NCBI RefSeq assembly: GCF_004135645.1 | Contig: NZ_SDPW01000001.1 | Location: forward strand, 2,356,001-2,420,000 | Length of the DNA: 64,000 nucleotides | Source: Senegalimassilia faecalis | GTDB lineage: Bacteria > Actinomycetota > Coriobacteriia > Coriobacteriales > Eggerthellaceae | Direction: 5' to 3' | Shown here: in pieces, positions 1-64,000 of the stretch | Position numbering within the stretch: the stretch's first letter is position 1 | How the letters are laid out: each line of letters begins with the position of its first letter | Made by a program: the position numbers and the translations under genes | Notes under the pieces: model-generated | Database searches by the model: none | Told to the model about the DNA's origin: nothing | What the model saw: the letters and a program-made list of their open reading frames with translations, nothing else

Positions 1-397
1 GCAGCGACGCGGTATAGCCCACCGGGATGGTGGACTTGATCACGATCCAGGCCGTGGGGTTCACGCCGCGGATGGCCTCGATGGCGGCCTCCACGCTCGA
101 GGTGTCGAAGAAGTTGCGGTCGGAGTCGTAGTTCGTGGGCGTGGCCACGATGGCGAACTCGGCGCCCGCGTAGGCCTCCTGCGGGTCGACCGTGGCGTGC
201 AGGTCGAGCGCGCGCTGCCCCGCCTGCGCCTCGGCCAAGAACCGCTCGATCTCGTCGTCCTGGATGGGCGACTCGAAGCGGTTGATCTTCTCCACCTTCT
301 CCGGCACGATGTCCAATGCCCGCACCTCGTTGTGCTGCGCAAGCAAAACGGCCAGCGAAAGGCCTACATAACCGGTACCGGCAACTGCGATTTTCAT
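1..397 (-). CDS. ugd: UDP-glucose/nucleotide-sugar dehydrogenase, partial
   Basis: This is the N-terminal 132 codons of a nucleotide-sugar dehydrogenase; the rest lies beyond the left edge. The protein opens with the Rossmann motif GTGYVG at residues 7-12 and continues with the family pattern of a short acidic turn after beta-2 (ALDIVPEKVEKIN). Enzymes of this family oxidise UDP-glucose to UDP-glucuronate with NAD+ in the cytoplasm. It is the last visible gene of the polysaccharide operon and would feed the UDP-glucuronate 4-epimerase at 4267-5304. The ATG at 397 is preceded by a purine-rich tract (AAGAAAGAAAGAAG). A UDP-N-acetylmannosamine dehydrogenase is less likely because the epimerase partner is present. 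Confidence 0.9.
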   Translation of the reverse strand, partial: MKIAVAGTGYVGLSLAVLLAQHNEVRALDIVPEKVEKINRFESPIQDDEIERFLAEAQAGQRALDLHATVDPQEAYAGAEFAIVATPTNYDSDRNFFDTSSVEAAIEAIRGVNPTAWIVIKSTIPVGYTASL

Positions 398-739
398 GGG
401 AATCTTCTTTCTTTCTTGGGTTTTCAAGGTTCGTTAAATTCAATCGGCTTGATATTCCGTTAGTCTTTTAGACTCGTCATCAACATGCTCTCGACGTTCG
501 AGCAGCAAGTAAGCCGCTGCGTGCATATCACGAGAATCACCATTAAGACCCTCGAGCTTATCTGGCTCCATCTCGGTAATTCACTCGTTCAATTCGTCTA
601 CATCCGAAGAATCAACATTGTTGCGTCTGGCATTCAAGTTATTAGCCATGAATAGCAGGTCGTTTTTTATAATCTTTGGAAAGATTTTCGTTGTTTCTTT
701 TTACATTGATAGATTCGAGCATCAAACGCAGGCTCACGC
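398..739. other. 342-base spacer in polysaccharide locus
   Basis: No intact gene is seen between ugd and the SGNH protein. The stretch is more AT-rich than its neighbours. It holds one interrupted reading frame on the minus strand (440-649), described separately. I see no convincing terminator or promoter. Confidence 0.5.
440..649 (-). pseudogene. possible small broken ORF
   Basis: Read on the minus strand from ATG 649, the frame gives 22 codons (MANNLNARRNN...), one in-frame TGA, then 46 more codons ending in TGA at 440. The downstream half contains an amphipathic stretch (AAAYLLLERREH) and is acidic, so it reads like protein rather than random sequence. A single substitution in a Trp codon would explain the internal stop. 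No family is recognised and no good ribosome binding site is present, so this may be chance. Confidence 0.25.
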
Positions 740-1516
740 TCATCGAGCGTCGCTTCTACACAACTCCCTCTTCCGCACCTCGACCGCGATGCGCTCCGCC
801 ATCAATCGATAGCCCTCTCCGTTAGGATGGAAGTGATCCTTGTTGTAGCAAGAATCCCAACCGGCCTTTTTAACCTTCTTCTTGAAGAAGCTATAGAAGT
901 CAACGCAAGTAAGGGACCGCTCAGCTGCCAAGGTATCAATTCTCCTGTTATATAGCTCATACTGTTCGGGAGTGCCGGGGAACAGGTCTCCGTCGATGAA
1001 AACGCACGAGCACGGAATCACCTTAAAGCCCATGGCGAGCAGCCTGTCCAGAAGTTCCGCGTACTGGGCAGTAAACGGTTCGAGAGGCATCCACTGCTCG
1101 GTGCCATCCATGAGCTTAATAATCTCGGAAAAGAATTTGCGTTGCAGGTTGTCAAACCGCTGCCCGGCCCGTTTTGCAATCGAGCGAGAATAAAATGGCC
1201 GAGGCATGAGCATACCGCCTCCCTGATAGCGCCTGGGGATGTGCGAAAACACACGCCCCGTGCGACTCGGGCGTATTTGCGCATCAACGTTACCGTAAAG
1301 AACAACGCAATAATCCCCTGAACCTTTCGCAGCAACTTTTCCCTCATTAAGGAGTTTCAGAGCGTAATCAATCATCGTGCCCGTATAGGCGAGGTTCACA
1401 ACCTCGAACGAACCGCCCAGCAGATATGAGAGCTCCCCAGAGAAATTTATCTTCTTACTGCCAAGCCCCTGCGTGATGCTATCGCCCAGCAAATAGACCT
1501 TGCTACTTTCGCTCAT
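740..1516 (-). CDS. SGNH/GDSL-family hydrolase or acyltransferase
   Basis: A 258-residue SGNH-fold protein. The nucleophile block is LLGDSITQG (Ser13), and the C-terminal Asp-His pair sits in DHFHPNGEG near residue 235, which is the usual catalytic arrangement. Family members remove or add acyl groups on sugars; within a polysaccharide locus this one probably adjusts O-acetylation of the repeat unit. There is no signal peptide, so it would act in the cytoplasm. Its ATG lies inside the 3' end of the upstream glycosyltransferase gene (14-base overlap), so the two are co-translated. The exact substrate cannot be read from sequence. Confidence 0.8.
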   Translation of the reverse strand: MSESSKVYLLGDSITQGLGSKKINFSGELSYLLGGSFEVVNLAYTGTMIDYALKLLNEGKVAAKGSGDYCVVLYGNVDAQIRPSRTGRVFSHIPRRYQGGGMLMPRPFYSRSIAKRAGQRFDNLQRKFFSEIIKLMDGTEQWMPLEPFTAQYAELLDRLLAMGFKVIPCSCVFIDGDLFPGTPEQYELYNRRIDTLAAERSLTCVDFYSFFKKKVKKAGWDSCYNKDHFHPNGEGYRLMAERIAVEVRKRELCRSDAR

Positions 1517-2771
1517 CGCGAACCTTTCGAACCAAATCTTCTACCGCCTCGGCGGCATTCGTGTAGTACTCATCCCAGGTGAGGCCGAGCACAACCTTTC
1601 TTGCACACGCCGCCATGTGCGGTATCCGACCGCGATTACTACAGAACCACTCAATCCTCTCGCGCAGCGCTGCAGCATCCCTAGTGGGTACGACGAAGCC
1701 GTTCTCACCTTCGATGACGCAATCGGCAGCGCCCGTGTTATCGGAGCACACAACCGGCAGACCGGAGGCGAAGCCCTCCATGATAGAAAGGGAAAACCCA
1801 TCCCCTAGCGACGGGAACAGCATTACGTCCGCATTCAGCAACAAGGCAGAGACTTCATCGTGCTGAACCATTCCCTTGAGCTCGATGTTCGCGGGCAAGC
1901 CCGCAGCTATCGAATCGGAAATACGGACGGCACCGACGCAAACAAGCCGCGCCTTTGAGGCGGGGATGCCTTCGAATGCCTCAAACAGGTATGCAGCACC
2001 TTTGTGCTCGCCAACGATGCCGAGATACACAAACGTCAGCGGCTCCGATTCCGGCTTCTCCACCCTTTCCCTGTAAGGAAACTTCTCAGTATCAACGCCG
2101 TAGTGGCACACTGCGCACTTGTCGGGGCCGATGTTCGAATACCCAAGACTGCGCTCGACGAATGTGGAGCCGCAGAGGAACGCATCAGCGGCGGCAAGCT
2201 CGCGCTCGGTGCGTGCAACATCAACCGGATCCCAAACTCGTTTCCAGCTATGAAGGCTCTTTGCAAATTCTGGCCTTTCCGCCTCGTCGAGTTCGTAGAC
2301 CGATTTTAAATACAGGGCATTGGCTGCTGACATGTCGGCGATAGTAACCGTTCCAGGCGAGAGACGCTTTACCTCCTCGAAAAGCACGGCGGAGCAGCCA
2401 TCGTAGCAGACGACCGCGTCAGCGCCAGTCTTCGCCGCAAGCTTCGCCACCTTTCTGCCGAAACGATCATCGACGATGCGCTTAATCTGCCAGTACCAAC
2501 GCCTCATGAAGGGGATATTGTGACAGAAAAGGACGGCGAGACCTCCGAACTCGGTACGCTGAATCACCTTTGCATCAGGCAGCTCGTTGCAATGCCTGCC
2601 AGTGGCCTTCTTGCGCCAAAACGGCGGCAAGACCTTCGCCGCGAGGGACGTGAGGTTGCGTGGTCGGTAGTACACCGTCGTGCAGTAAGCCTCGAGTAAC
2701 CTTGCCCTCTCGAGTGCGACGGCGAGGCGATAAGAATGCTGCTGTTGAGAGTGGGCTACGATGATTTTCAT
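1503..2771 (-). CDS. glycosyltransferase family 4 (GT-B)
   Basis: A 422-residue GT-B glycosyltransferase of the GT4 type. The C-terminal half carries the donor-binding block with the EX7E-like motif in IMEGFASGLPVVCSDNTGA, followed by a helix with VIEGENGFVV, which is standard for GT4. It should transfer a sugar from a nucleotide donor to the growing undecaprenyl-linked repeat unit on the inner face of the membrane. It follows the flippase gene by 13 bases and overlaps the SGNH gene. Donor and acceptor specificity are not predictable from what can be seen. Confidence 0.88.
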   Translation of the reverse strand: MKIIVAHSQQQHSYRLAVALERARLLEAYCTTVYYRPRNLTSLAAKVLPPFWRKKATGRHCNELPDAKVIQRTEFGGLAVLFCHNIPFMRRWYWQIKRIVDDRFGRKVAKLAAKTGADAVVCYDGCSAVLFEEVKRLSPGTVTIADMSAANALYLKSVYELDEAERPEFAKSLHSWKRVWDPVDVARTERELAAADAFLCGSTFVERSLGYSNIGPDKCAVCHYGVDTEKFPYRERVEKPESEPLTFVYLGIVGEHKGAAYLFEAFEGIPASKARLVCVGAVRISDSIAAGLPANIELKGMVQHDEVSALLLNADVMLFPSLGDGFSLSIMEGFASGLPVVCSDNTGAADCVIEGENGFVVPTRDAAALRERIEWFCSNRGRIPHMAACARKVVLGLTWDEYYTNAAEAVEDLVRKVRDERK

Positions 2772-2784
2772 CGGGCGACGGGAC

Positions 2785-4236
2785 CTAGCCTTTCGTGCGT
2801 ATTGTCTTAATGGACCTGTAGAGCCGCTTTCTGAAGACGAGCAGACCGATCAGAAATGCAGCGATGAACGCGTAGCGCCAGGCGCCAACGGTATAGAGAC
2901 CGAGGGATATGGCAGCAAAAGCACATGTCAGCACTACAGCGAAGGCTATAAAGCGCGCGTCGTAGATTCGGCAGATAATACCTGCATCTTTCAAAGCTCT
3001 CTTCATAAAGTGATAGTGCAAAACCGCCGTACCGAGGTAGCATGCTGCCGTCACGTAGGCCGAGGAGATGTAGCCAAAAACAGGGATGACGATGAGGTTA
3101 AGGGCAATGTTTGCAACAGCCGACAAGATGGACGCGGTCGCCACATAGCCCGCTTTGCCATAGTAAATCTCAACATTAACGAAAAGCGTATACATGAATG
3201 AGAATACGACCCCAGTCGCAATCGGGGGTATACACCAGATGGCGTCCACATATTCTGCCGTAGCCAGGACAGCGACACATTCGGGCGCAAGAAGCATAAG
3301 GAGGAAGACGAGCAACGCCACAAGTAAAATGAGGGCATTCGACACGCCGGAAACAGAACGGCAATCACCAGAACGCAGTTTCCCGTACAGCCACGGAACA
3401 TAAGAGGAGTTAATTCCGTTATTAACCATAGCAAGCAAAAGGCCCGCCGAATGCGCCACGCCATAGATAGCAACTTTTACGTTGTCGAGAAACCAGCTGA
3501 TGAGAATCTTGTCTGCCTGGTTAAGCAACACCTGCGATGCGTAGTGGGGGACGAGAGGCACGCCCATCCTCACCGAATTTCTCCACCACTCACGATTAAA
3601 CAAACAGCAAGACCGCTTAACAAAACTTGCGAGGACGAAAACGACAGCAACGAAAAACGGCAAGAGGTTCGATACAACTCTGGCTACGACCTTCCACTCG
3701 TCCGGCGCGACCCACACCGCAAAAATGCCGAGGACCACGCTGACGAAAGAAATGCCGAGCGTGACAGCAATGAGCGGCTTGTACGCATAGTCAAACCTTC
3801 TGCGTGCGAGCCAAAGGCTCACAATGGAGGACGACCATACATCAACGAACATGAGCGAAGTGAGCAGTGTGCTCATCCCCGTCATGGCGTTAATAGCACC
3901 ACTTAAAAGCAGATATACCGCGTAGAACGCGAGCACGAGCAGCGTGATTAAAATCGCCTGCGATGTTGAATACTCGGGGCGTTCCTCCACGTGATCCGAA
4001 AGGCCTTTGTTGAACACCTCTTGCTGGAGGTTCAGCGTGATAACAAGCCCGAAAAGCATGAACCATGAAGTGTAGAGGTTGTACGCTCCGTATTCTTCTG
4101 TCGAGAACAAGCGAGTGAATATGGGCATCGATATGACCGATATGCCCCGCTGAACTATCGCGCATATCGTAAACCACACCCCAGCCTTTGCTGGCAGGGG
4201 CATGGCACGGTATTTGGAGAGAAGTTTATCGAGCAA
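2785..4236 (-). CDS. wzx: Wzx-type polysaccharide flippase
   Basis: A 483-residue, strongly hydrophobic protein with about 12-14 membrane segments. The N-terminal block (KAGVWFTICAIVQRGISVIS then PIFTRLFSTEEYG) is the hallmark of the Wzx/MATE-like polysaccharide exporter family. It would flip undecaprenyl-diphosphate-linked repeat units across the membrane for Wzy. The assigned start is TTG at 4236 because homologous flippases begin about 12 residues before the MP-x-x-KA motif; an ATG at 4203 is the alternative. The gene symbol is by function, since flippases are too divergent for reliable orthology. Confidence 0.88.
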   Translation of the reverse strand: MLDKLLSKYRAMPLPAKAGVWFTICAIVQRGISVISMPIFTRLFSTEEYGAYNLYTSWFMLFGLVITLNLQQEVFNKGLSDHVEERPEYSTSQAILITLLVLAFYAVYLLLSGAINAMTGMSTLLTSLMFVDVWSSSIVSLWLARRRFDYAYKPLIAVTLGISFVSVVLGIFAVWVAPDEWKVVARVVSNLLPFFVAVVFVLASFVKRSCCLFNREWWRNSVRMGVPLVPHYASQVLLNQADKILISWFLDNVKVAIYGVAHSAGLLLAMVNNGINSSYVPWLYGKLRSGDCRSVSGVSNALILLVALLVFLLMLLAPECVAVLATAEYVDAIWCIPPIATGVVFSFMYTLFVNVEIYYGKAGYVATASILSAVANIALNLIVIPVFGYISSAYVTAACYLGTAVLHYHFMKRALKDAGIICRIYDARFIAFAVVLTCAFAAISLGLYTVGAWRYAFIAAFLIGLLVFRKRLYRSIKTIRTKG

Positions 4237-4266
4237 AATATCCCAATCCGAAAAACGCCGTGGCGC

Positions 4267-5304
4267 CTAAATCCCGTAATACCCCTTGTACCACTTCGCG
4301 AACTCGCGCAGGCCGTCCTCCAGCTTGGTGGCGGGCTTGAAGCCCGTGTCGCGCTCGAGGGCGCTCGTGTCCGCATAGGTCACGGGCACGTCGCCGGGCT
4401 GCATGGGGACGAGCTCGCGGTGCGCCTCAAAGTCGTAGTCGGCAGGAAGCACGCCCTCCTCCACCAGCACCCGCTGCAGCGTGGCCACGAATTCCAGCAG
4501 GTTCTCGGGATCGGAGTTGCCTATGTTGTAGACGCGGTGCGCCGCCTTGGGCAGCCCGTCGGCGCCGGTGCGCACCTCGGGCGGGTTGGCCATGACGCGC
4601 GAGACGCCCTCGACGATGTCGTCGACGTAGGTGAAGTCGCGCTTGCAGTCGCCCATGTTGAAGATCTTGATGGTCTCACCGCGCACGAGCTTGTCGGTGA
4701 AGCCGAAGTACGCCATGTCTGGACGGCCCATCGGGCCGTAGACGGTAAAGAAGCGCAGCCCCGTGGCGGGGATGGAGTAGAGCTTGGAGTAAGCGGCCGC
4801 CATGAGCTCGTTGGACTTCTTGGTGGCGGCGTACAGCGACACGGGGCTGTCCACCTTGTCGTCCTCGGAGAAGGGGACCTTCTCGTTGCCGCCGTAGACG
4901 GAAGAGGAGCTGGCGTAGACCAGGTGCTTCACCGGGTGGTGCCGGCAGGCCTCCAGCACGTTGAAGAACCCGACGAGGTTGGACTCCAGGTACGCGCGCG
5001 GGTTCTCGATGGAGTAGCGCACGCCGGCCTGGGCGGCAAGGTTGACCACCACGTCGAACCCGCCGCCCGCGAACAGGCGCTCGACCGCCATGCCGTCTGC
5101 CAAATCGTCGCGCACGAAGGTGAAGCGCCCGTCGGCGTCGGCCTCGCGCAGCATGCGCAGGCGATCCTCCTTGATGCCCGCGTCGTAATAAGCGTTCACG
5201 TTGTCGAACCCGACGACGACGTCGTCGGTCTCCTCGAGCAGCTTCTTCGCCAGGAACGCCCCAATAAATCCGGCCGCGCCGGTAACCAGTACCTTTCTAG
5301 CCAT
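4267..5304 (-). CDS. UDP-glucuronate 4-epimerase
   Basis: A 345-residue extended SDR enzyme. The NAD-binding motif is GAAGFIG at residues 9-15, the active-site Tyr-Lys pair is in YAATKKSNE, and the N-terminal FDNVNAYYDAGIKEDRL block is typical of UDP-glucuronate 4-epimerases (LspL/Cap1J type) that give UDP-galacturonate. The partner dehydrogenase ugd in the same operon would supply UDP-glucuronate. The ATG at 5304 was chosen over an upstream TTG at 5325 because MARKVLVTGAAGFIG begins right at the first beta-strand. The gene is more GC-rich than the flanking transferase genes, as is common for precursor enzymes in mosaic capsule loci. Confidence 0.9.
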   Translation of the reverse strand: MARKVLVTGAAGFIGAFLAKKLLEETDDVVVGFDNVNAYYDAGIKEDRLRMLREADADGRFTFVRDDLADGMAVERLFAGGGFDVVVNLAAQAGVRYSIENPRAYLESNLVGFFNVLEACRHHPVKHLVYASSSSVYGGNEKVPFSEDDKVDSPVSLYAATKKSNELMAAAYSKLYSIPATGLRFFTVYGPMGRPDMAYFGFTDKLVRGETIKIFNMGDCKRDFTYVDDIVEGVSRVMANPPEVRTGADGLPKAAHRVYNIGNSDPENLLEFVATLQRVLVEEGVLPADYDFEAHRELVPMQPGDVPVTYADTSALERDTGFKPATKLEDGLREFAKWYKGYYGI

Positions 5305-5355
5305 TTTCTTCTCTTCCTTTTTCAAACAGTACCAAAATTTGATGTACGCAGCCCC

Positions 5356-6696
5356 TTAGCGCGGGAGCGTCAACATGTCGCCAACCTTCTCATCCCACTC
5401 AGGCGGATCAAAGGGCATAAAACCGCCGCAAGGATGGAACGTCATCTCGGAGAACCTGGGGCGGCCCTTGTACTCGAAGAAGTCAACACGCACAAACGGC
5501 ATGTTCTTCGAGAGTTCTTTCACGAGCCCAGTCATCTCGTCGAAAGTGTCTGGTTTTGATGGAATCGCCTCGAATGATGCATAGTCCGGCCGCCCGAACG
5601 AGGCACGCTCCCAGTCCATGTTCAAAAAGTCGATGCGAGCGGTCTCGTGGCGCTCTAGCCCCTGAGACACATAGATAAACCTTGGTTCTCCGTCAAAGCA
5701 GTAAAACTTGTAATCAATCTGCTCCTCGGCAACATCTGGACAATAATTCTCGTGAACCCACAACAGCGAGAACTCATTCACAAGGAGCCATTCCCTTGAC
5801 GGCAGCTCCATCCATGTCCCATACGATTCAGCCCCAAATGCAGGATTAAAGCGCTCGAAACCGCTATTTGAGCAGACGGCTATTTCGCCGAACAGTAGCC
5901 GATTGCGCGATCCATAAAAACCAACCCGAGAGAGAGAATAGCTGGACGCAAACTCGTCAGAAAGCTTCTTCATCAGCCCAAAATCCCTAGGCATCGGAAT
6001 ATTTAATTTCCACGCACAACTATCCTTGGAAACTTCGAGCGGATACCACTCTTCGTCAAAAAAAGTCTTCGTGAGCCCGGCCTCCATAATCCGATCCGTT
6101 ATGGCAGGAGCTATAAGATGGCTGTTACTGAAATGAAATAACTTATGATTAGGCGAATCCTTGCTCACCGTATTGGAATCAAGATACTCCTCCGCAAAGA
6201 CAAGAGGCTTCACGTTCCTGTAAGGCCATTCGCGGCATCCCCAGTAATAGTTTTCGTTCAAATGCTTGGAGAGTTTACGCTTTGCTGCATTGAGGTCGAA
6301 CACCGTACGATCTCGACAGATTACCACGCCGCCGCTATCGTGATTCGTCTTTAGTACGAAGCGCTCGGGCAAAGCGGATATGTCAATATCTTCGACACTT
6401 TCCCACGCGACGTAGGTCTCGGTGACATACTCGGAGCCAATCCTATCCGCCACCCATTCCTTCACACGATACTTGTCGACGAGCATCGTATACAGCGGGT
6501 TACGATCATGGAGCTTGAGCCATTGGAGTTTCTCGTTAAAGCTTCTGGGGTTATTGAAATCAATATCACGACCCATATAGCCCTTAAAAGAAAGCCTGAT
6601 ATATTTTTCATCGGGCATAGAATGGAAAAACCCCCTATGCCCGAGAATCGGAATCACTACGCTCGGGTTTTTGAAGATGTTTTTTAATGTGGTCAT
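5356..6696 (-). CDS. TupA-like ATP-grasp protein
   Basis: A 446-residue member of the TupA-like ATP-grasp family found in teichuronopeptide and capsule loci. Recognisable blocks are FNEKLQWLKLHDRNPLY, DKYRVKEWV and LPERFVLKTNHDSGGVVIC, the last being the ATP-grasp nucleotide-binding region, with WCREWPYRNVKP-like sequence after it. Family members are thought to attach amino acids or related groups to uronic acid-containing polymers by ATP-dependent ligation. The uronate genes in this locus fit that. The start at 6696 has a strong GGGAGG site and overlaps the wzy stop in an ATGA junction, so the two genes are translationally coupled. A longer reading frame to 6786 is an artefact of that overlap. 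Confidence 0.85.
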   Translation of the reverse strand: MTTLKNIFKNPSVVIPILGHRGFFHSMPDEKYIRLSFKGYMGRDIDFNNPRSFNEKLQWLKLHDRNPLYTMLVDKYRVKEWVADRIGSEYVTETYVAWESVEDIDISALPERFVLKTNHDSGGVVICRDRTVFDLNAAKRKLSKHLNENYYWGCREWPYRNVKPLVFAEEYLDSNTVSKDSPNHKLFHFSNSHLIAPAITDRIMEAGLTKTFFDEEWYPLEVSKDSCAWKLNIPMPRDFGLMKKLSDEFASSYSLSRVGFYGSRNRLLFGEIAVCSNSGFERFNPAFGAESYGTWMELPSREWLLVNEFSLLWVHENYCPDVAEEQIDYKFYCFDGEPRFIYVSQGLERHETARIDFLNMDWERASFGRPDYASFEAIPSKPDTFDEMTGLVKELSKNMPFVRVDFFEYKGRPRFSEMTFHPCGGFMPFDPPEWDEKVGDMLTLPR

Positions 6697-8237
6697 ATGC
6701 GCCTCCCATGCACCACCGTCTTCGCATTGCCCGCTTGCACTGAGCTGTTTCGCTTCTTGCTCTCGGCCCCCTGCATCAAGCGACAAAGGGCGATAGGCAG
6801 CAACAAGAAAAGAATCATGCTGAAGTTCTGCGGCATGTAACCTCGAATGACAAACGAGAAAAGTGCAGGATAGACGATCGAATAGGCGAGCACAGCCATC
6901 GACTTACCCTCAGTGAACAGGTAGCAGTTTTTGAGATGGCGCCCGATGATGCCAAAAAGCCACATGCAGACGACAACACCAACAACGCCGAACTCGATGT
7001 AATACTCGCCCAACGAGGGATATGCAACTCCGTTTACGACCGCCTGGCCGCCAAATCCAAGTCCAACGATTTCATGAACGGCAGGACTCGGCTTAGCAGG
7101 AAACAAAGCCCTGGGTATAAGCAAAACCAGAGAATAAAAAATCATCTGCGAACCGAAAAGGTAATCGTGCTTCGAGGGGACAATGTCCAAAAGCATATAG
7201 AACGCCTTGAAGTCATCAATCTCAGCATAGAACGGATTTAGAAATTCATCGATTGTCATTCCCGACACATCAATGCCGGCACCCGTACGCAAGCCAACCC
7301 TTGCAACCTGCATAAATGCAAATAGAGCTACCAAAGCAATCGAAGCAGCGGCTACAGAACCGCCTTTCGGACTTATCCTGTTCCGAGCGAAATACAGAAC
7401 AATCGGCGCGAGCATACCGATAAGCAGCGTCGCTCGTCCTCCACCGAGGAACATGCAGAGCAACGTCATCGCATATAGAACTACCTTGACACCCCTGTTC
7501 CTGCCGAAAGCATAGATAATCATCCAAGCCCCTAATAGCAAGAATTTCGAATAAGCAAGAAATGCAAGCCCGTCATCGGATGCAAAGTCGTTCAGCTCAG
7601 CACCGGATAAACCACCGGTTAGGATGTAGACTACGTCAAATCCCTTGCGAAGGTAATAGTAGAAATTCAGCACATAGGCAATGACCCAGATCCAACCACA
7701 CCAGTGAACGAATCTACTTGCAAGAACATCCGACACTTCTTGGAAACCAATAGTTGAACACTTTTCTTTCTTGCTTCTTTCCTTCCCCAGCGGAAACTCA
7801 TACCCGAGAAAGAACGCGAAGCAGCCAATCATCACCAAGCACGATGCGGGAACGCAATAGCGAACGACATCGACGCCGTAGCGCGAGGTCGATCCCGCCG
7901 CGAACTGGAAAACCGGCGCCACAAAGTAAACAAGAGCCATTATGAGTACGACAATGGTAAATGGCTCGAACATATAAATGCCCGATCGCCCGTATTTCGC
8001 CAATACTAGAATGGCAAATACCGCGCCTTCGGCCGCCAGCGCGATATAAGCAGCAGAAATATCTGAGGTATGGGCAGAGCCCGCAAGAAATAAAGCATAT
8101 AGACTCAAGCCAAGAAGAAGCAGTATTGCGACAAGAGTCATTAAAAGACTGCCGCGAGACTGACCGAGTTCCTCTTTCACAGACGCAAATGACATGGCGC
8201 GAAGACCCACATTATCAGTTGTTGACGCGAAAGCCAA
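6693..8237 (-). CDS. wzy: Wzy-type O-antigen/oligosaccharide polymerase
   Basis: A 514-residue integral membrane protein with about 12 hydrophobic segments and a large loop in the second half, which is the layout of repeat-unit polymerases (O-antigen polymerase / oligosaccharide repeat unit polymerase family). A tell-tale block near the C-terminal half is ALFPAKPSPAVHEIVG followed by SLGEYYIEFG, common in this family. It would polymerise flipped repeat units on the outer face of the membrane. The start is TTG at 8237, chosen because GAGGAG lies about eight bases upstream, inside the end of the preceding transferase gene; ATG-initiated forms would be shorter by 14 residues. Confidence 0.82.
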   Translation of the reverse strand: MAFASTTDNVGLRAMSFASVKEELGQSRGSLLMTLVAILLLLGLSLYALFLAGSAHTSDISAAYIALAAEGAVFAILVLAKYGRSGIYMFEPFTIVVLIMALVYFVAPVFQFAAGSTSRYGVDVVRYCVPASCLVMIGCFAFFLGYEFPLGKERSKKEKCSTIGFQEVSDVLASRFVHWCGWIWVIAYVLNFYYYLRKGFDVVYILTGGLSGAELNDFASDDGLAFLAYSKFLLLGAWMIIYAFGRNRGVKVVLYAMTLLCMFLGGGRATLLIGMLAPIVLYFARNRISPKGGSVAAASIALVALFAFMQVARVGLRTGAGIDVSGMTIDEFLNPFYAEIDDFKAFYMLLDIVPSKHDYLFGSQMIFYSLVLLIPRALFPAKPSPAVHEIVGLGFGGQAVVNGVAYPSLGEYYIEFGVVGVVVCMWLFGIIGRHLKNCYLFTEGKSMAVLAYSIVYPALFSFVIRGYMPQNFSMILFLLLPIALCRLMQGAESKKRNSSVQAGNAKTVVHGRRI

Positions 8238-8239
8238 AG

Positions 8240-9442
8240 CTAGCTCCTCAATTTATTAAAAGATGCTGCTACGTTCCGGTAAAACGCTTTCCTGCACTCG
8301 TTTAATTTGGAGGAAGAGTAATTTTTAGCCATCGCGAGATTCTCGGCGCTTCGACGCGTCATAAGTCCAGGATCATCGAGCATTGCGACTATTCCTTGAG
8401 CAAAGCCCCGCGCATCGTCTGGGGCAAACAGACAGTCTGCGGGTAGAATCTCAGGAATACCACACACCGGCGTGGACAAGCACGGCATGCCTTCGGCCAT
8501 AGCCTCCAACACGACACGGGGCAGGCCCTCGGCTTTAGTGGGAAACACGAAAGCATCAGCCTCGGACATACGCCGACGAACCTCCAGCCCATCCGCCAGA
8601 CGACCTGCGAACTCGACCCTGTCGGCGATTCCTTTTTCAGCAACGTAACGCTTGTAATCCCCCATCGATGGGCCATCGCCTATACATAGAAGCCGCACGC
8701 TCTTGCCCATCGAAGCCGTAATTGAAACTGCATCGAATAGGGTATAATGTCCCTTTGAGTTTCCTTCGAAATTGTTGGCCGCATGGGCGATATAAATCGA
8801 ATCTTTCACTTCATAGCTTCGCTCGTGGGCGAATGAATTGTCGGGCAGCTCGACAGAAGAGTACGAACCCGTAAAATGTCCGGGCTCGCCATCGAGCGCG
8901 GGGCACGGGTAAAGCTTCTGAAGATAGCGCTCTGTCACATATGAAGCACCATCCGCGCGGAGGCACGCAGCTTTTAGGTCCGCAGTCCACTTGCGCCTCA
9001 CCGCCCAATTGACCAGGCCGCCGCGGGCCTCAGGTGCAAAATACTCCCATGGATCCACGACAACTTCCACGGAGTAATGAATCTTCTGGCGATCGCACTC
9101 AGCAACGACCATGTTTGCCACAACGCCCGGAATACGAGCGATGACGCAGTCCGCTTTGTGCAAGTAGTCTCCAATGAGCTTCCTATTCATAACAGCCGTC
9201 TTCACGTAACCACTCAGACCACGGCCAGGCTCGAGATCGAGGAACTCTACCCCAGGGCCATCGGCGCGTTTTTTGCCCTCTGGGGCCGACCCAACCTGAG
9301 TAACGCGACCTATCGCGTACACCTTGTCAAAGACGCTAAGATAACGCCTATAGAAGTCGTAATTAAAAACGGAGTCAACGAACACCTCACCGCTTGAGTT
9401 GCGGTAATAGTGATTGTCCGCCGCTACCAAAACCGTCGTCAT
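8240..9442 (-). CDS. glycosyltransferase family 4 (GT-B)
   Basis: A 400-residue GT4-type glycosyltransferase. The donor site appears as AFVFPTKAEGLPRVVLEAMA with the EX7E pair, preceded by LLCIGDGPSMGDYKRYV and FAGRLADGLEVRRRM, which are standard GT-B C-terminal blocks. It is predicted to act on the lipid-linked repeat unit at the cytoplasmic face. It sits six bases after the 2-epimerase gene and two bases before the wzy start, so it is part of a tightly packed operon. The donor sugar cannot be assigned. Confidence 0.88.
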   Translation of the reverse strand: MTTVLVAADNHYYRNSSGEVFVDSVFNYDFYRRYLSVFDKVYAIGRVTQVGSAPEGKKRADGPGVEFLDLEPGRGLSGYVKTAVMNRKLIGDYLHKADCVIARIPGVVANMVVAECDRQKIHYSVEVVVDPWEYFAPEARGGLVNWAVRRKWTADLKAACLRADGASYVTERYLQKLYPCPALDGEPGHFTGSYSSVELPDNSFAHERSYEVKDSIYIAHAANNFEGNSKGHYTLFDAVSITASMGKSVRLLCIGDGPSMGDYKRYVAEKGIADRVEFAGRLADGLEVRRRMSEADAFVFPTKAEGLPRVVLEAMAEGMPCLSTPVCGIPEILPADCLFAPDDARGFAQGIVAMLDDPGLMTRRSAENLAMAKNYSSSKLNECRKAFYRNVAASFNKLRS

Positions 9443-9448
9443 TAGCTG

Positions 9449-10564
9449 CTACTTCCCCCAAACATGCTTGTTGACATAGCCCGTATAGCCCTGAACGATT
9501 TTGGCTACCTTTACAGAGCAACGCTCATCAGCGTAGTCGGGCACAGCGCTTTCGCCACCGGAAAGGGCCACCTCCGTCGCCACCGCCTGCAGCACCCCCT
9601 CGGTAGAGAGGTTGCCGATTGTGAAGATACCGCGGTCGACGACTTCGGGGCGCTCGGTCGAGGTGCGCAAGCTCACCGCCGGAAAGCCCAGAAGCGAGCT
9701 CTCCTCGGCAAGCGTGCCCGAATCGGACACCACGCACAGCGCGTTTCGCTGCAGCTGCGCGTAATCGATGAAGCCGAAAGGCTTGTGGGCGCGCACAAGC
9801 GGATGGAACTCGGTGCCGCGGGCCTCGATGAACTTCCTGGAACGGGGGTGCATGCTGTAGAGGACGGGCTTACCGTAAGCCTCTGCGAGGGCGTTGACCG
9901 CCTCGACGAGCTGCTCGAAGTTGCGCTCGTTGTCGATGTTCTCCTCGCGATGCGCTGACAGCAGGATGTAGCCGCCCGGCTCGAGGCCGAGCTGGTCGAG
10001 CACGTCGCTCCGGTCGAACTCATCGCGGTGCGACTCGATGACCTCGCGCATGGGCGAGCCCACGACGAAGGTGCGGTCGGCCGGGCAGGCCATGGCGAGC
10101 AGGTTGCGGCGGGCGTGCTCCGAGTAGCACAGGTTCACGTCGCTCGTCGTGTCCACGATGCGGCGGTTGACCTCCTCGGGCAGGTTCTCGTCAAAGCAGC
10201 GGTTGCCCGCCTCCATGTGGAAGACGGGAATCTTCAGGCGCTTGGCCGAGATAACGCACAGGCACGAGTTCGTGTCGCCGAGCACGATAAGCGCGTCGGG
10301 ACGGACCTCGCGCATGAGCGCGTAGCTCTTTGCGAGTACGTTGCCCATGGTCTGCCCAAGGTCGTCGCCCACCACGCCGAGGTAGTGGTCGGGCTCTCGC
10401 AGACCCAGGTCCTCGAAGAAGACCTGGTTGAGCTCGTAGTCGTAGTTCTGGCCCGTGTGCACGAGCACCTGGTCGAAGACAAGGTCGCAGCGCTTTATGA
10501 CCTCAGACATCTTGATAATCTCGGGACGGGTGCCGAGCACCGTCATGAGTTTGAGCTTTCGCAT
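9449..10564 (-). CDS. UDP-N-acetyl-hexosamine 2-epimerase (WecB/FnlC/QnlB type)
   Basis: A 371-residue non-hydrolysing UDP-GlcNAc 2-epimerase family protein. It opens with MTVLGTRPEIIKMSEVI and contains HTGQNYDYELNQVFFEDLG and SDSGTLAEESSLLGFP, both signatures of the family. As the third member of a dehydratase-reductase-epimerase trio it probably inverts C2 of a UDP-2-acetamido-2,6-dideoxy-L-hexose rather than acting on UDP-GlcNAc itself. The ATG at 10564 is preferred over an upstream in-frame start because the conserved first strand begins there. It follows the reductase gene by two bases. Confidence 0.9.
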   Translation of the reverse strand: MRKLKLMTVLGTRPEIIKMSEVIKRCDLVFDQVLVHTGQNYDYELNQVFFEDLGLREPDHYLGVVGDDLGQTMGNVLAKSYALMREVRPDALIVLGDTNSCLCVISAKRLKIPVFHMEAGNRCFDENLPEEVNRRIVDTTSDVNLCYSEHARRNLLAMACPADRTFVVGSPMREVIESHRDEFDRSDVLDQLGLEPGGYILLSAHREENIDNERNFEQLVEAVNALAEAYGKPVLYSMHPRSRKFIEARGTEFHPLVRAHKPFGFIDYAQLQRNALCVVSDSGTLAEESSLLGFPAVSLRTSTERPEVVDRGIFTIGNLSTEGVLQAVATEVALSGGESAVPDYADERCSVKVAKIVQGYTGYVNKHVWGK

Positions 10565-10566
10565 GG

Positions 10567-11427
10567 CTATCCTAACGTGTAGTGCGGGTAGAGTTCCTTG
10601 CGGGCACGTATCCACGTCGCCATCTCGGCGACTTGCCGGTCGTAGGGAGCGGCGCGGAACGAGCAGTCGAAGTTGGTGCGCACGAGCGTTTTATCGAGCG
10701 CAAGCGAAGGGTTCTCGTCGATGCGCACGCCGCCGCCGCGCAGGTGCTCGTTGAACAGACACAGCAGATTGTGCTTAGAGATGTTCCCCTCCGGCACCAT
10801 GTTGACGAGGCCGGAGACGTTCTCGTTGGCGGCACATTCCATGGCCTTCGCCAGCTCTAGCGTGGTCAGCCCTGTCCACATGGCGCGCGTGTAGCCCCCT
10901 ACAGGGCCCTCCTGGGCCATGAACCAGTTGAGCAGGCCGATTCCCCTCGGGTTGATATCCGGACCGACGATCGAGTTTCGGAACGTCAGGTTCTTGGCAT
11001 CGTTCAGCTCGCCCGCAGCCTTGGTGCGATCGTAGACGCTCTCGCCGTCTGGCACGCTGCTCTCAGTGTAAGGTCCGGTGTTGCCGGCGAACACACAGTC
11101 GGTCGACATATGGAAGACGCGCGTCGGGAGGCTCTCGCAGATAGAGGCCAGCACGTGGGGCAGCTTCCCGTTGAGGTACTCCGCCCCCTCGAGATCGGCG
11201 TCGGCGAACGAGTTGAGCACGCCGATGCAGTTGACCACCACGTCGAACGCGCCGTTCCCAAGACTGATGCGGAGAAGCGCCTCATCCCGCGCGTCACCCG
11301 TTATCTGGCTGTCGAGAAACGGCAAGTCCCGGCGAGCGAAGCCGGTAACCTCGTGCCCCCGCTCCTTCAGATATAGCGCTATCGTATGGCCCGCCATGCC
11401 TGATGCGCCCAGAACAAGGAAGCGCAC
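10567..11427 (-). CDS. RmlD-like 4-reductase of UDP-L-aminosugar pathway
   Basis: A 286-residue SDR protein related to dTDP-4-dehydrorhamnose reductase. It has GASGMAG at residues 7-13, STDCVFAG, and YDRTKAAGE with the catalytic Tyr-Lys. The start is GTG at 11427, one base after the stop of the upstream dehydratase gene. Its position as middle gene of the trio shows it reduces the 4-keto intermediate. The classic UDP-L-FucNAc enzyme FnlB/WbjC/CapF is about 370 residues and has a C-terminal cupin epimerase domain; this protein ends without one. That length matches WbvR/QnlA, which make UDP-L-rhamnosamine en route to UDP-L-quinovosamine. Confidence 0.87.
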   Translation of the reverse strand: MRFLVLGASGMAGHTIALYLKERGHEVTGFARRDLPFLDSQITGDARDEALLRISLGNGAFDVVVNCIGVLNSFADADLEGAEYLNGKLPHVLASICESLPTRVFHMSTDCVFAGNTGPYTESSVPDGESVYDRTKAAGELNDAKNLTFRNSIVGPDINPRGIGLLNWFMAQEGPVGGYTRAMWTGLTTLELAKAMECAANENVSGLVNMVPEGNISKHNLLCLFNEHLRGGGVRIDENPSLALDKTLVRTNFDCSFRAAPYDRQVAEMATWIRARKELYPHYTLG

Positions 11428-11428
11428 G

Positions 11429-12484
11429 CTACTGCACCGCCTCTTGCTCGCGGCCTTCCAGAGCCAGCTGCACGTACTCGGCGGCCTTAATCTTCTCCAC
11501 CGTGCCCGCCACGTCCAGGCGCTGGGTGTTGTGGGACGTGTAGGCCTCGTCGGCCTGGGTTTGGACCTCGCCCTTAACGAAGAACTTGTCGTAGTTGAGG
11601 TCGCGGGAGTCGCACGCAACCCTGAAATACTCGCCCATGTCCTCGGCGCGCAGGCGCTCCTCGCGGGTCATGAGCGTCTCGTAGAGTTTCTCGCCGTGGC
11701 GCGTGCCAATCACGCGCGTCTCGGTGCGGCCGAACACCTGCTGCACGGCTTCGGCGAGGTCGCCGATGGTAGAGGCCGGAGCCTTCTGGATGAACAGGTC
11801 GCCGGGGTTGGCGTGTTCGAAAGCAAACTGGACCAAATCCACCGCCTCGTCGAGATTCATCAGGAAGCGCGTCATATTGGGGTCGGTCACCGTGATGGGC
11901 TCGCCGGACCTGATTTGGTTGATGAACAGCGGAATCACCGATCCGCGGGAGCACATCACGTTGCCGTAACGGGTGCAGCAGATAGTGGTGCGGCCCGCGC
12001 CGTTGCGGGCGTTGGCGTAGATGATGGACTCCATCATGGCCTTGGACTTGCCCATAGCGTTGATGGGGTAGGCGGCTTTGTCGGTGGACAGGCACACCAC
12101 CTTCTCCACGCCCTCGGCGATGGCGGCGTGCAGCACGTTGTCCGTGCCGATCACGTTGGTCTTGACGGCCTCCATCGGGAAGAACTCGCAGGAGGGAACC
12201 TGTTTCAGCGCAGCGGCGTGGAAGATGTAGTCGACCCCGTGCATCGCGTCGCGCACGGACTGCGCGTCGCGCACGTCGCCGATGAAGAAGCGAACCTTGC
12301 CGGCGAGCTCGGGCATGCGCTCTTGCAGGCGATGGCGCATGTCGTCCTGCTTCTTCTCGTCGCGCGAGAGCACGCGAATCTCGGCCAAATCGGTATTAAC
12401 GAAGTGCTTAAGCACCGTGTTGCCGAAACTACCCGTGCCGCCAGTAATCATGAGGGTCTTATCTGTAAAGGCGCTAGTGTCCAT
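11429..12484 (-). CDS. UDP-GlcNAc 4,6-dehydratase/5-epimerase (CapE/FnlA/WbjB type)
   Basis: A 351-residue SDR enzyme with TGGTGSFG at residues 15-22, RDEKKQDDMRH, FHAAALKQVPSCEFFP and the MGKSKAMME block, all diagnostic of inverting UDP-GlcNAc 4,6-dehydratases. The active-site region has Met-Lys in place of the usual Tyr-Lys, as in this subfamily. It converts UDP-GlcNAc to the 4-keto-6-deoxy-L sugar that the following reductase and 2-epimerase process. The ATG at 12484 lies directly after the stop codon of the upstream glycosyltransferase gene. Confidence 0.92.
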   Translation of the reverse strand: MDTSAFTDKTLMITGGTGSFGNTVLKHFVNTDLAEIRVLSRDEKKQDDMRHRLQERMPELAGKVRFFIGDVRDAQSVRDAMHGVDYIFHAAALKQVPSCEFFPMEAVKTNVIGTDNVLHAAIAEGVEKVVCLSTDKAAYPINAMGKSKAMMESIIYANARNGAGRTTICCTRYGNVMCSRGSVIPLFINQIRSGEPITVTDPNMTRFLMNLDEAVDLVQFAFEHANPGDLFIQKAPASTIGDLAEAVQQVFGRTETRVIGTRHGEKLYETLMTREERLRAEDMGEYFRVACDSRDLNYDKFFVKGEVQTQADEAYTSHNTQRLDVAGTVEKIKAAEYVQLALEGREQEAVQ

Positions 12485-13693
12485 CTATTTCCTTTCCGTC
12501 GTCTGCTCGAGCAGCCTCTCGATTTCGTCCATGTATCGGTTCTTCATGAAGTTCGCCCTGAAGTAAGCACGGCCGTTCTCTCCACAGTTGGCATACTTTT
12601 CCCTGTGGTCGATGAAATCAGCCATAAGGACCGAAAGGGATGCGCTGTCCGTTGCCGGGACGGACGCACCGCAGCCCGATTCAGCAATGACCTCCGCAGC
12701 CGAACCGTCTATTGCCGCAATGACAGGCTTCCCCGCAGCCATATACCCCTGCAGCCTGCTCGGAAGCGTCGAGCTAATCCATGGAGCGCCGGGTACGTGA
12801 AGGGTCAGAACGCAGGCATCGGCCATCCGGTAGAAACCAGGCATCTCCTCAAAAGGACGCCGCCCGTGAAAAACCACGTGGGTGCCAAGGCCGTGCTCAG
12901 CAACGAACTTTTCAAGTTCCCCGATAGAAGAGCCAGTCCCTACGATGTGAAGCTCAAAATCTTTACGCGATTTGAGCACGTCGACCGCATCCATGAGAAC
13001 GCGAAGATATTGAAGCCGGCCTATGTTGCCCATGACCATAAACCGAGCCTTATCCGAAGGCTCCGCTGTCAAATCCATCGAAAGATAGGAGTCTTCGGCG
13101 TATTGGGGCACATAATGGCAGGAGGATCTCTTCATACCATGAACCTGCTCAAAGCAGTCAATGTAGGCACGCGAATTGGTCGCTACCACATCTGCGCCAC
13201 GATATATGCCCGTACTCACACGCCGAACCACGGGCATGAGAAAATTCAATTTCGATGGCAGCATTGCCTTAACGGCATCCGGCCAAATATCAGCACAATA
13301 CAGAAACACGGGGGCATCGAAGATTTTCTTCGCACGCATCGCAGGCTCCGCCATCAAAACTGGCGATATTTGATAAGCAAAAATAACGTCGTATCCGCCC
13401 GTCAACTCCTTCAGCTTTCCATCAGCTCTGCGCATGTAGCTGAAATAGTTTTTCGCAAGGCCAACGACACCGGGAGTGCGAGGAACCTCCTCGACGCGAA
13501 TTATGTGGACACCGTTATGCTCCTGCTCGCGATTTTTGCCATCAGCGTACTCATCCGGGACAATTCCTGTCGGATAATTCGGGATGCCGACAAGTGCAGT
13601 AACCTGATGCCCCCTGCGGACCAGTTCCTCGCAAATTTCCGTAGTCTGAAATTGTTCAGGCCAATAGTGCTGGCATACAAACAGAATATGCAT
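12485..13693 (-). CDS. WbuB-like glycosyltransferase (GT4)
   Basis: A 402-residue GT4 enzyme. The N-terminus (MHILFVCQHYWPEQFQTTEI) and GIPNYPTGIVPDEY match WbuB and colanic-acid-type transferases, which in other loci accompany the L-FucNAc or L-QuiNAc gene trio and are thought to transfer that sugar. It contains the GT-B blocks VMGNIGRLQYLRVLMDA and MAAGKPVIAAIDGSAAEVI. Here it lies immediately upstream of the dehydratase gene, so transfer of the L-aminosugar to the primed lipid is the best guess. It has a reasonable site (AGGCGG) before ATG 13693. Confidence 0.88.
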   Translation of the reverse strand: MHILFVCQHYWPEQFQTTEICEELVRRGHQVTALVGIPNYPTGIVPDEYADGKNREQEHNGVHIIRVEEVPRTPGVVGLAKNYFSYMRRADGKLKELTGGYDVIFAYQISPVLMAEPAMRAKKIFDAPVFLYCADIWPDAVKAMLPSKLNFLMPVVRRVSTGIYRGADVVATNSRAYIDCFEQVHGMKRSSCHYVPQYAEDSYLSMDLTAEPSDKARFMVMGNIGRLQYLRVLMDAVDVLKSRKDFELHIVGTGSSIGELEKFVAEHGLGTHVVFHGRRPFEEMPGFYRMADACVLTLHVPGAPWISSTLPSRLQGYMAAGKPVIAAIDGSAAEVIAESGCGASVPATDSASLSVLMADFIDHREKYANCGENGRAYFRANFMKNRYMDEIERLLEQTTERK

Positions 13694-13801
13694 CTAACAT
13701 GCCGCCTTTGAAACACACGCCGAATCAGGAAGTCCGCGCGACCGGCCAAGCACTCGGTTGATACCCGCATTGCCGGCCGTCGATAGAGACAAGTTCACGT
13801 C

Positions 13802-14584
13802 TCAGCTCCCCTGCGCCGTTAACACGACGCCCACGGTTTGGATGATCAATTTGAAGTCGGCCCACACACCGCACTTCTTGATGTAGAGAAGGTCCATGTC
13901 GACCCACTCGTCGAAGGTGATGGAATCTCGGTTGCGACGGGTCTGCCAGTAGCAGGTCAGGCCTGGTTTCACCAGCAGGCGCTGGCGCTGGTAGTCGTTG
14001 TAGGTCGCCACCTCGGCGGGCAGCGCCGGGCGCGGGCCCACCGTGGACATGTCGCCGGCCAGCACGTTGATGAACTGGGGCAGCTCGTCGAGGCTGAGCT
14101 TGCGCAGCCACCTGCCAACGCGGGTGACGCGCGGGTCCTCGGCCATCTTGAACACCGGTCCGGTCTTCTCGTTGAGCTCGCGCAGCTCTGCCAGGCGCTC
14201 CTCGGCGTCCACGCACATGCTGCGGAACTTGTACATCTGGAACGTCTCGCCGCCCTTGCCCACGCGCCGCTGCTTGAAGAGCACCGGGCCCTTCGGGTCG
14301 TCGGCCTTGATGAGCGCAGCGATGATCGCGAACAGCCAGCAGAACGCCACCAGCACCGCGGCCGAGAACGCCACGTCGAACGCGCGCTTGGCGAAGCGGT
14401 AGGCCAGGCGGCCCTCGATGCCGGTCACCGGCCCCTCGCCCAGCTCCTCGCGCAGCCGCCCTGCGCGCTCGACGCCCTCGCGGCGGCGCTCCTGGGCGCC
14501 AAGGTCGCACGCCGCGCCGCTTCGCACGGTGTTGCGCGCGGCGGCGTTAGCGTCGTATTCGGTTGTTGCGGTGGTTTGCTGCAA
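13802..14584 (-). CDS. initiating sugar-phosphate transferase (PglC/WcaJ-type)
   Basis: A bacterial sugar transferase that primes the polysaccharide by moving a sugar-1-phosphate to undecaprenyl phosphate. One membrane segment (VAFSAAVLVAFCWLFAIIAA) precedes the catalytic core, which shows KQRRVGKGG, MYKFRSM, LSLDELPQFINVLAGDMS, VGPRP and KPGLTCYWQ. It is the first gene of the operon. The start is uncertain: the frame is open to 14857, no good ribosome site is visible, and conservation begins only near GIEGRLAYRFAKRAFD. I placed it at TTG 14584; GTG 14527 or GTG 14428 are possible. Confidence 0.85.
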   Translation of the reverse strand: MQQTTATTEYDANAAARNTVRSGAACDLGAQERRREGVERAGRLREELGEGPVTGIEGRLAYRFAKRAFDVAFSAAVLVAFCWLFAIIAALIKADDPKGPVLFKQRRVGKGGETFQMYKFRSMCVDAEERLAELRELNEKTGPVFKMAEDPRVTRVGRWLRKLSLDELPQFINVLAGDMSTVGPRPALPAEVATYNDYQRQRLLVKPGLTCYWQTRRNRDSITFDEWVDMDLLYIKKCGVWADFKLIIQTVGVVLTAQGS

Positions 14585-14621
14585 TGCTGCCGAATGAGTG
14601 GTTTCGCCCGAAACGCAAAAA

Positions 14622-14826
14622 TGCGCCGGCTCCAAGAGGGTTACGCATGCAGTCTGCCGGCATTCGGCATGACTTCGCCATTCCTGGGGTTTTCCCAGGT
14701 CGGAAAGGTTCGCTGGGCACGGCATTGCCTTCGCTCGTTTCCGCATTCGCGAAAACTCGCACACTGCAACACCGCGCACCCATGAGCGCACCTTGCATGC
14801 GTATTTATCCTCTTGGAGCCGGCGCA
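14622..14826. repeat. 18-bp inverted repeat pair upstream of polysaccharide operon
   Basis: Positions 14622-14639 and 14809-14826 are exact reverse complements of each other (18 bases, core GCCGGCTCCAAGAGG). The similarity extends inward imperfectly, with TACGCATGCA present at both ends. They enclose about 170 bases of the leader of the first polysaccharide gene. Either a long-range RNA structure or an invertible DNA segment would look like this. Confidence 0.8.
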
Positions 14827-15076
14827 ACGCGCTTCTGCGACGATTACGTGTCTTCAAGCTATGTTCGTCGGATGCGCGACCGCAAAATTGCTGCGACCAG
14901 GGACAAAAGAATCCGCCTCTCGCGGGTGCGAGGGCGGCTTGACCGGGCGCTGCGGACGCTCGGTTGAATTCCTTACCAGATTGTTATGCGTAACCCATCC
15001 GCATTGCGCCGTTGTGCCGGTTTTGCGAAACGCGCTACAGACAACAGCCTGGCTTCCCTACCATTCGACGTACTGG

Positions 15077-15104
15077 ATTATACCGGTCTGACGCATATGC
15101 ACAA
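15077..15104 (-). promoter_or_regulatory. candidate promoter of polysaccharide operon
   Basis: On the minus strand a perfect -10 hexamer TATAAT (15077-15082) lies 16 bases from TTGTGC (15099-15104). Transcription would start near 15070, giving a leader of about 490 bases before the first gene. No other good minus-strand promoter was seen between here and the gene. Confidence 0.5.
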
Positions 15105-15310
15105 CCGGGTTATCCGCGGGAAATACGCGGCCCACCTGCACTTTGCAACGAAAGGCACATCCTTTGCACTTTCCGCGCAATCGCGCCAAAACCCGCTCGA
15201 CAATTCGTTCACATTTTGCCGGGGGATTACAAAGCTGCAGCCGGCTTCCCGGGCGGGTGCCAGCCTCGGACGAGTTGACAGCTCGCGAACTTTGCAAGTT
15301 TCGACTATGT

Positions 15311-15349
15311 CATGATCAAAACTTGCATTTTCGACAAGTTTTGATCATG
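15311..15349. repeat. perfect 15-bp inverted repeat
   Basis: CATGATCAAAACTTG (15311-15325) and its exact complement (15335-15349) flank nine bases. A partial third copy (TTTGCAAGTTTCGA) lies just upstream. There is no T-tract after the stem, so it looks more like an operator or cruciform than a terminator. It lies between the polysaccharide promoter and the Schlafen-type gene. Confidence 0.75.
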
Positions 15350-15379
15350 GCAAGCAGAGCCACCTGCAGCGCACGGGCC

Positions 15380-15452
15380 TTAGCTCCTTTCGCCGCATCC
15401 CATAGCCTTGTCGAATCAACTCGTTTCGCCCTTGTCGCATGCTTGCGGCGCC
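15380..15452. repeat. dispersed repeat, copy 1
   Basis: This stretch resembles 17615-17690 closely over about 70 bases (shared blocks include CATAGCCTTGTCGA versus CATAACCTTGTCGA and CGCCCTTGTCGC). Both copies are intergenic and in the same orientation, one on each side of the Schlafen-domain gene and the IS remnant. Confidence 0.65.
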
Positions 15453-15456
15453 CTTT

Positions 15457-15522
15457 CGCGGTCTGTTCGCGGTCTGTTCGCGGCCTGTTCGCGGTCTGTT
15501 CGCGGTCTGTTCGCGGCCTGTT
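15457..15522. repeat. six 11-bp tandem repeats
   Basis: Six head-to-tail copies of CGCGGTCTGTT, with the third and sixth reading CGCGGCCTGTT, so a 33-base unit is itself duplicated. The repeats are non-coding and directly follow a copy of the dispersed repeat at about 15380-15450. Confidence 0.9.
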
Positions 15523-15587
15523 CACTTGAGGCGCAACCTCAAGCGAACAGCGAACTGCAAGACATTGGCAGCGCTTTCGCCAGCATA

Positions 15588-17003
15588 CTAAAGTCGCTCA
15601 TTCTTAGCAGGCTGATAGTGCTGGAAGGGGTCTTTTTCATTCCTGCCAACCCAAACCAGCAGCCCCTTCTCGGTAAGTTCCCTGAGCGTTTTCGTCGCTT
15701 TTGTCCTGCCGACACCAGCTTTCTCCATGAGCTCTCGCCTGGTAACGCTGCCGACATCATGCGCTATGCCCATCGCAATCTGCTCAGCATCATTAAGTGC
15801 TTCAGGCATCGAGGCCGTCTCGGCCGCAAGATTGCCGTTCTTTGTCGTATCATCCACAGCTGCCACTCGAGCTCCCGGTCGCTCAAATCGAACAATGGTG
15901 TCGTATTCGGTCTGGCGATAATCAAACTTCACGCCCGCCTCTTCGCAATCCTCTTTGATGCGCGGTATACCCGTGCCATATTGTTCGATGAGGCCTGAGC
16001 GAAATAGCGCCTGCGCAATGTTGGGATTGCGTTGCTTAAAGCCCCTGCTGGTCCCATTAAGATGCTTTTCCGGAGAATCCCCACTCGGAAATAGACCTGG
16101 GCTCACGATTTCAACGAAGTCCATGTATACGTTGACCTCGACCGACGTCCCGGTCGTGTAATCACGATGGCACAACGCGTTTGCTATTGCTTCGCGAATG
16201 GCTTCACGTGGAATCTCGGGGATTTCTAGGCGCCGCATTCCCGGCTCGCCAAATACGAATCGGCGCCTAATGTTGGAAACGACGAAGAATTCAGCGTGCT
16301 TTAAAAGCTGAATCAACGGCAAGCATTCCTGCCGCAAATCGAGAATATCCAATTTACTGTTGCCGGCTAATAGTCCTAATTTGATACGCGGATATGCAAT
16401 TGGCGCATAACAAAACATTACCACAGCAGCATTAGTCAATGCCCCGTCTGACGCAATCATATCTAAGCGCGAAAGCGCATCAGACGCATCCTTAAACTCG
16501 CCATTGATGCGCCCAGCTTCTTTGCCGAGCTCGATGAAATCGCGAACCGCCTTCTCGTCAACATCAGAGATAGGCCTGCCAGACGACATCGCGTCCCACG
16601 GCATCCCGCGATATGCTCGGTTAATCATTGCAGCTTGAAGTTCAGATGCCGTCATTACTTTGTTCGACGTGCCAACGCGCGTGAAATAGCGTCCATCTGC
16701 CGAGTAGGGCGCATCCAGGCCGGAAAATTCGACACGAATATATGCAATGCCGCCAGCAACTTCGCACCGTTCGATAGTCGGAAAAATTGCAGGCTCAATC
16801 TTACCTGAAATCCATGAAGCAACCTGACGAACAGTTGCATCGGATGCTTCTTGCCCAATAACATCGCCGTTGTCTTTGACGCCAAAATAGACTTCACCGC
16901 ACCCGTGCTTGTTCAGAATGGCGCAGATTGCTTGCAGAGCTTCTTTATGTTCGCCAGTTGATTTCTTGAATTCGACGGTCTCGCTTTCGTTGCCAAGATT
17001 CAT
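15588..17003 (-). CDS. Schlafen/AlbA_2-domain ATP-binding protein
   Basis: A 471-residue protein. The N-terminal 110 residues form an AlbA_2 (Schlafen-like) domain with ETVEFKKS, the CGEVYFGVKDNGDVIGQ turn and a DGRYFTRVGTSN block. The middle and later part carry the divergent ATPase/HATPase region with AIREAIANALCHRDY and GLFPSGDSPEKHLNG. The C-terminus has a winged-helix segment (SVTRRELMEKAGVGRTKATK). Such proteins are widespread in accessory regions and are usually annotated as putative transcriptional regulators; the true function is unknown, with links to tRNA cleavage and defence in relatives. It stands alone beside a mobile element. Confidence 0.85.
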   Translation of the reverse strand: MNLGNESETVEFKKSTGEHKEALQAICAILNKHGCGEVYFGVKDNGDVIGQEASDATVRQVASWISGKIEPAIFPTIERCEVAGGIAYIRVEFSGLDAPYSADGRYFTRVGTSNKVMTASELQAAMINRAYRGMPWDAMSSGRPISDVDEKAVRDFIELGKEAGRINGEFKDASDALSRLDMIASDGALTNAAVVMFCYAPIAYPRIKLGLLAGNSKLDILDLRQECLPLIQLLKHAEFFVVSNIRRRFVFGEPGMRRLEIPEIPREAIREAIANALCHRDYTTGTSVEVNVYMDFVEIVSPGLFPSGDSPEKHLNGTSRGFKQRNPNIAQALFRSGLIEQYGTGIPRIKEDCEEAGVKFDYRQTEYDTIVRFERPGARVAAVDDTTKNGNLAAETASMPEALNDAEQIAMGIAHDVGSVTRRELMEKAGVGRTKATKTLRELTEKGLLVWVGRNEKDPFQHYQPAKNERL

Positions 17004-17039
17004 CCGCGCCGCCTTTCCACCGTTTGCTATTAACTTAAA

Positions 17040-17555
17040 CTCTATGTTAAACCACCGTTGACATCTGTCGTACCCACCAGCTGTAATCGGGATGAGGCTC
17101 GATGTGGGTGATCCTCCTCGTGTAGAAGTACTCGCCTTCGGCCTCGTGGCGGAACAGGAGCTGCCTGCGGTCGCGCCCGCCCCGCTTGAACTGCTCGCGC
17201 CAGCAGAACCAGTCCAGGTAGCGCTGCAGCCTGCGCGTGGACACGCCGCGCATGGGCACCAGGAACCCGCGCAGCCGGGAGTGCAGGGCGTTCACCGCGT
17301 TTATGTCGGCGGCCGCCGGCCCGCCCGTCGGCGCCCGCAAGCGCGTCGGAGGCCATCTCGTCGGCGATCGCCGCCTTGAGCTCGGCCACGAGCGCGAGCT
17401 TCTCCTCGCGCGTCATCTTAGACGTGATTTCGGATAGAATAGGGTCCACGGGCCCTCCTCGCATCTCGGTTTCTTGGTCGATATCGATGATACAGGAGGG
17501 CCCTTCCTCACCTGTCCCACACGTGGGACTATGTCAACGGTGGTTTAACATAGAG
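17040..17555 (-). mobile_element. miniaturised IS1595-type element with intact ends
   Basis: The element is 516 bp long. Its ends (17040-17064 and 17531-17555) are perfect 25-bp terminal inverted repeats beginning CTCTATGTTAAACCACC. It is flanked by the exact 8-bp direct repeat AACTTAAA (17032-17039 and 17556-17563), the target duplication length typical of the IS1595 family. Inside are only fused remnants of the transposase, so it cannot move by itself, but intact ends and duplication suggest it was mobilised in trans and fairly recently. Confidence 0.9.
17047..17464 (-). pseudogene. IS1595-type transposase remnant
   Basis: The minus strand from ATG 17464 gives an N-terminal fragment with MTREEKLALVAELKAAIADE. 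Near 17335 it passes out of frame into a C-terminal fragment with INAVNALHSRLRGFLVP, RGVSTRRLQRYLDWF and the final HIEPHPDYSWW. These are the beginning and end of an ISXO2/IS1595-like transposase. The central catalytic region, roughly 200 residues, is missing, so the internal deletion made a short non-autonomous element. Confidence 0.85.
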
Positions 17556-17563
17556 AACTTAAA

Positions 17564-17836
17564 TTATATCGTGACCGGCATAGACAGCATTAGATGGGAG
17601 CAATTAAGCCACCGCCCTTAACGGCTTTCGCTGCACCCCATAACCTTGTCGAGCCAACCCGCTTCGCCCTTGTCGCGTGCTTGCAGCAGTCGCTTGCGAG
17701 TCTATTTCACAGTCGGTTTTTGGCCCGATGCCTGTCTACCTGGGAAAACGCACTTTTATGAGCGAGTTTTGGGGCGATGAAGCCCGCTGCGGCCAACGAG
17801 GCACACCGTCGGCGGCCACAGAGAGGCTTGCCGGCG
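17564..17836. repeat. spacer with dispersed repeat, copy 2
   Basis: The spacer between the IS remnant and the ABC transporter holds the second copy of the repeat at 15380-15452 (about 17615-17690, roughly 80 per cent alike by eye). The 11-base tandem array that follows copy 1 is absent here. No gene is seen. Confidence 0.6.
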
Positions 17837-18445
17837 TTAACGGCACGCTGCTTTCGTGAGGTCGAGTGTTCGGGTGGCTATGCGGTTGGTGAGCGCGGGG
17901 GTGTGCGAGACCAGCAGCATGCCGGCGCGCTCGCGCTCGGCGTAGGCCAGCAGCACGCGCCAGATGTGCGCTTGCGTTACCGCGTCCAGCATGGTGGACA
18001 CCTCGTCGCAGATCAGGTAGCGCGGGCGCGTGGCCAACGCACGGGCGATGCAGAAGCGCTGCAGTTCGCCACCGGAAAGCTCGTGCGGGAAACGCTGCAG
18101 CCATTCTTCGCGAATGCCCAGGTCATCAAGCAGCTGCTGCGGCACCTCGCCCACTTCTGCCAGCGTTTTGCGCATGCGAAGGCGCGGGTCCACCGCCTGC
18201 TCGGGGTGCTGCTGAATCAGCTGCACCGGGCACACGCCGCGACGCGGGAGCGCACGACCGTCCACCAGCACTTGGCCCGCCGCCGGACGCTCGTAGCCCG
18301 CCAGAATGCGACACAGCGTGGTTTTACCGAACCCCGACGGCGCCTGAAGCGCCACGCGCTCGCCCGCCTCCACGCGCAAGCCGAAGCCACGATACAGCGG
18401 CCGCGCAGCATCATACCCAAACGTTATGTCCTTCGCTTCCAGCAT
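17837..18445 (-). CDS. ABC transporter ATPase, DppF/NikE-like
   Basis: A 202-residue ATP-binding subunit, the second ATPase of a five-gene importer. It has Q-loop QLIQQHPEQAVDP, signature HELSGGELQRFCIARAL and Walker B YLICDEVSTMLD followed by an H-loop (VSHTPAL). The Walker A reads APSGFGKTT, where the first glycine of the usual loop is alanine. It is shorter than typical DppF (about 320 residues) and lacks the C-terminal oligopeptide extension. It lies 144 bases after the first ATPase gene, with no promoter evident. Confidence 0.85.
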   Translation of the reverse strand: MLEAKDITFGYDAARPLYRGFGLRVEAGERVALQAPSGFGKTTLCRILAGYERPAAGQVLVDGRALPRRGVCPVQLIQQHPEQAVDPRLRMRKTLAEVGEVPQQLLDDLGIREEWLQRFPHELSGGELQRFCIARALATRPRYLICDEVSTMLDAVTQAHIWRVLLAYAERERAGMLLVSHTPALTNRIATRTLDLTKAACR

Positions 18446-18589
18446 AAAAGCCTTTCGTTATTTGCCGTCCGATGAGCTGGGCTCGACAGACTTGAGAATC
18501 TAGAATCTGCCAATGGCCAGTTTCCCTTGAGCCAACGCGCCTAATGTATCTGACAAGGGGACAGGTCGTTTGCCATGTGCACGCCTTCG

Positions 18590-19747
18590 TTAATGGGACA
18601 AGGGGACTGTCCCTTTGTCCCGTTCCGCACCTTCTGCCGCGAAGTCGTGTTCGGGGAGGGCGTGCCAGAGTTGGCGGGTGAATTCGTGGCGCAACAGGCT
18701 GGGGTCGGCGAAGTTCGCGACCGCGGTTTCCTCCACCACTGTGCCGTCTTTGAATACAGCCACGCGGTCGGCCACGCGCAGCGCCAGCTCAATGTCGTGC
18801 GTGATCAGCAGCACGCCGCCGCCCGCGTCCGCGAAGGCGCGGAAATCATCGAGCGCGCGAACGGCCAGGTCAAGGTCCAGGCCCGGCGTTGGCTCGTCCG
18901 CTACGATCACGCGCGGGTCGTCCATGAGCGCGCAGCACAAAAGCACGCGACGAGCCATACCGCCCGACAGCTCGTGCGGATACAGGCGCGCCACCTCGGG
19001 GCCCAGCCCGTAACGCTCGAACAGCTGCTGCCGACGTGCGCGGCGCTCGGCCTTCGTCAGCCCGTTCGCGAACCCTTCCACCTGCTTGCCCACGCGCATC
19101 ATGGGGTCAAGGTGGCTCACGCTTTGCGGCACCAGCGACAGCCCGTGCCCGCGCAGCGCCGCAAGTCCCGCCGCGTCCATGCGCTGCCCGTCGAACCAGA
19201 TGCGGCCCGATACGGTGGAGTTCGGCTCGAACAGCCCGAACACGGCATCGGCCAGAAGCGTTTTGCCCGACCCCGATGCGCCCACCACGGCCACCACCTC
19301 GCCCGCGTGCACCGCGATGCTGAGGTTGTGCAGCACCTCGACGTCACGCTGCTTGGCGCGGAAGAACGGCTGCGATTCGTCATACATGCGGAAGCTCACG
19401 CACAGGTCTTCCACCTGCAGCAAATGGTGCCCTCCCGCATGATGCGAATGCGCCGCATGCGAATGATGATGATGCACCTGCGCATCTTCGTGCGGCGTGG
19501 ATTCGTGAGGTGCGTGCTCGTCCGCGCATTCGGGCGCAAAGTCGCCCGCACATTTCAACGCAGGGAAGTTTTGTGCGGGGCACAAAAGTGTTTTTGCATC
19601 GTCGCAAAAGTGGCTGGCATCAGACGCTTCTACCGCTTTTGCGCATTCGCAAAAGTTTGCGGTTTCAGCGTTTTCGCTGGTCGTCAGCTTATCGTTTTTC
19701 TCCACGCCATCCTCCTTCGCCACGTTATCCGATTCCATCAATACCAT
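18590..19747 (-). CDS. ABC transporter ATPase with His/Cys-rich N-terminus, DppD/NikD-like
   Basis: A 385-residue ATPase. The ABC domain starts near residue 109 and has Walker A VVGASGSGKTLL, signature HELSGGMARRVLLCCAL and Walker B VIVADEPTPGLD. The first 108 residues are an unusual extension with six cysteines (33, 35, 48, 56, 66, 74) and 13 histidines between residues 78 and 108, including HHHH. That composition suggests metal binding, so the importer may carry a metal or metal complex such as nickel. The ATG at 19747 was chosen; GTG 19759 and ATG 19738 are alternatives. It begins 18 bases after the permease stop. Confidence 0.88.
   Translation of the reverse strand: MVLMESDNVAKEDGVEKNDKLTTSENAETANFCECAKAVEASDASHFCDDAKTLLCPAQNFPALKCAGDFAPECADEHAPHESTPHEDAQVHHHHSHAAHSHHAGGHHLLQVEDLCVSFRMYDESQPFFRAKQRDVEVLHNLSIAVHAGEVVAVVGASGSGKTLLADAVFGLFEPNSTVSGRIWFDGQRMDAAGLAALRGHGLSLVPQSVSHLDPMMRVGKQVEGFANGLTKAERRARRQQLFERYGLGPEVARLYPHELSGGMARRVLLCCALMDDPRVIVADEPTPGLDLDLAVRALDDFRAFADAGGGVLLITHDIELALRVADRVAVFKDGTVVEETAVANFADPSLLRHEFTRQLWHALPEHDFAAEGAERDKGTVPLSH
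18595..18621. repeat. palindrome of GGGACA/TGTCCC type
   Basis: A 27-base near-perfect palindrome starting GGGACAAGGGGAC overlaps the last codons of the ATPase gene. A related half (GACAAGGGGACAG) lies at 18552-18564. Elements of this GGGACA...TGTCCC style are seen in intergenic regions of many bacteria. Confidence 0.7.
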
Positions 19748-19765
19748 TTTGCGCACCACCGCAAT

Positions 19766-20617
19766 TTACTTTTGCACCGTGTGGGGGTCAATCAATTTGC
19801 GCAGGTTTTGCCCCGCCAGGTCGAACAGGCCCACCGTGCACATAAGCGCCACGCCGGGGAACACCGCCAACCACCAGGCGCCCGTGGACAGATAGCTCAT
19901 CGACTCGCTTAAGATCACGCCGATAGCCGGCTGCTCAGGCGGCAGGCCGAAGCCCAAAAACGTGATGGCGGCCTCGTGCAGAATGGCGTGCGGGAACAGC
20001 AAAATCAGCCCCACCAGGAACTGCGGAAGCACATAAGGAACCATATGGCGCAACGCAATGCGCACCGGGCTTTGCCCCAGTCGGCGCGCGGCCGCCACAA
20101 ATCCCGACTGCCGGCACTGCAGCACCTCGGCACGCACAACGCGCGCCAGGCTTGCCCAATGCGTCACGGCCACTCCGATGGTCACGCCCCAAAAGCCCTT
20201 TCCCAGCGCAAACGAGATGAGCACCAGCAACACGATGTGCGGAACGCCCATCATCAGGTCGATCATCCAGCTGACCACGGCGTCCACGCGCTTGCCGCCC
20301 AGCGCCGCCGCGCATCCCAGCATCAGCGCGATCACCGACGACACGCCCGCCGCCAGCAAGCCCACCAGCACGCTGGTGGACAGACCCGCCAGCACGCGCG
20401 CCAGCATGTCTCGACCCATCCAGTCAGTGCCGAAGGGGCGCTCAAACGAGGGCCCCAGGTTCTTCGCGGTGAAATCGGTGACCGTTGCCTGGCCATACAG
20501 CGCGATACCCGCCATAACCACGGCCAGCAGCGCAAAAGCCGCCAAAACGCACGCCGCCAGCGTGGCCGTGCGGTTGCCGCCCCTTCGCTGCGCGGGGGCA
20601 TGGAGCACGTTCTCCAT
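19766..20617 (-). CDS. ABC transporter permease, DppC/NikC-like
   Basis: A 283-residue permease with six hydrophobic segments and the inner-membrane EAA loop (VVRAEVLQCRQSGFVAAARRLG). The NLGPSFERPFGTDWMGRDMLARV block near the N-terminus is diagnostic of DppC/OppC/NikC proteins. ATG 20617 overlaps the stop of the upstream permease in a TAATG junction, so the two subunits are coupled and should form a heterodimer. A longer open frame upstream is a shadow of the partner gene. Confidence 0.9.
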   Translation of the reverse strand: MENVLHAPAQRRGGNRTATLAACVLAAFALLAVVMAGIALYGQATVTDFTAKNLGPSFERPFGTDWMGRDMLARVLAGLSTSVLVGLLAAGVSSVIALMLGCAAALGGKRVDAVVSWMIDLMMGVPHIVLLVLISFALGKGFWGVTIGVAVTHWASLARVVRAEVLQCRQSGFVAAARRLGQSPVRIALRHMVPYVLPQFLVGLILLFPHAILHEAAITFLGFGLPPEQPAIGVILSESMSYLSTGAWWLAVFPGVALMCTVGLFDLAGQNLRKLIDPHTVQK

Positions 20618-21600
20618 TACGCCCTCCCTTCGCTCACGCGCATACGCGGGTCCAAAACGCCGTACAGGATGTTCGCCAGCAGGTTGCCGCCGAACACCAA
20701 CGCGGCGCTGACCAGGGCGATTCCGGCCAGAAGCGCCACGTCGCCGCCCAGGCCAGCGGTGACGGCCGCCTGTCCCAGGCCCGGATACGAGAACACCTGC
20801 TCGACCAGGACCGATCCACCGAATATCTCGGAGATGAACGCGCACTGCAGCGTGACCGCCGGCAGCGCCACGTTGCGCAGGCAATGGTGCAAAACCACGC
20901 CCAGGTCGGATTCGCCGCGGGCGCGCGCGAAGCGTACGTAATCGCTTTCCAGCACATCGACCACCTTCTCGCGCGTGTGCAGCGCGATGTTGGCCACGCC
21001 CGTCACCGAAAGCGTGAGCGCGGGCAGCACCAGATGATGCGCCGCATCGGCCAGCGTCACGTCGGCCGCCGACATGCCAATGGGCACGGAAAACCCAATG
21101 GGGAACCACCCCAGTTGCACAGCGAACACCATCAGGATAATGAGCCCCAGCCAAAACGTCGGCGTCGACGCCAGCAAAAAGCAATAGCCGCGCACCACAC
21201 GATCGACCGCACCGCCGCGGCGCGCGCCGGCAACGACCCCCAACGCGAAGCCCAGCACGCCGCTGATAGCCCACGCGATGCCCATGAGCGCCAGCGAGTT
21301 GGCCGCGCGGTGCGCGATCACCTCGGACACGGGCGCGTTGAACCTGAGCGACGCTCCCATGTCGCCATGTAAAAGCGCGCCCGCCCAGTTGGCGAACCGC
21401 TCCCAAAACGGCACGTCGCCGCCCCAGTAGCTTGCCAGCTGCGCGCGCTTGGCGTCAGACATGTTCACATACGCAGCCTGCCCCACGTTAGCCTGCACAG
21501 GGTCAATCGGCGAAGCGCTGACCAGCGCAAACACCACCAACCCCACCGCCAACATCAGCAGCACGAACCGCAAAATATGTCGAACAAAATACCTATTCAT
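20617..21600 (-). CDS. ABC transporter permease, DppB/NikB-like
   Basis: A 327-residue permease with six predicted membrane helices. It has the DppB-type N-terminus (FVRHILRFVLLMLAVGLVVF), the EAA-like loop TREKVVDVLESDYVRFARARG and the C-terminal GLGGDVALLAGIALVSAALV. It pairs with the next gene product. ATG 21600 is favoured; a TTG 42 bases upstream is in frame but adds residues not typical of the family. Confidence 0.9.
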   Translation of the reverse strand: MNRYFVRHILRFVLLMLAVGLVVFALVSASPIDPVQANVGQAAYVNMSDAKRAQLASYWGGDVPFWERFANWAGALLHGDMGASLRFNAPVSEVIAHRAANSLALMGIAWAISGVLGFALGVVAGARRGGAVDRVVRGYCFLLASTPTFWLGLIILMVFAVQLGWFPIGFSVPIGMSAADVTLADAAHHLVLPALTLSVTGVANIALHTREKVVDVLESDYVRFARARGESDLGVVLHHCLRNVALPAVTLQCAFISEIFGGSVLVEQVFSYPGLGQAAVTAGLGGDVALLAGIALVSAALVFGGNLLANILYGVLDPRMRVSEGRA

Positions 21601-21943
21601 ACTCCCAAAAGCCCCAAACTCCACCCCATCAAAAGCGAGCAACCACGTCGATCACTCGTCCAGAAAGGCCCCTGCAATATCGCGAACAAGAAGCTTCCGA
21701 TCTCATTAACGCAGCTTGCGTGTTTGAGGTGGCCCACAAAGCGAGTTCCGCATCGGCGAACAGCCCAGTGGGCTGTTCGCAACCCATCTATGCGCCCGAG
21801 CGGGCGCGTTCCCGCTCGCCGAAGGCGAGGCGGGAAACCCAGTGGGGCTTTTGCCAAAGCAGGACTGTCTGAGCGACTGGGCCGCCTCAAACACGCAAGC
21901 GGACGGAAGCAGTTCCGCGCTTCCGTCCGCAATCAAACGTGCC
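21601..21943. other. structured spacer inside ABC transporter operon
   Basis: This 343-base spacer between the binding-protein gene and the permeases has nested inverted repeats. Outer arms are 21715-21735 and 21879-21899 (21 bases, one mismatch). Inside is a perfect 11-bp stem (21756-21766 with 21770-21780) and a GC-rich stem near 21808-21835. A separate 12-bp hairpin (21899-21930) follows the binding-protein stop. Such structure would lower permease expression relative to the binding protein. Confidence 0.65.
21899..21930 (-). terminator. hairpin after substrate-binding protein gene
   Basis: A perfect 12-bp stem (GCGGACGGAAGC with its complement) and an 8-base loop lie 13 bases after the stop codon. 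The T-tract is poor, so partial termination or mRNA 3'-end protection is more likely than full termination. Confidence 0.6.
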
Positions 21944-23584
21944 TTACCAACTCCACTGATCGACGTTGTTCACGATCGACCAGCCATGACCATGCGGATG
22001 CGGCTTTTGCTCGGCAACCTTCAGGCCCTCGGTCACGAAATACAAGTGGTCCACGTTCGCAAACCACACCCACGTGGCTGCGCCCTGCGGCGCCACGCCG
22101 TTTTCGCCGTCCCACATGGCCAGCTTCCATTCGTCATACGAATCGGCGACCACAGGGTTGGCCAGCGCGGCGTTCAGATGCGCGTCAACCGCGGCGTTCT
22201 CATAGCAGGCGTAATTGCCGTTGCCCGTGGAGTAGTTCAGGTTGTACACCTCGATCGGGCTGTTGGAACCCCAACCCCACACGACCGGGTCGCTGAACTG
22301 GTGCTGGTAGATGTCATCCCAGCTTGCGCCCTTCGGCGTCACCTTGATGCCCAGCTCGTTCATCTGGTTGGCGAACTCCATGGCGATGGCCTGGCGCACC
22401 GAATCGGAGGACGAATAGTACAGGTCGAACGCGGCCGTCACGCCGTCCTTAGCGCGCACGCCGTCAGCGCCGGGCACCCAGCCCGCCTCGTCAAGCAGGG
22501 CCTTTGCGCGAGCAAGGTCCTCTTCGCACTTCATAGCATCGGACGACCAGGGCATATTGTCGCCCACGCTGTAGGCGATCTGGCCGTAGCCGTTCAGCAC
22601 GTTGTCGATAAGCGTCTGACGCTTCACGCCATAGTTGATGGCACGACGCAGCGCAAGGTCTTGCGTCACCGCGTTGCCGGCGGGATACTCCTCGCCCGTC
22701 TGCTTGCGCGTGGCACCCGGCGCGATGGTGGGCAGGGAAATACCGCGAGAGTCCACCGACGCGCAGTTCAGCAGGTCGTAGCCCTTCGGCTGCTGGCTGG
22801 CGAACGTGGCTGACGTGAACGCAACGTCCACCTGGCCGGAACGAGCTGCCGCCAAGCTGGCGTCCTCCTCCATGAACACCACCACGACGCGCTCGATCTT
22901 CGGCGCCTCGCCGTAGTAGTCGGGGTTGGCCTTCAGGATGACCTGCTGGCCGCGATCCCACTGCTCCAGCATGTAGCGGCCGCTGCCCACCGGGTTGCTG
23001 CCGTAGTCGGCATCATGGCCGCCATCAGGCACGATGCCGATAACCGCCAGCGTGTATAGCAGCGCGTTGAACGGCTTGTTCAGGCGAATCTCGCACGTCT
23101 CGTCGTCGACGGCGACGGCCTTGTCGACCATGGTCAGGTCGCACTCGCTGGCCTCGTTGTTGGCGACGCCGTTGATAGTGTAGGCCACGTCATGGGCCGT
23201 GACCGGCTTGCCGTTGGTGAACTTCGCGTCGGTGCGGATGGTGAACGTCCAGGTCAGGCCGTCATCGCTGCACGAGTACGCCGTTGCAAGGTCGTTCTCG
23301 AAGCCCATGTCGGCCTTCGTGGTCAGAAGCGTGGACTGGATAAGCGGCTCGTGCACATGCTCGCCGCAGCCCCAGGAGACGAACGGGTCGAAGCCGGCGT
23401 CGGGCTCGCTGCTCACCGGCATGGAAACGGTCACCTGCGAGGCGTGCTCGCCGCCGGTCGCACCGGACCCAGACCCCGCGCTCTGCTGCCCGCTAGCACA
23501 CGCGCTCAGCACGCCGCCGAAGCCCACTGCGGCAACGCTTACGCCCGCCACCTGCAAAAACGTTCGCCTGGAGAAGGTCTTCAT
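21944..23584 (-). CDS. ABC transporter substrate-binding lipoprotein (SBP_bac_5)
   Basis: A 546-residue family 5 substrate-binding protein. The N-terminus has a twin-arginine motif (SRRTFLQ, Arg6-Arg7) and a lipobox ending at Cys29 (GVLSAC), so it should be Tat-exported and lipid-anchored. It contains the family blocks TWTFTIRTDAKFTNGKPVTAHDV and LALRRAINYGVKR. The C-terminal KPHPHGHGW cluster of histidines is a candidate metal site. Ligand may be peptide, nickel or a metallophore; the His/Cys-rich ATPase partner argues for a metal. ATG 23584 has AAAGGA upstream. Confidence 0.9.
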   Translation of the reverse strand: MKTFSRRTFLQVAGVSVAAVGFGGVLSACASGQQSAGSGSGATGGEHASQVTVSMPVSSEPDAGFDPFVSWGCGEHVHEPLIQSTLLTTKADMGFENDLATAYSCSDDGLTWTFTIRTDAKFTNGKPVTAHDVAYTINGVANNEASECDLTMVDKAVAVDDETCEIRLNKPFNALLYTLAVIGIVPDGGHDADYGSNPVGSGRYMLEQWDRGQQVILKANPDYYGEAPKIERVVVVFMEEDASLAAARSGQVDVAFTSATFASQQPKGYDLLNCASVDSRGISLPTIAPGATRKQTGEEYPAGNAVTQDLALRRAINYGVKRQTLIDNVLNGYGQIAYSVGDNMPWSSDAMKCEEDLARAKALLDEAGWVPGADGVRAKDGVTAAFDLYYSSSDSVRQAIAMEFANQMNELGIKVTPKGASWDDIYQHQFSDPVVWGWGSNSPIEVYNLNYSTGNGNYACYENAAVDAHLNAALANPVVADSYDEWKLAMWDGENGVAPQGAATWVWFANVDHLYFVTEGLKVAEQKPHPHGHGWSIVNNVDQWSW

Positions 23585-23652
23585 CAAGATATCCTTTCAT
23601 CGACCAGGCGAAGGCGCGCGACGTCTGCGATTTCATTGCGCGCCTACCTGGT

Positions 23653-23729
23653 GTTACGAAGTGAATTTCCGTAACACACTATAGCAGGCGCGGCCGCAGA
23701 TTCGATGTTACGAATGTCAAATTCGTAAC
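23653..23729 (-). promoter_or_regulatory. two-operator control region of ABC transporter
   Basis: Two copies of a 23-base dyad, GTTACGAA-N7-TTCGTAAC, lie at 23653-23675 (one mismatch) and 23707-23729 (perfect). Their centres are 54 bases apart. A -10-like TATAGT (23678-23683, minus strand) abuts the nearer copy, and a TTGACA is inside the farther one. This looks like a repressor site set for the importer operon; the regulator is not in view. Confidence 0.7.
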
Positions 23730-23775
23730 TCCTTCATGTGAACGGCCCGGAAACGCCGGCATTCGGCCGATTTTG

Positions 23776-26333
<2,558 letters not shown>

Positions 26334-26858
26334 CTACAGCGCGATGTAGCGCCCCGCGTTCCAGCCGTACACAATCAGGCTTGCCGCACGCACCAGCAGA
26401 ATCATTGCCAGAAACACGCTGAGCATTTCAGGCCACACGAAAAACGCGATGCCGCACAGGGCATTCAACACGCCGCTGAACAGGGGCCATCCCCACATAG
26501 GCACGCCGAAGCCCTTCGCTTTCACTGCCGCCACAATCTCGAAGATGGCGAAGGCCACAAAGCACAACCCCACCAGCCACGGCACCACGGCGGAAAACGC
26601 CAGCGGATGCAACAGGAACACCAGGCCCAGCAGCACGTCGACAATCGCGTACGCCAACTCCCAGCCGCTGCGCGGCATGATGTTGCGGAAACGCACATAC
26701 CCGATGATGTCGAACACGCCCGCCACCAGGAAAAACGCGCCGACAACCGCCGCGATGGTCACGATGGTCAGCCCCGGCGCCGCCAGGCAGAACAGCCCGG
26801 CCACCGCCAGCGCGATGCCCGCGAACACCAAGCCCCAGTCATGCTTGCTTGCACTCAT
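26334..26858 (-). CDS. HdeD/DUF308-family membrane protein
   Basis: A 174-residue protein with six hydrophobic segments in the DUF308 (HdeD-like) arrangement, including AAPGLTIVTIAAVVGAFFLV, VDVLLGLVFLLHP and ALCGIAFFVWPEM. HdeD in enteric bacteria is linked to acid stress; the role in other bacteria is unknown. ATG 26858 follows a GGGAG site seven bases upstream. The gene is alone, with terminators on both sides. Confidence 0.85.
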   Translation of the reverse strand: MSASKHDWGLVFAGIALAVAGLFCLAAPGLTIVTIAAVVGAFFLVAGVFDIIGYVRFRNIMPRSGWELAYAIVDVLLGLVFLLHPLAFSAVVPWLVGLCFVAFAIFEIVAAVKAKGFGVPMWGWPLFSGVLNALCGIAFFVWPEMLSVFLAMILLVRAASLIVYGWNAGRYIAL

Positions 26859-27022
26859 GATGCACTCCCTTCCACAAAGCCCGCGCACACGCGGTCACGC
26901 AAGCTCACAGGCCAACGCCCTTGCTTTCGCCCCTATTGTACCCGCTGGCTACCGAAATTGCCCCCCGCACGCAAACCGTCACGCAACCGTGTATTGCCCG
27001 CACGCTATCGCACCCAAACACA

Positions 27023-27055
27023 AAGGTGCCCGCGTCAACACGACGCGGGCACCTT
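27023..27055 (-). terminator. cysK terminator
   Basis: A perfect 14-bp stem (AAGGTGCCCGCGTC with its complement) and a 5-base loop lie about 30 bases after the cysK stop. A moderately T-rich tract follows on the minus strand. Confidence 0.75.
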
Positions 27056-27086
27056 GCCGAGTTTCAGTTTGCAGCGCTGCGACCTA

Positions 27087-28016
27087 CTAGAAGTTGAACA
27101 TGGCCGTGGACAGGTAGCGCTCGCCGGTGTCGGGCAAGATGGTCACGATCAGCTTGCCCTTGTTCTCGGGGCGCTGCGCCAGTTTCGTGGCGGCGGCCAC
27201 TGCGGCGCCGGAGGAAATGCCCACCAGCAGGCCGTCCTTGCCCGCCAGCTCGCGGCCGGCCTCAAACGCCTCTTCGTCGGTGATCGGCAGCACCTCGTCG
27301 TACACGGACTGGTCCAGCGTGTCGGGCACGAAGCCTGCGCCGATACCCTGAATCTTGTGCGCGCCCGCGTGGCCCTCGGACAGCACCGGCGAACCGGCCG
27401 GCTCCACCGCAACCACCTTGATGTCGGGGTTCTTCGACTTCAGGAACTTGCCCGTGCCGGACAGCGTGCCGCCCGTGCCCACGCCGGACACCAGGATGTC
27501 AACTTTGCCGTCGGTGTCGTCCCAAATCTCGGGGCCGGTGGTGCGCTCGTGCACAGCCGGGTTGGCCGGGTTCGTGAACTGGCTGGGGATAAACGAGTTC
27601 GGAATCTCCTCGGCAAGCTCGGACGCACGGGCGATGGCGCCCTTCATGCCCTTGCTGCCGTCGGTCAGCACCAGCTCGGCGCCGTACGCCTTCATAAGGT
27701 TGCGGCGCTCAACGGACATGGTTTCCGGCATGGTGATGATGACGCGGTTGCCGCGCGCGGCCGCGATGGCGCACAGGCCGATGCCCGTGTTGCCCGACGT
27801 CGGCTCGATAATGACGGTGTCGGCGTTCAGCTTGCCCTGCGCCTCGGCGTCATCAAGCATGGCCTTCGCAATGCGGTCCTTCACGGAACCGGCGGGGTTA
27901 AACAGCTCCACCTTGCCCACGATGGTGGCTTCCAGGTTGTGGTTCTTCTCGTAGTTGGTCAGCTCGACCAGCGGGGTTTTGCCGATCAGTTCGGAAACGC
28001 TCTTATGGATGGTCAT
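27087..28016 (-). CDS. cysK: cysteine synthase (O-acetylserine sulfhydrylase)
   Basis: A 309-residue PLP enzyme that makes cysteine from O-acetylserine and sulfide. The PLP lysine is Lys46 in NPAGSVKDR, the substrate loop is TSGNTG and the phosphate-binding glycine loop is GVGTGGTLSG. The C-terminal GERYLSTAMF is typical of CysK. ATG 28016 has GAGAGAGGA upstream. A cysteine-bearing Rrf2 regulator gene lies immediately upstream and shares a promoter motif, which suggests control by iron-sulfur or cysteine status. Confidence 0.95.
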   Translation of the reverse strand: MTIHKSVSELIGKTPLVELTNYEKNHNLEATIVGKVELFNPAGSVKDRIAKAMLDDAEAQGKLNADTVIIEPTSGNTGIGLCAIAAARGNRVIITMPETMSVERRNLMKAYGAELVLTDGSKGMKGAIARASELAEEIPNSFIPSQFTNPANPAVHERTTGPEIWDDTDGKVDILVSGVGTGGTLSGTGKFLKSKNPDIKVVAVEPAGSPVLSEGHAGAHKIQGIGAGFVPDTLDQSVYDEVLPITDEEAFEAGRELAGKDGLLVGISSGAAVAAATKLAQRPENKGKLIVTILPDTGERYLSTAMFNF

Positions 28017-28101
28017 TGGCTTTCCTCTCTCGCTTTCGCCGTTGCTTGTTGTTTGTTGCTTGCTCAATCGCTTACAGGTCTTGTTCCTTAGTACACCTGT
28101 T

Positions 28102-28129
28102 ATCCTACTATGTCCCTAGGCATTGTCAA
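28102..28129 (-). promoter_or_regulatory. cysK promoter with candidate Rrf2 site
   Basis: On the minus strand TTGACA (28124-28129) and TAGGAT (28102-28107) are spaced by 16 bases. The spacer contains ATGCCTAGGGA (28113-28123), the same 11-mer found in the promoter of the upstream Rrf2 gene. The core CCTAGG is palindromic. Binding here would block RNA polymerase. Confidence 0.6.
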
Positions 28130-28271
28130 TAATGAATTCGAAAGAAATTCCCCTAATCCCGGAATATTTTAGGGAATTGCGCTCGAGCACTCGAATTGCT
28201 CGCAGCCAACCTAGCAGGCTTCCGTCATTCGCGCAAACAAAAAGCGCAAGCCCGAAAGCCTGCGCCTTGCG

Positions 28272-28709
28272 TTAAATCGAATAGCTGTCCGCCGCCACCG
28301 CTGAGTGCTCGTCGATGATGCTCTGCAGCGTGATGCCGCCCAGATACTCGTTGATGACCTTGTACAGCCCGCGCCAAACGCCCAGCTCCATGCACGGAAC
28401 CGGCATGTTGCATTCGAACGTGTCGTCCTCCAAGCACGATGCCGGCGCAAGCGACCCTTCCGTCACCCGCAGCACATCAAGCACGGTGATGACGCTTGCC
28501 GGCTTGGCCAGCTGATACCCGCCGGCCGCGCCGCGGATGGAGCGCACCAGCTTCGCCGTAACCACGTTCGACACGATCTGCTCAAGGTACTTCTTCGAAA
28601 TACCCAGCGAATCCGACACTTCCTTGAGCGAAACCGGCCCGGCGCCATCGTGCTCGGCCAGGTACAACATCAAGCGAACCGCATACAAGCCCTTCGTCGA
28701 TATCTTCAT
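28272..28709 (-). CDS. Rrf2-family transcriptional regulator
   Basis: A 145-residue Rrf2 protein. The winged helix covers residues 1-70 (MKISTKGLYAVRLMLYLAEH, then ISKKYLEQIVSNV and SIRGAAGGYQLAK). Three cysteines at positions 92, 100 and 106 (SCLEDDTFEC, PVPC) match the cluster-binding layout of IscR, so an iron-sulfur cofactor is likely. It lies upstream of cysK in the same direction and probably controls it and itself. IscR-like and CymR-like roles are both possible; the cysteines favour the former. Confidence 0.9.
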   Translation of the reverse strand: MKISTKGLYAVRLMLYLAEHDGAGPVSLKEVSDSLGISKKYLEQIVSNVVTAKLVRSIRGAAGGYQLAKPASVITVLDVLRVTEGSLAPASCLEDDTFECNMPVPCMELGVWRGLYKVINEYLGGITLQSIIDEHSAVAADSYSI

Positions 28710-28777
28710 GCGCGCCGCCTTTCTACCCTTTGCGAACGAAGCTCCCCTTACAAGCCTCGTCGTTGACATTCGACTTC

Positions 28778-28806
28778 ATTATACCCCGGATGCCTAGGGA
28801 TTATGC
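28778..28806 (-). promoter_or_regulatory. Rrf2 gene promoter with shared motif
   Basis: A perfect TATAAT (28778-28783, minus strand) has a weak -35 (GCATAA, 28801-28806) 17 bases away. Between them is ATGCCTAGGGA (28790-28800, read on the plus strand), identical to the 11-mer in the cysK promoter. This suggests autoregulation. Confidence 0.6.
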
Positions 28807-28834
28807 TGACATTCGCACGGCGAATTCGCCCACG

Positions 28835-31117
28835 CTACCTTTTGTGGCCGCGAGGCACGCCGCCGCGCTTCCCGCTTGCGGCGTTCTTCAGCCCGGCCAC
28901 ACCCTGCTTCGCCGCCCCGCGACCGGCCGGCACATGGCCACCGTGCGGGCGAATCAGGCACTTCGGCCCGTATCCCACCAGGTCAAGGCGTCCGGCGCGG
29001 CGCAGCGCCTCAAGCACCAGCTCATAATTCTTCGGGTCGCGATACTGGATAAGCGCGCGCTGCAGCGCCTTGTCGTGCGGGCTTTTCGGCACGAACACGC
29101 GCTCCATGGTGCGAGGGTCGACGCCCGTGAAGTACATGGCCGTGGACATGGTGGACGGCGTGGGGTAGAAATCCTGCACCTGCTCGGGGTTGAATCCCAT
29201 GTCGCGCACGTATTCCGCCAGCTCAACGGCCTCGTCGAGCGTGCTGCCCGGATGCGACGACATCAGGTACGGCACCACGAACTGCTTCAGCCCGCATTCC
29301 TCATTCGCCTCGGCGAACAACTTCACGAACTTCTCGTACACCTGGTGCTGCGGCTTGCCCATCACGCCCAGCACCGCGTTCGACACGTGCTCGGGCGCCA
29401 CACGCAGCTGACCGCTGACGTGGTGCTCGCACAGCTCGCGCACGAACGCGCGCCCGCCGTCCTTGTCGGCCAGCGCGAAATCGAAGCGGATGCCCGAGCG
29501 CACGAACACCTTCTTCACGCCCGGCAACGCACGCAGCTCGCGTAGAAGCTGCAGGTAATCCGTGTGGTCGGCGTTCAGCTTGCGGCACGGCTGCGGCGAA
29601 AGGCAATGCTTGTTGCGGCACGCGCCGCGGCGCAGCTGCGCATCGCACGCCGGCGCGCGATAGTCGGCCGTCGGCCCGCCCACGTCGTGGATGTACCCCT
29701 TGAACTCGGGGTCGGCAATCATCAGCTTCGCTTCCTCGATGATGGACTCGTGGCTGCGCACCTGCACGATGCGCCCCTGATGGAACGTCAGCGCGCAAAA
29801 CGCGCATTCGCCGAAGCACCCGCGGTTGCTGGTCAGGCTGAATTTCACTTCGCGAATGGCCGGCACGCCGCCAGCTTCCTCGTACATGGGGTGGTACGTG
29901 CGCGCATACGGCAAGCGGTACACCGCATCCATTTCGGAGGTGGTCAGCGGCTTGCTCGGCGGGTTCTGCACCACAAACTCATGGTCGGAATACGGCTCCA
30001 CCAGGCGTTTTCCCGTGAACGGGTCGCTGTTAGCGTACTGCACGTTGAAGCTGCGCGCATACTCCAAGTTGTCGGCCTGCATGCTGGGAAACGAGGGCAA
30101 AAGCTCGTAATCGTACACGTGCTCAAGCGACTTCGCGCGGTATACTGTGCCGTCGATGAACGTGATGTCGGACACGGAAAGCCCCGCCGCCAGCGCGTCG
30201 GCAATCTCGACGATGGAATGCTCACCCATGCCATAACTAACCAGGTCAGCGCCAGAATCAAGCAGAATCGACCGCTTGAGCTTATCCGACCAGTAATCAT
30301 AATGCGCCAACCGACGCAGCGATGCCTCAATGCCGCCGATAATGATGGGCGTGTCCTTGAACGTACGGCGAATAAGGTTGCCGTACACCACGGCAGCGCG
30401 GTCGGGCCGCAAGCCCATCTTCCCGCCCGGCGAAAACGCGTCGGCGCCGCGATGCTTCTTCGCCACCGTGTAGTGGTTCACCATGGAGTCCATGTTGCCT
30501 GCGGAAACCAGGAAGCCCAGTCGCGGTTCGCCCAGCAAGGCAATGCTTTCGGGGTCGCGCCAATCGGGCTGACAAATCACGCCGACCTTGTAGTGATTCG
30601 CTTCTAGCAGGCGCGTGATGATAGCCATGCCGAACGAGGGGTGGTCCACATACGCGTCGCCGCACACGAACACGAAGTCGCACTGATCCCAGCCACGCGC
30701 CTGCATATCGGCGCGATTTACCGGCAAAAACGCACTGCGATCAGGCATAACCGTCTGCTGCTTGCCATGTCGTTCCGCGCCGTGCCCGTGCTTGCCCGTG
30801 TGCTTCGGCTTGCCGCCTTGCGCGCCGGCACGCTTTGCCTTGCCGGTCGCCTCTCTGCGCGCATCGCGGTCCGCGTGCTTCACGCCACGCGTCACACCGT
30901 CGCGCGCCTCGTCCCGCTTTCCACGCGCACGCTTATCCGCACCACCGCGCGCATCGCCGCGCCCACGCCGCTGGCCGCCGGAGCCGCCATGCTTTCGCGA
31001 CGCCTCCGCACCCTTTGCCGGCTCTGCAGCACCGCGCCGCGACGGTTTGCCGCTTCGTCCGCCTTGCGCGCCGGCGCCTTTGCGTCCAGCGCCCTGCCCC
31101 GTATTCCCTTGTTTCAC
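28835..31117 (-). CDS. YgiQ-family radical SAM protein
   Basis: A 760-residue YgiQ-type protein. Residues 125-190 form the family N-terminus (RGWDQCDFVFVCGDAYVDHP). The radical SAM cluster motif is CFGECAFC (CX3CX2C), and the C-terminal domain ends in DFYPTPSTMSTAMY and a basic tail. The reaction is unknown. The first 123 residues are a Gly/Arg/Lys-rich low-complexity extension that most relatives lack. The start is GTG 31117; ATG 30748 would remove the extension, but it has no visible ribosome site. Confidence 0.9.
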   Translation of the reverse strand: MKQGNTGQGAGRKGAGAQGGRSGKPSRRGAAEPAKGAEASRKHGGSGGQRRGRGDARGGADKRARGKRDEARDGVTRGVKHADRDARREATGKAKRAGAQGGKPKHTGKHGHGAERHGKQQTVMPDRSAFLPVNRADMQARGWDQCDFVFVCGDAYVDHPSFGMAIITRLLEANHYKVGVICQPDWRDPESIALLGEPRLGFLVSAGNMDSMVNHYTVAKKHRGADAFSPGGKMGLRPDRAAVVYGNLIRRTFKDTPIIIGGIEASLRRLAHYDYWSDKLKRSILLDSGADLVSYGMGEHSIVEIADALAAGLSVSDITFIDGTVYRAKSLEHVYDYELLPSFPSMQADNLEYARSFNVQYANSDPFTGKRLVEPYSDHEFVVQNPPSKPLTTSEMDAVYRLPYARTYHPMYEEAGGVPAIREVKFSLTSNRGCFGECAFCALTFHQGRIVQVRSHESIIEEAKLMIADPEFKGYIHDVGGPTADYRAPACDAQLRRGACRNKHCLSPQPCRKLNADHTDYLQLLRELRALPGVKKVFVRSGIRFDFALADKDGGRAFVRELCEHHVSGQLRVAPEHVSNAVLGVMGKPQHQVYEKFVKLFAEANEECGLKQFVVPYLMSSHPGSTLDEAVELAEYVRDMGFNPEQVQDFYPTPSTMSTAMYFTGVDPRTMERVFVPKSPHDKALQRALIQYRDPKNYELVLEALRRAGRLDLVGYGPKCLIRPHGGHVPAGRGAAKQGVAGLKNAASGKRGGVPRGHKR

Positions 31118-31125
31118 GAATCCGC

Positions 31126-31983
31126 CTATCTTTGCGCCTGGCCCGACGCCATCTCAAACGGCATGGGGTCATCTTGACCGCGCCATGCCGGAACATCAAA
31201 TTGCTGCACCCAGTATCCCATGGCACGCACGGTCATGATGGTGATAAACGCGGATGCCGCCGAAAGCACCACAAGCGCTACCAGGCACACCATCATGGCC
31301 GCCAACGCGAACAGCATCACCGCCAGCGCACTTGCCATGCCGCCGCTTCCCCACACGCCCAGCGCTGTAAGCGCAGCCACCACAACGCCCATTCCCAGAG
31401 CGAAACCGCCAAGGATCGCGCCCATGCATACCGTCAGCGCCACGCCAACGCACACCACGCGCACAAGGCCTTTCGTGTCGTGGCGCATCATCGCCCACAG
31501 CCGCGACAGCTGAAACCCGGGCCCTAAGCGCCCGTAGATGCTCGCACGCGCAGCCGCTACCAGGTAAAACAGCGAAGCAATCACCAGAATCAACAAGCTG
31601 AACAGCCCGGAGATGTTCCCTGACAGTACATGCCCCGTACCGCCAAACACCGCGCCCGATACCGTATCAAGCCCGCGCCCCGCCATAACGCTGAACACGC
31701 CCTCCACCACGCCGGGGGCAATCAAGCAGAACACCGTATTGATAACGAAAACGATCAGCCCGCGCCGGTACAGCTGGCCGTCCTCGTTGCCGAAGATACG
31801 CGGCGGCAGCGGCGTTTCCACGCCCCAGGCGATGTCGCGCAGCCACCCGTATGCATAGCCAAACAACACCACCTGGCCGAAAATGGGAATGAGGGACAGC
31901 AATCCCAGCAAGAACATCTTGCCAAGCCAACCTTCAGATTGCTTGATGTCGTTCCATGCAGCTTTGAAGTAACCCTTTTGCAT
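31126..31983 (-). CDS. DUF4013-family membrane protein
   Basis: A 285-residue membrane protein with six or seven hydrophobic segments. The opening MQKGYFKAAWNDIKQSEGW followed by LLGLLSLIPIFGQVVLFGYA and WLRDIAWG is typical of DUF4013. Function is unknown. ATG 31983 has AAAGGG upstream. The stop lies eight bases before the start of the radical SAM gene, so they are probably one transcript. Confidence 0.82.
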   Translation of the reverse strand: MQKGYFKAAWNDIKQSEGWLGKMFLLGLLSLIPIFGQVVLFGYAYGWLRDIAWGVETPLPPRIFGNEDGQLYRRGLIVFVINTVFCLIAPGVVEGVFSVMAGRGLDTVSGAVFGGTGHVLSGNISGLFSLLILVIASLFYLVAAARASIYGRLGPGFQLSRLWAMMRHDTKGLVRVVCVGVALTVCMGAILGGFALGMGVVVAALTALGVWGSGGMASALAVMLFALAAMMVCLVALVVLSAASAFITIMTVRAMGYWVQQFDVPAWRGQDDPMPFEMASGQAQR

Positions 31984-32160
31984 GACAGGCACCCTTTCCC
32001 TTTTCCCGATTTTGCCGCGCGCGGCTTTCCCTTGCCAATGCGTTGCGCAAACGCCCTGGCAACGAACAGCCGCACTCCTGCAGCTTCGAACAATACACGC
32101 GCAAACACGCGCGCTACACAACCGTAACCATCTCGTTTCATTCACCCGCAACCCCGCACA

Positions 32161-32192
32161 AGAAAAGGACCCGCTGCAAGCAGCGGGTCCTT
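32161..32192 (-). terminator. rplJL operon terminator
   Basis: A perfect 13-bp stem (AAGGACCCGCTGC with its complement, 32165-32192) is followed on the minus strand by TTTTCTTG. It lies 24 bases after the rplL stop. Confidence 0.85.
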
Positions 32193-32215
32193 CGCAAACC
32201 AGTCTGGGACTGAAT

Positions 32216-32590
32216 TTACTTCAGGGTCACAGCAGCGCCGGCGTCCTCCAGCGTCTTCTTGATCTCCTCAGCCTTGTCCTTGGCAACACCCTCCTGGATG
32301 GTGGAAGGAGCGGACTCGACGGTCTCCTTGGCTTCCTTCAGGCCCTGGCCGGTGATCTCACGGACAGCCTTGATGACAGCGATCTTGTTGTCGCCGAAGC
32401 CCTCGAGCACAACGTCGAACTCGGTCTTCTCTTCAGCAGCAGCAGCGCCAGCAGCCGGAGCGGCAGCAACAGCAACCGGAGCAGCAGCGGACACGCCAAA
32501 GGTCTCCTCGATGTCCTTGACCAGCTCGGAAGCCTCGAGCAGGGACATTTCCTTCAGAGCCTCGATGATCTCTTCGCGAGAAACAGCCAT
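32216..32590 (-). CDS. rplL: 50S ribosomal protein L7/L12
   Basis: A 124-residue L7/L12 stalk protein. The N-terminal dimerisation helix ([20 protein letters not shown]), the Ala-rich hinge ([20 protein letters not shown]) and the C-terminal factor-binding domain ([32 protein letters not shown]) are all present. It recruits translation GTPases to the ribosome. It follows rplJ, as is usual. Confidence 0.97.
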
Positions 32591-32688
32591 GTTAGTTTCC
32601 TTTCAAAGGGGCTGGTGCGCCTTATGCACCCCAGCCGAAATTTCAAATGCATTACGCGGCACATCTTATGCCGCTAGAAGGTTGCGGC

Positions 32689-33210
32689 TTACGCAGCTTC
32701 CTTCTGATCGGCAACAGCCTTCGTGACCTGAGCCAGGCCGCGCGACACGCCGTTGATGGCAGTAGCCAGACCCTGAGCAACACCGTTGATGGCAGCGGCG
32801 ATGTGGGCGTACAGCTCCTCGCGAGAAGGCAGGGAAGCGATGGCCTCCACCTCTTCTGCGCTGACGGCAGCACCCTCCATCAAGCCACCCTTGATCTGCA
32901 GGTTCTCGTTGGTCTTAGCGAATTCCTTGACGGCCTTAGCGGCAGCAGCCACGTCGGAGCCGGCAAACACGAATGCGCTGGGGCCATGCAGCATGTCGTC
33001 GAGCGTCGGCAGCTCGGACTCAGCCAGGGCGATGCGCATAACGGTGTTCTTGTACACCTTCATGGCTGCGCCGGCCTCGCGAACAGCGCCACGCAGAGCC
33101 TCGACTTCCTTCACGGTCAGACCGCAAGCGTCGACAACCCAGACAGCACCGGCACCCTCGAGATCTTCCTTGATCGCGGTGAGCATCGATTGATTCTTTG
33201 CGTTCGGCAT
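32689..33210 (-). CDS. rplJ: 50S ribosomal protein L10
   Basis: A 173-residue L10, the base of the L7/L12 stalk. It shows the family blocks VVDACGLTVKEVEALRGAVR, YKNTVMRIAL and GPSAFVFAGSDV, and a C-terminal helix that binds L7/L12 dimers. The ribosome site is a perfect AGGAGG before ATG 33210. The leader holds a hairpin terminator. Confidence 0.97.
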   Translation of the reverse strand: MPNAKNQSMLTAIKEDLEGAGAVWVVDACGLTVKEVEALRGAVREAGAAMKVYKNTVMRIALAESELPTLDDMLHGPSAFVFAGSDVAAAAKAVKEFAKTNENLQIKGGLMEGAAVSAEEVEAIASLPSREELYAHIAAAINGVAQGLATAINGVSRGLAQVTKAVADQKEAA

Positions 33211-33270
33211 GTATTACACCTCCTTCTTCCTCAAACTCGGGTTCCGCCCCATGCGGGTGGAGTCGCGCTT

Positions 33271-33314
33271 GAGAAAAAGAACGACCCCTGCCGTCCTCAG
33301 ACACAGGGGTCGTT
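33271..33314 (-). terminator. attenuator in the rplJ leader
   Basis: An 11-bp perfect stem (AACGACCCCTG with its complement, 33280-33290 and 33304-33314) is followed on the minus strand by TTCTTTTTCTC. It lies about 60 bases before rplJ. Either it ends an upstream transcript or, more likely, it is a transcription attenuator for rplJL, as known in many bacteria. Confidence 0.7.
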
Positions 33315-33405
33315 GAAGTGCGATACTTAACAACCACCTCGGCGGGCCGCTTTCGCGATTGAACCTTTCGGTGCCTGCTGTCTTTGGCAGCGGAACTGCT
33401 TTACG

Positions 33406-35394
33406 TTACGCCTTCACGGTATCGGCTGTTTCCGCGGACTTGTCGTCCGTCTTCGCAGCATCGCCCGATGAAGGCTTATCTATAGTAGCAGAATTCTTCG
33501 AGGTGTCAATTTCCTGCACCGAATTTGTGGTGTCGCCCTTCACATATTTGAACGTGATGGTGTCGCCTTCCTTGTAGCCCACGATGCCCAGCTGCCCCGG
33601 GATGGCGAAGTCGAAGATGCCGTCCACGCCGTCAAGCGTTACGTAGAAGTGCGAGTTGCCGTCCATGACCGCCTGCGTCATGCTGCGGATGACGCCCGTG
33701 GCCTCCTCCATGTTCGCTTCGGCCGCATCCGTGGACAGCGCGCCGCTGGTTGCCAACATGGCCTGGTACGACTTCTGCGTTTCCGCAACCGTGTCGCCCG
33801 TGGCAACGTTCTGGTAATGCTGGATGTCCACCATTGCGAACTTCTTCACGGTGCCCGCGTTATCCTTCAACGCCATGAAGTACGTCGGCTGCTCGGAAAC
33901 GTTGATCAGGATGGGGAACGTTGCGGAGTAACGCAGGTTCTGCACCGCGCCTTCGGCCGACTGCATGGCCGATTCCTCGGTAGCGCCGGCCACCGGGTAG
34001 TAGTGCGACTCGGCCGTGCGCTGGTTCACCAGCACGAAGCCCACGATGGAGTTGTCCGCCGTTGCCGACGTCACGCCCGTGTACACCCACACGTCATCGT
34101 CCTTGGCGATGTAGTTGTAGCCCACGTTGCCATCGGTGCCCGGCGTGGTCTGCACCACGTTCTTCTGGCCCAGCCAACTGTTCAGCCAGCCGTCCTGGTA
34201 CTTGCCCGACCAGTTGTACTGCTGGATAAGCAGCTCGGCCGGATAAGCGCGGTCGACCCATTGGGGCACATCGTCGATGGACAAGTCCGTGCATTCGCCC
34301 GTGGTGGCGTTCACCATGACCACGCGCTCGATGGTGGTGCCACCGAACAGGCCGATGGTACGCGTCTGCACCGGACAGATCCACCAGGGCTGGCCGTCCT
34401 CGTCGATTTCGAACGACTTCTCATCGAACATGTAGAAGGGGTACTTCAGCTGCACGTAACGGTCGATGTTGCGGGCCAAAGGCTCGGAACGCGAATAGAA
34501 GATGGCGCGGTCGCCCAGCTTCACGATCTGCGCATCCTGCGTGGTCATATCCACCAGCGCGTACGCCGGGATGCCCTCGGCTCGGTTCGTCAGCCACTTG
34601 AACAGGTCGGCATAGCCCAGCGGGCTCACGCGCACGGGCGTGCCCTGGTAGTTGATCTGGCTATACGTACCCGCAATCTCGAACTGGCTGACGTACTCGG
34701 GAATGTTGCCCATGGCGCGATTGCCCAGAAGCGCCGCGGAATCGCGGTCGATGATGGGAATCTCGGAGTAGTCGACCTGCTGGATATCCTGCGCGAAGTC
34801 GGCGTCCTGCGTTTGCAGCACGTTGGCGTATTTGGCGGCGTTGCCCGGGAAAATGGACAGCGACGCCACGGCGCCCAGCACGCCCACCAGCGCGATGACC
34901 GCCGGCACCCACGATGCGACCTTGAACGCCTTGGCCTTCGTGCGGCTGGGATCAACCTTGCTGTTGCCCGTTTCGTACGTGCGCGATTTTGCGCGCCAGA
35001 ACACAAACAGCGGCAGCAGCACGAACACGGCCACGAACAGCCACGTGTCGGTGCTACGGACGTTGATGGGCGGATGGAACCACCAGTAGGCAACCAGCAG
35101 CACCACAATCAGCAGAATGGCAAGGATGACCAGCGCTTTCTTGCTCATCTGGCCCATTTTGTCACCGAACGAGAAATCGGCGTCGCCGCCTTTGCCGCCC
35201 GAGCCGCCATGGCCACCGAAGCCCGCGAACGGGTTTCCCGCGCCGCCGCCGAACGGGCTTGCGCCGCCTTGCTGCGACCCTCCTTCGCTGCCGGCGGTCG
35301 GACCGCTCTGCGGCCCACCGAATCCCGCGCCCATGTCGAAGCCCGACTGTTTGAGGGCATCGATGAGCGATTCAAACCCGGATGTCTGTTTCAC
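33406..35394 (-). CDS. large membrane-anchored protein of unknown function
   Basis: A 662-residue protein I do not recognise. Residues 20-75 are rich in Gly, Ser, Gln and Pro with repeated GG and GFGG motifs. Three hydrophobic segments follow at about 85-103, 117-133 and 158-180. The remaining 480 residues are probably outside the cell and include many aromatic residues (YYPVAGATEESAMQS, FPILINVSEQPTYFMALKD). The last 40 residues are Asp/Lys/Thr/Ser-rich. GTG 35394 has AAAGGGATG upstream. It lies between rplJ and aconitase on its own. Confidence 0.75.
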   Translation of the reverse strand: MKQTSGFESLIDALKQSGFDMGAGFGGPQSGPTAGSEGGSQQGGASPFGGGAGNPFAGFGGHGGSGGKGGDADFSFGDKMGQMSKKALVILAILLIVVLLVAYWWFHPPINVRSTDTWLFVAVFVLLPLFVFWRAKSRTYETGNSKVDPSRTKAKAFKVASWVPAVIALVGVLGAVASLSIFPGNAAKYANVLQTQDADFAQDIQQVDYSEIPIIDRDSAALLGNRAMGNIPEYVSQFEIAGTYSQINYQGTPVRVSPLGYADLFKWLTNRAEGIPAYALVDMTTQDAQIVKLGDRAIFYSRSEPLARNIDRYVQLKYPFYMFDEKSFEIDEDGQPWWICPVQTRTIGLFGGTTIERVVMVNATTGECTDLSIDDVPQWVDRAYPAELLIQQYNWSGKYQDGWLNSWLGQKNVVQTTPGTDGNVGYNYIAKDDDVWVYTGVTSATADNSIVGFVLVNQRTAESHYYPVAGATEESAMQSAEGAVQNLRYSATFPILINVSEQPTYFMALKDNAGTVKKFAMVDIQHYQNVATGDTVAETQKSYQAMLATSGALSTDAAEANMEEATGVIRSMTQAVMDGNSHFYVTLDGVDGIFDFAIPGQLGIVGYKEGDTITFKYVKGDTTNSVQEIDTSKNSATIDKPSSGDAAKTDDKSAETADTVKA

Positions 35395-35440
35395 GGCATC
35401 CCTTTCTTCCCTTGAAGTTTGCGATTCTCCCCATCATACA

Positions 35441-35478
35441 CGAAAGCGTCCAGCTTCCGAAAAAGCTGAACGCTTTCG
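35441..35478. terminator. hairpin between aconitase and the membrane protein gene
   Basis: A 16-base stem with one mismatch (35441-35456 with 35463-35478) and a six-base loop lie about 185 bases after the aconitase stop. No clear T-tract follows, so it may be an mRNA 3'-end structure. Confidence 0.5.
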
Positions 35479-35662
35479 TTACCTTATAGTGACGCCGGGG
35501 CAACGCCGAGCGCAATGCCTCGAGCATCAGCGCGCTTTCGCGCTTGCGCAGCAGAAGCCTTTCGACCAAGCGCGCACGCCGCTTCAGCAATCGCGTCGCA
35601 GCGGGGCAAAGCCGGGCACGAGCGCTGCCGCGCCGCCTACGCGCCGCCCCGGCACGCAACCG

Positions 35663-38338
35663 CTATTTTGCCAGCTGGCGCAGCACGTACTGCAGGATGC
35701 CGCCGTTCTCGAAGTACTTGCCCTCCGTCGGCGTGTCCACGCGCACCGTTGCCTTGAACGCCACCGCAGACCCGTCGGCCTTCTTCGCCGTCACGTCCAC
35801 CACGCGCGGCTCGGGCAGGCCGTGCGAGAAGTCCACGGCGCCCACCGTGTACTGCTCGGAGCCGTCAAGCCCCAGGCTTTCGGCGCTTTCGCCTTCCGCG
35901 AACTGCAGCGGCATGACGCCCATGCCAATGAGGTTCGAGCGATGGATGCGCTCGAAGCTTTCGGCGAACGCCGCGCGAATGCCCAGAAGCATCGGGCCCT
36001 TCGCCGCCCAGTCGCGCGAGCTGCCGCTGCCGTACATCTTGCCGGCAACCACCACCAGGGGCACGCCGGCCTGCTCGTAATCCATAGCCGCATCGAACAG
36101 GGGCGTGACCTGGCCGTTCAGGAAGTCGCGCGTCCAGCCGCCCTTCTTGCCCTCCGCCAGCTTGTTCGCCAGCTTCACGTTGGCGAACGTGCCGCGCATC
36201 ATCACCTCGTGGTTGCCGCGGCGCGCGCCGTACGTGTTGAAGTCGGCAGGCGCCACGCCACGCTCCTCCAGGTACTTCGCCGCCGGGGAATCGGGCGCGA
36301 TGCTGCCAGCCGGCGAGATGTGGTCGGTGGTGATGAAGTCGCCCAGGAATGCCAGCGCGCGGGCGTCGGCAATCGGCGCCGCCGGCTCAGGCTCGGCGCC
36401 CATGCCGTCGAAGTACGGCGCACGGCGCACGTACGTGGAGTCCGCATCCCACGCGAACGTGTCGGACGGCTCGCTGCCCAGCTGCTGCCACGCCGCGTCG
36501 CCGTCGTACAGGCCGCGCGAGCCTTCCTCGTACAGCTCCTGCGTGGCGAACTTCGCCAGAAGCTCAGCAACTTCCTCGTTCGTCGGCCAGATGTCGGCCA
36601 GGTGCACCGGCGTGCCATCGGCACGTTTGCCCAGCTCGGCGGTGGTCAGGTCAACGTCCATGGTGCCCGCCAGCGAATATGCGATAACCGTTGCCGGCGC
36701 GCCCAGGTAATTCTGCGACACATCGGGGGAAATGCGGCCCTCGAAGTTGCGGTTGCCCGAAAGCACGCTGGCAAGTTCCAGGTCGTCGGCAATGTCGTGC
36801 AGCTGCGGCAGCACGGGGCCGGAGTTGCCGATGCAGCTCATGCAACCGAAGCCGCACGTGTAAAAGCCCAGTTGACGCAGGCCGTCAAGCAGCCCGGCGC
36901 GCTCAAGCAGAAGCTCGGTGGCACGGCTGCCCGGCGCCAGGATGCACTTCACCCACGGCTTGGGGGCAAGGCCCGCTTCGGCTGCCTTCTTCGCCACCAA
37001 ACCCGCCGTCAGCATCATGGACGGGTCCGTTGCCGTGGTGCAGCTGGTCACCGCGGCAATGGCCAGCGCGCCGTGGCCCAGCTCGCACGCCTGGCCGTTT
37101 ACGTCAACGGTAACCTTCTTGCCCAGGTCAAGGCCGCGATCGGCGCAAATGCCGCGGAAACGCTCCTGCGCCTCGTCAAGCCAAATGCGGTCGTGCGGGC
37201 GCGACGGGCCGGCAATGCTGCGCTTCACGCTGCCCAGGTCAAGCTCCAGCACGTCGGCGTACACGCGCTCGGGCGCGGCCGGGTCGTTCCAGAAGCCCTG
37301 CACCTTCGCGTACTGCTCGACCAGCGCCACCTGCTCTTCGCTGCGGCCGGTCAGGCGCAGATACGCCAGCGTCTGCTCGTCAACGGGGAACAGCGTGCAC
37401 GTGCTGCCGTATTCCGGCGTCATGTTCGAGATGCACGTGCGCTGCGTAGCGTTCAAGCTGTCAAGGCCGGGGCCGAAGCACTCGACGAAGCAGCCGACCA
37501 CGCCCTTCTCGCGCAGCATCTTCGCGAACGTCAGCGCCACGTCCATGGCGGCCACGCCTTCGGCAAGCTTGCCGGTCAGGCGCACGCCCACCACCTTCGG
37601 CACCAGCGTGGTGATCGGCTGGCCCAGCGCCGCGGCCTCGGCCTCGATGCCACCGACGCCCCAGCCCAGCACGCCGATGCCGTTGGCCGTAGGCGTGTGG
37701 CTGTCCGTGCCCACCAGCGTATCGAAGTACACGGTGGGGTTCTCGCCCGCAGGCGTTTTCACGCCAGCAGCTTCCGACGTCATGGCCACGCGCGCGAACT
37801 GCTCGATGTTCAGCTGATGGCAGATGCCCGCTCCTGGCGGCACAATGCGCACGTTCTCGAACGACTCTTGCGCCCACTTCAGGAAGTTGTAGCGCTCGCC
37901 GTTGCGCTGAAACTCCAGCTCCATGTTCTTCTCCATGGCGCACGAGCAACCCGCCACATCGGCGATAACGGAGTGGTCAATAACCAAATCGCACGGGATT
38001 TGCGGATTGATCTTCGCAGGGTCGCCGCCCAGGCTCGCGCATGCCTCGCGCATAACGGCGAAGTCCACGAACACCGGCACGCCCGTGAAGTCCTGGAACA
38101 GCACGCGCGCGGGGCTGAACTCCACCTCGCTGCCAACTTCGCCGGCACAACCGGCTTCAATCACGCGTTTCGCCAGGTCAGCAGCCGCTTCCGGCGTTTC
38201 AGCGTTGCGCAGCACGTTCTCTAGCAGCACCTTCAGCGCATACGGCAGCTTCTCAGAGCCGGCAATCTGCTCGATCGGATAATACGTGTACGCGGCATCC
38301 CCCACGGAAAGGGTAGCGGCGAACTTCTCGTTCTTCAT
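35663..38338 (-). CDS. acnA: aconitate hydratase
   Basis: An 891-residue aconitase of the AcnA/IRP type that isomerises citrate to isocitrate. Cluster cysteines are visible in VTSCTTATDPS and CGFGCMSCIGNSGPV, and DSHTPTANGIGVLGWGVGG and GAGSSRDWAAKG-like (GSGSSRDWAAKG) blocks are present. ATG 38338 has AAGGGGGA upstream. Isocitrate dehydrogenase lies 268 bases upstream in the same direction, giving the oxidative branch towards 2-oxoglutarate, probably for glutamate synthesis in an anaerobe with a partial TCA cycle. Confidence 0.96.
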   Translation of the reverse strand: MKNEKFAATLSVGDAAYTYYPIEQIAGSEKLPYALKVLLENVLRNAETPEAAADLAKRVIEAGCAGEVGSEVEFSPARVLFQDFTGVPVFVDFAVMREACASLGGDPAKINPQIPCDLVIDHSVIADVAGCSCAMEKNMELEFQRNGERYNFLKWAQESFENVRIVPPGAGICHQLNIEQFARVAMTSEAAGVKTPAGENPTVYFDTLVGTDSHTPTANGIGVLGWGVGGIEAEAAALGQPITTLVPKVVGVRLTGKLAEGVAAMDVALTFAKMLREKGVVGCFVECFGPGLDSLNATQRTCISNMTPEYGSTCTLFPVDEQTLAYLRLTGRSEEQVALVEQYAKVQGFWNDPAAPERVYADVLELDLGSVKRSIAGPSRPHDRIWLDEAQERFRGICADRGLDLGKKVTVDVNGQACELGHGALAIAAVTSCTTATDPSMMLTAGLVAKKAAEAGLAPKPWVKCILAPGSRATELLLERAGLLDGLRQLGFYTCGFGCMSCIGNSGPVLPQLHDIADDLELASVLSGNRNFEGRISPDVSQNYLGAPATVIAYSLAGTMDVDLTTAELGKRADGTPVHLADIWPTNEEVAELLAKFATQELYEEGSRGLYDGDAAWQQLGSEPSDTFAWDADSTYVRRAPYFDGMGAEPEPAAPIADARALAFLGDFITTDHISPAGSIAPDSPAAKYLEERGVAPADFNTYGARRGNHEVMMRGTFANVKLANKLAEGKKGGWTRDFLNGQVTPLFDAAMDYEQAGVPLVVVAGKMYGSGSSRDWAAKGPMLLGIRAAFAESFERIHRSNLIGMGVMPLQFAEGESAESLGLDGSEQYTVGAVDFSHGLPEPRVVDVTAKKADGSAVAFKATVRVDTPTEGKYFENGGILQYVLRQLAK

Positions 38339-38558
38339 ATCGTCCCCCTTGAAGCGCCGATGCGCTTCCATCGTGTCGTTGCAAAATAGGGAAGGGCCGG
38401 GATGAATCCAAAAAGCGAAGTCGAGAATCGCACCGGTTGAGCAGATCGCATCGGGGCACGGCCTTCACCGGCCAAGCTTCGCCCCTTGCGCCCTATTAGC
38501 CCGAAACCCGTCCTCGCGACCAGGATTGCTTCTGCAGCCCCGTCCCTTCAAACGAAAG

Positions 38559-38595
38559 AGGGAAGGCCGCACCCCAACGACGCGTAGCCTTCCCT
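38559..38595 (-). terminator. hairpin after isocitrate dehydrogenase gene
   Basis: Arms AGGGAAGGC (38559-38567) and its complement (38587-38595) enclose 19 bases, 11 bases after the stop. The sequence then reads CTTTCGTTTG on the minus strand, a moderate termination tract. Confidence 0.6.
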
Positions 38596-38606
38596 CGCCT
38601 ATGCCC

Positions 38607-39704
38607 TTACGCCTGCGCCTTGATGGCCGCCACAAGCGCGTCGGTGAACTCGGTGCAGCTTGCGGCCGGGGCGCTGCTGCCCGTCGCCTTGCGGATGTCG
38701 CCCGTCAGCACGGTGCCGTCGGCGTACACCGCGCGCACGCCGCGGCGGATGCGCTCGGCAATTTCCAGTTCGCCCAGGTGATCAAGCATCATGGCTGCCG
38801 ACATGATCTCTGCCGTGGGGTTGGCCTTGTTCTGGCCCGCAATGTCGGGCGCCGAACCGTGCACGGCCTCGAACACGGCATATTCCTTGCCGATGTTCGC
38901 GCCCGGGGCAATGCCCAGGCCGCCCACCAGGCCCGCTGCCAGGTCGCTGGCAATGTCGCCGTACAGGTTCGGGAACACCACCACGTCGAACTGGGCCGGG
39001 TCGATGACCATGTTCATGCAGAACGCGTCGATGATGCGATCGTCGAACTCAACCTTGCCCTCGTACTCCTTGGCCACTTCGCGCGCCACGCGCAGGAACA
39101 AGCCATCGGAATACTTCATGATATTGGCCTTGTGAGCAGCCGTAACCTTCTTACGGCCATGCTTGACCGCGTAGTCGAACGCATAGCGCACGATGTTCTG
39201 CGTAGCCGTGATGGAGATGGGCTTGATAGAGATGCCCGAGTCGGGGCGAATGACGCCCGCGCCTTCATCGGCGCAGAACTGGATGAGCTTGCCCGCAGCC
39301 TCGGATCCCTCTTCAAACTCCACGCCCGCGTACAGGTCCTCTGAGTTTTCGCGCACGATGGTCAGGTCCACGTCATCGTATCGCCCACCGGCACCCGGCA
39401 GCGAAACCACGGGGCGCAGGCACACGTACAGATCAAGCGTTTTGCGCAGCGCAACGTTCACGCTGCGGAAACCCGTTCCCACCGGCGTGGTGCACGGGCC
39501 CTTGATGGCAACCTTATTGCGCTTGACGGCCTCAACCGTCTCATCAGGCAACGGCGTGCCCGTCTTCTCGGCGCATGCCGCGCCCGCTTCAGCAACTTCC
39601 CACGCGATATCCGCGCCAGCCGCCTCGACGACGCGCTGCATAGCCGCCGACGTCTCAAGGCCAATACCGTCGCCCGGAATCAGCGTAACCGTATGCTGTG
39701 CCAT
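38607..39704 (-). CDS. isocitrate dehydrogenase (isocitrate/isopropylmalate family)
   Basis: A 365-residue decarboxylating dehydrogenase. It has LIPGDGIGLETS, the substrate loop RENSEDLYAGVEFEEGS and the signature NLYGDIASDLAAGLVGGLGI. The neighbouring aconitase points to isocitrate rather than 3-isopropylmalate as substrate. Its short length and family pattern resemble NAD-dependent IDH of the eukaryotic/homoisocitrate group rather than the E. coli NADP enzyme. ATG 39704 has AAGGAG upstream. Confidence 0.88.
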   Translation of the reverse strand: MAQHTVTLIPGDGIGLETSAAMQRVVEAAGADIAWEVAEAGAACAEKTGTPLPDETVEAVKRNKVAIKGPCTTPVGTGFRSVNVALRKTLDLYVCLRPVVSLPGAGGRYDDVDLTIVRENSEDLYAGVEFEEGSEAAGKLIQFCADEGAGVIRPDSGISIKPISITATQNIVRYAFDYAVKHGRKKVTAAHKANIMKYSDGLFLRVAREVAKEYEGKVEFDDRIIDAFCMNMVIDPAQFDVVVFPNLYGDIASDLAAGLVGGLGIAPGANIGKEYAVFEAVHGSAPDIAGQNKANPTAEIMSAAMMLDHLGELEIAERIRRGVRAVYADGTVLTGDIRKATGSSAPAASCTEFTDALVAAIKAQA

Positions 39705-39844
39705 TGCCACTCCTTCCAGCAGCCATATTCGAGCCGGCGAAAGCCGACCCCTGCTTGCATTCGAACTAACCCCCGCAGACACTTGCGGACGGTTCGAAAC
39801 AAACAGGCTGCGCCGAAAAGCGGTGCAGCCTGAGGTTTCCAAGG

Positions 39845-40453
39845 CTATTTTCCTTGCGCGTTGTCAATGATGGTTTGCGCCTTGCGTTTCAGCGCGCCCT
39901 TGCCATTATGCGCATCGAACGACATTCTCTCAACGAGCTGTTCCTTAACGCGCTCCGAAAGCTTGCCAGTGGCGAATTCGGCAACGGCGTTCAGCATGTC
40001 GTTGAACTCCACGTCGCCGTGATAGCACTGGATGGCCTCGTCGATAAGCGGCCACACGTGCTCGGAACGCTTTTCGGTGGTTGCACCATATGCGCAGAAG
40101 AAGCGCATGGCGGCCAGGCGGACAAAGCCGCTTTCCTCGTCGAACAGCGCCGTTTCCGCACCGGGCAGCGCCTTGTCCGTGCAGCGCGATTCCTGCGCAA
40201 CCAGCGCAGTCAGCACGTCCAAGCACTCCCAACGCGTCTGGGCCTCGGGGCGGTTAAGCGCGTCGATGACGTCCCCTGCGCAGGGCACCAGCAAAGCCGG
40301 GCTTACCTTCGCGATGAACGCAAGCGAGCTTGCCGCATTTTGGCGGTTGCGGCGGGAAGAATCGCCCAGCTGCGCAACCAGCTTCTTGAATTTGTCTTCG
40401 TTGTTCAGCGCTTCGCGCGCCACGAATTCGTTAACATCCATGCTACCGGCCAT
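39845..40453 (-). CDS. HEAT-repeat-like helical protein
   Basis: A 202-residue all-helical protein with repeated helix pairs (RRNRQNAASSLAFIAKVSPALL, TRWECLDVLTALVAQES, FVRLAAMRFFCAYGATTE), consistent with HEAT/Armadillo repeats. No catalytic motif is seen, so a scaffold or binding role is likely. ATG 40453 has GGAGG seven bases upstream. It has its own upstream region and appears to be monocistronic or followed by idh after 140 bases. Confidence 0.75.
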   Translation of the reverse strand: MAGSMDVNEFVAREALNNEDKFKKLVAQLGDSSRRNRQNAASSLAFIAKVSPALLVPCAGDVIDALNRPEAQTRWECLDVLTALVAQESRCTDKALPGAETALFDEESGFVRLAAMRFFCAYGATTEKRSEHVWPLIDEAIQCYHGDVEFNDMLNAVAEFATGKLSERVKEQLVERMSFDAHNGKGALKRKAQTIIDNAQGK

Positions 40454-40499
40454 GGCCTATCCTCCATTTACCTAGTATTTTCCAAAATCATTATACCTG

Positions 40500-40741
40500 G
40501 TCATATGCACAACACGGGAACTTCCCGCAGAATAAACACGGCAGCAAACTAGGTATTGAAGGAATTCGCTCGGCTCAAGCCCGGCGCCGTCTTCGCCGTG
40601 CACCCCATCGATCCCAACGCCCATAAGCTCGCTCAGCTTCGCCTCGGGAAGCACGAACATGTACGCCACCGACACCAACGCCGCAGCAACAAGCCCTGCC
40701 GCAATAAACGACGCCTGCCCCAGGTTGTCGAAATACTGCCC
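40500..40741 (-). pseudogene. remnant of a 12-TM MFS-type protein or LuxR-type membrane regulator
   Basis: The minus strand encodes a piece with YFDNLGQASFIAAGLVAAALVSVAYMFVLP, here cited in two parts (YFDNLGQASFIAAGLV and AAALVSVAYMFVLPEAKLSE). That is the last membrane helix and exit of an MFS-like protein. In Eggerthellaceae the same helix often leads into a LuxR DNA-binding domain, and such regulators sit divergent from DMSO-reductase-type operons. Here both the preceding helices and any DNA-binding domain are gone. Confidence 0.6.
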
Positions 40742-41586
40742 CGGCACCGACCACGCCCTGGCGCTGGCCTGGGAAAAGATCATCCTCGACGAAAAGCTTT
40801 ACGACGAGCTGTACATCAAGCGCTGGACGAACGCGCCCATGCTGGTGGGGGGGGAGGACATGGGGCCTTCGGGCGACTACCTCATCGACAACTCCGGCGG
40901 CGGCATCAACGTGAAAACGAAGCTGCTCAAGGAAAGCGACCTGGTGACGGCGGCATCTACGCGCGCTTCATGGTATACGACCAGGCGAAAGCCGCTGCAG
41001 GCAAAACCGGCAACGACGCGCTGTCCTACCTTGACGCCGACACCACCCAATGGGAAGGCGAAAACAAGGTGCCGCCCATGCTCGACCAGTGCGAATACCT
41101 GGAAGAATACGGCGGCCACCGGCCTCCCACCTCAACATTCGACTCCATCGGCCCGGCACTTACCGGCTCGTTCCAGGTAACGCTGAAAGACAGCTCCACC
41201 CACACCGTCCGCCCCGTGTGGTCCTACCTGCTCGATTCCGTGAAGGAATGCACGTGCGAATGGGCGGCCAACATCACCGGCGTTAACGCGGAGCTTATCC
41301 GCGAGGCGTGCCTGGCTTGGGCCACGCGCCCCGAAGGCCAGCGCTGGGGCAACGGAGGCATCCATTTCCAGCTTGCAACCGACCAGGTTGGCGACGTGGT
41401 GCAGCGCATCCGCACGCTGCTGCACCTGTGCCACCTCACCGGCAACGTCGACACGCCCGCCGGCAACCGCGGCCCCACCCGCGCCCCGTCGCTGGGCGCA
41501 GAAGGCGCCGGCCCGCTTGGCCCTTACTGGGAAGTCACCGACATGACGAATGGCTGCCCGATTACGACATCAGAAAGGAGGCGTAA
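40742..41586 (+). pseudogene. decayed molybdopterin oxidoreductase catalytic subunit (DmsA-like)
   Basis: Fragments of a molybdopterin enzyme are readable in three frames. The first (about 40742-40950) has PGTDHALALAWEKIILDE. A one-base loss near 40951 shifts to the frame with IYARFMVYDQAK, EWAANITGVNAELIREAC and WGNGGIHFQLATDQVGDV. Near 41548 the frame changes again to the normal C-terminus EWLPDYDIRKEA and stop. The N-terminal half and a large part before the C-terminus are missing. The gene cannot give an active enzyme. Confidence 0.85.
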
Positions 41587-41592
41587 CGCACC

Positions 41593-42224
41593 GTGTCCCA
41601 TTACTCGATCATGACCGACCTCAACCGCTGCGTCGGTTGCCTATCCTGCTCGGTGGCATGCAAAACCGTGAACAACGTGCCTATCGGCAGCTTCTGGATC
41701 AAGGTGCTGCGCGTCGGCCCGAATAAATGTGGCGATTACCAGGGAAAACGCCCGAATAACGAAACGTATTTCCTGCCCATGCAATGCCGCATTGCAAAGA
41801 CCCCGAATGCGTGAAGGTGCGTCCCACCGAAGCTTCGCACATCGCAGCCGACGGTACCATCCAAATTGACAAGTCGAAGTGCATCGGCTGCCAGTTCTAC
41901 GTCATGGCCTGCCCTTATAACGTGCGCTACCTCAACGAGGATGAACGCGTTGTCGAGAAATGCACGCTCTGCACGCAGAAAACCGCCCAGGGTGAGCTTC
42001 CCCAATGCGTCGCGCAATGCGGCGGGCGAGCCTGCTTCTTCGGCGACCTGGACGAAGGCATCGACAACTTCGAATGCCCCGCGAACCCTACGAAGCAGGG
42101 CAAAGGCGTTTCGTACGACGACGTGCCCAACGCGCGCCAGAAATACAGCGACATCGCCAAGCCCTACGACGCTTCCGATATGCAACACCTGCCGAACGTG
42201 GGCAACAACCCGAAGTTCCTCTAA
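41593..42224 (+). pseudogene. frameshifted ferredoxin-like subunit (DmsB-like)
   Basis: The gene starts at GTG 41593 after AGGAGG and encodes CVGCLSCSVACK. Loss of one base between 41788 and 41789 breaks the expected MQCQHCKDPEC and stops translation at 41814. The rest is open in another frame to 42224. Two cluster cysteines have also changed: the expected CVKVCPTEA reads CVKVRPTEA and CIGCQFCVMACPY reads CIGCQFYVMACPY. A four-cluster electron-transfer subunit with these losses would not function. Confidence 0.88.
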
Positions 42225-42263
42225 GTGCTGCGCGGGCGCACCTGGCAAGGAAAGGAGTAACCC

Positions 42264-43130
42264 ATGGAATTGCAGTGGCCCCTCATTCTGTTCACCACGT
42301 TCATTTCCGCAAGTGCCGGGCTTTTCGCCGCTCAAGGTTGCTACGCGCTTGCCGGTGAAGGCCGCAAGGCTCAGCTGCCGGCGCTTATCACCAGCGTCGT
42401 CATCATGGCCATCGGTGGCATCGCGGTGTTTTTCCACCTCACGCACCCCGACCGGCTGTTCAACGGGTTCGGCCATATCACCAGCGGTATCACGCAAGAG
42501 CTCATCGCCATTGTCTCAACGTTTGTGGTGATGGCCATCTTCTTCGTGTACCTACGGCGCAGCGAGGAAAACCCGCCGAAATGGCTTGCTTGGATTGCTG
42601 TTCTTGTTTCCCTGGTGCTGGTTGTTGTCATGGGACATTCGTACATGATGCCCGCACGCCCCACTTGGGACAGCGTGCTGCAGCCGCTTTCGCTTATCGG
42701 TAGCGGCTTCGCCATGGGCATCGGCATCTTTGCCGCACTTGACGCAATGCGCTCGCAATCTGCTGCAACGTGCAGCGGTATCCTCGCACTTGCTTCAAGC
42801 GGACTTGGCGCTCTTACCACCATTTGCTATGCAATCGCTATGTCTACCCGCGAAAACACGTTCGTCTCCATGGGGTATCGCTACGATCCAACCCGCCCGA
42901 CGCACGCGCTCGTCGATGCCGCCAACTATTCGGCATTCTCCGGCGGGTCGCTGTCGTTGACAATAGCCGCAATCGTACTCGCCCTCGCAGCATTCGCCTG
43001 CGCATTCTGGGGCAAGAAATCCACGAAATGGAGCATTGCCGGCCGGCTCATCGTAGTCTGCTCGTGCGCAAGCGCCATCCTGCTTCACATGGTCTTCTAC
43101 ACCACCGGCGGCAGCGTCTTCGCCTTCTAG
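42264..43130 (+). CDS. DmsC-like membrane anchor subunit
   Basis: A 288-residue protein with eight hydrophobic segments in the DmsC layout (ILFTTFISASAGLFAAQGCY, FFHLTHPDRLFNGFGHITSG, VVVMGHSYMMPARPTWDS). DmsC anchors the catalytic and iron-sulfur subunits and oxidises menaquinol. The frame is intact, but both partner genes upstream are broken, so it is probably an orphan on the way to decay. It begins 39 bases after the DmsB-like stop with GGAG upstream. Confidence 0.85.
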   Translation: MELQWPLILFTTFISASAGLFAAQGCYALAGEGRKAQLPALITSVVIMAIGGIAVFFHLTHPDRLFNGFGHITSGITQELIAIVSTFVVMAIFFVYLRRSEENPPKWLAWIAVLVSLVLVVVMGHSYMMPARPTWDSVLQPLSLIGSGFAMGIGIFAALDAMRSQSAATCSGILALASSGLGALTTICYAIAMSTRENTFVSMGYRYDPTRPTHALVDAANYSAFSGGSLSLTIAAIVLALAAFACAFWGKKSTKWSIAGRLIVVCSCASAILLHMVFYTTGGSVFAF

Positions 43131-43238
43131 CCTCAATCCAAGCCCGAAAGGCCAATCTACAGAGGTGCGTCCCACCTATCGTCACAGCCCAGAAGAAAGA
43201 GATGCACCCCTAGCCTCAACAATCATTCAACGATCAAA

Positions 43239-43262
43239 GGCACCCGCCCTTGGGCGGGTGCC
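43239..43262 (+). terminator. GC hairpin after dmsC-like gene
   Basis: GGCACCCGCCC and its exact complement are separated by two bases. No T-tract follows on the plus strand; on the minus strand TTTG follows. Direction of use is unclear. Confidence 0.5.
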
Positions 43263-43474
43263 CCCAACAACCTCAGCAATCGATTTGACTCCAGGTCAAA
43301 CGCTTTCTCGCTCCACGTTGCTCGACCATCCGCAATTACCAATTGTCAAATGACCTTTTATCGCGCCACCTGCTCCCCATCCCCCTTGCTAACACGCAGG
43401 TGACTCGACAAAAGGTCATTTCCAAACACCAATACTTCAGAAACCCCGCTATTCCCTTTACGGCAGTTTACGCA

Positions 43475-43504
43475 AAAAGGCCCGCACAACCGTGCGGGCC
43501 TTTT
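43475..43504 (-). terminator. glf terminator (bidirectional)
   Basis: A perfect 13-bp stem with A-rich and T-rich feet (AAAAGGCCCGCAC and its complement) can act in both directions. It lies 60 bases after the glf stop and faces the dmsC-like gene from the other side. Confidence 0.8.
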
Positions 43505-43564
43505 GACAACTTCAACCAGCAAACAAGCTCAAGCTCTTAAAATAGCATCCCTTAGACGACGTCA

Positions 43565-44701
43565 CTAGGCGCGCAAATCAATACCCAATTCGTCTTTCAC
43601 CAGGTCGAACGCGGCGTCAATCGCCTTGTCCATATCATAATACTTATAGCCGCCCAAACGACCAGCGAACACCACATTGCCCTCTTGTTTGGCCAGCTGT
43701 TCGTACTCCGCATACAGCTTCGAGTTGCGCTCGTCGTTGATCGGGTAGTACGGCTCATCGCCGGGCTTCCAGTCGGCCGGATACTCACGAGTAATCACCG
43801 AAACCGGAGACTCCTGCTTCTCAAAATGCTTGTGCTCGATGATACGAGTGTAAGGCACTTCGCGCTCAGTGTAGTTCACCACAGCGTTGCCCTGCCAGTT
43901 CTCGCACTCAACCGTCTCAGTTTCGAAACGAAGGCTGCGATACTCAAGCGTGCCCAACTTGAAGTCGAAGTACTCATCAATGGGACCACAGTAAATCGTG
44001 CGGTCGGCGATATCGGGGTTCTGTTCTTTGAACTCGCGATATTCCGTAGACAGCTGAATCTCCGCATCGCCGAACATGCGCCGGACCATCGTCGTATAGC
44101 CGCCCATAGGAACGCCCTGCCAACGGTCGTTGAAGTAGTTGTTATCGTACGTCAGACGCACAGGCAGGCGTTTGATGATATCAGCGGGAAGCTCGGTGCA
44201 GCTGCGACCCCACTGCTTCTCGGTATAGCCCTTGACCAGCTTCACATACACGTCGCGACCGATAAGCGAGAGCGCCTGCTCCTCAAGGTTGGCCGGCTCC
44301 CCATTGCCAATAAGCTCAGCAGCTTCGGCTTTCTGGCGCTCGATAATCTCGACGGCCTCGGCAGGAGTCCGGATGCCCCACATCTTCGAAAACGTATTCA
44401 TATTGAAGGGCAAGTTGTAGAGCTCATCCTTGTACACAGCCACGGGGCTGTTCACGTAGTTATTAAACTCAGCGAATTGGTTCACATAATCCCAAACAGG
44501 ACGAAGCGAGGTATGGAAGATGTGCGCACCATAACGATGCACATTGATACCCTCAACCTCTTCCGTGTAAATGTTACCCGCGATATGGTCGCGACGATCA
44601 ATGATAAGGCAAGACTTACCGAGCTTAGCAGCTTCATGAACAAACACAGCGGAAGAAATGCCCGCGCCGACAACCAGATAATCATAATGGGACTGCTTCA
44701 T
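43565..44701 (-). CDS. glf: UDP-galactopyranose mutase
   Basis: A 378-residue flavoenzyme that interconverts UDP-galactopyranose and UDP-galactofuranose. It has the FAD motif VVGAGISSAVFVHEAAKLG, then RRDHIAGNIYTEEVEGINVH and HRYGAHIFHT, and C-terminal GRLGGYKYYDMDKAI. It would supply galactofuranose to a surface glycan, perhaps the one encoded at 1-15 kb. It stands alone, 30 kb from that locus. ATG 44701 is preceded by AAGGGAG. Confidence 0.95.
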   Translation of the reverse strand: MKQSHYDYLVVGAGISSAVFVHEAAKLGKSCLIIDRRDHIAGNIYTEEVEGINVHRYGAHIFHTSLRPVWDYVNQFAEFNNYVNSPVAVYKDELYNLPFNMNTFSKMWGIRTPAEAVEIIERQKAEAAELIGNGEPANLEEQALSLIGRDVYVKLVKGYTEKQWGRSCTELPADIIKRLPVRLTYDNNYFNDRWQGVPMGGYTTMVRRMFGDAEIQLSTEYREFKEQNPDIADRTIYCGPIDEYFDFKLGTLEYRSLRFETETVECENWQGNAVVNYTEREVPYTRIIEHKHFEKQESPVSVITREYPADWKPGDEPYYPINDERNSKLYAEYEQLAKQEGNVVFAGRLGGYKYYDMDKAIDAAFDLVKDELGIDLRA

Positions 44702-45254
44702 GCTACTCCCTTCAACAGCTTACATATGTCAATACCGAAATGTTACCAGATAGCCAAATGTCAAGCCGCACCCCAAACCATATACCACCGACACAACAGA
44801 GACCAACTGGAGAAAACAAGTTATCCAGCCAAATTAGGAAGTAAAACAGGGAAACGACAACGGAGAAGGTCCTTAAAGATCAATCAGCGAATCAGGAAAG
44901 TACAAGATACTCCATACTTGCCGGACGAATGAAAAGAAGACGCGAAGCAATGTGCGCCACAATGAAACAAGGAGAGACACAGCCACCCACCGCCGCGAAG
45001 CGCGCAAGTTCGCAACCTGCCAAGAGGTACGGCGCTCCGCGGTTTCGCGCTTCGCATTCCAACGGCGTCCGCAAATCGCATTCCGGCGACGTACCTTGTC
45101 GATGCAGAGAGCAGCCGAAAGAGCATGCGCCCCCCTGAACGAGGAAAGGCCCCGCATGCAGGAAACGGCGCCCCCGAACGCAGAACGAGCCCGCGCGCAG
45201 CAGGCCCCCGAGCGCGGAAGGAGCAAGTGCGCATAGACGCCCTAAAACGCAAGA
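44702..45254. other. 553-base spacer before rRNA operon end
   Basis: No supported gene. The part near 44702-44900 is AT-rich and holds two TTGACA-like hexamers that could serve glf. The part from 44990 to 45254 is GC-rich and gives open frames rich in Arg, Gly and Cys with no family likeness, which I take as chance. Confidence 0.5.
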
Positions 45255-45290
45255 AGGGCCCGCGGGGGGATAGTCTCCCCCGCGGGCCCT
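45251..45290 (-). terminator. rRNA operon terminator
   Basis: A perfect 14-bp GC stem (AGGGCCCGCGGGGG with its complement, 45255-45290) lies 45 bases after the 5S gene. The minus strand then reads TTCTTGCG. Confidence 0.8.
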
Positions 45291-45334
45291 GCCGGCCTCT
45301 CGGCCGCTCGCGCGCATAGAAAAGCGCCCTCCGC

Positions 45335-45448
<114 letters not shown>

Positions 45449-45579
45449 GCGGGGGGCGCTCCCCCGCGGCTCATGGATATGAGCCTGCCCGGGTCCCCTT
45501 CCGGGGCGACCCTGGCGGCCGTGCAGCGAAGGAAGCTGCCCGCACATCGACGCCTCGCAAAATCCCTTACGAGGATGCG

Positions 45580-50350
<4,771 letters not shown>

Positions 50351-51020
50351 AAGAAGAGCGGGGCCGGTCTCCCGTCCCCGCGATCTTTGGCATAAAAAGA
50401 AAAACTTTAAAAGAAATTGTAAATCCGGGGCAGGCGGGCTCAAAGTAGGTAGGCCCTGCCTGCGCTGGCTTCACTGGCTATTGTGATCGTCTCTTGTCCA
50501 GTATCCGGTTCTCAAGGTTCCCGCCTGCGGGGGTGCTCCCCGCGGCTTTCCCTTCGGAGCAGGCCCGCTTTCGCTTGCCGCCCCTCAAGGCGAGGATGTA
50601 CTTTACGCCTCCCCCGCCGGCTTGGCAAGCCCCCATCTTCGAGATGCTGGGTTCTACACATTTTGCACACATTCTGATATTCTACGAACATCTGTTTGTG
50701 TTTCTTGAATTTCAAGTTCATCGCATCTGATCTCTTAGATGCTCTTGTTTGATGCTTAGCTCATTCGCTCTTGTTCCTCATCCGTTGCTATCTGAGTTCT
50801 TTTGCATTCAACCTTGCTTGTCTTTTCAGACGTCACTGATTTCAATCCTTATACCTTCAGTGCTATTTTCTTTTGCAGCTTAGCTACTGCTACTTTTCTG
50901 TTCCTGCTTTTAATCTGCCTCCCCGTCTCCCACTCTTACCTTCTTTCACTCTTCGTTTTTGAGCTGTCTATTGTAATTAGCGTTTCTTCTATGAGCCGAT
51001 TCGGCCGACTGCCACAACGT

Positions 51021-51050
51021 CTATATACTTCTATATATTTCTATATATAG
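51021..51050. repeat. AT-rich decamer repeats
   Basis: Three tandem ten-base units, CTATATACTT, CTATATATTT and CTATATATAG. Further TTCTATATTT-like elements appear near 51271. AT-rich direct repeats of this size are typical of DNA-unwinding elements at replication origins. Confidence 0.7.
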
Positions 51051-51655
51051 ATGTCTGCTTTCTCTGTCGACTACAGCAGAAGACTCGTTTTCTGAAATCT
51101 TTCTCGCTGCGCCCCAAATATCTAGGTGTTCATTATTTCGTCAACTAATTTTGAAGGCGCTTCTTAATGCGTGGGTAAATAGAATTGTAATCTCCTTATG
51201 GCATCTGTCCTTGTCTGCATGCAATCTTTTATCCTCTGCGTCTACTTGCAAATTTGATTTTGCTCTTGCCATATATCCGCTTCTATATTTCCACTCATGA
51301 TTGCGTTTCTATTCGCGTAGTTACCTCTTTGCATGCAACTCGCCATACTTGCGCCTGCTGACACTGCTTTATTGCTACCCAATACTTGCTTCAAGTTTGT
51401 CCACACATCTCATCTGGTTCTGCTGAGCATTATTGTTTTTGAATCATTTCTTGTATTCATATATTTGCCATTCGGATTTTTCCCATATAGGCATTCTTGG
51501 TCTTTACGAAATTATCTTATGTAATCCTGCTGTATGGTGTCTTCTGAGTCATGCTGTGTCATATATTGTATTTCGGATTTGGTTTCATTTTGATGTTTGA
51601 ATTTTCTTAATCCTATTTCTAAAGCAATATTTTGCAGTCTGTTTCTCTATCGTCT

Positions 51656-51762
51656 TTGCTGCTGTTTGCTTCGTTCTTCAAAATCCTTACTGTGCAGTCG
51701 CTGCACAGTAAGGATTTCCTGAATCCCCATATCACTTAGACCTGCGACACAAACAGCAGCAA
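51656..51762. repeat. dyad site 1 with outer inverted repeat
   Basis: The inner dyad at 51681-51717 has perfect 17-bp arms and three central bases (TCG). Its core is TACTGTGCAG, TCG, CTGCACAGTA. Outer perfect 13-bp inverted repeats (TTGCTGCTGTTTG at 51656-51668 and its complement at 51750-51762) enclose it. Confidence 0.85.
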
Positions 51763-52295
51763 TTGAACTAATCAACATGATGCAGTCACCAAACTGATTG
51801 TGAACTTCCACTGAATTGAAAAAGCCTGAATCGAGTGGCTTCAAATATCTATTCAGCAATCAATCTAATACCATTCATCTAATCAAGTTCAAAGTGAATG
51901 AAACGCTGCTTGTAGCCGACAATCAATTGGACTTGCTCAACCAAGCCAAGTGAGTGATTTCGTCAACGTGGGTTAGTGGGTTATTTCGCTGATGACCGTT
52001 AGTGCTTGCTCGAGTCGATTCATCACTTATAAACAAGCACTCATAGGGATTTGATTGAGTAACTACCACAACTTTACTTGTCTTAAAGATGCATTAGTGA
52101 AACTAAAATGCAGTTGCAACTACGGATTCGCGCAGCTGCAACAGTATCTCCAACAATCAAACTAATCTAGACATGCATCCCGACAGATACATACCTATGG
52201 CAAAAGATAGAGCAGCAGTAAAAGATGCTCGCTGCGCATCAATCTGAGGACATTGAATTAGTCGATGTATGGATTCCGGCTAAGCTGCACAACTG

Positions 52296-52360
52296 GTTTC
52301 TCCTTTCCAGAATCATTACTGTGCAGTCGCTGCACAGTAATGATTCTGGAAAGGAGAAAC
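52296..52360. repeat. dyad site 2, 65-bp palindrome
   Basis: Perfect 31-bp arms (52296-52326 and 52330-52360) flank TCG. The inner 10 bases of each arm are the same core as in sites 1 and 3, while the outer parts differ, so the site was rebuilt outward as a palindrome. A cruciform or very stable hairpin could form. Confidence 0.9.
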
Positions 52361-52514
52361 TGGGTGCGACGAACTTAGGGCAAGCTCGGTCGGCTTATGG
52401 GGTCCAAGGAGATGAGGCCTGTCGACATATAGTTACAGGGTGAAATGCCATACTGTTCTTAGGAGAGTTTTAACAAATAGTTTGTGAAGTGAGCCATTAA
52501 TTATTATATATTCA

Positions 52515-52573
52515 TTGTTACTAAAGACACCGTTTGTTAGAATATCTACTGTGCAGCGACTGCACAGTAGATA
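52515..52573 (+). promoter_or_regulatory. parA promoter with dyad site 3 as operator
   Basis: TTGTTA (52515-52520) and TAGAAT (52538-52543) are spaced by 17 bases. The third dyad (52543-52573, 14-bp arms) starts at the last base of the -10 and covers the expected start of transcription. Its centre is CGA, the reverse of sites 1 and 2. A protein bound here would repress parAB. Confidence 0.7.
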
Positions 52574-52631
52574 GAATTTAGACGTACGTTTGTTCGTGTA
52601 CAACCCCTTTCCATATAAGACAGGAGCCTTG

Positions 52632-53633
52632 ATGGCCGGAAGAACCAAAGCACGTGGCGGAGAGAAGCAGCAGCAGTCTCTTTCGCTAGGACGCGAAACC
52701 GTCGAAGAGCTAGAAAAGGAAGCAGAGCGTAGAGGCCTCAACAAGTCTCAACTTGCCGACTTACTGCTAAACGGTCAGCTTACTCAATCGGCGGATAAAC
52801 CGACGATCATTTCGATTATGAGTTACAAAGGCGGCGTGGCCAAAACCACTACCAGCACATGTCTTGCCGTTTGTCTTTCGGAACTGGGATATAAAGTACT
52901 GGTTATCGACATGGACGGTCAGGGCAACGTGAGCCAGAGCCTTCGCGTGTACGACCCGCGCTCCGAAGAGGCTTGCATTGCCGATGTATTGTATCAGACC
53001 TCCCCGAACTCGCCGCGCCTGACGCTGCGCGAAGTAATGAGGACAACCGAGTACGAGAACGTGTACTGCGTGCCTTCGAACTTCCGATTCGCAGATGCGG
53101 ACACGCGCTTGAAAGCAGAAATTGCTGGCGGCGTGGATACCCGACTTCGCTATGCGATTGAAGATCTTATCAGCGAAACTGCAAAAGCAGGCGAACGTAA
53201 GTTCGATTACATCATCATCGACTGCGGTCCTCGCTTGGACATGACTACGACGAACGCGATTGTGGCACTTGAGGCAGGCAATAACGCTTCGCACATCATC
53301 ATCCCGATTAAGGTCGACGGCTTCGCCATTGCCGGCCTGTCTCAGACGATCGATACCATCAACCGCACAGCAAAGGAGCGCCGTCGCCTTCCGCAGCATT
53401 GGAAAATCTTGCAAACGATGATCGAACGCAATACTTCCGCGTATAAATATGGTTGCCAGATGCTGAAAGAAGCGATTCCGAATGCTGAATACTTCAACAC
53501 GAAAATCGAGAAGAGCACCGTGGTACCCGAAGCAAGCTTGGCAATGGAACCGCTCATTACGTACGACCCCAACAGCAAACCAGCCATTTCGTATCGACTG
53601 CTGGCTCAAGAAATCGAGGCCATGAATGCCTAG
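52632..53633 (+). CDS. parA: ParA ATPase with N-terminal ribbon-helix-helix domain
   Basis: A 333-residue partition ATPase. Residues 57 onward have the deviant Walker A (SYKGGVAKTTTS, residues 64-75), Walker A' (VIDMDGQGNVSQSL) and Walker B (YIIIDCGPRLDMTTTNA). Residues 15-49 (QSLSLGRETVEELEKEAERRG, here in two pieces QSLSLGRETVEEL and EKEAERRGLNKSQLAD) look like a ribbon-helix-helix DNA-binding domain. Most ParA proteins have either no N-terminal domain or a helix-turn-helix. ATG 52632 has AGGAG seven bases before it; a longer TTG form is unlikely. The stop overlaps parB by eight bases. Confidence 0.9.
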   Translation: MAGRTKARGGEKQQQSLSLGRETVEELEKEAERRGLNKSQLADLLLNGQLTQSADKPTIISIMSYKGGVAKTTTSTCLAVCLSELGYKVLVIDMDGQGNVSQSLRVYDPRSEEACIADVLYQTSPNSPRLTLREVMRTTEYENVYCVPSNFRFADADTRLKAEIAGGVDTRLRYAIEDLISETAKAGERKFDYIIIDCGPRLDMTTTNAIVALEAGNNASHIIIPIKVDGFAIAGLSQTIDTINRTAKERRRLPQHWKILQTMIERNTSAYKYGCQMLKEAIPNAEYFNTKIEKSTVVPEASLAMEPLITYDPNSKPAISYRLLAQEIEAMNA

Positions 53634-54687
53634 GAAGAAACTGCAAGCTGCCATGAAAAGCGGCGGGGGAGCCGTGGCAAACGTGATTCCTCGACACGAA
53701 AAGCTAACCGATGAGCAAATGCGCTTGGCCGCGTTCGAAGCTCGCGATAATCAGGAAACGTCTATCACCGATAAAATGGCGAACGACAACCGTCGCAATA
53801 CGCTGCTGGCGGAAATGGGCTTTGACTGGTTCGACATCAATAGCCTGACGCCGAATCCTAACAACAGCTACACCATCACCGATGAAGACGTGAAAAACCT
53901 TGCGGGCTTGATCTGGAACAGCAAGGAAATAGAACCGCTGATTCTTCGCGAAACCGAAGACGGCATTCAGATCATCGATGGCGAGCGTCGCTGGAGAGCC
54001 TGTAAACTGCTGGCAGAGAAGTACGGCGATGCATGGCGAATGGTGCCCGGACGCTGCCATAAAATGGGAGCGATTTCCGACGAGCAGGCCAACTTCATCA
54101 TGCATTCCAGCAACATAGGCCAGCGCAACATAAAGCCGTCGGAACGCGCCCAAGGCTTCAAAGTACTGGCTGACAAGCTGGTCGAATGGCGTAAAGAGGA
54201 CCCGGCGCTGAAAGGCGTGAATACTAAGACGTACCTAGCGGAGCACTTCGGAGTATCGGAAAGAACCGCACAGGTGCTGCTGAACATCGCAAGGAACCTC
54301 TCAAAAGAAGGAAACGACCTTCTTGACGCGGGGAGCATCACGCAAACGCAAGCAGAGGCGCTGTCAAAACTGCCGAGTGTAAAGCAAGATGCCGTAGTAA
54401 ACGCAATGCGAGAAGAGAACCTTACGCCGGACGAAATTACCACGCTTATCGAAGCGACCAAAAAGGCTGAAACGGAAACGGAACCCCAACCGGTAAGTGA
54501 GATTACGCGAACGATCAAAGCCGAGCCGCAAAACAAGGAGTCAAAGCCGGCAAAAGATATCAACGGGTATCTGAAAAGCGCGAGAAACGCATTGCGCAAG
54601 GCAGAAAGCGCTGAAGGCGAAGCAGACTTCAGGCTTATCGGCGAGATAAAGGCTTCCATCAGAAACATCGAAAAGTCACTGGAGTAA
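53626..54687 (+). CDS. parB: ParB-like centromere-binding protein
   Basis: A 353-residue ParB-family protein. The CTP-binding N-domain has ITDEDVKNLAGLI and DGERRWRA (the GERR motif, residues 119-122) and box II is SSNIGQRNIKPSERA. The helix-turn-helix is YLAEHFGVSERTAQVLLNIA around residue 210. The C-terminal 60 residues are helical and charged and likely dimerise. It is translationally coupled to parA. Likely DNA sites are the three dyads upstream. It resembles plasmid rather than chromosomal ParB, whose 16-bp parS is not seen here. Confidence 0.88.
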   Translation: MPRKKLQAAMKSGGGAVANVIPRHEKLTDEQMRLAAFEARDNQETSITDKMANDNRRNTLLAEMGFDWFDINSLTPNPNNSYTITDEDVKNLAGLIWNSKEIEPLILRETEDGIQIIDGERRWRACKLLAEKYGDAWRMVPGRCHKMGAISDEQANFIMHSSNIGQRNIKPSERAQGFKVLADKLVEWRKEDPALKGVNTKTYLAEHFGVSERTAQVLLNIARNLSKEGNDLLDAGSITQTQAEALSKLPSVKQDAVVNAMREENLTPDEITTLIEATKKAETETEPQPVSEITRTIKAEPQNKESKPAKDINGYLKSARNALRKAESAEGEADFRLIGEIKASIRNIEKSLE

Positions 54688-56262
54688 GCGGCAATAGTAA
54701 AGGCAATAAAACCGCCAACGTTTACGATAAAGAAGAGCATGCCAAGACAAAGCCCTCTGGAAACTGACAAGAATCAGTGGAAAGAGGGTTTTTGTCACTT
54801 TGAAGTACCTGACAACAGAAGGAGAACCAGAGGTTAAACCGATGGAATCCCCAAGCTTCAGGGCGAGGGAGATAGATGGCAGAACAGAGCACTTCAAAGA
54901 CTCGTATGACAAAAAATTGCAAAGTATATCGTGTTTCTTGTTGTAGCGATTCATTGAAATGATGTTATATGATCTTGTACGTTTTCTTGTTACGGTTTGC
55001 CCTGCAGCCTTGAGGACGGAAGCAACGGTTCGAGGGGAGCAACCTACAGAATTTGCAATCTGGGCATGGGTGTATCCTTCCTGCCTGAGAGACAGAATCA
55101 TGTGATTACGTGTTTGTTTGCGTTGTGCAGTGAGTTGCTTTTGCTCCTTTCGTTCGAGGGAACGCTTCGATTCGAAGAAGTTGAGGTCAACAAGTTCTTG
55201 AGGAGTAAGGGCAAGAAGCTCAGTTAAACGCTGAGCCCCAATGAGGTAGTAGCCTTTTTCGCCTCGAACGTTGGTGACTTCGTCAACGGAAGCGATAACG
55301 CCTGCAAGTTCTTTTTGATCCAGCGGCTTGATGAACTGGTTATTGAAAGTCTTGAGACGAGTTTTCGCTTCGTCGCGCATATAGATTTGCACCGCCGTGT
55401 TGTAGAACACGAACGACATGAGCTCGCGCGTGCCCTCGCAGTCGTAGTTGCGGTATTTCTGCAGTTCGATGAGTTTGCCGAGCCGGCTCATGAGCATCGG
55501 CTGGAAACGCATGATGCTTGCAGGACGCGCAAATGAAGCGCGCAAGGACTGGGTTTTCATTTGAGTATTCGACTGGGCGAAACGGTACAGACTCGAGAGG
55601 CTGTAGAACACGTCTGCGTGTTGCACGAGCGAGGCGAACTGGCCGGCTTTTGCGTTGAACGTACCGGGGATGCGCGAAACACGCGAAACATCGAACGTTG
55701 CGCGATCGACTTCGAGTCCCTCAACAGGGGAAACGATGCGTTCGAGCGTATCGGCCAGGCCGGATTGCACGAGTTCGAACAGGTGAACGGCCTTCTGGTT
55801 GATAGAGCCGCTTTCGAATCGGTACGGCACAGAGCGCTCAAGCACGAAGAAGAGCTGCACGCCACGGCCGGAATTGATGGTCATGGTTGGCTGGGGAAGC
55901 AGGTGCGCTTCGACAGCTTGTTGCAGCACGTTGAGCGCATGGTGCACCGTTGCGTGCGTGCGTGCAGCATCCTGGTTGTGGCAATCGAGGTCGAAGAACA
56001 ACGCGTTCAGCTGTCTGACCTGGTGAGATTTGCGGCAGCACGAAGTGAACCCGTTGTGGGTCATGTAGTAGCTTGCCCGCGGGTTGAAGCCCAAAGCGGG
56101 AAGCGAATCTTTTTTCACAGCGGTATCGGTCCAGGTTCCGTTGGCGCAAGACGACACGACGTAATAGCTGTTGCGGTCGTCATGGGTGATGAGCCGGTAA
56201 AAGGTTTCCCACTCGGATTCCTGAATCGACGATGCCGCTGCGCTCGATTGCTGTCGAGACAT
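54676..56262 (-). CDS. plasmid-type replication protein with primase-polymerase fold
   Basis: A 528-residue protein. Residues 85-200 match archaeo-eukaryotic primase/Rep proteins: ALFFDLDCHN supplies the metal-binding Asp91 and Asp93, NSGRGVQLFFVLE is the following conserved block, and RVSRIPGTFNAKAG matches the motif III region. Near residue 405 is a helix-turn-helix (YTHAQIANSVGCSPRTVASVL). The last 90 residues are unusual, hydrophobic and encoded across the parB terminator, so the original stop may have been lost. It is convergent with parB, overlapping by 12 bases. It would initiate replication of a plasmid-like replicon. Confidence 0.75.
   Translation of the reverse strand: MSRQQSSAAASSIQESEWETFYRLITHDDRNSYYVVSSCANGTWTDTAVKKDSLPALGFNPRASYYMTHNGFTSCCRKSHQVRQLNALFFDLDCHNQDAARTHATVHHALNVLQQAVEAHLLPQPTMTINSGRGVQLFFVLERSVPYRFESGSINQKAVHLFELVQSGLADTLERIVSPVEGLEVDRATFDVSRVSRIPGTFNAKAGQFASLVQHADVFYSLSSLYRFAQSNTQMKTQSLRASFARPASIMRFQPMLMSRLGKLIELQKYRNYDCEGTRELMSFVFYNTAVQIYMRDEAKTRLKTFNNQFIKPLDQKELAGVIASVDEVTNVRGEKGYYLIGAQRLTELLALTPQELVDLNFFESKRSLERKEQKQLTAQRKQTRNHMILSLRQEGYTHAQIANSVGCSPRTVASVLKAAGQTVTRKRTRSYNIISMNRYNKKHDILCNFLSYESLKCSVLPSISLALKLGDSIGLTSGSPSVVRYFKVTKTLFPLILVSFQRALSWHALLYRKRWRFYCLYYCRLLQ
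54753..54793 (+). terminator. parAB terminator
   Basis: CCCTCT and AGAGGG arms, with an inner ACTGA/TCAGT pairing, are followed by TTTTTG on the plus strand, 65 bases after the parB stop. It lies inside the 3' end of the convergent rep frame. Confidence 0.7.
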
Positions 56263-56355
56263 GCTGCACCCTAAGCAGAGGCGGAAAGCCCCTGCTCCTC
56301 GTCGAAGTTATTTCGTTTTCGACAATGAAAAAAAGAGTGCAAAAACAAGAACGCC

Positions 56356-56384
56356 TTGTGAGCGCCTGTTCAAAGTGATAAAAT
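56356..56384 (+). promoter_or_regulatory. antisense RNA promoter
   Basis: TTGTGA (56356-56361) and TAAAAT (56379-56384) are spaced by 17 bases on the plus strand. The start would be near 56391. Confidence 0.65.
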
Positions 56385-56390
56385 ATCAAC

Positions 56391-56463
56391 TGTGAGTGAG
56401 TGGTCGATACATGATCACTTAGGCAGCCCCCAGTTGGCGCTGGGGGCTTCTTTTTTTTCTTTT
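56391..56463 (+). ncRNA. putative counter-transcribed RNA controlling rep
   Basis: A predicted RNA of about 70 bases starts near 56391 and ends at a strong terminator. It has two stem-loops: AGTGGTC...GATCACT (56400-56420 region) and the terminator stem. It is transcribed opposite to rep and complementary to the rep mRNA leader, which would run from about 56514 to 56262. This is the arrangement of copy-number control RNAs in plasmids. No known family is matched. Confidence 0.65.
56425..56463 (+). terminator. terminator of the antisense RNA
   Basis: AGCCCCCAG and its complement (56425-56433, 56440-56448) flank a six-base loop and are followed by a long T-tract (TCTTTTTTTTCTTTT). It is a textbook intrinsic terminator on the plus strand, yet no protein gene lies upstream on that strand within 1.7 kb. 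Confidence 0.88.
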
Positions 56464-56520
56464 GTCTGTTCACGGCTTGGGCATGTTGGCGCATGCTTGT
56501 GCCGCTTGTAACGCGTTCAG

Positions 56521-56560
56521 TCTATAACAAAAAACAGTGAAGTGTCCACTGGTTTTTGTT
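56521..56560 (-). promoter_or_regulatory. rep promoter with overlapping operator
   Basis: On the minus strand TGGACA (56543-56548) and TATAGA (56521-56526) are spaced by 16 bases. A dyad with 14-base arms and one mismatch (AACAAAAAACAGTG at 56526-56539 and CACTGGTTTTTGTT at 56547-56560) overlaps the -35 and spacer, so a repressor, perhaps Rep itself, may control it. Confidence 0.65.
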
Positions 56561-56879
56561 AGAAATACGGGGACGGCAGCGCGATTGCTACGAGACATTG
56601 CGAATAGAGCGCAGCGGCGAGAAGGTTGAGCCGCGCTCAAAACCGCTTCTTCACCAGGTAAAACGTCAATAATTGTTTTGTGTTGGGATGTCGCGTTGCT
56701 GAGGTAGCGGGCGGCATTTGGAAATTTGGGAAATGTGTTGCCGCTGGCAGGCTAATGAGGGTTGACCGCCCAGCTGCCAAGGGGAATGGCGTATTATGGT
56801 GAGTTACGGAATATGGCGGGCGAAGCGGAGGTTGCTATATGGTTCGTCCGCTGCGGCAAGGCCCGAGAGGAGTCTTTTC

Positions 56880-57530
56880 ATGGATGATTTGCGATTGACC
56901 GATGAGCGCTTGTGCGTGCTCGATCACCCGCTTGTTGAGCATAAACTTTCAATTATGCGCGACGAAAACACCACGCCCTCGCAGTTTCGCCAGATGGTGC
57001 ACGAGATTTCGATAATTGAGGTGTTCGAGGCGACGCGCGATTTGCCGACGGAGCCGGTTGAGGTGAAGACGCCGCTGCAGACCATGACGGGCAAGCATGT
57101 TCCGAGCAACCTGCTTGCGGTGGTGCCGATTCTTCGCGCGGGCATGGGCATGCTTGACGGCGTGCTTTCCGTGATTCCCTCGGCGGCGGTTGGCGTGCTG
57201 GGCATGGAGCGCAACGAGGAGACGCATCAGCCGCGCGAGTATTACGCGAAGATGCCGAAGGGCATCGAGAATCGCTCGGTGTTTTTGATTGACCCGATGC
57301 TGGCAACGGGCGGCAGCGCGTTGGCGGCCATTCACTACCTGCGCAAACAGGGCGTGAAGGATATTCGCCTGCTTGTGCTGGTGGCGGCGCCCGAGGGTGT
57401 TCGCGCGGTGCTTGCCGACGACCCGGAGGTTCGCATTTGGACGTGCGCGCTTGACGAGGGCCTGAACGACCAGGCGTACATTTTGCCGGGTCTTGGCGAC
57501 GCGGGCGACCGCATTTTCGGAACGGTGTAA
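56880..57530 (+). CDS. upp: uracil phosphoribosyltransferase
   Basis: A 216-residue pyrimidine salvage enzyme making UMP from uracil and PRPP. The PRPP loop is LIDPMLATGGSA, the uracil-binding C-terminus is LNDQAYILPGLGDAGDRIFG, and MRDENTTPSQFRQMVHEIS is the family N-terminus. ATG 56880 has GAGGAG eight bases upstream; a longer frame from 56796 lacks family likeness. Confidence 0.96.
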   Translation: MDDLRLTDERLCVLDHPLVEHKLSIMRDENTTPSQFRQMVHEISIIEVFEATRDLPTEPVEVKTPLQTMTGKHVPSNLLAVVPILRAGMGMLDGVLSVIPSAAVGVLGMERNEETHQPREYYAKMPKGIENRSVFLIDPMLATGGSALAAIHYLRKQGVKDIRLLVLVAAPEGVRAVLADDPEVRIWTCALDEGLNDQAYILPGLGDAGDRIFGTV

Positions 57531-57538
57531 TAAAGGTG

Positions 57539-57575
57539 CGCGGCTGTTTTCGCTGGAGAACGGCCGCGTTTGATT
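57539..57575 (+). terminator. weak terminator after upp
   Basis: CGCGGCTGTT and AACGGCCGCG (one G-T pair) form a 10-bp stem followed by TTTGATTTG. Read-through into the next gene is possible. Confidence 0.55.
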
Positions 57576-57619
57576 TGAAGCGTTTGGTTTGAGACGAGCG
57601 AAAAAGGCGAAGGGGCGTG

Positions 57620-58555
57620 ATGAGCGTGTTTGGTGCGCATCGTCCGGTCAGCATAGAGGATATTGCCACGAAGGCGATGGGCGAAACGCGGCCCGTGATC
57701 GGGATTGTTCCGACGTACGACCCGAACGAAGGCGTGCTTCGCATGAACAACCACTATGCGCAGGCGGTTGTTGCGGCCGGCGGCGCCCCCTTGATCATCC
57801 CGTTCACCAGCGACGTGAGCGTGTACGAATCGCTGCTGCCGCGCATCGACGGGTTCGTGCTGTCGGGCGGGCAGGACATCAGTCCCGTTCGCTATGGCGG
57901 GGACATTACGTACGGCAAGCTGTCGGAGTTGACGCCGGAGCGCGAAGAGGTGGAGTACCTGCTGCTGAGCTATGCGTACCAGTTCGACTTCCCGCTTCTG
58001 GGCATTTGCCGCGGCATGCAGATGATCAACGTGTTCTTTGGGGGCACGCTGTACCTTGACCTGGAGGAACAGTTCGACGGCATGAGCGCGCTTGATGATG
58101 TTCCGGATGCGAGCGAGGGCGTGCGGACGCCGGCCGGCGGGCGCGTGAACCACTGGCAGACGGTGGAGTATGGGCACCCGACGCACACGGTGTCGATTAT
58201 GCGGTCGAGCAAGCTGGGCGAGATTCTGGGTGTGGACCATGCGTCGGTGAACTCTATGCATCATCAGGGTGTTCGCACGCTGTCTGCCAATTTGTCGGCT
58301 GCGGCATATGGGCCCGATGGGCTTGTGGAGGGCGTCGAGGCGCGCGATTGCCGGTTTTTGATGGGCGTGCAGTGGCACCCCGAGTATTTTGTCGAGGACG
58401 GCGGGCATATGGCGCCGCTGTTCCGCGCGCTGATCAACGAGGCGAAGAACGTGCGCTGCCGCGAGGGGCGCTGCCACGATTGCCTGCGCATCGACCGCGA
58501 AGAGTGCGATGCGAACGCAATCTGGCCGGTGGTGAAGTTCGCCGATTATATTTAG
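57620..58555 (+). CDS. class I glutamine amidotransferase-like hydrolase (peptidase C26, PuuD-like)
   Basis: A 311-residue protein of the gamma-glutamyl hydrolase group. The nucleophile is Cys130 in LLGICRGMQ and the His-Glu pair is in GVQWHPEYF. The opening RPVIGIVPTYD and LSGGQDISPVRYGG are typical of PuuD-type enzymes that cleave gamma-glutamyl amides. The C-terminus has a short Cys-rich tail (RCREGRCHDCLR) that is unusual. ATG 57620 has AAGGGG upstream. It lies between upp and mnmA without an evident pathway link. Confidence 0.88.
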   Translation: MSVFGAHRPVSIEDIATKAMGETRPVIGIVPTYDPNEGVLRMNNHYAQAVVAAGGAPLIIPFTSDVSVYESLLPRIDGFVLSGGQDISPVRYGGDITYGKLSELTPEREEVEYLLLSYAYQFDFPLLGICRGMQMINVFFGGTLYLDLEEQFDGMSALDDVPDASEGVRTPAGGRVNHWQTVEYGHPTHTVSIMRSSKLGEILGVDHASVNSMHHQGVRTLSANLSAAAYGPDGLVEGVEARDCRFLMGVQWHPEYFVEDGGHMAPLFRALINEAKNVRCREGRCHDCLRIDREECDANAIWPVVKFADYI

Positions 58556-58618
58556 GGTTGGTGCTCAATAGGGCCCGCTGCTTAGCGGATTGCCGAGGGC
58601 ATGAAGGAGAAATCCCTG

Positions 58619-59878
58619 ATGGAAAGCAAGAAACGTGAGCGCGTGCTCGTTGCGATGAGCGGCGGGGTGGATAGCTCTGTGGCTGCGCTGCTGCTGCGCG
58701 ATGCGGGCTTTGACGCCTGCGGCGTGACGATGAAGCTGTTCGACAACGAGGTTGCCGGCGCCGGCGGTGCGTGCGTGGTGGGCGAGAGCACGTGCTGCAG
58801 CCAAAGCGACGTTGAGGATGCGCGGCAGGTGGCCTTTGGCCTGGGGCTGGAGCACTTCACGTTCAATTTCACGGGCACGTTCGGTCGCGAGGTGATCGAC
58901 CGGTTTTGCGATGCGTATCTGGGTGGACGGACGCCGAATCCGTGCATCGACTGCAACCGGTATCTGAAGTTTGCGGCGCTGCAGCAACGGCGTGCGCAGC
59001 TGGGGTACGACTATGTTGCGACGGGGCATTATGCGCGCCGGGCGTATAACGAGGCGACGGGGCGCTACGAGTTGCGGCGCGGGCTGGATGCGGCGAAAGA
59101 CCAGAGCTACGTGCTGTACCACCTGACGCAAGACGATTTGGCGCACATTTTGTTTCCGCTGGGTGAATTGACGAAGCCGCAGGTCAGAGAGCTGGCGGAG
59201 CGGCATGCGTTCGGGAATGCGCATAAGGCGGAAAGCCAGGACATCTGTTTTGTGCCCGATGGGGATTACGCGTCGTTTATTGCGCGGTATTTGGGCGTCG
59301 AGGGTGCTGCGGCGGATGCGCAGAGCGATTCGGGCCGCGAAGGGGCGGAGTTGCGCGGCGGCGCGGATGTTTGCTGCGGGCGTGGCGTTGACGTTGACGT
59401 TGATGTTGCGGCGAACGGTGCGGCGCGGGCCGGGGATGCTTGCGTGCCGGAAGCGTTTTTGCCGGGCGACATTGTTGATGCGAGCGGCAAGGTGCTGGGG
59501 CGGCATCGCGGGCTGATCCATTACACGATTGGGCAGCGCAAGGGCATTGGGGTTGCCGCGCCCGAGCCGCTGTATGTGATTGCGAAGGATGCGGCGGCAA
59601 ACGCGCTGGTCGTGGGGCCGCGCAACGAGCTTGGCGTGCACGAGGTGTTTGCGCGGGACGTGAACTTGATTTCCGTTGCCACGTTGGATGAGCCGATGCG
59701 GGTGACGGCGAAAACGCACTATCGCCAGAAGGCGCAGCCGGGGCAGGCCGTGGTTGAGGACGGCGTGCTGAAGGTGCGGTTCGACGAGCCGGTTGCGCGG
59801 CCTGCGGCGGGGCAGTCGCTTGTGCTATATGACGGCGACGTTGTGGTTGGCGGCGGAACGATCGAAGGCGCGCGATAG
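58619..59878 (+). CDS. mnmA: tRNA-uridine 2-sulfurtransferase MnmA
   Basis: A 419-residue enzyme that thiolates U34 of certain tRNAs. It has the PP-loop SGGVDSS (residues 14-20), Cys109 in RTPNPCIDCN and Cys210 in ESQDICFVPDGDY, the catalytic pair. An insert of about 48 residues (230-277), with a CC pair and an alternating VDVDVDV run, lies between the catalytic domain and the C-terminal domain (FLPGDIVDASGKVLG). ATG 58619 is chosen because AAGGAG lies nine bases upstream. Confidence 0.95.
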   Translation: MESKKRERVLVAMSGGVDSSVAALLLRDAGFDACGVTMKLFDNEVAGAGGACVVGESTCCSQSDVEDARQVAFGLGLEHFTFNFTGTFGREVIDRFCDAYLGGRTPNPCIDCNRYLKFAALQQRRAQLGYDYVATGHYARRAYNEATGRYELRRGLDAAKDQSYVLYHLTQDDLAHILFPLGELTKPQVRELAERHAFGNAHKAESQDICFVPDGDYASFIARYLGVEGAAADAQSDSGREGAELRGGADVCCGRGVDVDVDVAANGAARAGDACVPEAFLPGDIVDASGKVLGRHRGLIHYTIGQRKGIGVAAPEPLYVIAKDAAANALVVGPRNELGVHEVFARDVNLISVATLDEPMRVTAKTHYRQKAQPGQAVVEDGVLKVRFDEPVARPAAGQSLVLYDGDVVVGGGTIEGAR

Positions 59879-60060
59879 GCCGCCTCGCCAGGTGCCGGTT
59901 GTGGGCAGGTTTGGACGGGCGTGAAATTGATTTGCTTGGCTCCTTGCGTTTTCGACCTGCTGTTTTGCATCGAGGCGGTTGAACGGTGGGGCGAAAACCG
60001 CTCACAACCGATGGGGTGGTGGCAGAATCGTGGAGGAAAAACGCCGTAACCGCCCACAAC

Positions 60061-60105
60061 GAAAGGGAGGGGCGCGGTTTGTTGAGAACCGTGCCCCTCC
60101 CTTTC
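60061..60105. terminator. terminator between convergent mnmA and serA-like genes
   Basis: A long stem of about 19 bp (GAAAGGGAGGGGC arm with its complement) and a seven-base loop lie between the two convergent stops. The sequence CTTTCTTTGC follows on the plus strand. Confidence 0.75.
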
Positions 60106-60124
60106 TTTGCTGTGGGTTGATTTG

Positions 60125-61291
60125 CTATTTCACGATGCGGACGCGGTGGACGCCTTCGATGGCGGCGAGCTTTGCGGTGAGCTCGCCGGTTGCGGGGGCG
60201 TTCAGGTCGAGCATGGTGTAGGCGGCGTTGCCGCGCGCCTTGTTCGTGAGGTTGTCGATGTTGGCGCCGACCTCGCCGAACACGCCGGTGATTTGGCTGA
60301 GCATGTCGGGGACGTTCGCGTGCAGAACTGCAACGCGGCCACCTTCGGCGGGCGCGGGGCCCATGTCGCAAGCGGGGTAGTTCACCGAGTTCTTGATGTT
60401 GCCGTTTTCCAGGTAGTCCTTGATTTGGCGGGCAGCCATGATGGCGCAGTTGTCCTCGGCTTCGGCGGTGCTGGCACCGAGGTGCGGCAGGACAAGCGTG
60501 TTGGTCATGGCCATGACCTCGGGCGTTGCGAAGTCGGTGACGTACGTTGCCACGCGGCCGGCGGCAAGCGCCTCGGTCATGGCAGCGTTGTCGACGAGCG
60601 TGTCGCGGCTGAAGTTCAGCACGGCGCAGCCGGGTTTGGCGACCTCGAGCTCGTGCGCGCCGATCATGCCGCGCGTGGAATCCATGGCCGGCACGTGGAT
60701 GGTAACGTAGTCGCTGCGGTGCAGCACGTCGTCGAGGTTTGTGACGTGCTCGACGGCCGGGGACAGGCGCCACGCCGCCTCGGCGGAAACGTAGGGGTCG
60801 TAGCCGAGGACGTTCATGCCCAGGTCAATGGCGGCGTTGGCCACCAGTGCGCCGATGGCGCCCAAGCCGATGACGCCGAGTGTTTTGCCGAAGACCTCGT
60901 GGCCGGCGAACGCCTTCTTCGCTTTTTCGGCATCTTTGCCGATGGTGGGAGAATCGGCGTGGTCGCGGCACCAGGCGGCGCCATCGATGATGCCGCGGCT
61001 TGCCAGCAGCATGCCGCACAGCACCAGCTCCTTCACGGCGTTTGCGTTGGCGCCGGGCGTGTTGAACACGACGATGCCGGCTTCGGCGCAGGTGTCGAGC
61101 GGGATGTTGTTCACGCCCGCGCCGGCGCGCGCGATGGCGAGCAGGTCTTCGGGCAGCTGCATGTCGTGCATGGCGGCGCTGCGCACGAGGATGCCTTGCG
61201 CGCGGGAAATGTCGTCGGTGAGTTCGTAATCGGCGCCGAGCAGGTCGGTTCCCTTGGCGGAGATGTTGTTCAGGCAATGAATGTAGTGCAC
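60125..61291 (-). CDS. phosphoglycerate dehydrogenase-like D-2-hydroxyacid dehydrogenase
   Basis: A 388-residue protein of the SerA family. It has the Rossmann motif GVIGLGAIG, the active-site region with DSTRGMIGAHEL and LPHLGASTAEAEDNCA, and a C-terminal ACT domain (HANVPDMLSQITGVFGEVGA). SerA oxidises 3-phosphoglycerate as the first step to serine. The start is GTG 61291, preceded by GAAGGGGG. It is about the length of ACT-containing short SerA forms. It stands alone, so serine synthesis is inferred from homology. Confidence 0.9.
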   Translation of the reverse strand: MHYIHCLNNISAKGTDLLGADYELTDDISRAQGILVRSAAMHDMQLPEDLLAIARAGAGVNNIPLDTCAEAGIVVFNTPGANANAVKELVLCGMLLASRGIIDGAAWCRDHADSPTIGKDAEKAKKAFAGHEVFGKTLGVIGLGAIGALVANAAIDLGMNVLGYDPYVSAEAAWRLSPAVEHVTNLDDVLHRSDYVTIHVPAMDSTRGMIGAHELEVAKPGCAVLNFSRDTLVDNAAMTEALAAGRVATYVTDFATPEVMAMTNTLVLPHLGASTAEAEDNCAIMAARQIKDYLENGNIKNSVNYPACDMGPAPAEGGRVAVLHANVPDMLSQITGVFGEVGANIDNLTNKARGNAAYTMLDLNAPATGELTAKLAAIEGVHRVRIVK

Positions 61292-61762
61292 GATACCCCC
61301 TTCGGTATTCGAGCGGCTGGCCGCGTGCGGCGGGTTGCCGAGCAGGGCCGAAGGGCTGCGGCGCTGGGCGGTTCCGGCGGCAAGCTGCGCTTAGCTACTA
61401 AGTCAATGGATATGGTGGACTTTACTGCTAGTGCGCGTCAACGGTTGTGCGGTGGCCGGGCGATTTGCGGCGGGTTCGGTAGCAATTGAGAGATCTTTGC
61501 GACGAGCCGCGAATGAAGCTGACCGGTTTGTACTGGCTAAGACGCGCGGATTGACTTGATGGTGCGGGCGGGGTTGCGCGGGGCTTGATGCGTTCGCCGA
61601 AGAGTTGGAGCCGCGGGTGGGGCAGCTGGCGAAGGCGCAGGGTGAATGGGGCTGCGCGTATTGCGCGAGGCGGGCTGCCGAGATGACAGGTTGTTGACTA
61701 AAGGCGGCTTCGGGCGCTTGTTTGTTCCCTGTGTGCGATAATGGGCACCTGGGGAGGAAATA
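61292..61762. other. 471-base divergent spacer
   Basis: No gene is supported between the divergent SerA-like and CmpB-type genes. A minus-strand open frame through it is a shadow. An extended -10 (TGCGATAAT, ending 61742) lies 20 bases before the plus-strand gene. Confidence 0.5.
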
Positions 61763-62578
61763 ATGGGAAAACACGCCATGTTTCATAGAAAAGATTTCGG
61801 AACGGCAGAAGAGGCTCGCGTGTTCGCATCGGGTGCTTCCGCGGGTGATGCGGTTTGCGCCATAAGCGAAGACGCCGAGGTTTCCTACGATGCGCGGGCT
61901 TCGGCGCGCGAAGCGACGGCTCCTGAGGCCATCAAGCTTGACCTGTACCACCTGGTGTGGATTTTCACCGTGTGCTGCGTGGTGGGGCTGATTGGCGAAA
62001 CCGTTGTGAGCTATTTCGTCGATGGACGTTGGGAAGATCGCGCGGGCTTTCTGTGGGGGCCGTTCAGCCCCATTTACGGCGTCGGCGGCGTTTTGATGAC
62101 CGTGACGCTGTCGCGCTTGTCCGAGGCGCGCGGCGGTGTGCTGTTCGGCGTGGCCGCCCTGGTGGGCGCGGGATTTGAGTGGTTTGCTGGATGGTTTTGG
62201 GAGAACGCGTTTGGCATTGTGGCCTGGGATTACTCGAGCCAACCGTTCAATTTGGGCGGGCACACGTGCCTGGGAATGGCCCTGGTGTGGGGCGCAGCGG
62301 GCGTGGCCTGGATGAAGCTTGTGCTGCCGGTGCTGCAGCGTGCGGCGGACGTGGTGCCGGTTTCGTGGCGCGGCGTTTTCGCTTGGGGGCTGCTGGCGTT
62401 TTTCCTGGTTGACACGGCTATGACATTTTTAGCGTTCGACTGTTGGATGAACCGGCTGGCGGGGGTGGAGCCTGCCGGGCCGGTGCAGCTGTTCTTCGCC
62501 GACCATTACGGCAACGCGGTGATGGAAGGCAGATTCCAGACGATGTCGATGTATCCGGTTTTGGCGAATTTCCGCTGA
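61763..62578 (+). CDS. CmpB-type (putative ABC transporter type IV) membrane protein
   Basis: A 271-residue protein. After about 60 soluble residues it has five or six membrane segments with GLIGETVVSYFVDGRWEDR, GFLWGPFSPIYGVGGV and ENAFGIVAWDYS, the hallmark blocks of the CmpB family. Members are called putative ABC permeases, but function is unproven. ATG 61763 has GGGGAGGA upstream. Confidence 0.85.
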   Translation: MGKHAMFHRKDFGTAEEARVFASGASAGDAVCAISEDAEVSYDARASAREATAPEAIKLDLYHLVWIFTVCCVVGLIGETVVSYFVDGRWEDRAGFLWGPFSPIYGVGGVLMTVTLSRLSEARGGVLFGVAALVGAGFEWFAGWFWENAFGIVAWDYSSQPFNLGGHTCLGMALVWGAAGVAWMKLVLPVLQRAADVVPVSWRGVFAWGLLAFFLVDTAMTFLAFDCWMNRLAGVEPAGPVQLFFADHYGNAVMEGRFQTMSMYPVLANFR

Positions 62579-62597
62579 TTGTTCCTGATGGGTGTCG

Positions 62598-62640
62598 AAA
62601 GCGCGACCTGGGCGACGAGCCCGGGTCGCGCTTTTTGCTT
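62598..62640 (+). terminator. terminator after CmpB-type gene
   Basis: AAAGCGCGACC and its complement form an 11-bp stem, extended by further pairs, followed by TTTTTGCTTT on the plus strand, 20 bases after the stop. Confidence 0.85.
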
Positions 62641-62666
62641 TGCGGAGATTTGGGAGTTGCGATGAG

Positions 62667-62738
62667 GGGGCGGGGCTGATGCTGCCAAGGTAATGGGGCG
62701 CAGATCCCCTTTGCCCTTGGCGGCATCAGCCCCGCCCC
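62667..62738. terminator. long hairpin between convergent genes
   Basis: Two 24-base arms with one G-T pair (62667-62690 and 62715-62738) enclose 24 bases, 22 bases from the TetR stop. No T-tract follows, so it may terminate by other means or protect mRNA ends. Confidence 0.6.
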
Positions 62739-62759
62739 TGCGTGTGCCCTGCAGTTGGG

Positions 62760-63401
62760 TTAGCGCTTCGCGTTGAGACGGGAGACGCGGCGGGTGGCGT
62801 GGATCCTTTCGAGGATGATGCTGCGCGGGACGCCTTGCGCGTTGCCGATCTGCTCGAGCAGAAACGCGGAGTTGCGCGCAAGAAAGCCGTTGAGCGCGTC
62901 GGGCGAGGTTTGCGCGGACGCGCGCATGGTCTCGTTGGCGATAAGGCCGATGATGCCGCTGGTGGTGTACTCGATGATGAACAGCGTTTCGGGCTTGAGG
63001 CTTTCGCCTTCGGCGCATAGGATGGCGGTCCACGTTTGGCGCACAAGGCGCTTGATCTGCGTTGACGGCACGTCGAGGCCGCCGCGGTCGATGAGCAGGC
63101 TGAGGCGCTGCATGCGCTGCTGGACCAGCTCGATTGCCGTGATGGAGCCGGGCGCGCCGGTGATGAGGTCGAAAATGCCCGGCAGCAGCGCTTGGGAGTT
63201 GAATTCGACTTCAATGGCGCGCGCGGTCAGGTCGTCGATGTCGCGGAAATGGTAGTAGAACGTGCCGCGGTTGAGCTCGGCGCTTTTCGTGATGGCGCTG
63301 ATGGTGATGTCGGTGAGCCGGTGGTCTTCAAGGCAAGCCCAGAAGGCATCGATGAGCTTTGCGTTGGCGGAGGCGTGCTCGCTTTTCCGTGGTCTTGCCA
63401 T
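62760..63401 (-). CDS. TetR/AcrR-family regulator
   Basis: A 213-residue TetR-type repressor. The N-terminal helix-turn-helix is LTDITISAITKSAELNRGTFYYHFRDI, given here as DITISAITKSAELN and RGTFYYHFRD. The C-terminal ligand domain is typical in length. ATG 63401 has AAGGAG upstream and lies two bases after the stop of the dehydratase-activase-like gene, so both are one transcript and the regulator may control it. Confidence 0.9.
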   Translation of the reverse strand: MARPRKSEHASANAKLIDAFWACLEDHRLTDITISAITKSAELNRGTFYYHFRDIDDLTARAIEVEFNSQALLPGIFDLITGAPGSITAIELVQQRMQRLSLLIDRGGLDVPSTQIKRLVRQTWTAILCAEGESLKPETLFIIEYTTSGIIGLIANETMRASAQTSPDALNGFLARNSAFLLEQIGNAQGVPRSIILERIHATRRVSRLNAKR

Positions 63402-63403
63402 GG

Positions 63404-64000
63404 CTACTCCTTGCTGTTTTCGCTGGTAGATGCATCGGACTGTGGGTTGCTGGCGTTTGATTCGCCGCCGACTTCGCCTTCTGCCGCCTGCGCTTTGGCG
63501 TTCATGATGAGCATTTGCAGGCGGTTTTCGATGTTGGCGAAGCTGACGTCGGGGTCGTAATCGAGCGGCAGGATGTTCGCGTCGGGATAGCGCGCCTTCA
63601 GCTGCTTGACGATGCCGCGGCCGACGACGTGGTTCGGTAGGCATCCGAACGGCTGCAAGATGACGAACGACCGGCAGCCGCGGGCGGCGTGGTGCAGGAT
63701 TTCGCCGGGGATGAGCACGCCTTCGCCGGCGTCGAACGTGTGGTGAATGATGGGGTCGGACGCTTTCACAAGCTCGGGCATGCGGCAGGCTGGCTCGTAG
63801 AGCGGGTGGGCCTGTGCGATGCGGTCGCACACGTCGTGCGTGCTTTCGAACAGCTGGTTGGCGATGCGGTTGAACGCCTTGGTGGAGGGCGGCTGCGAAA
63901 CGTGGAACTCGCGCGCCTGGGCGTCCTGGTAGAAGTACGTTTTGCGAATGACGTCGGTCATGCGCGCTTCGATGACTTCCAGGCCGTTCGCCTCGAGGTA
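63404..64000 (-). CDS. C-terminal part of an acyl-CoA dehydratase activase-type protein, partial
   Basis: The frame is open to the right edge, so only the last 198 residues are seen. They include GEILHHAARGCRSFVILQPF and FGCLPNHVVGRGIVKQLK followed by LPLDYDPDVSFANIENRLQM. This matches the C-terminus of the very large proteins joining a BadF/HgdC-type ATPase with a DUF2229 and dehydratase-like region, common in Coriobacteriia and clostridia. The C-terminal 30 residues are Ser/Asn-rich and variable. Their role in these bacteria is unclear. Confidence 0.75.
   Translation of the reverse strand, partial: YLEANGLEVIEARMTDVIRKTYFYQDAQAREFHVSQPPSTKAFNRIANQLFESTHDVCDRIAQAHPLYEPACRMPELVKASDPIIHHTFDAGEGVLIPGEILHHAARGCRSFVILQPFGCLPNHVVGRGIVKQLKARYPDANILPLDYDPDVSFANIENRLQMLIMNAKAQAAEGEVGGESNASNPQSDASTSENSKE

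Follow-up and report, generated by a model that had tools for sequence, protein, structure and literature searches.

The window analysed here, a 64,000-nucleotide stretch of the Senegalimassilia faecalis chromosome, contains a plasmid-type replication and partition block flanked by an rRNA operon on one side and upp on the other. A single origin is almost universal in bacterial chromosomes, and the locus raises the question of what such a block does on a chromosome that also carries dnaA. A sequence-only reading offered two possibilities: a plasmid that integrated and can still fire, or a locus of the chromosome that took on plasmid functions. The GC-skew minimum within the block, the genome-wide skew, the GC3 skew and the dif-like sites described below agree with both, while firing itself we infer. 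The block is probably the core of a plasmid-type replicon turned second origin and second centromere of a circular chromosome, beside the DnaA-oriC. Placed opposite the normal origin, it looks like a working second origin.

Organization of the block

The features of the block and its flanks are as follows (positions in the window).

45334-45448: 5S rRNA of the flanking operon (Rfam match)
45573-48551: 23S rRNA, same operon (Rfam match)
48839-50351, minus strand: 16S rRNA, same operon (Rfam match), transcription directed away from the block
50700-52631: AT-rich stretch without recognised gene, containing the cumulative GC-skew minimum of the window
51020-51048, plus strand: AT-rich decamer array (2.9 copies of a 10-mer), candidate unwinding element
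51688-51710, plus strand: parS-like palindrome 1, core of a longer dyad (51681-51717)
52317-52339, plus strand: parS-like palindrome 2, core of a perfect dyad with 31-bp arms (52296-52360)
52547-52569, plus strand: parS-like palindrome 3, directly upstream of parA
52632-53633, plus strand: ParA-type ATPase with an RHH-like N-terminus and Walker motif KGGVAKTT
53626-54687, plus strand: ParB-type centromere-binding protein
54676-56262, minus strand: Rep, primase-polymerase-like initiator, with a C-terminal HTH at about residues 370-420
56356-56448, plus strand: antisense RNA gene (promoter-like sequence 56356-56384, first hairpin about 56397-56421, terminator hairpin 56425-56448)
56519-56572, minus strand: conserved element with promoter-like hexamers for rep, TGGACA/TAGACT (scan) and TATAGA (by eye)
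56796-57530, plus strand: upp, likely start 56880, transcription directed away from the block

All parts named in the sequence-only reading (ParA, ParB, a primase-like Rep, three dyads and an antisense RNA) are thus present between the rRNA operon and upp. The AT-rich decamers it described correspond to the array at 51020-51048; none were seen by eye in the corresponding S. anaerobia region, so the array carries uncertain weight. It was also right that no integrase is visible: by eye, every long open reading frame of the block is parA, parB, rep or a shadow of one of these, with no integrase or recombinase gene among them. The initiation region likely lies within the AT-rich stretch at 50700-52631. 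Direct repeats, among which attachment repeats might lie, form at least 60 families, 20 of which were listed. A DnaA-dependent second oriC was rejected, because the block has no DnaA-box cluster (6.4 kb holds 2 one-mismatch boxes, versus 1.25 expected).

Partition genes and their candidate sites

The block has the components of a type I ParABS system: a ParA with Walker ATPase motif, a ParB with a ParB_N domain, and private palindromic candidate sites upstream. Profile searches bear out the predicted ParA (AAA_31, 133 bits) and ParB (ParB_N, 30.9 bits, over the cut-off), with the RHH_1 match of ParA (18.2 bits, cut-off 20.5) and the HTH_ParB match of ParB (20.2 bits, cut-off 22.6) falling below threshold. 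Identity in the two congeners is 94% and 91% for ParA and 81% and 88% for ParB; in G058, a genome of another genus, it is 89% and 71%, respectively.

The three predicted dyads are perfect palindromes of the form TACTGTGCAG-N3-CTGCACAGTA, starting at 51688, 52317 and 52547, with 0 matches in 100 shuffled versions of the window. No further copy was found in the 2.748-Mb genome at up to three mismatches (reversed control, 0; the 2,996-base second contig consists of N). Similar cores lie upstream of parA in G001 (two perfect and one with 3 mismatches) and G002 (one, with 2 mismatches), and four cores sharing the inner 17 bases are present in G058. Canonical parS sites comprise nine perfect copies around dnaA and none at the block. 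ParA and ParB, with the three private sites, would part the copies of the block separately from the canonical ParB-parS system that surrounds dnaA.

Rep, a putative primase-like initiator

Rep would start bidirectional replication inside the block. Its resemblance to primases is suggested by weak matches: PriCT_1 scores 15.0 bits (cut-off 21.1), a phage replication-protein family matches weakly (E 1e-8), and the top six fold matches, all of low confidence, are Prim-Pol domains (best E 0.013) obtained with a poor model (pLDDT 57). A search of PDB sequences gave only weak HTH matches. Neither a curated domain score nor a confident fold match places the protein among AEP plasmid Reps. Invariant in 6/6 aligned sequences are D91/D93, G132-R133-G134 and D191-R194-R197-P199-G200-N203; the DxD and other invariant residues are presumably AEP motifs. 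The tail past about residue 430 is poorly conserved. The rep gene is under purifying selection (dN/dS 0.16-0.27).

The free plasmid form that the sequence-only reading suggested looking for was not found in plasmid and phage searches: the block DNA had no match among plasmids and phages, plasmid searches gave no close free relative, and a viral_contigs scan with the Rep alignment gave 49 pattern matches and 0 relatives.

Antisense RNA and the rep leader

The apparent antisense copy-control RNA proposed earlier is supported by a promoter-like sequence, a terminator and conservation. Its terminator hairpin bears UUGGCG in the loop region, and the RNA is conserved in 4/9 of the Rep loci searched for a UUGGCG loop, from 4 genomes in 2 genera. 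Changes on both sides preserve 2/17 predicted pairs. Scans of the region gave 11 promoter-like and 13 terminator-like elements, compared with 6.7 and 7.4 in shuffles. At a lax threshold, Rfam gave five matches below the gathering cut-off, of which four were to eukaryotic miRNA models and fell on the second dyad. Being complementary to the rep leader, the antisense RNA would limit Rep, and hence firing.

Fork-direction signatures of two origins

The chromosome as assembled is one contig of 2.745 Mb bearing both the Rep block and the dnaA locus, where DnaA boxes cluster (11 in 20 kb, versus 3.0 expected). The cumulative GC-skew minimum of the window lies at 52195, inside the block, and skew is +0.14 to +0.27 in 1-kb bins directly beside it (55 to 63 kb of the window). 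A free-position step-function fit to 191 GC-skew bins on a 30-kb grid places origins at 1.02 Mb (dnaA) and 2.40 Mb (the block); the BIC is -1128.4 for two origins, -1064.2 for one and -1128.8 for three, the third adding nothing. When only three bins are kept for the window (n=91), the origins fall at 1.05 and 2.40 Mb (BIC -552.7 versus -512.7).

Coding-strand GC3 skew in the Rep arc is -0.189 for lagging and -0.031 for leading genes (n=192 genes, p=2e-13), a difference that rejects skew as a mere by-product of gene orientation. It persists after removal of 60 kb on each side of the block (n=152, p=9e-9) and has the same sign in the dnaA arms. In a test by fixed distance from the block, independent of the fitted termini, p was 2e-7 at 0-300 kb, 0.008 at 60-300 kb and 1e-5 at 300-450 kb. 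For 3807 7-mers, strand bias in the dnaA arms correlates with that in the Rep arms, taking forks as leaving the block (r=0.68, with all of the top 40 in agreement). In the Rep-right arm, gene orientation has no significant bias (47/85, p=0.39), and 7/7 16S genes are co-directional, with 6/7 expected from dnaA alone.

Independent drafts carry the fork signal as well: it is seen at 80-257 kb on S. anaerobia contig C4 (n=88, p=3e-9) and in the 73 kb left of the block on G058 contig C10 (n=41, p=2.6e-5). In S. anaerobia it fades about 170 kb from the block, compared with 450 kb in S. faecalis. The signatures say that forks long left the block in both directions for about 0.45 Mb, and both origins have shaped replication over a long time.

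Termini and dif-like sites

Two termini, predicted near 0.11 and 1.96 Mb and each bearing a dif-like site, would be where forks from the block, after about 0.45 Mb in either direction, converge with those from the DnaA-oriC, after about 0.92 Mb in either direction. At equal fork speeds, the block would fire once the dnaA forks are about halfway. The arms measure 929/917 kb for dnaA and 447/452 kb for Rep; in random placements, both origins were balanced to within 1% in 0.6% and to within 2% in 2%.

Because an actinobacterial dif consensus at up to three mismatches gave 0 matches in the whole genome, samples were scanned more laxly, using a TTATGT or TATG core and then patterns from the two matches of that local scan. 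The two dif-like sites, one at each predicted terminus and inverted to each other, are the sole matches in the 1.069 Mb sampled, which is 39% of the genome and includes both terminus regions in full, a design that favours matches there. Two random sampled sites came this close to both fitted termini in 0.6% of trials. Balanced arms coincide with predicted XerCD sites at the convergence zones. No dif-like site was found on S. anaerobia C4 or in 290 of 782 kb of its C2; elsewhere the patterns gave one weak match in G007, off its terminus, and weak ones in G043.

Conservation in the genus and in relatives

The block adjoins upp in 3/3 searchable Senegalimassilia genomes, which rejects a one-off insertion in a single strain. 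The rRNA side is seen in S. faecalis only, the contigs of the other two ending before the operon, so that a constant position between rrn and upp is borne out for upp and rests on one genome for rrn. The sequence-only reading had named, as evidence against itself, a block shared by all relatives with its Rep catalytic residues lost; the block is indeed common to the three genomes, yet Rep retains its catalytic-type residues.

Two relatives without Rep have one origin each by skew. In G058 the block lies at another locus and the skew flips there, the only flip among the four other-genus contigs with a block that were examined; G135 and G116 have none, and in G043 the skew leans the opposite way (n=13, p=0.02). 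Rearrangements between the species are frequent. In G007 and G022, each a single contig, acn and mnmA from the Rep arc map 0.44-0.72 Mb away from dnaA, which (with few markers mapped) argues for plasmid integration and rearrangement rather than fusion of two chromosomes.

Alternative explanations

The assembled contig could instead join two circles that exist apart, one of about 1.91 Mb with dnaA and a second chromosome of about 0.83 Mb with Rep/ParABS, misjoined at two same-strand rRNA operons (1.891 and 2.722 Mb). In that case the block would simply be the usual origin of the second chromosome. We consider this unlikely. Such a split does leave one origin and one dif-like site per circle, with arms in fair balance (996/917 and 379/452 kb), and assembly errors, including some at rRNA operons, produced false skew patterns in Bifidobacterium longum NCC2705 (PMC1285363). 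The arms after this split, however, are less symmetric than those of the assembled circle (0.6% each), and splitting at the minus-strand operons also gives less symmetric arms (447/240 and 929/1129 kb). The placement of 7 16S genes in a single contig would imply reads longer than the operon. In S. anaerobia, moreover, the dnaA contig carries Rep-arc genes (2.50 and 2.64 Mb in G000), and the Rep contig carries genes that adjoin dnaA in G000 (1.08 Mb). Were the circles separate after all, the finding would be a second chromosome in Eggerthellaceae.

It is very unlikely that the block is a once long-active origin that has fallen silent and persists as a partition locus or relic, oriC alone replicating the genome. 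Strand asymmetry is a record of the past, so present-day firing is an expectation, and the second origin of Vibrio cholerae NSCV2 is described as silent though functional when isolated (PMC6284228). The purifying selection on rep (dN/dS 0.16-0.27), the conserved antisense control and the strong skew directly beside the block (+0.14 to +0.27) speak against silence. An inert integrated plasmid, with skew from chance inversions meeting at the block, draws on the frequent rearrangements between species and on their capacity to create local skew minima (PMC4403523), but is most improbable, since two inversions would have to abut at the block, and again at another locus in G058, while the dif-like sites independently coincide with both termini.

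Implications of a probable second chromosomal origin

Under the preferred reading of the block as second origin and second centromere, base composition and dif-like sites seem to have adapted to two origins, which makes the state look old and stable. We tentatively extend this reading, in a form that we regard as nearly evenly balanced. Senegalimassilia may long have lived with a circular chromosome having two differently controlled origins, two centromeres and two inverted putative dif sites. XerCD could flip but never excise the plasmid-driven third, which would lock the two-origin state; the second origin would be timed so that the four forks meet at dif; and a second genus would have acquired the arrangement independently elsewhere. 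The locus would open to test how a DnaA origin and a plasmid initiator are coordinated, what keeps chromosomes with two origins rare and by what route plasmids turn into parts of chromosomes.

Comparison with known systems

Antisense copy control with a UUGGCG loop is known from plasmids of the IncFII, IncB and IncI-alpha type, and the second origin of Agrobacterium tumefaciens is of the repABC type. The block has in common with the former a short antisense RNA opposite the rep leader and a hairpin with UUGGCG; it differs in its unrelated Rep and two hairpins, and binding here is predicted. Rep itself matches 52 PLSDB records of small Firmicutes plasmid Reps (Clostridioides, Paraclostridium, Sarcina, Geobacillus and others), the best 20 of which align over about residues 25-430 with 22-28% identity. 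These relatives are on free plasmids, whereas the Rep of the block is chromosomal.

No circular, genus-wide two-origin chromosome of this type was found in the literature searched, nor any two-origin chromosome in Eggerthellaceae among the matches listed (e.g. the best 15 of 507). Experimentally confirmed bacterial cases in that literature, as far as the sources describe them, are strain-level fusions or engineered (PMC6284228, PMC12153318). As proposed here, the natural fused chromosomes of V. cholerae NSCV1 and NSCV2 combine on one molecule an oriC-type origin with one of plasmid type that lies next to parAB and its initiator gene, and in NSCV1 both origins are active (PMC6284228). There, however, two known chromosomes have fused at the level of strains and the origin is of the P1 type (PMC6284228), whereas in Senegalimassilia, a member of the Actinomycetota, the block is present in all three searchable genomes of the genus and has a primase-like Rep and an antisense RNA. 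In the natural dicentric fusions of A. tumefaciens, a single molecule carries two partition systems and two origins, both active, with balanced arms and dif at the fork-convergence zone; they are linear with one dif between the origins (PMC12153318), in contrast to the proposed circular Senegalimassilia chromosome with two convergence zones and two dif-like sites. In Synechococcus elongatus, an integrated plasmid origin drives chromosome replication after loss of dnaA (Ohbayashi 2016, in PMC7198777). That case is described as a replacement in a mutant (PMC7198777), whereas Senegalimassilia keeps its dnaA region and has origin signatures at both places.

Anatomy of the block and its partition genes

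The plasmid-type block claimed in the sequence-only reading, with dyads, a ribbon-helix-helix ParA, ParB, a primase-like Rep and an antisense RNA, is present in the window and spans 5.9 kb between an rRNA operon and upp, with Rep graded as primase-like only.

Features of the block and its flanks (window positions)
45334-50351, minus strand: complete rRNA operon, left flank of the block
51688, 52317 and 52547: three copies in the block of a palindrome with the core TACTGTGCAG-N3-CTGCACAGTA
56356-56384, strand opposite the rep leader: promoter-like pair of the putative antisense RNA
56425-56448, strand opposite the rep leader: terminator hairpin of the putative antisense RNA
56796-57530, plus strand: upp, right flank of the block

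The block includes an AT-rich stretch in which no gene was recognised. No further copy of the palindrome occurs elsewhere in the S. faecalis genome (G000) at up to 3 mismatches (the reversed control also gave none), and 100 shuffles of the window gave no match. ParA (AAA_31, 133 bits in the family search) has a ribbon-helix-helix-like N-terminus, and its gene overlaps that of ParB (ParB_N, 30.9 bits) by 8 bases; rep lies on the minus strand, convergent with parB, and the 3' ends of the two genes overlap. Among the three congeners, ParA and ParB have a dN of 0.04-0.14, and their synonymous sites are close to saturated or past that point; dN/dS of rep is 0.16-0.27. In Senegalimassilia anaerobia JC110 (G001:C4, locus L055, 16942-17580), an extended run of 9-bp repeats (GGCGGGCTT), interrupted by an N gap, directly adjoins a parS-like palindrome.

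Canonical parS is represented by nine perfect sites at 995-1053 kb, around dnaA, and by none at the block, and an additional ParB gene lies at 1.0325 Mb; as the block carries its own ParAB and its own sites, G000 has two partition systems. A further ParB-like gene (379-aa frame) is found in both species far from dnaA and from the block (G000:C1:441627, L106; G001:C2:706268, L107). At L117 (975-6388) of the other-genus genome G135 (contig C39), a second, truncated pair adjoins the rep-linked ParA and ParB, its ParB being 35% identical and its ParA a fragment of ∼48 aa.

Rep and its putative antisense control

Family matches of Rep are weak only (PriCT_1, 15.0 bits against a cut-off of 21.1). 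Rep was aligned across four genera, with Senegalimassilia supplying three of the six sequences; D91 and D93 (FFDLDC), G132-R133-G134 and D191-R194-R197-P199-G200-N203 are common to all six, as is a helix-turn-helix near residues 370-420. AlphaFold gave a poor model (mean pLDDT 57), and the top six Foldseek matches obtained with it are all Prim-Pol domains of a single CRISPR-associated protein (best E 0.013, none reaching 0.001). Because of the poor model and low-confidence matches, we grade Rep as primase-like and do not claim proven membership of the Prim-Pol superfamily.

The antisense arrangement, two hairpins with an identical UUGGCG, is kept in the three Senegalimassilia genomes and in G058, from another genus. 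Two of the 17 predicted pairs are maintained through changes on both sides. The RNA presumably resembles the UUGGCG-loop copy-control RNAs of IncFII-type plasmids. Nine Rep loci were scanned for UUGGCG, and the other five do not show the element: G104, G135, G043 and G116 gave no match, and G117 has one match that looks unrelated. A second small UUGGCG hairpin lies at 56480-56497, ∼50 bases past the antisense terminator, with the motif at the same place in G001 and in the third Senegalimassilia genome (G002). Upstream of rep, at 56519-56572, an element TATAACAARAAACA ... GTCCAC ... TTGTTA is kept in four genomes of two genera, and may be a promoter plus an additional binding site.

Distribution among relatives

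Ten of 138 Eggerthellaceae genomes, from 7 of the family's 48 genera, have a Rep homologue. As to the suggestion that the block might always lie between rrn and upp, the order parA-parB-rep-upp is identical in all three Senegalimassilia genomes, and the rRNA junction is seen in G000 alone because the other two contigs stop beyond parA: that of G001 after ∼3.3 kb, with an end resembling by eye the region upstream of the window's rRNA operon, and that of G002 after 254 bases. The G058 block (ParA 89%, ParB 71%, Rep 43% identical) occupies a different locus, with neighbours that by eye resemble nrdG and apt, and contains the inner core of the palindrome four times. Block DNA had no match in plasmid and phage collections; among the matches listed, plasmid-borne relatives of Rep and ParB stay at <30% identity, and plasmid ParA matches are all <60% identical among the best 5000 records. 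A dnaA gene was found in six of seven other-genus Rep genomes tested, and none was seen in the seventh, the fragmented G116.

Two origin-like points on the chromosome

Window GC skew switches sign within the block (cumulative minimum at 52195). The window occupies 2.356-2.420 Mb of the 2.745-Mb contig, nearly diametrically opposite dnaA at 1.024 Mb. Cumulative skew from 10-20 kb samples plus the window (954 kb in total) falls to a minimum both at dnaA and at the block and peaks near 0.12-0.15 Mb and again near 1.95 Mb. Fitting step functions whose positions were left free gave 1.02 and 2.40 Mb for the origins and 0.15 and 1.98 Mb for the termini; BIC was -1064.2 with one origin, -1128.4 with two and -1128.8 with three. 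As the window was oversampled in this fit, it was thinned to three bins (n=91), giving origins at 1.05 and 2.40 Mb and BIC -512.7 (one) versus -552.7 (two). Two samples of the arm left of the block (G000:C1, 2040001-2050000 and 2070001-2080000) have low GC, 0.51 and 0.50, possibly through recent acquisition. The second contig, G000:C2 (2,996 bases), is entirely N.

To separate replication from gene orientation alone, third-position GC skew was compared in 557 genes, which were called within the samples on ORF length and codon-position GC. In every arm it is higher on the leading than on the lagging strand of the two-origin model (p 7e-5 to 4e-7), the arm limits being derived from the same skew data.

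Third-position GC skew, leading versus lagging
dnaA-left: -0.086 versus -0.175
dnaA-right: -0.070 versus -0.155
Rep-left: -0.029 versus -0.176
Rep-right: -0.033 versus -0.200

The difference holds for the whole Rep arc, i.e. both Rep arms (n=192, p=2e-13), and persists when 60 kb on each side of the block are left out (n=152, p=9e-9) and when genes are grouped by fixed distance from the block (0-300 kb, n=111, p=2e-7; 60-300 kb, n=71, p=0.008; 300-450 kb, n=76, p=1e-5). Gene orientation is biased in Rep-left (75/107) and not significantly in Rep-right (47/85). Strand bias of 3807 7-mers correlates between dnaA and Rep arms (r=0.68), and the top 40 all lean the way predicted. All seven 16S genes are directed away from the nearest of two origins, which adds little because 6/7 already fit dnaA as single origin.

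A dif scan with a consensus sequence (≤8 mismatches) over 1.069 Mb (39%) of the genome left two sites.

dif-like sites (contig positions)
109917, minus strand: within a 124-aa ORF that contains a repeat and may not be real
1955999, plus strand: outside ORFs of at least 120 aa

A 24-mer modelled on both (≤6 mismatches) found those two alone in the sampled part. The doubtful ORF (L190, 4866-5240; ∼109.9-110.2 kb) has an in-frame repeat, GSQVRRFA. Both sites lie near the fitted termini, as two random sampled positions do (within 30 kb of both) in 0.6% of trials, full sampling of 105-190 kb and 1.92-2.02 Mb before the scan favouring matches there. Arms from origin to dif-like site are 929 and 917 kb for dnaA and 447 and 452 kb for Rep; random placement brings both pairs within 1% in 0.6% of trials and within 2% in 2%. 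As the two sites lie in opposite orientation, recombining them would flip the Rep arc instead of excising it.

Independent assemblies and the possibility of a misjoin

The main alternative is two circles misjoined in assembly at rRNA operons, an error that B. longum NCC2705 warns of (PMC1285363). We regard this as unlikely: the S. anaerobia contig with dnaA also carries genes of the Rep arc, and its contig with Rep carries genes from the dnaA side. The symmetric arms of the circle as assembled are weaker evidence against it. On S. anaerobia C4, forks lead away from the block between 80 and 257 kb, limits chosen after seeing the skew (n=88, p=3e-9), and the signal in the first 80 kb is not significant (n=38, p=0.3). 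G058 C10 has its skew minimum at the block (73 kb leftward, n=41, p=2.6e-5; the right side is 4 genes), and G002 agrees with forks leaving the block (n=11, p=0.004). Among other-genus genomes, G043 leans the opposite way (n=13, p=0.02), and G135 (n=6) and G116 (n=12) gave no fork signal at the block. G007 and G022, complete genomes of relatives that lack Rep (20 stretches sampled each), have a single broad skew minimum including dnaA and a single maximum.

The core genes acn and mnmA, 20 kb apart across the block in G000, lie on opposite sides of dnaA in G007 and G022, 0.44-0.72 Mb away, and on one side in the genome G003 (0.46 and 0.58 Mb, 117 kb apart); G058 has mnmA and no clear acn. The block neighbourhood was therefore assembled by rearrangement, and these core genes would argue against the Rep arc as a foreign replicon.

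We favour an integrated plasmid-type replicon serving as a second chromosomal origin. The block parts, their conservation, the long-term fork direction and the dif-like sites at fork meeting points are observed; in the proposed mechanism, Rep would start replication inside the block, the antisense RNA would limit Rep, and ParAB-parS would segregate the block region. The second origin would probably fire later than oriC, because the Rep arms are half as long.

Comparison with known two-origin chromosomes

A 2015 article saw no evidence at the time for a bacterium using two functional origins on a single chromosome, and listed sequence-based candidates (PMC4403523). Among the literature matches listed, none reports such a chromosome in Eggerthellaceae. 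In V. cholerae NSCV1, whose chromosome is a natural fusion, both origins are active (PMC6284228), and in Agrobacterium fusion strains the stability of two-origin chromosomes is reported to require balanced arms and XerCD-dif (PMC12153318). The S. faecalis chromosome would work like the NSCV1 chromosome and the Agrobacterium dicentric chromosomes so described. It would differ from them in being circular with two dif-like sites, in its primase-like Rep with putative antisense control, and in its presence in each of the three Senegalimassilia genomes that could be searched.

Follow-up and report, generated by a model that had tools for sequence, protein, structure and literature searches.

Do bacteria keep two working replication origins on one natural chromosome? 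To our knowledge, a single replication start per chromosome is close to universal among bacteria, and the known natural case of two is that of fused Vibrio strains. The question is raised here by a locus of the gut actinobacterium Senegalimassilia faecalis, where three palindromic dyads are followed by parA and parB on the forward strand and rep on the reverse strand. We analysed it within a window of 64,000 nucleotides, positions 2356001-2420000 of the 2,745,045-base contig C1 in an assembly of 2,748,041 bases; coordinates below refer to the window unless they carry a contig label or are given in kb or Mb. We argue that the locus is probably a plasmid-derived second replication origin (ori2), present besides the dnaA-linked oriC in an apparently single Senegalimassilia chromosome. 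If so, the chromosome would be a rare natural exception to one origin per chromosome, kept over evolutionary time; a lineage that combines an unrelated plasmid initiator with two termini and two dif-like sites would show a route from plasmid to chromosomal origin; and the timing of two initiators within one cell cycle would become addressable.

Dyads, partition genes and the parA promoter

A preliminary description of this DNA had reported three copies of a 23-bp dyad, one of them grown to a 65-bp perfect palindrome, and had explained them as centromere and operator for the partition proteins. The geometry is borne out in full. The pattern TACTGTGCAG-NNN-CTGCACAGTA occurs exactly at 51688-51710, 52317-52339 and 52547-52569, where zero matches are expected from 100 shuffles even with three mismatches allowed. 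With their full, perfect arms, site 1 is 51681..51717 (17-bp arms, spacer TCG) and site 2 is 52296..52360, in which two 31-bp arms around a TCG spacer make up the 65 bp (31+3+31); site 3, with 14-bp arms around CGA, spans 52543..52573. Folded as single-stranded DNA, sites 1, 2 and 3 give z of -9.9, -16.1 and -8.0, respectively. Scattering of the core over the genome would have spoken against a role in partition; in all 2,748,041 bases, CTGTGCAGNNNCTGCACAG is found at three sites only, all in the parAB region. Used as a query against plasmids, the dyad region gave zero matches. The spacing TGCA-N5-TGCA presumably resembles a CopG operator, a likeness that we treat as a lead only.

Site 3 does lie on the predicted parA promoter, as had been claimed: its first base is also the last one of the -10 hexamer in that promoter (52515..52543, + strand; TTGTTA-17-TAGAAT with TG before the -10, a consensus match only), so that it overlaps the end of the -10 box and the presumed transcription start. 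According to domain searches, parA (52632..53633, +) encodes a ParA ATPase domain and an N-terminal ribbon-helix-helix (RHH) head, the latter above the Pfam cut-off, and parB (53626..54687, +) encodes a ParB_N domain above cut-off and an HTH-like region, with HTH_ParB and TIGR00180 below cut-off. The locus thus has two features of a ParABS system: a ParA-type ATPase and a ParB-type protein in one operon, with repeated sites clustered beside parAB only. In each of the four nearest genomes, the dyad nearest to parA lies some 60-100 bp before the start codon, directly after a -10-like box. The earlier account is supported in part. The position of this dyad at the predicted parA promoter in the four genomes favours site 3 as a predicted parAB operator, which is the firmest part of the mechanism that we propose, and a centromere function of the dyads for the partition proteins is plausible. 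What the earlier account omits is the plasmid-type replicon at a second GC-skew minimum, to which we return below.

The ParA-ParB-Rep cassette recurs in Senegalimassilia anaerobia JC110 (locus L009; genome G012, contig C4), in an Eggerthellaceae MAG (L008/G056) and in Ellagibacter isourolithinifaciens (L010/G021), and more distant cassettes are found in G101, G039, G131, G013 and G132. The core GTGCAG-N3-CTGCAC stands upstream of parA in six genomes including S. faecalis (3, 3, 1, 4, 3 and 5 copies, the single and imperfect copy being that of G056, whose contig ends there), and among 197 loci it occurs in cassette loci alone. In all species the dyads are on the parA side and none is beside rep. 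No GTGCAG dyads were found in G039, which has a different ParA head and a Rep that is 38-39% identical. The outer arms vary by site and by species, and the observation that they are unlike each other and yet palindromic holds across species: in 18 sites from five genomes, 171 of 288 cells outside the 6-bp core pair within their own site, whereas 5000 swaps of right arms between sites within a genome gave 134 on average and never more than 170.

As a duplex, the core would be a fitting target for a partition protein that binds DNA as a dimer. A comparison of ParA heads and ParB helices with the dyad cores did not distinguish the binder: G131, in which the RHH strand is changed and ParB has diverged, keeps the GTGCAG core. 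The ParA head and ParB would be equal candidates. The long arms would be dispensable for binding of the core by a partition protein. Since the arms beyond the core are palindromic but their sequence is not kept, it is most likely as hairpins or cruciforms that they are of importance. A possible, if somewhat doubtful, alternative is neutrality of the long arms: repair templated by hairpins, or strand switching as the DNA is replicated, would have perfected and lengthened palindromes around a functional core. Arm length and sequence do vary between sites, and in S. anaerobia, where a GGCTTGGCGG minisatellite and a run of N adjoin a long-armed dyad (L009:2400-3060), the end of the dyad arm is the sequence of the adjoining repeat. 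That several genera have comparable long arms at the homologous locus, mostly at distal copies, argues the other way, if not strongly. Neutral arms and a second origin are compatible and not mutually exclusive.

A plasmid-type initiator at the locus

The rep gene (54676..56262, -) encodes a plasmid-type initiator, in which alignment, an AlphaFold model and a fold search point to an archaeo-eukaryotic-type primase (AEP) domain followed by a C-terminal HTH. Relatives of Rep at about 25% identity are carried by 52 plasmids, mostly of Clostridia and Geobacillus, and many are annotated as replication proteins; within the class, members are rare, with 8 of 398 genomes having one. The alignment contains the AEP-like motifs FFDLDCH, SGRG and RVSRIPGTFN along with the HTH. 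Searching the PDB by sequence from this alignment gave HTH matches alone, and the likeness to primases came via the fold search, where the model (mean pLDDT 76.7, pTM 0.48) matched cyanophage S-2L PrimPol at Z 16.5 and also RSF1010 RepB', for which one of the matching structures is the protein bound to its initiator hairpin (Z 14.5). Rep thus combines the catalytic fold and the motifs of a RepB'-type initiator. No helicase domain was found in Rep with Pfam, which leaves replisome loading without an explanation and counts against a second origin, and no RepA (helicase) or RepC (iteron binder) partner was recognised by eye among the neighbouring ORFs.

The interval between rep and upp has a common layout in four species: a predicted promoter, a candidate two-hairpin RNA of 73-75 nt that ends in a terminator whose loop is TTGGCG, and, on the opposite strand, a predicted promoter for rep. 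In the window, the promoter-like element (56356-56384) and the RNA (about 73 nt) together occupy 56356..56458 (+), and the predicted rep promoter is at 56519..56548 (-). Given that this promoter is on the other strand, the candidate RNA would be antisense to the rep leader, a layout suggesting putative plasmid-style copy-number control kept on the chromosome. An Rfam scan at gathering score returned rRNAs and an L10 leader as sole matches, and a literature search for a UUGGCG antisense loop was without a match; we take the loop to resemble that of ColIb Inc RNA, again as a lead only. Another short hairpin with the same TTGGCG loop is present at about 56480 and in S. anaerobia too.

Base composition also changes at the dyads. 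Upstream of them is an rRNA operon (45334..50351, -) whose transcription is directed away from the locus, and the stretch from 50470 to 51670, between this operon and site 1, is non-coding and about 65% pyrimidine. The maximum-likelihood pyrimidine change point in the non-coding DNA upstream of parA falls at 51737, just past the end of site 1 at 51717, and the AT-skew minimum at 51702. The corresponding change point is at 1289 in S. anaerobia, where a dyad starts, and at 6722 in Ellagibacter, where a dyad starts at 6732, so that in three species it comes within 20 bp of a long-armed dyad; as the targets were broad in these three species, and the rRNA leader of the window may contribute, we count the change points as supportive at most. 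No clear change point was found upstream of parA in G101 and G131.

The preliminary description had named a replication hairpin as an alternative for the long arms. With a plasmid-type replicon at a second skew minimum, beside a RepB'-like primase, this is now a serious contender, and the hairpin origins that go with initiators of this kind in RSF1010 (PMC4434180) and pRN1 (PMC4234260) make it attractive, by analogy, to regard the long arms as origin hairpins. One might go further and take the palindromes as ssi-like single-strand initiation hairpins for the Rep primase that have nothing to do with ParA or ParB, which would agree with the RepB'-type fold, with arms conserved in structure and not in sequence, as at the pRN1 origin (PMC4234260), and with a composition that changes at the distal dyads. 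We nevertheless consider this unlikely: site 3 is at the parA promoter, the dyads of all species are parA-sided rather than beside rep, and G039 combines a related Rep with another ParA head and an absence of GTGCAG dyads. We retain a second origin with partition sites as our preferred reading, and do so in part because of Rep's plasmid kin and RepB' fold match, the composition change at the dyads and the site-specific pairing of the arms.

Strand asymmetry, dif-like sites and gene order

Cumulative GC skew, sampled in 20-kb pieces covering about 1.2 of 2.75 Mb, has two minima, at dnaA (~1.02 Mb) and at the locus (2.408 Mb), which alternate with two maxima. In these samples the locus hence sits, as an origin should, at a minimum between two maxima; the cumulative minimum in the window is at 52195. 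The locus does not adjoin dnaA, the best match to which is at C1:1024701, 1.38 Mb off, and is thus no dnaA-type oriC. A 712-aa open frame that weakly matches a DnaA-type ATPase is also present ten times in the genome, once about 3 kb from the contig start; this is probably a mobile element.

At the search stringency used, the sole dif-like matches are C1:109919 (-; dif a) and C1:1956004 (+; dif b), both at skew maxima, and they resemble the Frankia dif quoted in PMC3025954. The skew changes sign at 1.94-1.96 Mb. The terminus near 0.11 Mb is ragged and skew is mixed at 0.35-0.48 Mb, which counts against a second origin. Distances are balanced, at 914 and 932 kb from oriC to the dif-like sites and 452 and 447 kb from ori2. 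When the dif-like sites bound the replichores, seven of seven 16S genes are co-directional with the forks; on a map with one origin (oriC and dif a), the operon in the window is head-on and the other six are not. Only this one operon separates the two maps, and rRNA direction is therefore modest evidence. The two dif-like sites are opposite in orientation and differ in their central hexamers (TATATG versus TATATC), and both traits recur in S. anaerobia.

All four of the sampled single-contig relatives that lack the cassette (G100, G029, G070 and G003) have one-origin skew. A dif-like match is at the skew maximum in the first three, some of which have weaker matches elsewhere, and the search of G003 found none. 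Two good dif-like sites each are found in the cassette carriers G012, G021 and G101, and on the 91-kb contig of Ellagibacter the cumulative skew minimum is at the dyads. G061, from the genus of Ellagibacter, has two good dif-like sites and no Rep match, its origin being perhaps absent from the assembly, replaced or lost; cassette and dif pair are thus not strictly tied. G101 and G131 have cassette and dyads and no skew flip, so that dyads alone are no marker of a chromosomal origin.

S. anaerobia, which is an independent assembly, keeps the linkage across both dif-like sites seen in S. faecalis: its contig C1 is collinear with S. faecalis across dif a (70-190 kb) and continues with orthologues of 16.8 kb and 2.18 Mb, its contig C3 has orthologues of 1.82 Mb on one side of dif b and of 2.00-2.03 Mb on the other, and skew flips sign near both dif-like sites. 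On its cassette contig C4, markers from both sides of the locus are interleaved in one series (2.44, 2.30, 2.24, 2.52 and 2.59 Mb), the order following distance from the cassette apart from a swap of 2.24 with 2.52. Ellagibacter has genes from the right side of the locus on the left side instead, flipped. Point-symmetric rearrangement of this kind is typical of replication origins. Most markers around the S. faecalis locus lie at 0.99-1.83 Mb in G029, around the dif at 1.33 Mb of this one-origin genome, with some scattered, which suggests that the second origin may have arisen in a former terminus half.

We favour a second origin, then, because of the paired skew minima and maxima, the dif-like sites at the maxima, the balanced distances and the direction of the rRNA operons, and because of the linkage and interleaving in S. 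anaerobia, the skew minimum and flipped genes in Ellagibacter, and the one-origin maps of cassette-free relatives. Imagine, instead, that the dyads were centromere and operator only of an integrated plasmid remnant whose origin is silent, and that the extra skew flips came from a 0.45-Mb inversion (~1.956 to 2.408 Mb), for example through recombination between rRNA operons. Operons in opposite orientation do exist at 1.891 Mb (+) and 2.405 Mb (-), and dyads found at the parA promoter, and nowhere but near parAB, would be as expected. However, the skew changes past the 1.891 operon, the minimum at 52195 is outside the other operon (which ends at 50351), and an inversion does not predict a second dif-like site at the other flip; moreover, skew flips at the Ellagibacter cassette despite different neighbours, and genes are shuffled about the cassette in two relatives. 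We regard this scenario as improbable. More improbable still are two circular replicons, an oriC chromosome and a chromid with ori2, joined only in assembly or recently fused: plasmid-type rep and par genes, balanced arms of ~0.45 Mb and a separate dif-like site with its own central hexamer would suit a chromid, but S. faecalis is one contig and, given the linkage in S. anaerobia, a false join would be needed twice at the same places.

Our preferred reading, a second origin, can be outlined as follows. A plasmid replicon would have been domesticated as a second chromosomal origin, with the dyads as its cis sites. Its initiator would be Rep, whose primase is of the archaeo-eukaryotic type and whose HTH would bind DNA; the candidate antisense RNA would probably restrain Rep, and the segregation module would be ParA, with its RHH head, and ParB. 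One of these two, through the ParA head or ParB itself, would bind the conserved core, so that site 3 would serve as parAB operator while sites 1 and 2, inside the origin, would be centromere-like. The outer arms would most likely act as hairpins or cruciforms, with the primase at the locus as their likeliest user. From ori2, whose firing we infer, forks would run in both directions until they reach the oriC forks at two termini, where the two dif-like sites lie, one at each. A bolder version is tentative: a long-kept two-origin chromosome of which about a third is replicated from ori2, where the RepB'-type primase would start leading strands on extruded palindromic hairpins, and whose two termini would carry dif sites of unlike central hexamer and opposite orientation, which would keep Xer recombination from splitting the ring. 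It is speculation, by analogy with Vibrio (PMC6284228), that the shorter ori2 arms fit a later firing of ori2.

Comparison with known systems

Searching the open-licence literature, we found nothing on the replication of Eggerthellaceae or Senegalimassilia chromosomes, and no genus-level two-origin chromosome with a plasmid primase and two termini. Takeover of replication by an integrated plasmid has been described in cyanobacterial dnaA mutants (PMC7198777). Double-origin chromosomes were also predicted for a few bacteria by Gao 2015 (PMC4403523) from skew and origin-like features, in one case with parB beside the second origin; those predictions rest on DnaA boxes, whereas S. faecalis offers an initiator of plasmid type and a second dif-like site, and its map recurs in relatives.

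As in type I plasmid partition loci, clustered dyads precede a parA-parB operon, with one dyad at the promoter; unlike there, ParA has an RHH head and long palindromic arms are specific to each site. RSF1010, where RepB' acts at ssiA and ssiB (PMC4434180, 3h25), shares the primase fold and hairpins at the origin, but Rep is only about 11% identical, RepA and RepC are not seen beside rep, and the dyads are longer, repeated and upstream of parA. ORF904 of the Sulfolobus plasmid pRN1 (PMC4234260) is likewise an AEP-type replication protein with an origin hairpin conserved in structure and not in sequence; it differs in having a helicase domain, undetected in Rep, and in a hairpin that is downstream of the rep gene.

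The closest parallel is with Vibrio cholerae NSCV1 and NSCV2, natural single-chromosome strains and two-origin fusions (PMC6284228). There, too, one chromosome carries a dnaA-type and a plasmid-type origin with parAB, both active by marker frequency in NSCV1, so that two origins on one natural chromosome are already known. In that species, which normally has two chromosomes, the fusion is confined to single strains, and the plasmid-type origin is of the P1 kind (PMC6284228). The S. faecalis arrangement, in contrast, is shared by two or more species of its genus, and probably by Ellagibacter, has a primase-type initiator and belongs to Actinobacteria; what would be new here is a two-origin chromosome at the level of a genus, with a primase of plasmid origin and a pair of termini.

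Follow-up and report, generated by a model that had tools for sequence, protein, structure and literature searches.

A predicted antisense control RNA opposite the leader of a plasmid-type initiator gene on a probable second chromosome of Senegalimassilia

The stretch of DNA analysed in this work (the window, 64,000 bases of Senegalimassilia faecalis) carries a small transcription unit opposite the leader of a replication gene, rep, and the best reading of this unit, going by its sequence, is an antisense control RNA. In our main reading, to which we give a probability of about 0.7, a cis-antisense RNA of ~68 nt would lower the synthesis of Rep, a PrimPol-type plasmid initiator, and in this way would set the copy number of a replicon that would be a ~0.96 Mb chromid of Senegalimassilia. 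The initial annotation of this DNA had likened the unit to the copy-control RNAs of plasmids. Conservation and covariation speak well for the antisense unit facing the rep leader, as a unit of the type that sets copy numbers. The plasmid, on the other hand, is not upheld, as the replicon is probably a second chromosome, with an origin marked by GC skew, a size of ~0.96 Mb, the single copy of ligA, rRNA operons and conservation throughout the genus. The antisense RNA would probably control a second chromosome, and not an ordinary plasmid. The wider claim, that an assembly join has concealed an essential second chromosome of Senegalimassilia, that this is the first plasmid-type chromid of its phylum, and that its rate of initiation is governed by an antisense RNA through a PrimPol initiator, is one that we hold at slightly better than even odds. 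A small chromid of plasmid type in a human gut genus would make it testable how antisense copy control is tuned to once-per-cycle replication, and how the core genes of a chromosome became reliant on an initiator of plasmid origin; it is also a warning that a contig regarded as complete may conceal another replicon.

The antisense unit and its conservation

Table 1. Features of the rep region and other features of the window, by position
Feature	Position	Strand	Basis or remark
ligA, NAD-dependent DNA ligase	23776-26070	-	Sequence search; only copy found in the genome
rRNA operon	45334-50351	-	Points away from the predicted origin
GC-skew turning point (negative to positive), predicted origin region	51000-54000		GC skew
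Palindrome TACTGTGCAG-N3-CTGCACAGTA, candidate partition site 1	51681-51717		Sequence
Palindrome with 31-base arms, candidate partition site 2	52296-52360		Sequence
Palindrome, candidate partition site 3	52543-52573		Sequence; same core upstream of parA in S. anaerobia
parA of the rep replicon	52590-53633	+	Pfam AAA_31, 1.6e-38; PHROG ParA
parB of the rep replicon	53626-54687	+	Pfam ParB_N, 3e-07; PHROG ParB, 3.4e-28; tail to tail with rep
rep, PrimPol-type replication initiator with C-terminal helix-turn-helix (predicted)	54676-56262	-	Plasmid Rep relatives and AlphaFold2 model
rep mRNA leader (putative), ~250 bases	56263-56512	-	5' end placed near 56512; complementary to the whole antisense RNA
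Antisense RNA promoter	56356-56384	+	-35 TTGTGA, 17-base spacer, TAAAAT with TG before the -10 (extended -10 TGATAAAAT); consensus scan
Antisense RNA (predicted), ~68 nt	56391-56458	+	Start placed ~7 bases past the -10, end at the T tract; fold and conservation
Stem-loop 1 of the antisense RNA	56397-56421	+	9 pairs, 7-base loop; fold
Terminator hairpin and T8 of the antisense RNA	56425-56458	+	10-pair stem 56425-56448, loop UUGGCG, T8 at 56451-56458
Candidate rep promoter TGGACA-18-TAGACT	56519-56548	-	Consensus scan; conserved in genus members

The elements of the unit that the initial annotation had described were all recovered (Table 1). A consensus scan found the same promoter, which is sigma-70-like with 9 of 12 consensus matches; promoter-like sites near the unit number three in 1.4 kb, against 0.6 expected from shuffles. 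The described RNA of about 70 bases with two stem-loops agrees with the predicted fold of 56390-56460 (-30.8 kcal/mol, z -3.75), which is equalled by none of 200 dinucleotide shuffles, and the terminator with its uninterrupted T8 tract was found again at its 3' end. The plus strand within 56356-56463 contains no ORF of 50 aa or more, in line with the earlier statement that the unit has none. At gathering scores no Rfam family matches the RNA, and the sub-threshold matches are weak.

A search for rep was positive in 10 of 138 genomes of the family and in 11 of 395 genomes of the order. Upstream DNA was readable at ten rep loci (the window, G096, G097, G104, G135, G056, G041, G116, G117 and G392), G085 being excluded as it lies at a contig end, and the antisense unit is found upstream of rep in all ten, which represent seven genera and two families. 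In each case the strand opposite rep bears a -10 box, a predicted RNA of 60-100 bases, and a GC-rich hairpin with a T-rich tract after it; most of the loci show a clear -35 box, the one in G041 and in G392 being weak, and the promoter spacing in the relatives is of the same class as in the window. The RNA folds better than its shuffles at every one of these loci, with z from -2.9 to -6.0. In the other two members of the genus there is hardly any change in the promoter, the RNA or the terminator, whereas the sequence past the unit differs.

The covariation of the two stems that had been proposed as a check is evident in the terminator stem. G392 was excluded from the alignments and from the covariance model, which leaves nine aligned loci. 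Eight pairs of the terminator stem are formed in 72 of 72 cells among diverging sequences, with double-sided changes in six of the eight, a count made after the hairpins had been hand-trimmed to the stem, which leans towards pairing, and for which slid controls reach at most 69.8%; in the untrimmed alignment RNAalifold gave double-sided changes in five of the eight pairs. Stem 1 is kept with a different sequence in most relatives and is clear in seven of the nine loci, but is weak in G041 and G116. When run against the 395 order genomes, the covariance model hit exactly one place in each of nine genomes, these being the nine training loci, and nothing further at E <= 0.001; the G392 locus was missed by the model.

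The unit tracks rep and not upp, and the other neighbours change between loci. For five loci outside the genus the neighbouring genes were compared with those of the window's genome (G000); rep is present in all five and parA-parB in four, while G117 has its rep divided between two contigs and gave a match to neither parA nor parB. Four loci have UUGGCG as their terminator loop, two have UUGCCG and two UGCCAG; G392 has UUGCAG, and G104 has CGCCAA, the complement of UUGGCG. This loop motif is presumably akin to the kissing loops found in control RNAs of plasmids.

Rep and the proposed control of its synthesis

Rep matches 52 of 72,556 plasmid records, mostly replication proteins of Firmicutes plasmids, with 22-28% identity among the best listed, and none of 50,697 phage records. 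In Pfam it has no replicase match at E <= 0.1, PriCT_1 appearing with just E 0.019, below the cut-off. Residues 15-230 of the AlphaFold2 model (mean pLDDT 73.9) align with 6zp9, the PrimPol of cyanophage S-2L (Z 17.5, rmsd 2.8, 173 aligned), and with 3h25 (Z 13.8, rmsd 4.6, 176 aligned), and the model gives Z 13.8-14.4 with RepB'; a helix-turn-helix lies near residues 385-420. The predicted model suggests that Rep has a catalytic fold of the PrimPol (archaeo-eukaryotic primase) type.

The earlier claim that the rep leader is complementary to the whole antisense RNA is supported by the promoter-like site on the minus strand at 56548-56519, from which rep transcription would start at ~56512. In the mechanism that we propose, the antisense RNA would base-pair with the leader of the rep mRNA via its exposed loops, and this pairing would lower the synthesis of Rep; with Rep limiting initiation, the copy number of the replicon would thereby be tied to the dosage of the initiator. 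It is from sequence that we infer the transcription of the unit, the pairing between the two RNAs, the inhibited step and the control of copy number.

As for the inhibited step, translation or the folding of the leader would be a better guess than attenuation, because blocking of the antisense target made no terminator and because leader hairpins beat their shuffles in just two of nine leaders. More specifically, when the window leader was folded with the target blocked, the downstream fold was little changed, no terminator was created and the start site was not masked; the part of this leader beyond the target has no terminator-like hairpin. Attenuation in the rep leader is not favoured, as a hairpin with a T-run beats all 12 shuffles only in the leaders of G104 and G135, and not in that of the window. 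Beyond the antisense target, the G104 leader has a strong hairpin of terminator type (L071:1752-1790, minus strand; -21.2 kcal/mol), the tail of which is T-rich, and attenuation may operate there. An open frame of 104 aa (56180-56494, minus strand) also lies in the window leader and overlaps the start of rep, and its piece IFYHFEQALTRRSCFCTLFFIVEN is similar in S. anaerobia and partly so in G097. This frame could be a leader peptide, but the likeness is not evidence for one, since the frame overlaps the conserved antisense promoter, which alone may explain the similarity.

The plus-strand transcript might instead belong to upp, as an attenuated leader, and would then not be an antisense regulator of rep; upp is the gene that comes next on this strand, ~340 bases downstream, and it does so in all three members of the genus. 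However, seven further loci have the unit together with rep, and no upp homologue was found at the five loci compared with the genes of the G000 pieces, and we consider an upp leader very improbable. It is also conceivable, if doubtful, that only the hairpin of the rep mRNA matters, as an attenuator or structural element of the leader, without any plus-strand RNA. The inverted repeat does fold on both strands, and in two relatives a strong hairpin resembling a terminator occurs later in the leader; against this stand the -10 boxes and the T-rich tracts 3' of the hairpin that the plus strand carries in nine of nine aligned loci, with -35 boxes in eight of them, and the lack of such a downstream hairpin in the window leader noted above. 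An antisense control RNA remains our preferred reading of the unit.

Likeness to known copy-control systems

The features expected of an antisense control RNA that were found here are, as a sequence pattern, a promoter and a terminator of its own opposite the rep leader, and retention with rep, with compensatory change. The Rfam family with the lowest E-value at the locus is ctRNA_pGA1 (RF00236), an RNA from a Corynebacterium plasmid, which matches with its whole model on the right strand at 19.4 bits (E 0.14); with a gathering score of 45 bits for this family, the RNA was not assigned to it. The Rep of ColE2-type replicons is a primase-type initiator whose mRNA leader is covered by the antisense RNA I. 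The window resembles this system in its primase-type initiator and antisense-covered leader, but its Rep has no Pfam replicase match (E <= 0.1).

The repABC ctRNA (RepE, IncA) of alphaproteobacterial plasmids and chromids, as it is portrayed in PMC6090056, is likewise a small antisense RNA with a terminator stem-loop that lies opposite the leader of the initiator and beside a parAB-type system, and the replicons with such a ctRNA include secondary chromosomes (PMC6090056). There, however, the ctRNA lies between repB and repC in one operon and RepC is the initiator (PMC6090056), whereas here rep is tail to tail with parAB and its product is PrimPol-like. Membership of the repABC family was rejected, as rep lies on the strand opposite parAB and is PrimPol-like. 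In the replicon pSYSA of Synechocystis, according to PMC9978351, an abundant antisense RNA, asRNA1, is found at the replication locus together with a Rep, CyRepA1, that has a primase domain; it differs in that the RNA faces a separate small gene, RNase E acts, and CyRepA1 also has a helicase domain (PMC9978351).

The rep replicon within the 2,745,045-base contig

The GC skew of the window flips at the rep locus, where it is strongest. Over 61 stretches that make up 46% of the 2,745,045-base contig, the skew reaches a minimum twice, at dnaA (1.02 Mb) and again at rep (2.41 Mb), and has two maxima as well; the single-contig relatives G136 and G063 have an ordinary single skew pattern from dnaA. 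This contig (C1 of G000) contains a direct repeat of at least 26 kb, at 1742795-1769363 and 2698720-2725288, with an offset of 955,925 bases. Its copies are identical over 17,050 bases (100%), over 3,264 of 3,264 and over 4,511 of 4,513, the span 1,742,795-1,769,363 having been compared except for one internal 3.2-kb gap; the left edge lies between 1,735,000 and 1,742,795 and the right one before 1,789,121. The repeat includes the start of an rRNA operon, and may stem from the joining of two replicons during assembly or from their natural fusion. A cut at the repeat yields two circles, A (1,789,120 bases, carrying dnaA) and B (955,925 bases, carrying rep). Just one assembly in few contigs was available; it shows a single contig, and the signature of two circles lies within it.

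Two circles would put the antipode of dnaA at 0.130 Mb and that of rep at 1.934 Mb, and the best-fit turning points of the skew are at 0.16 and 1.94 Mb. Among 126 windows of 10 kb, the sign of the skew is correctly given for 107 by two circles, for 94 by one circle with two origins and for 66 by one origin, and for 108 when the turning points are free. The rRNA operons run with the forks in seven of seven cases under two circles (six operons if the repeat is an artefact), in 6/7 under one origin and in 5/7 under two origins with midpoint termini. The tRNAs are weak evidence, with 18 of 27 agreeing under two circles, 14 under one origin and 16 under two origins, and both tRNAs found on circle B run head-on under the two-circle model, which counts against it. 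The GC content is 59.4% for circle B and 61.6% for circle A. The contig that carries rep and parAB behaves like two joined circles, A of 1.79 Mb and B of 0.96 Mb, which would be separate molecules in the cell.

Each replicon appears to have its own partition signals. The region of dnaA contains gyrA, gyrB, recF, dnaN, yidC, parA and parB, together with clustered DnaA boxes. Exact canonical parS sites around dnaA number eight, from 1,015,954 to 1,053,360; one further near match, at 909,061, is also on circle A, and none was found in the stretches of circle B searched. At rep, three long palindromes with the core given in Table 1 lie upstream of parA, and they are the only three in the 1,264,000 bases searched.

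Rep and the antisense unit are present in three of three genomes of the genus. In S. anaerobia JC110 (G096) dnaA is on contig C2 and rep on C4. Reciprocal best pairs between G000 and S. anaerobia, from sampled pieces (n=171) and counted with a boundary of 1.766 Mb taken from the repeat, assign C3, C4 and C6 to circle B in 49 of 49 cases and C1, C2 and C5 to circle A in 109 of 122; the other 13 fall in circle B, and nine of these form one block. This block (G096 C1:449721-458534, corresponding to 2.165-2.178 Mb on circle B of G000) lies with genes of the dnaA replicon in S. anaerobia, and is the one clear exchange between the replicons. On C3 of S. anaerobia the skew turns from positive to negative near 380 kb, and C3 and C4 (774 kb) therefore resemble a closed replicon with its own terminus. 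Steep skew beside rep is common to both other genus members, being on one side of rep in G097 (180 contigs, of which the rep and dnaA regions were read).

The only copy of ligA that was found lies on circle B in both G000 and G096, and none was found in the incomplete G097. Circle B also carries der, gpsA, ruvB, prfC, yebC, upp, mnmA, the genes for aconitase and isocitrate dehydrogenase, and rRNA operons. With regard to what defines a chromid, it has plasmid-type replication and partition genes (rep, parA and parB) together with core genes (ligA, der, gpsA and ruvB), and it is conserved in the genus in that rep and the RNA occur in 3/3 genomes, the split in gene content being shown in one relative. 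An Rfam match to the L10 leader in the window (33267-33405, minus strand; 44.2 against a threshold of 44), adjoining a large frame without Pfam match, is probably due to chance.

Second chromosomes are known mainly from Proteobacteria. Our search of open-access journal papers listed no report of a second chromosome in Coriobacteriia, and in the main text of PMC13342612 and PMC12456017 a term search found neither the genus name nor Coriobacteri- or Eggerthell-. For Embleya, a paper of 2026 describes a secondary chromosome that it claims to be the first in Actinomycetota (PMC13152386). This chromosome is similar to circle B in being a second chromosome of this phylum with core genes and conservation in its genus, but it has 4.2 Mb and no known plasmid-type replication system (PMC13152386), whereas the replicon described here is of plasmid type and would be circular.

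A single circular chromosome with two active origins, the rep replicon being an integrated part of it and the antisense RNA acting on the second origin within that one molecule, is unlikely, though it is the most plausible of the alternatives. It accords with the assembly, a single 2.745-Mb contig with two skew minima; its midpoints, which by arithmetic lie at 1.718 and 0.345 Mb, nevertheless miss the observed turning points by ~0.2 Mb, whereas two circles come within ~0.03 Mb, and the repeat of at least 26 kb at the joins and the persistence of the gene-content split in S. anaerobia speak against it as well. The rep region could also be the functionless remnant of an integrated plasmid, with the second skew minimum caused by inversions, since the cassette sits among unrelated genes in other genera, possibly on plasmids. 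The intact rep frame and strong adjoining skew in three of three genus members, and the peak of the skew at rep, argue against a remnant, which would further require two independent inversions meeting exactly at rep; we regard it as highly unlikely. The reading of circle B as a chromid under antisense control is the one that we prefer.

In other genera, the cassette of parA, parB, rep and the antisense unit is found among unrelated genes at L072, L073, L075 and L076, which may be plasmids or further second chromosomes. At L073 (G056) the skew flips at rep.
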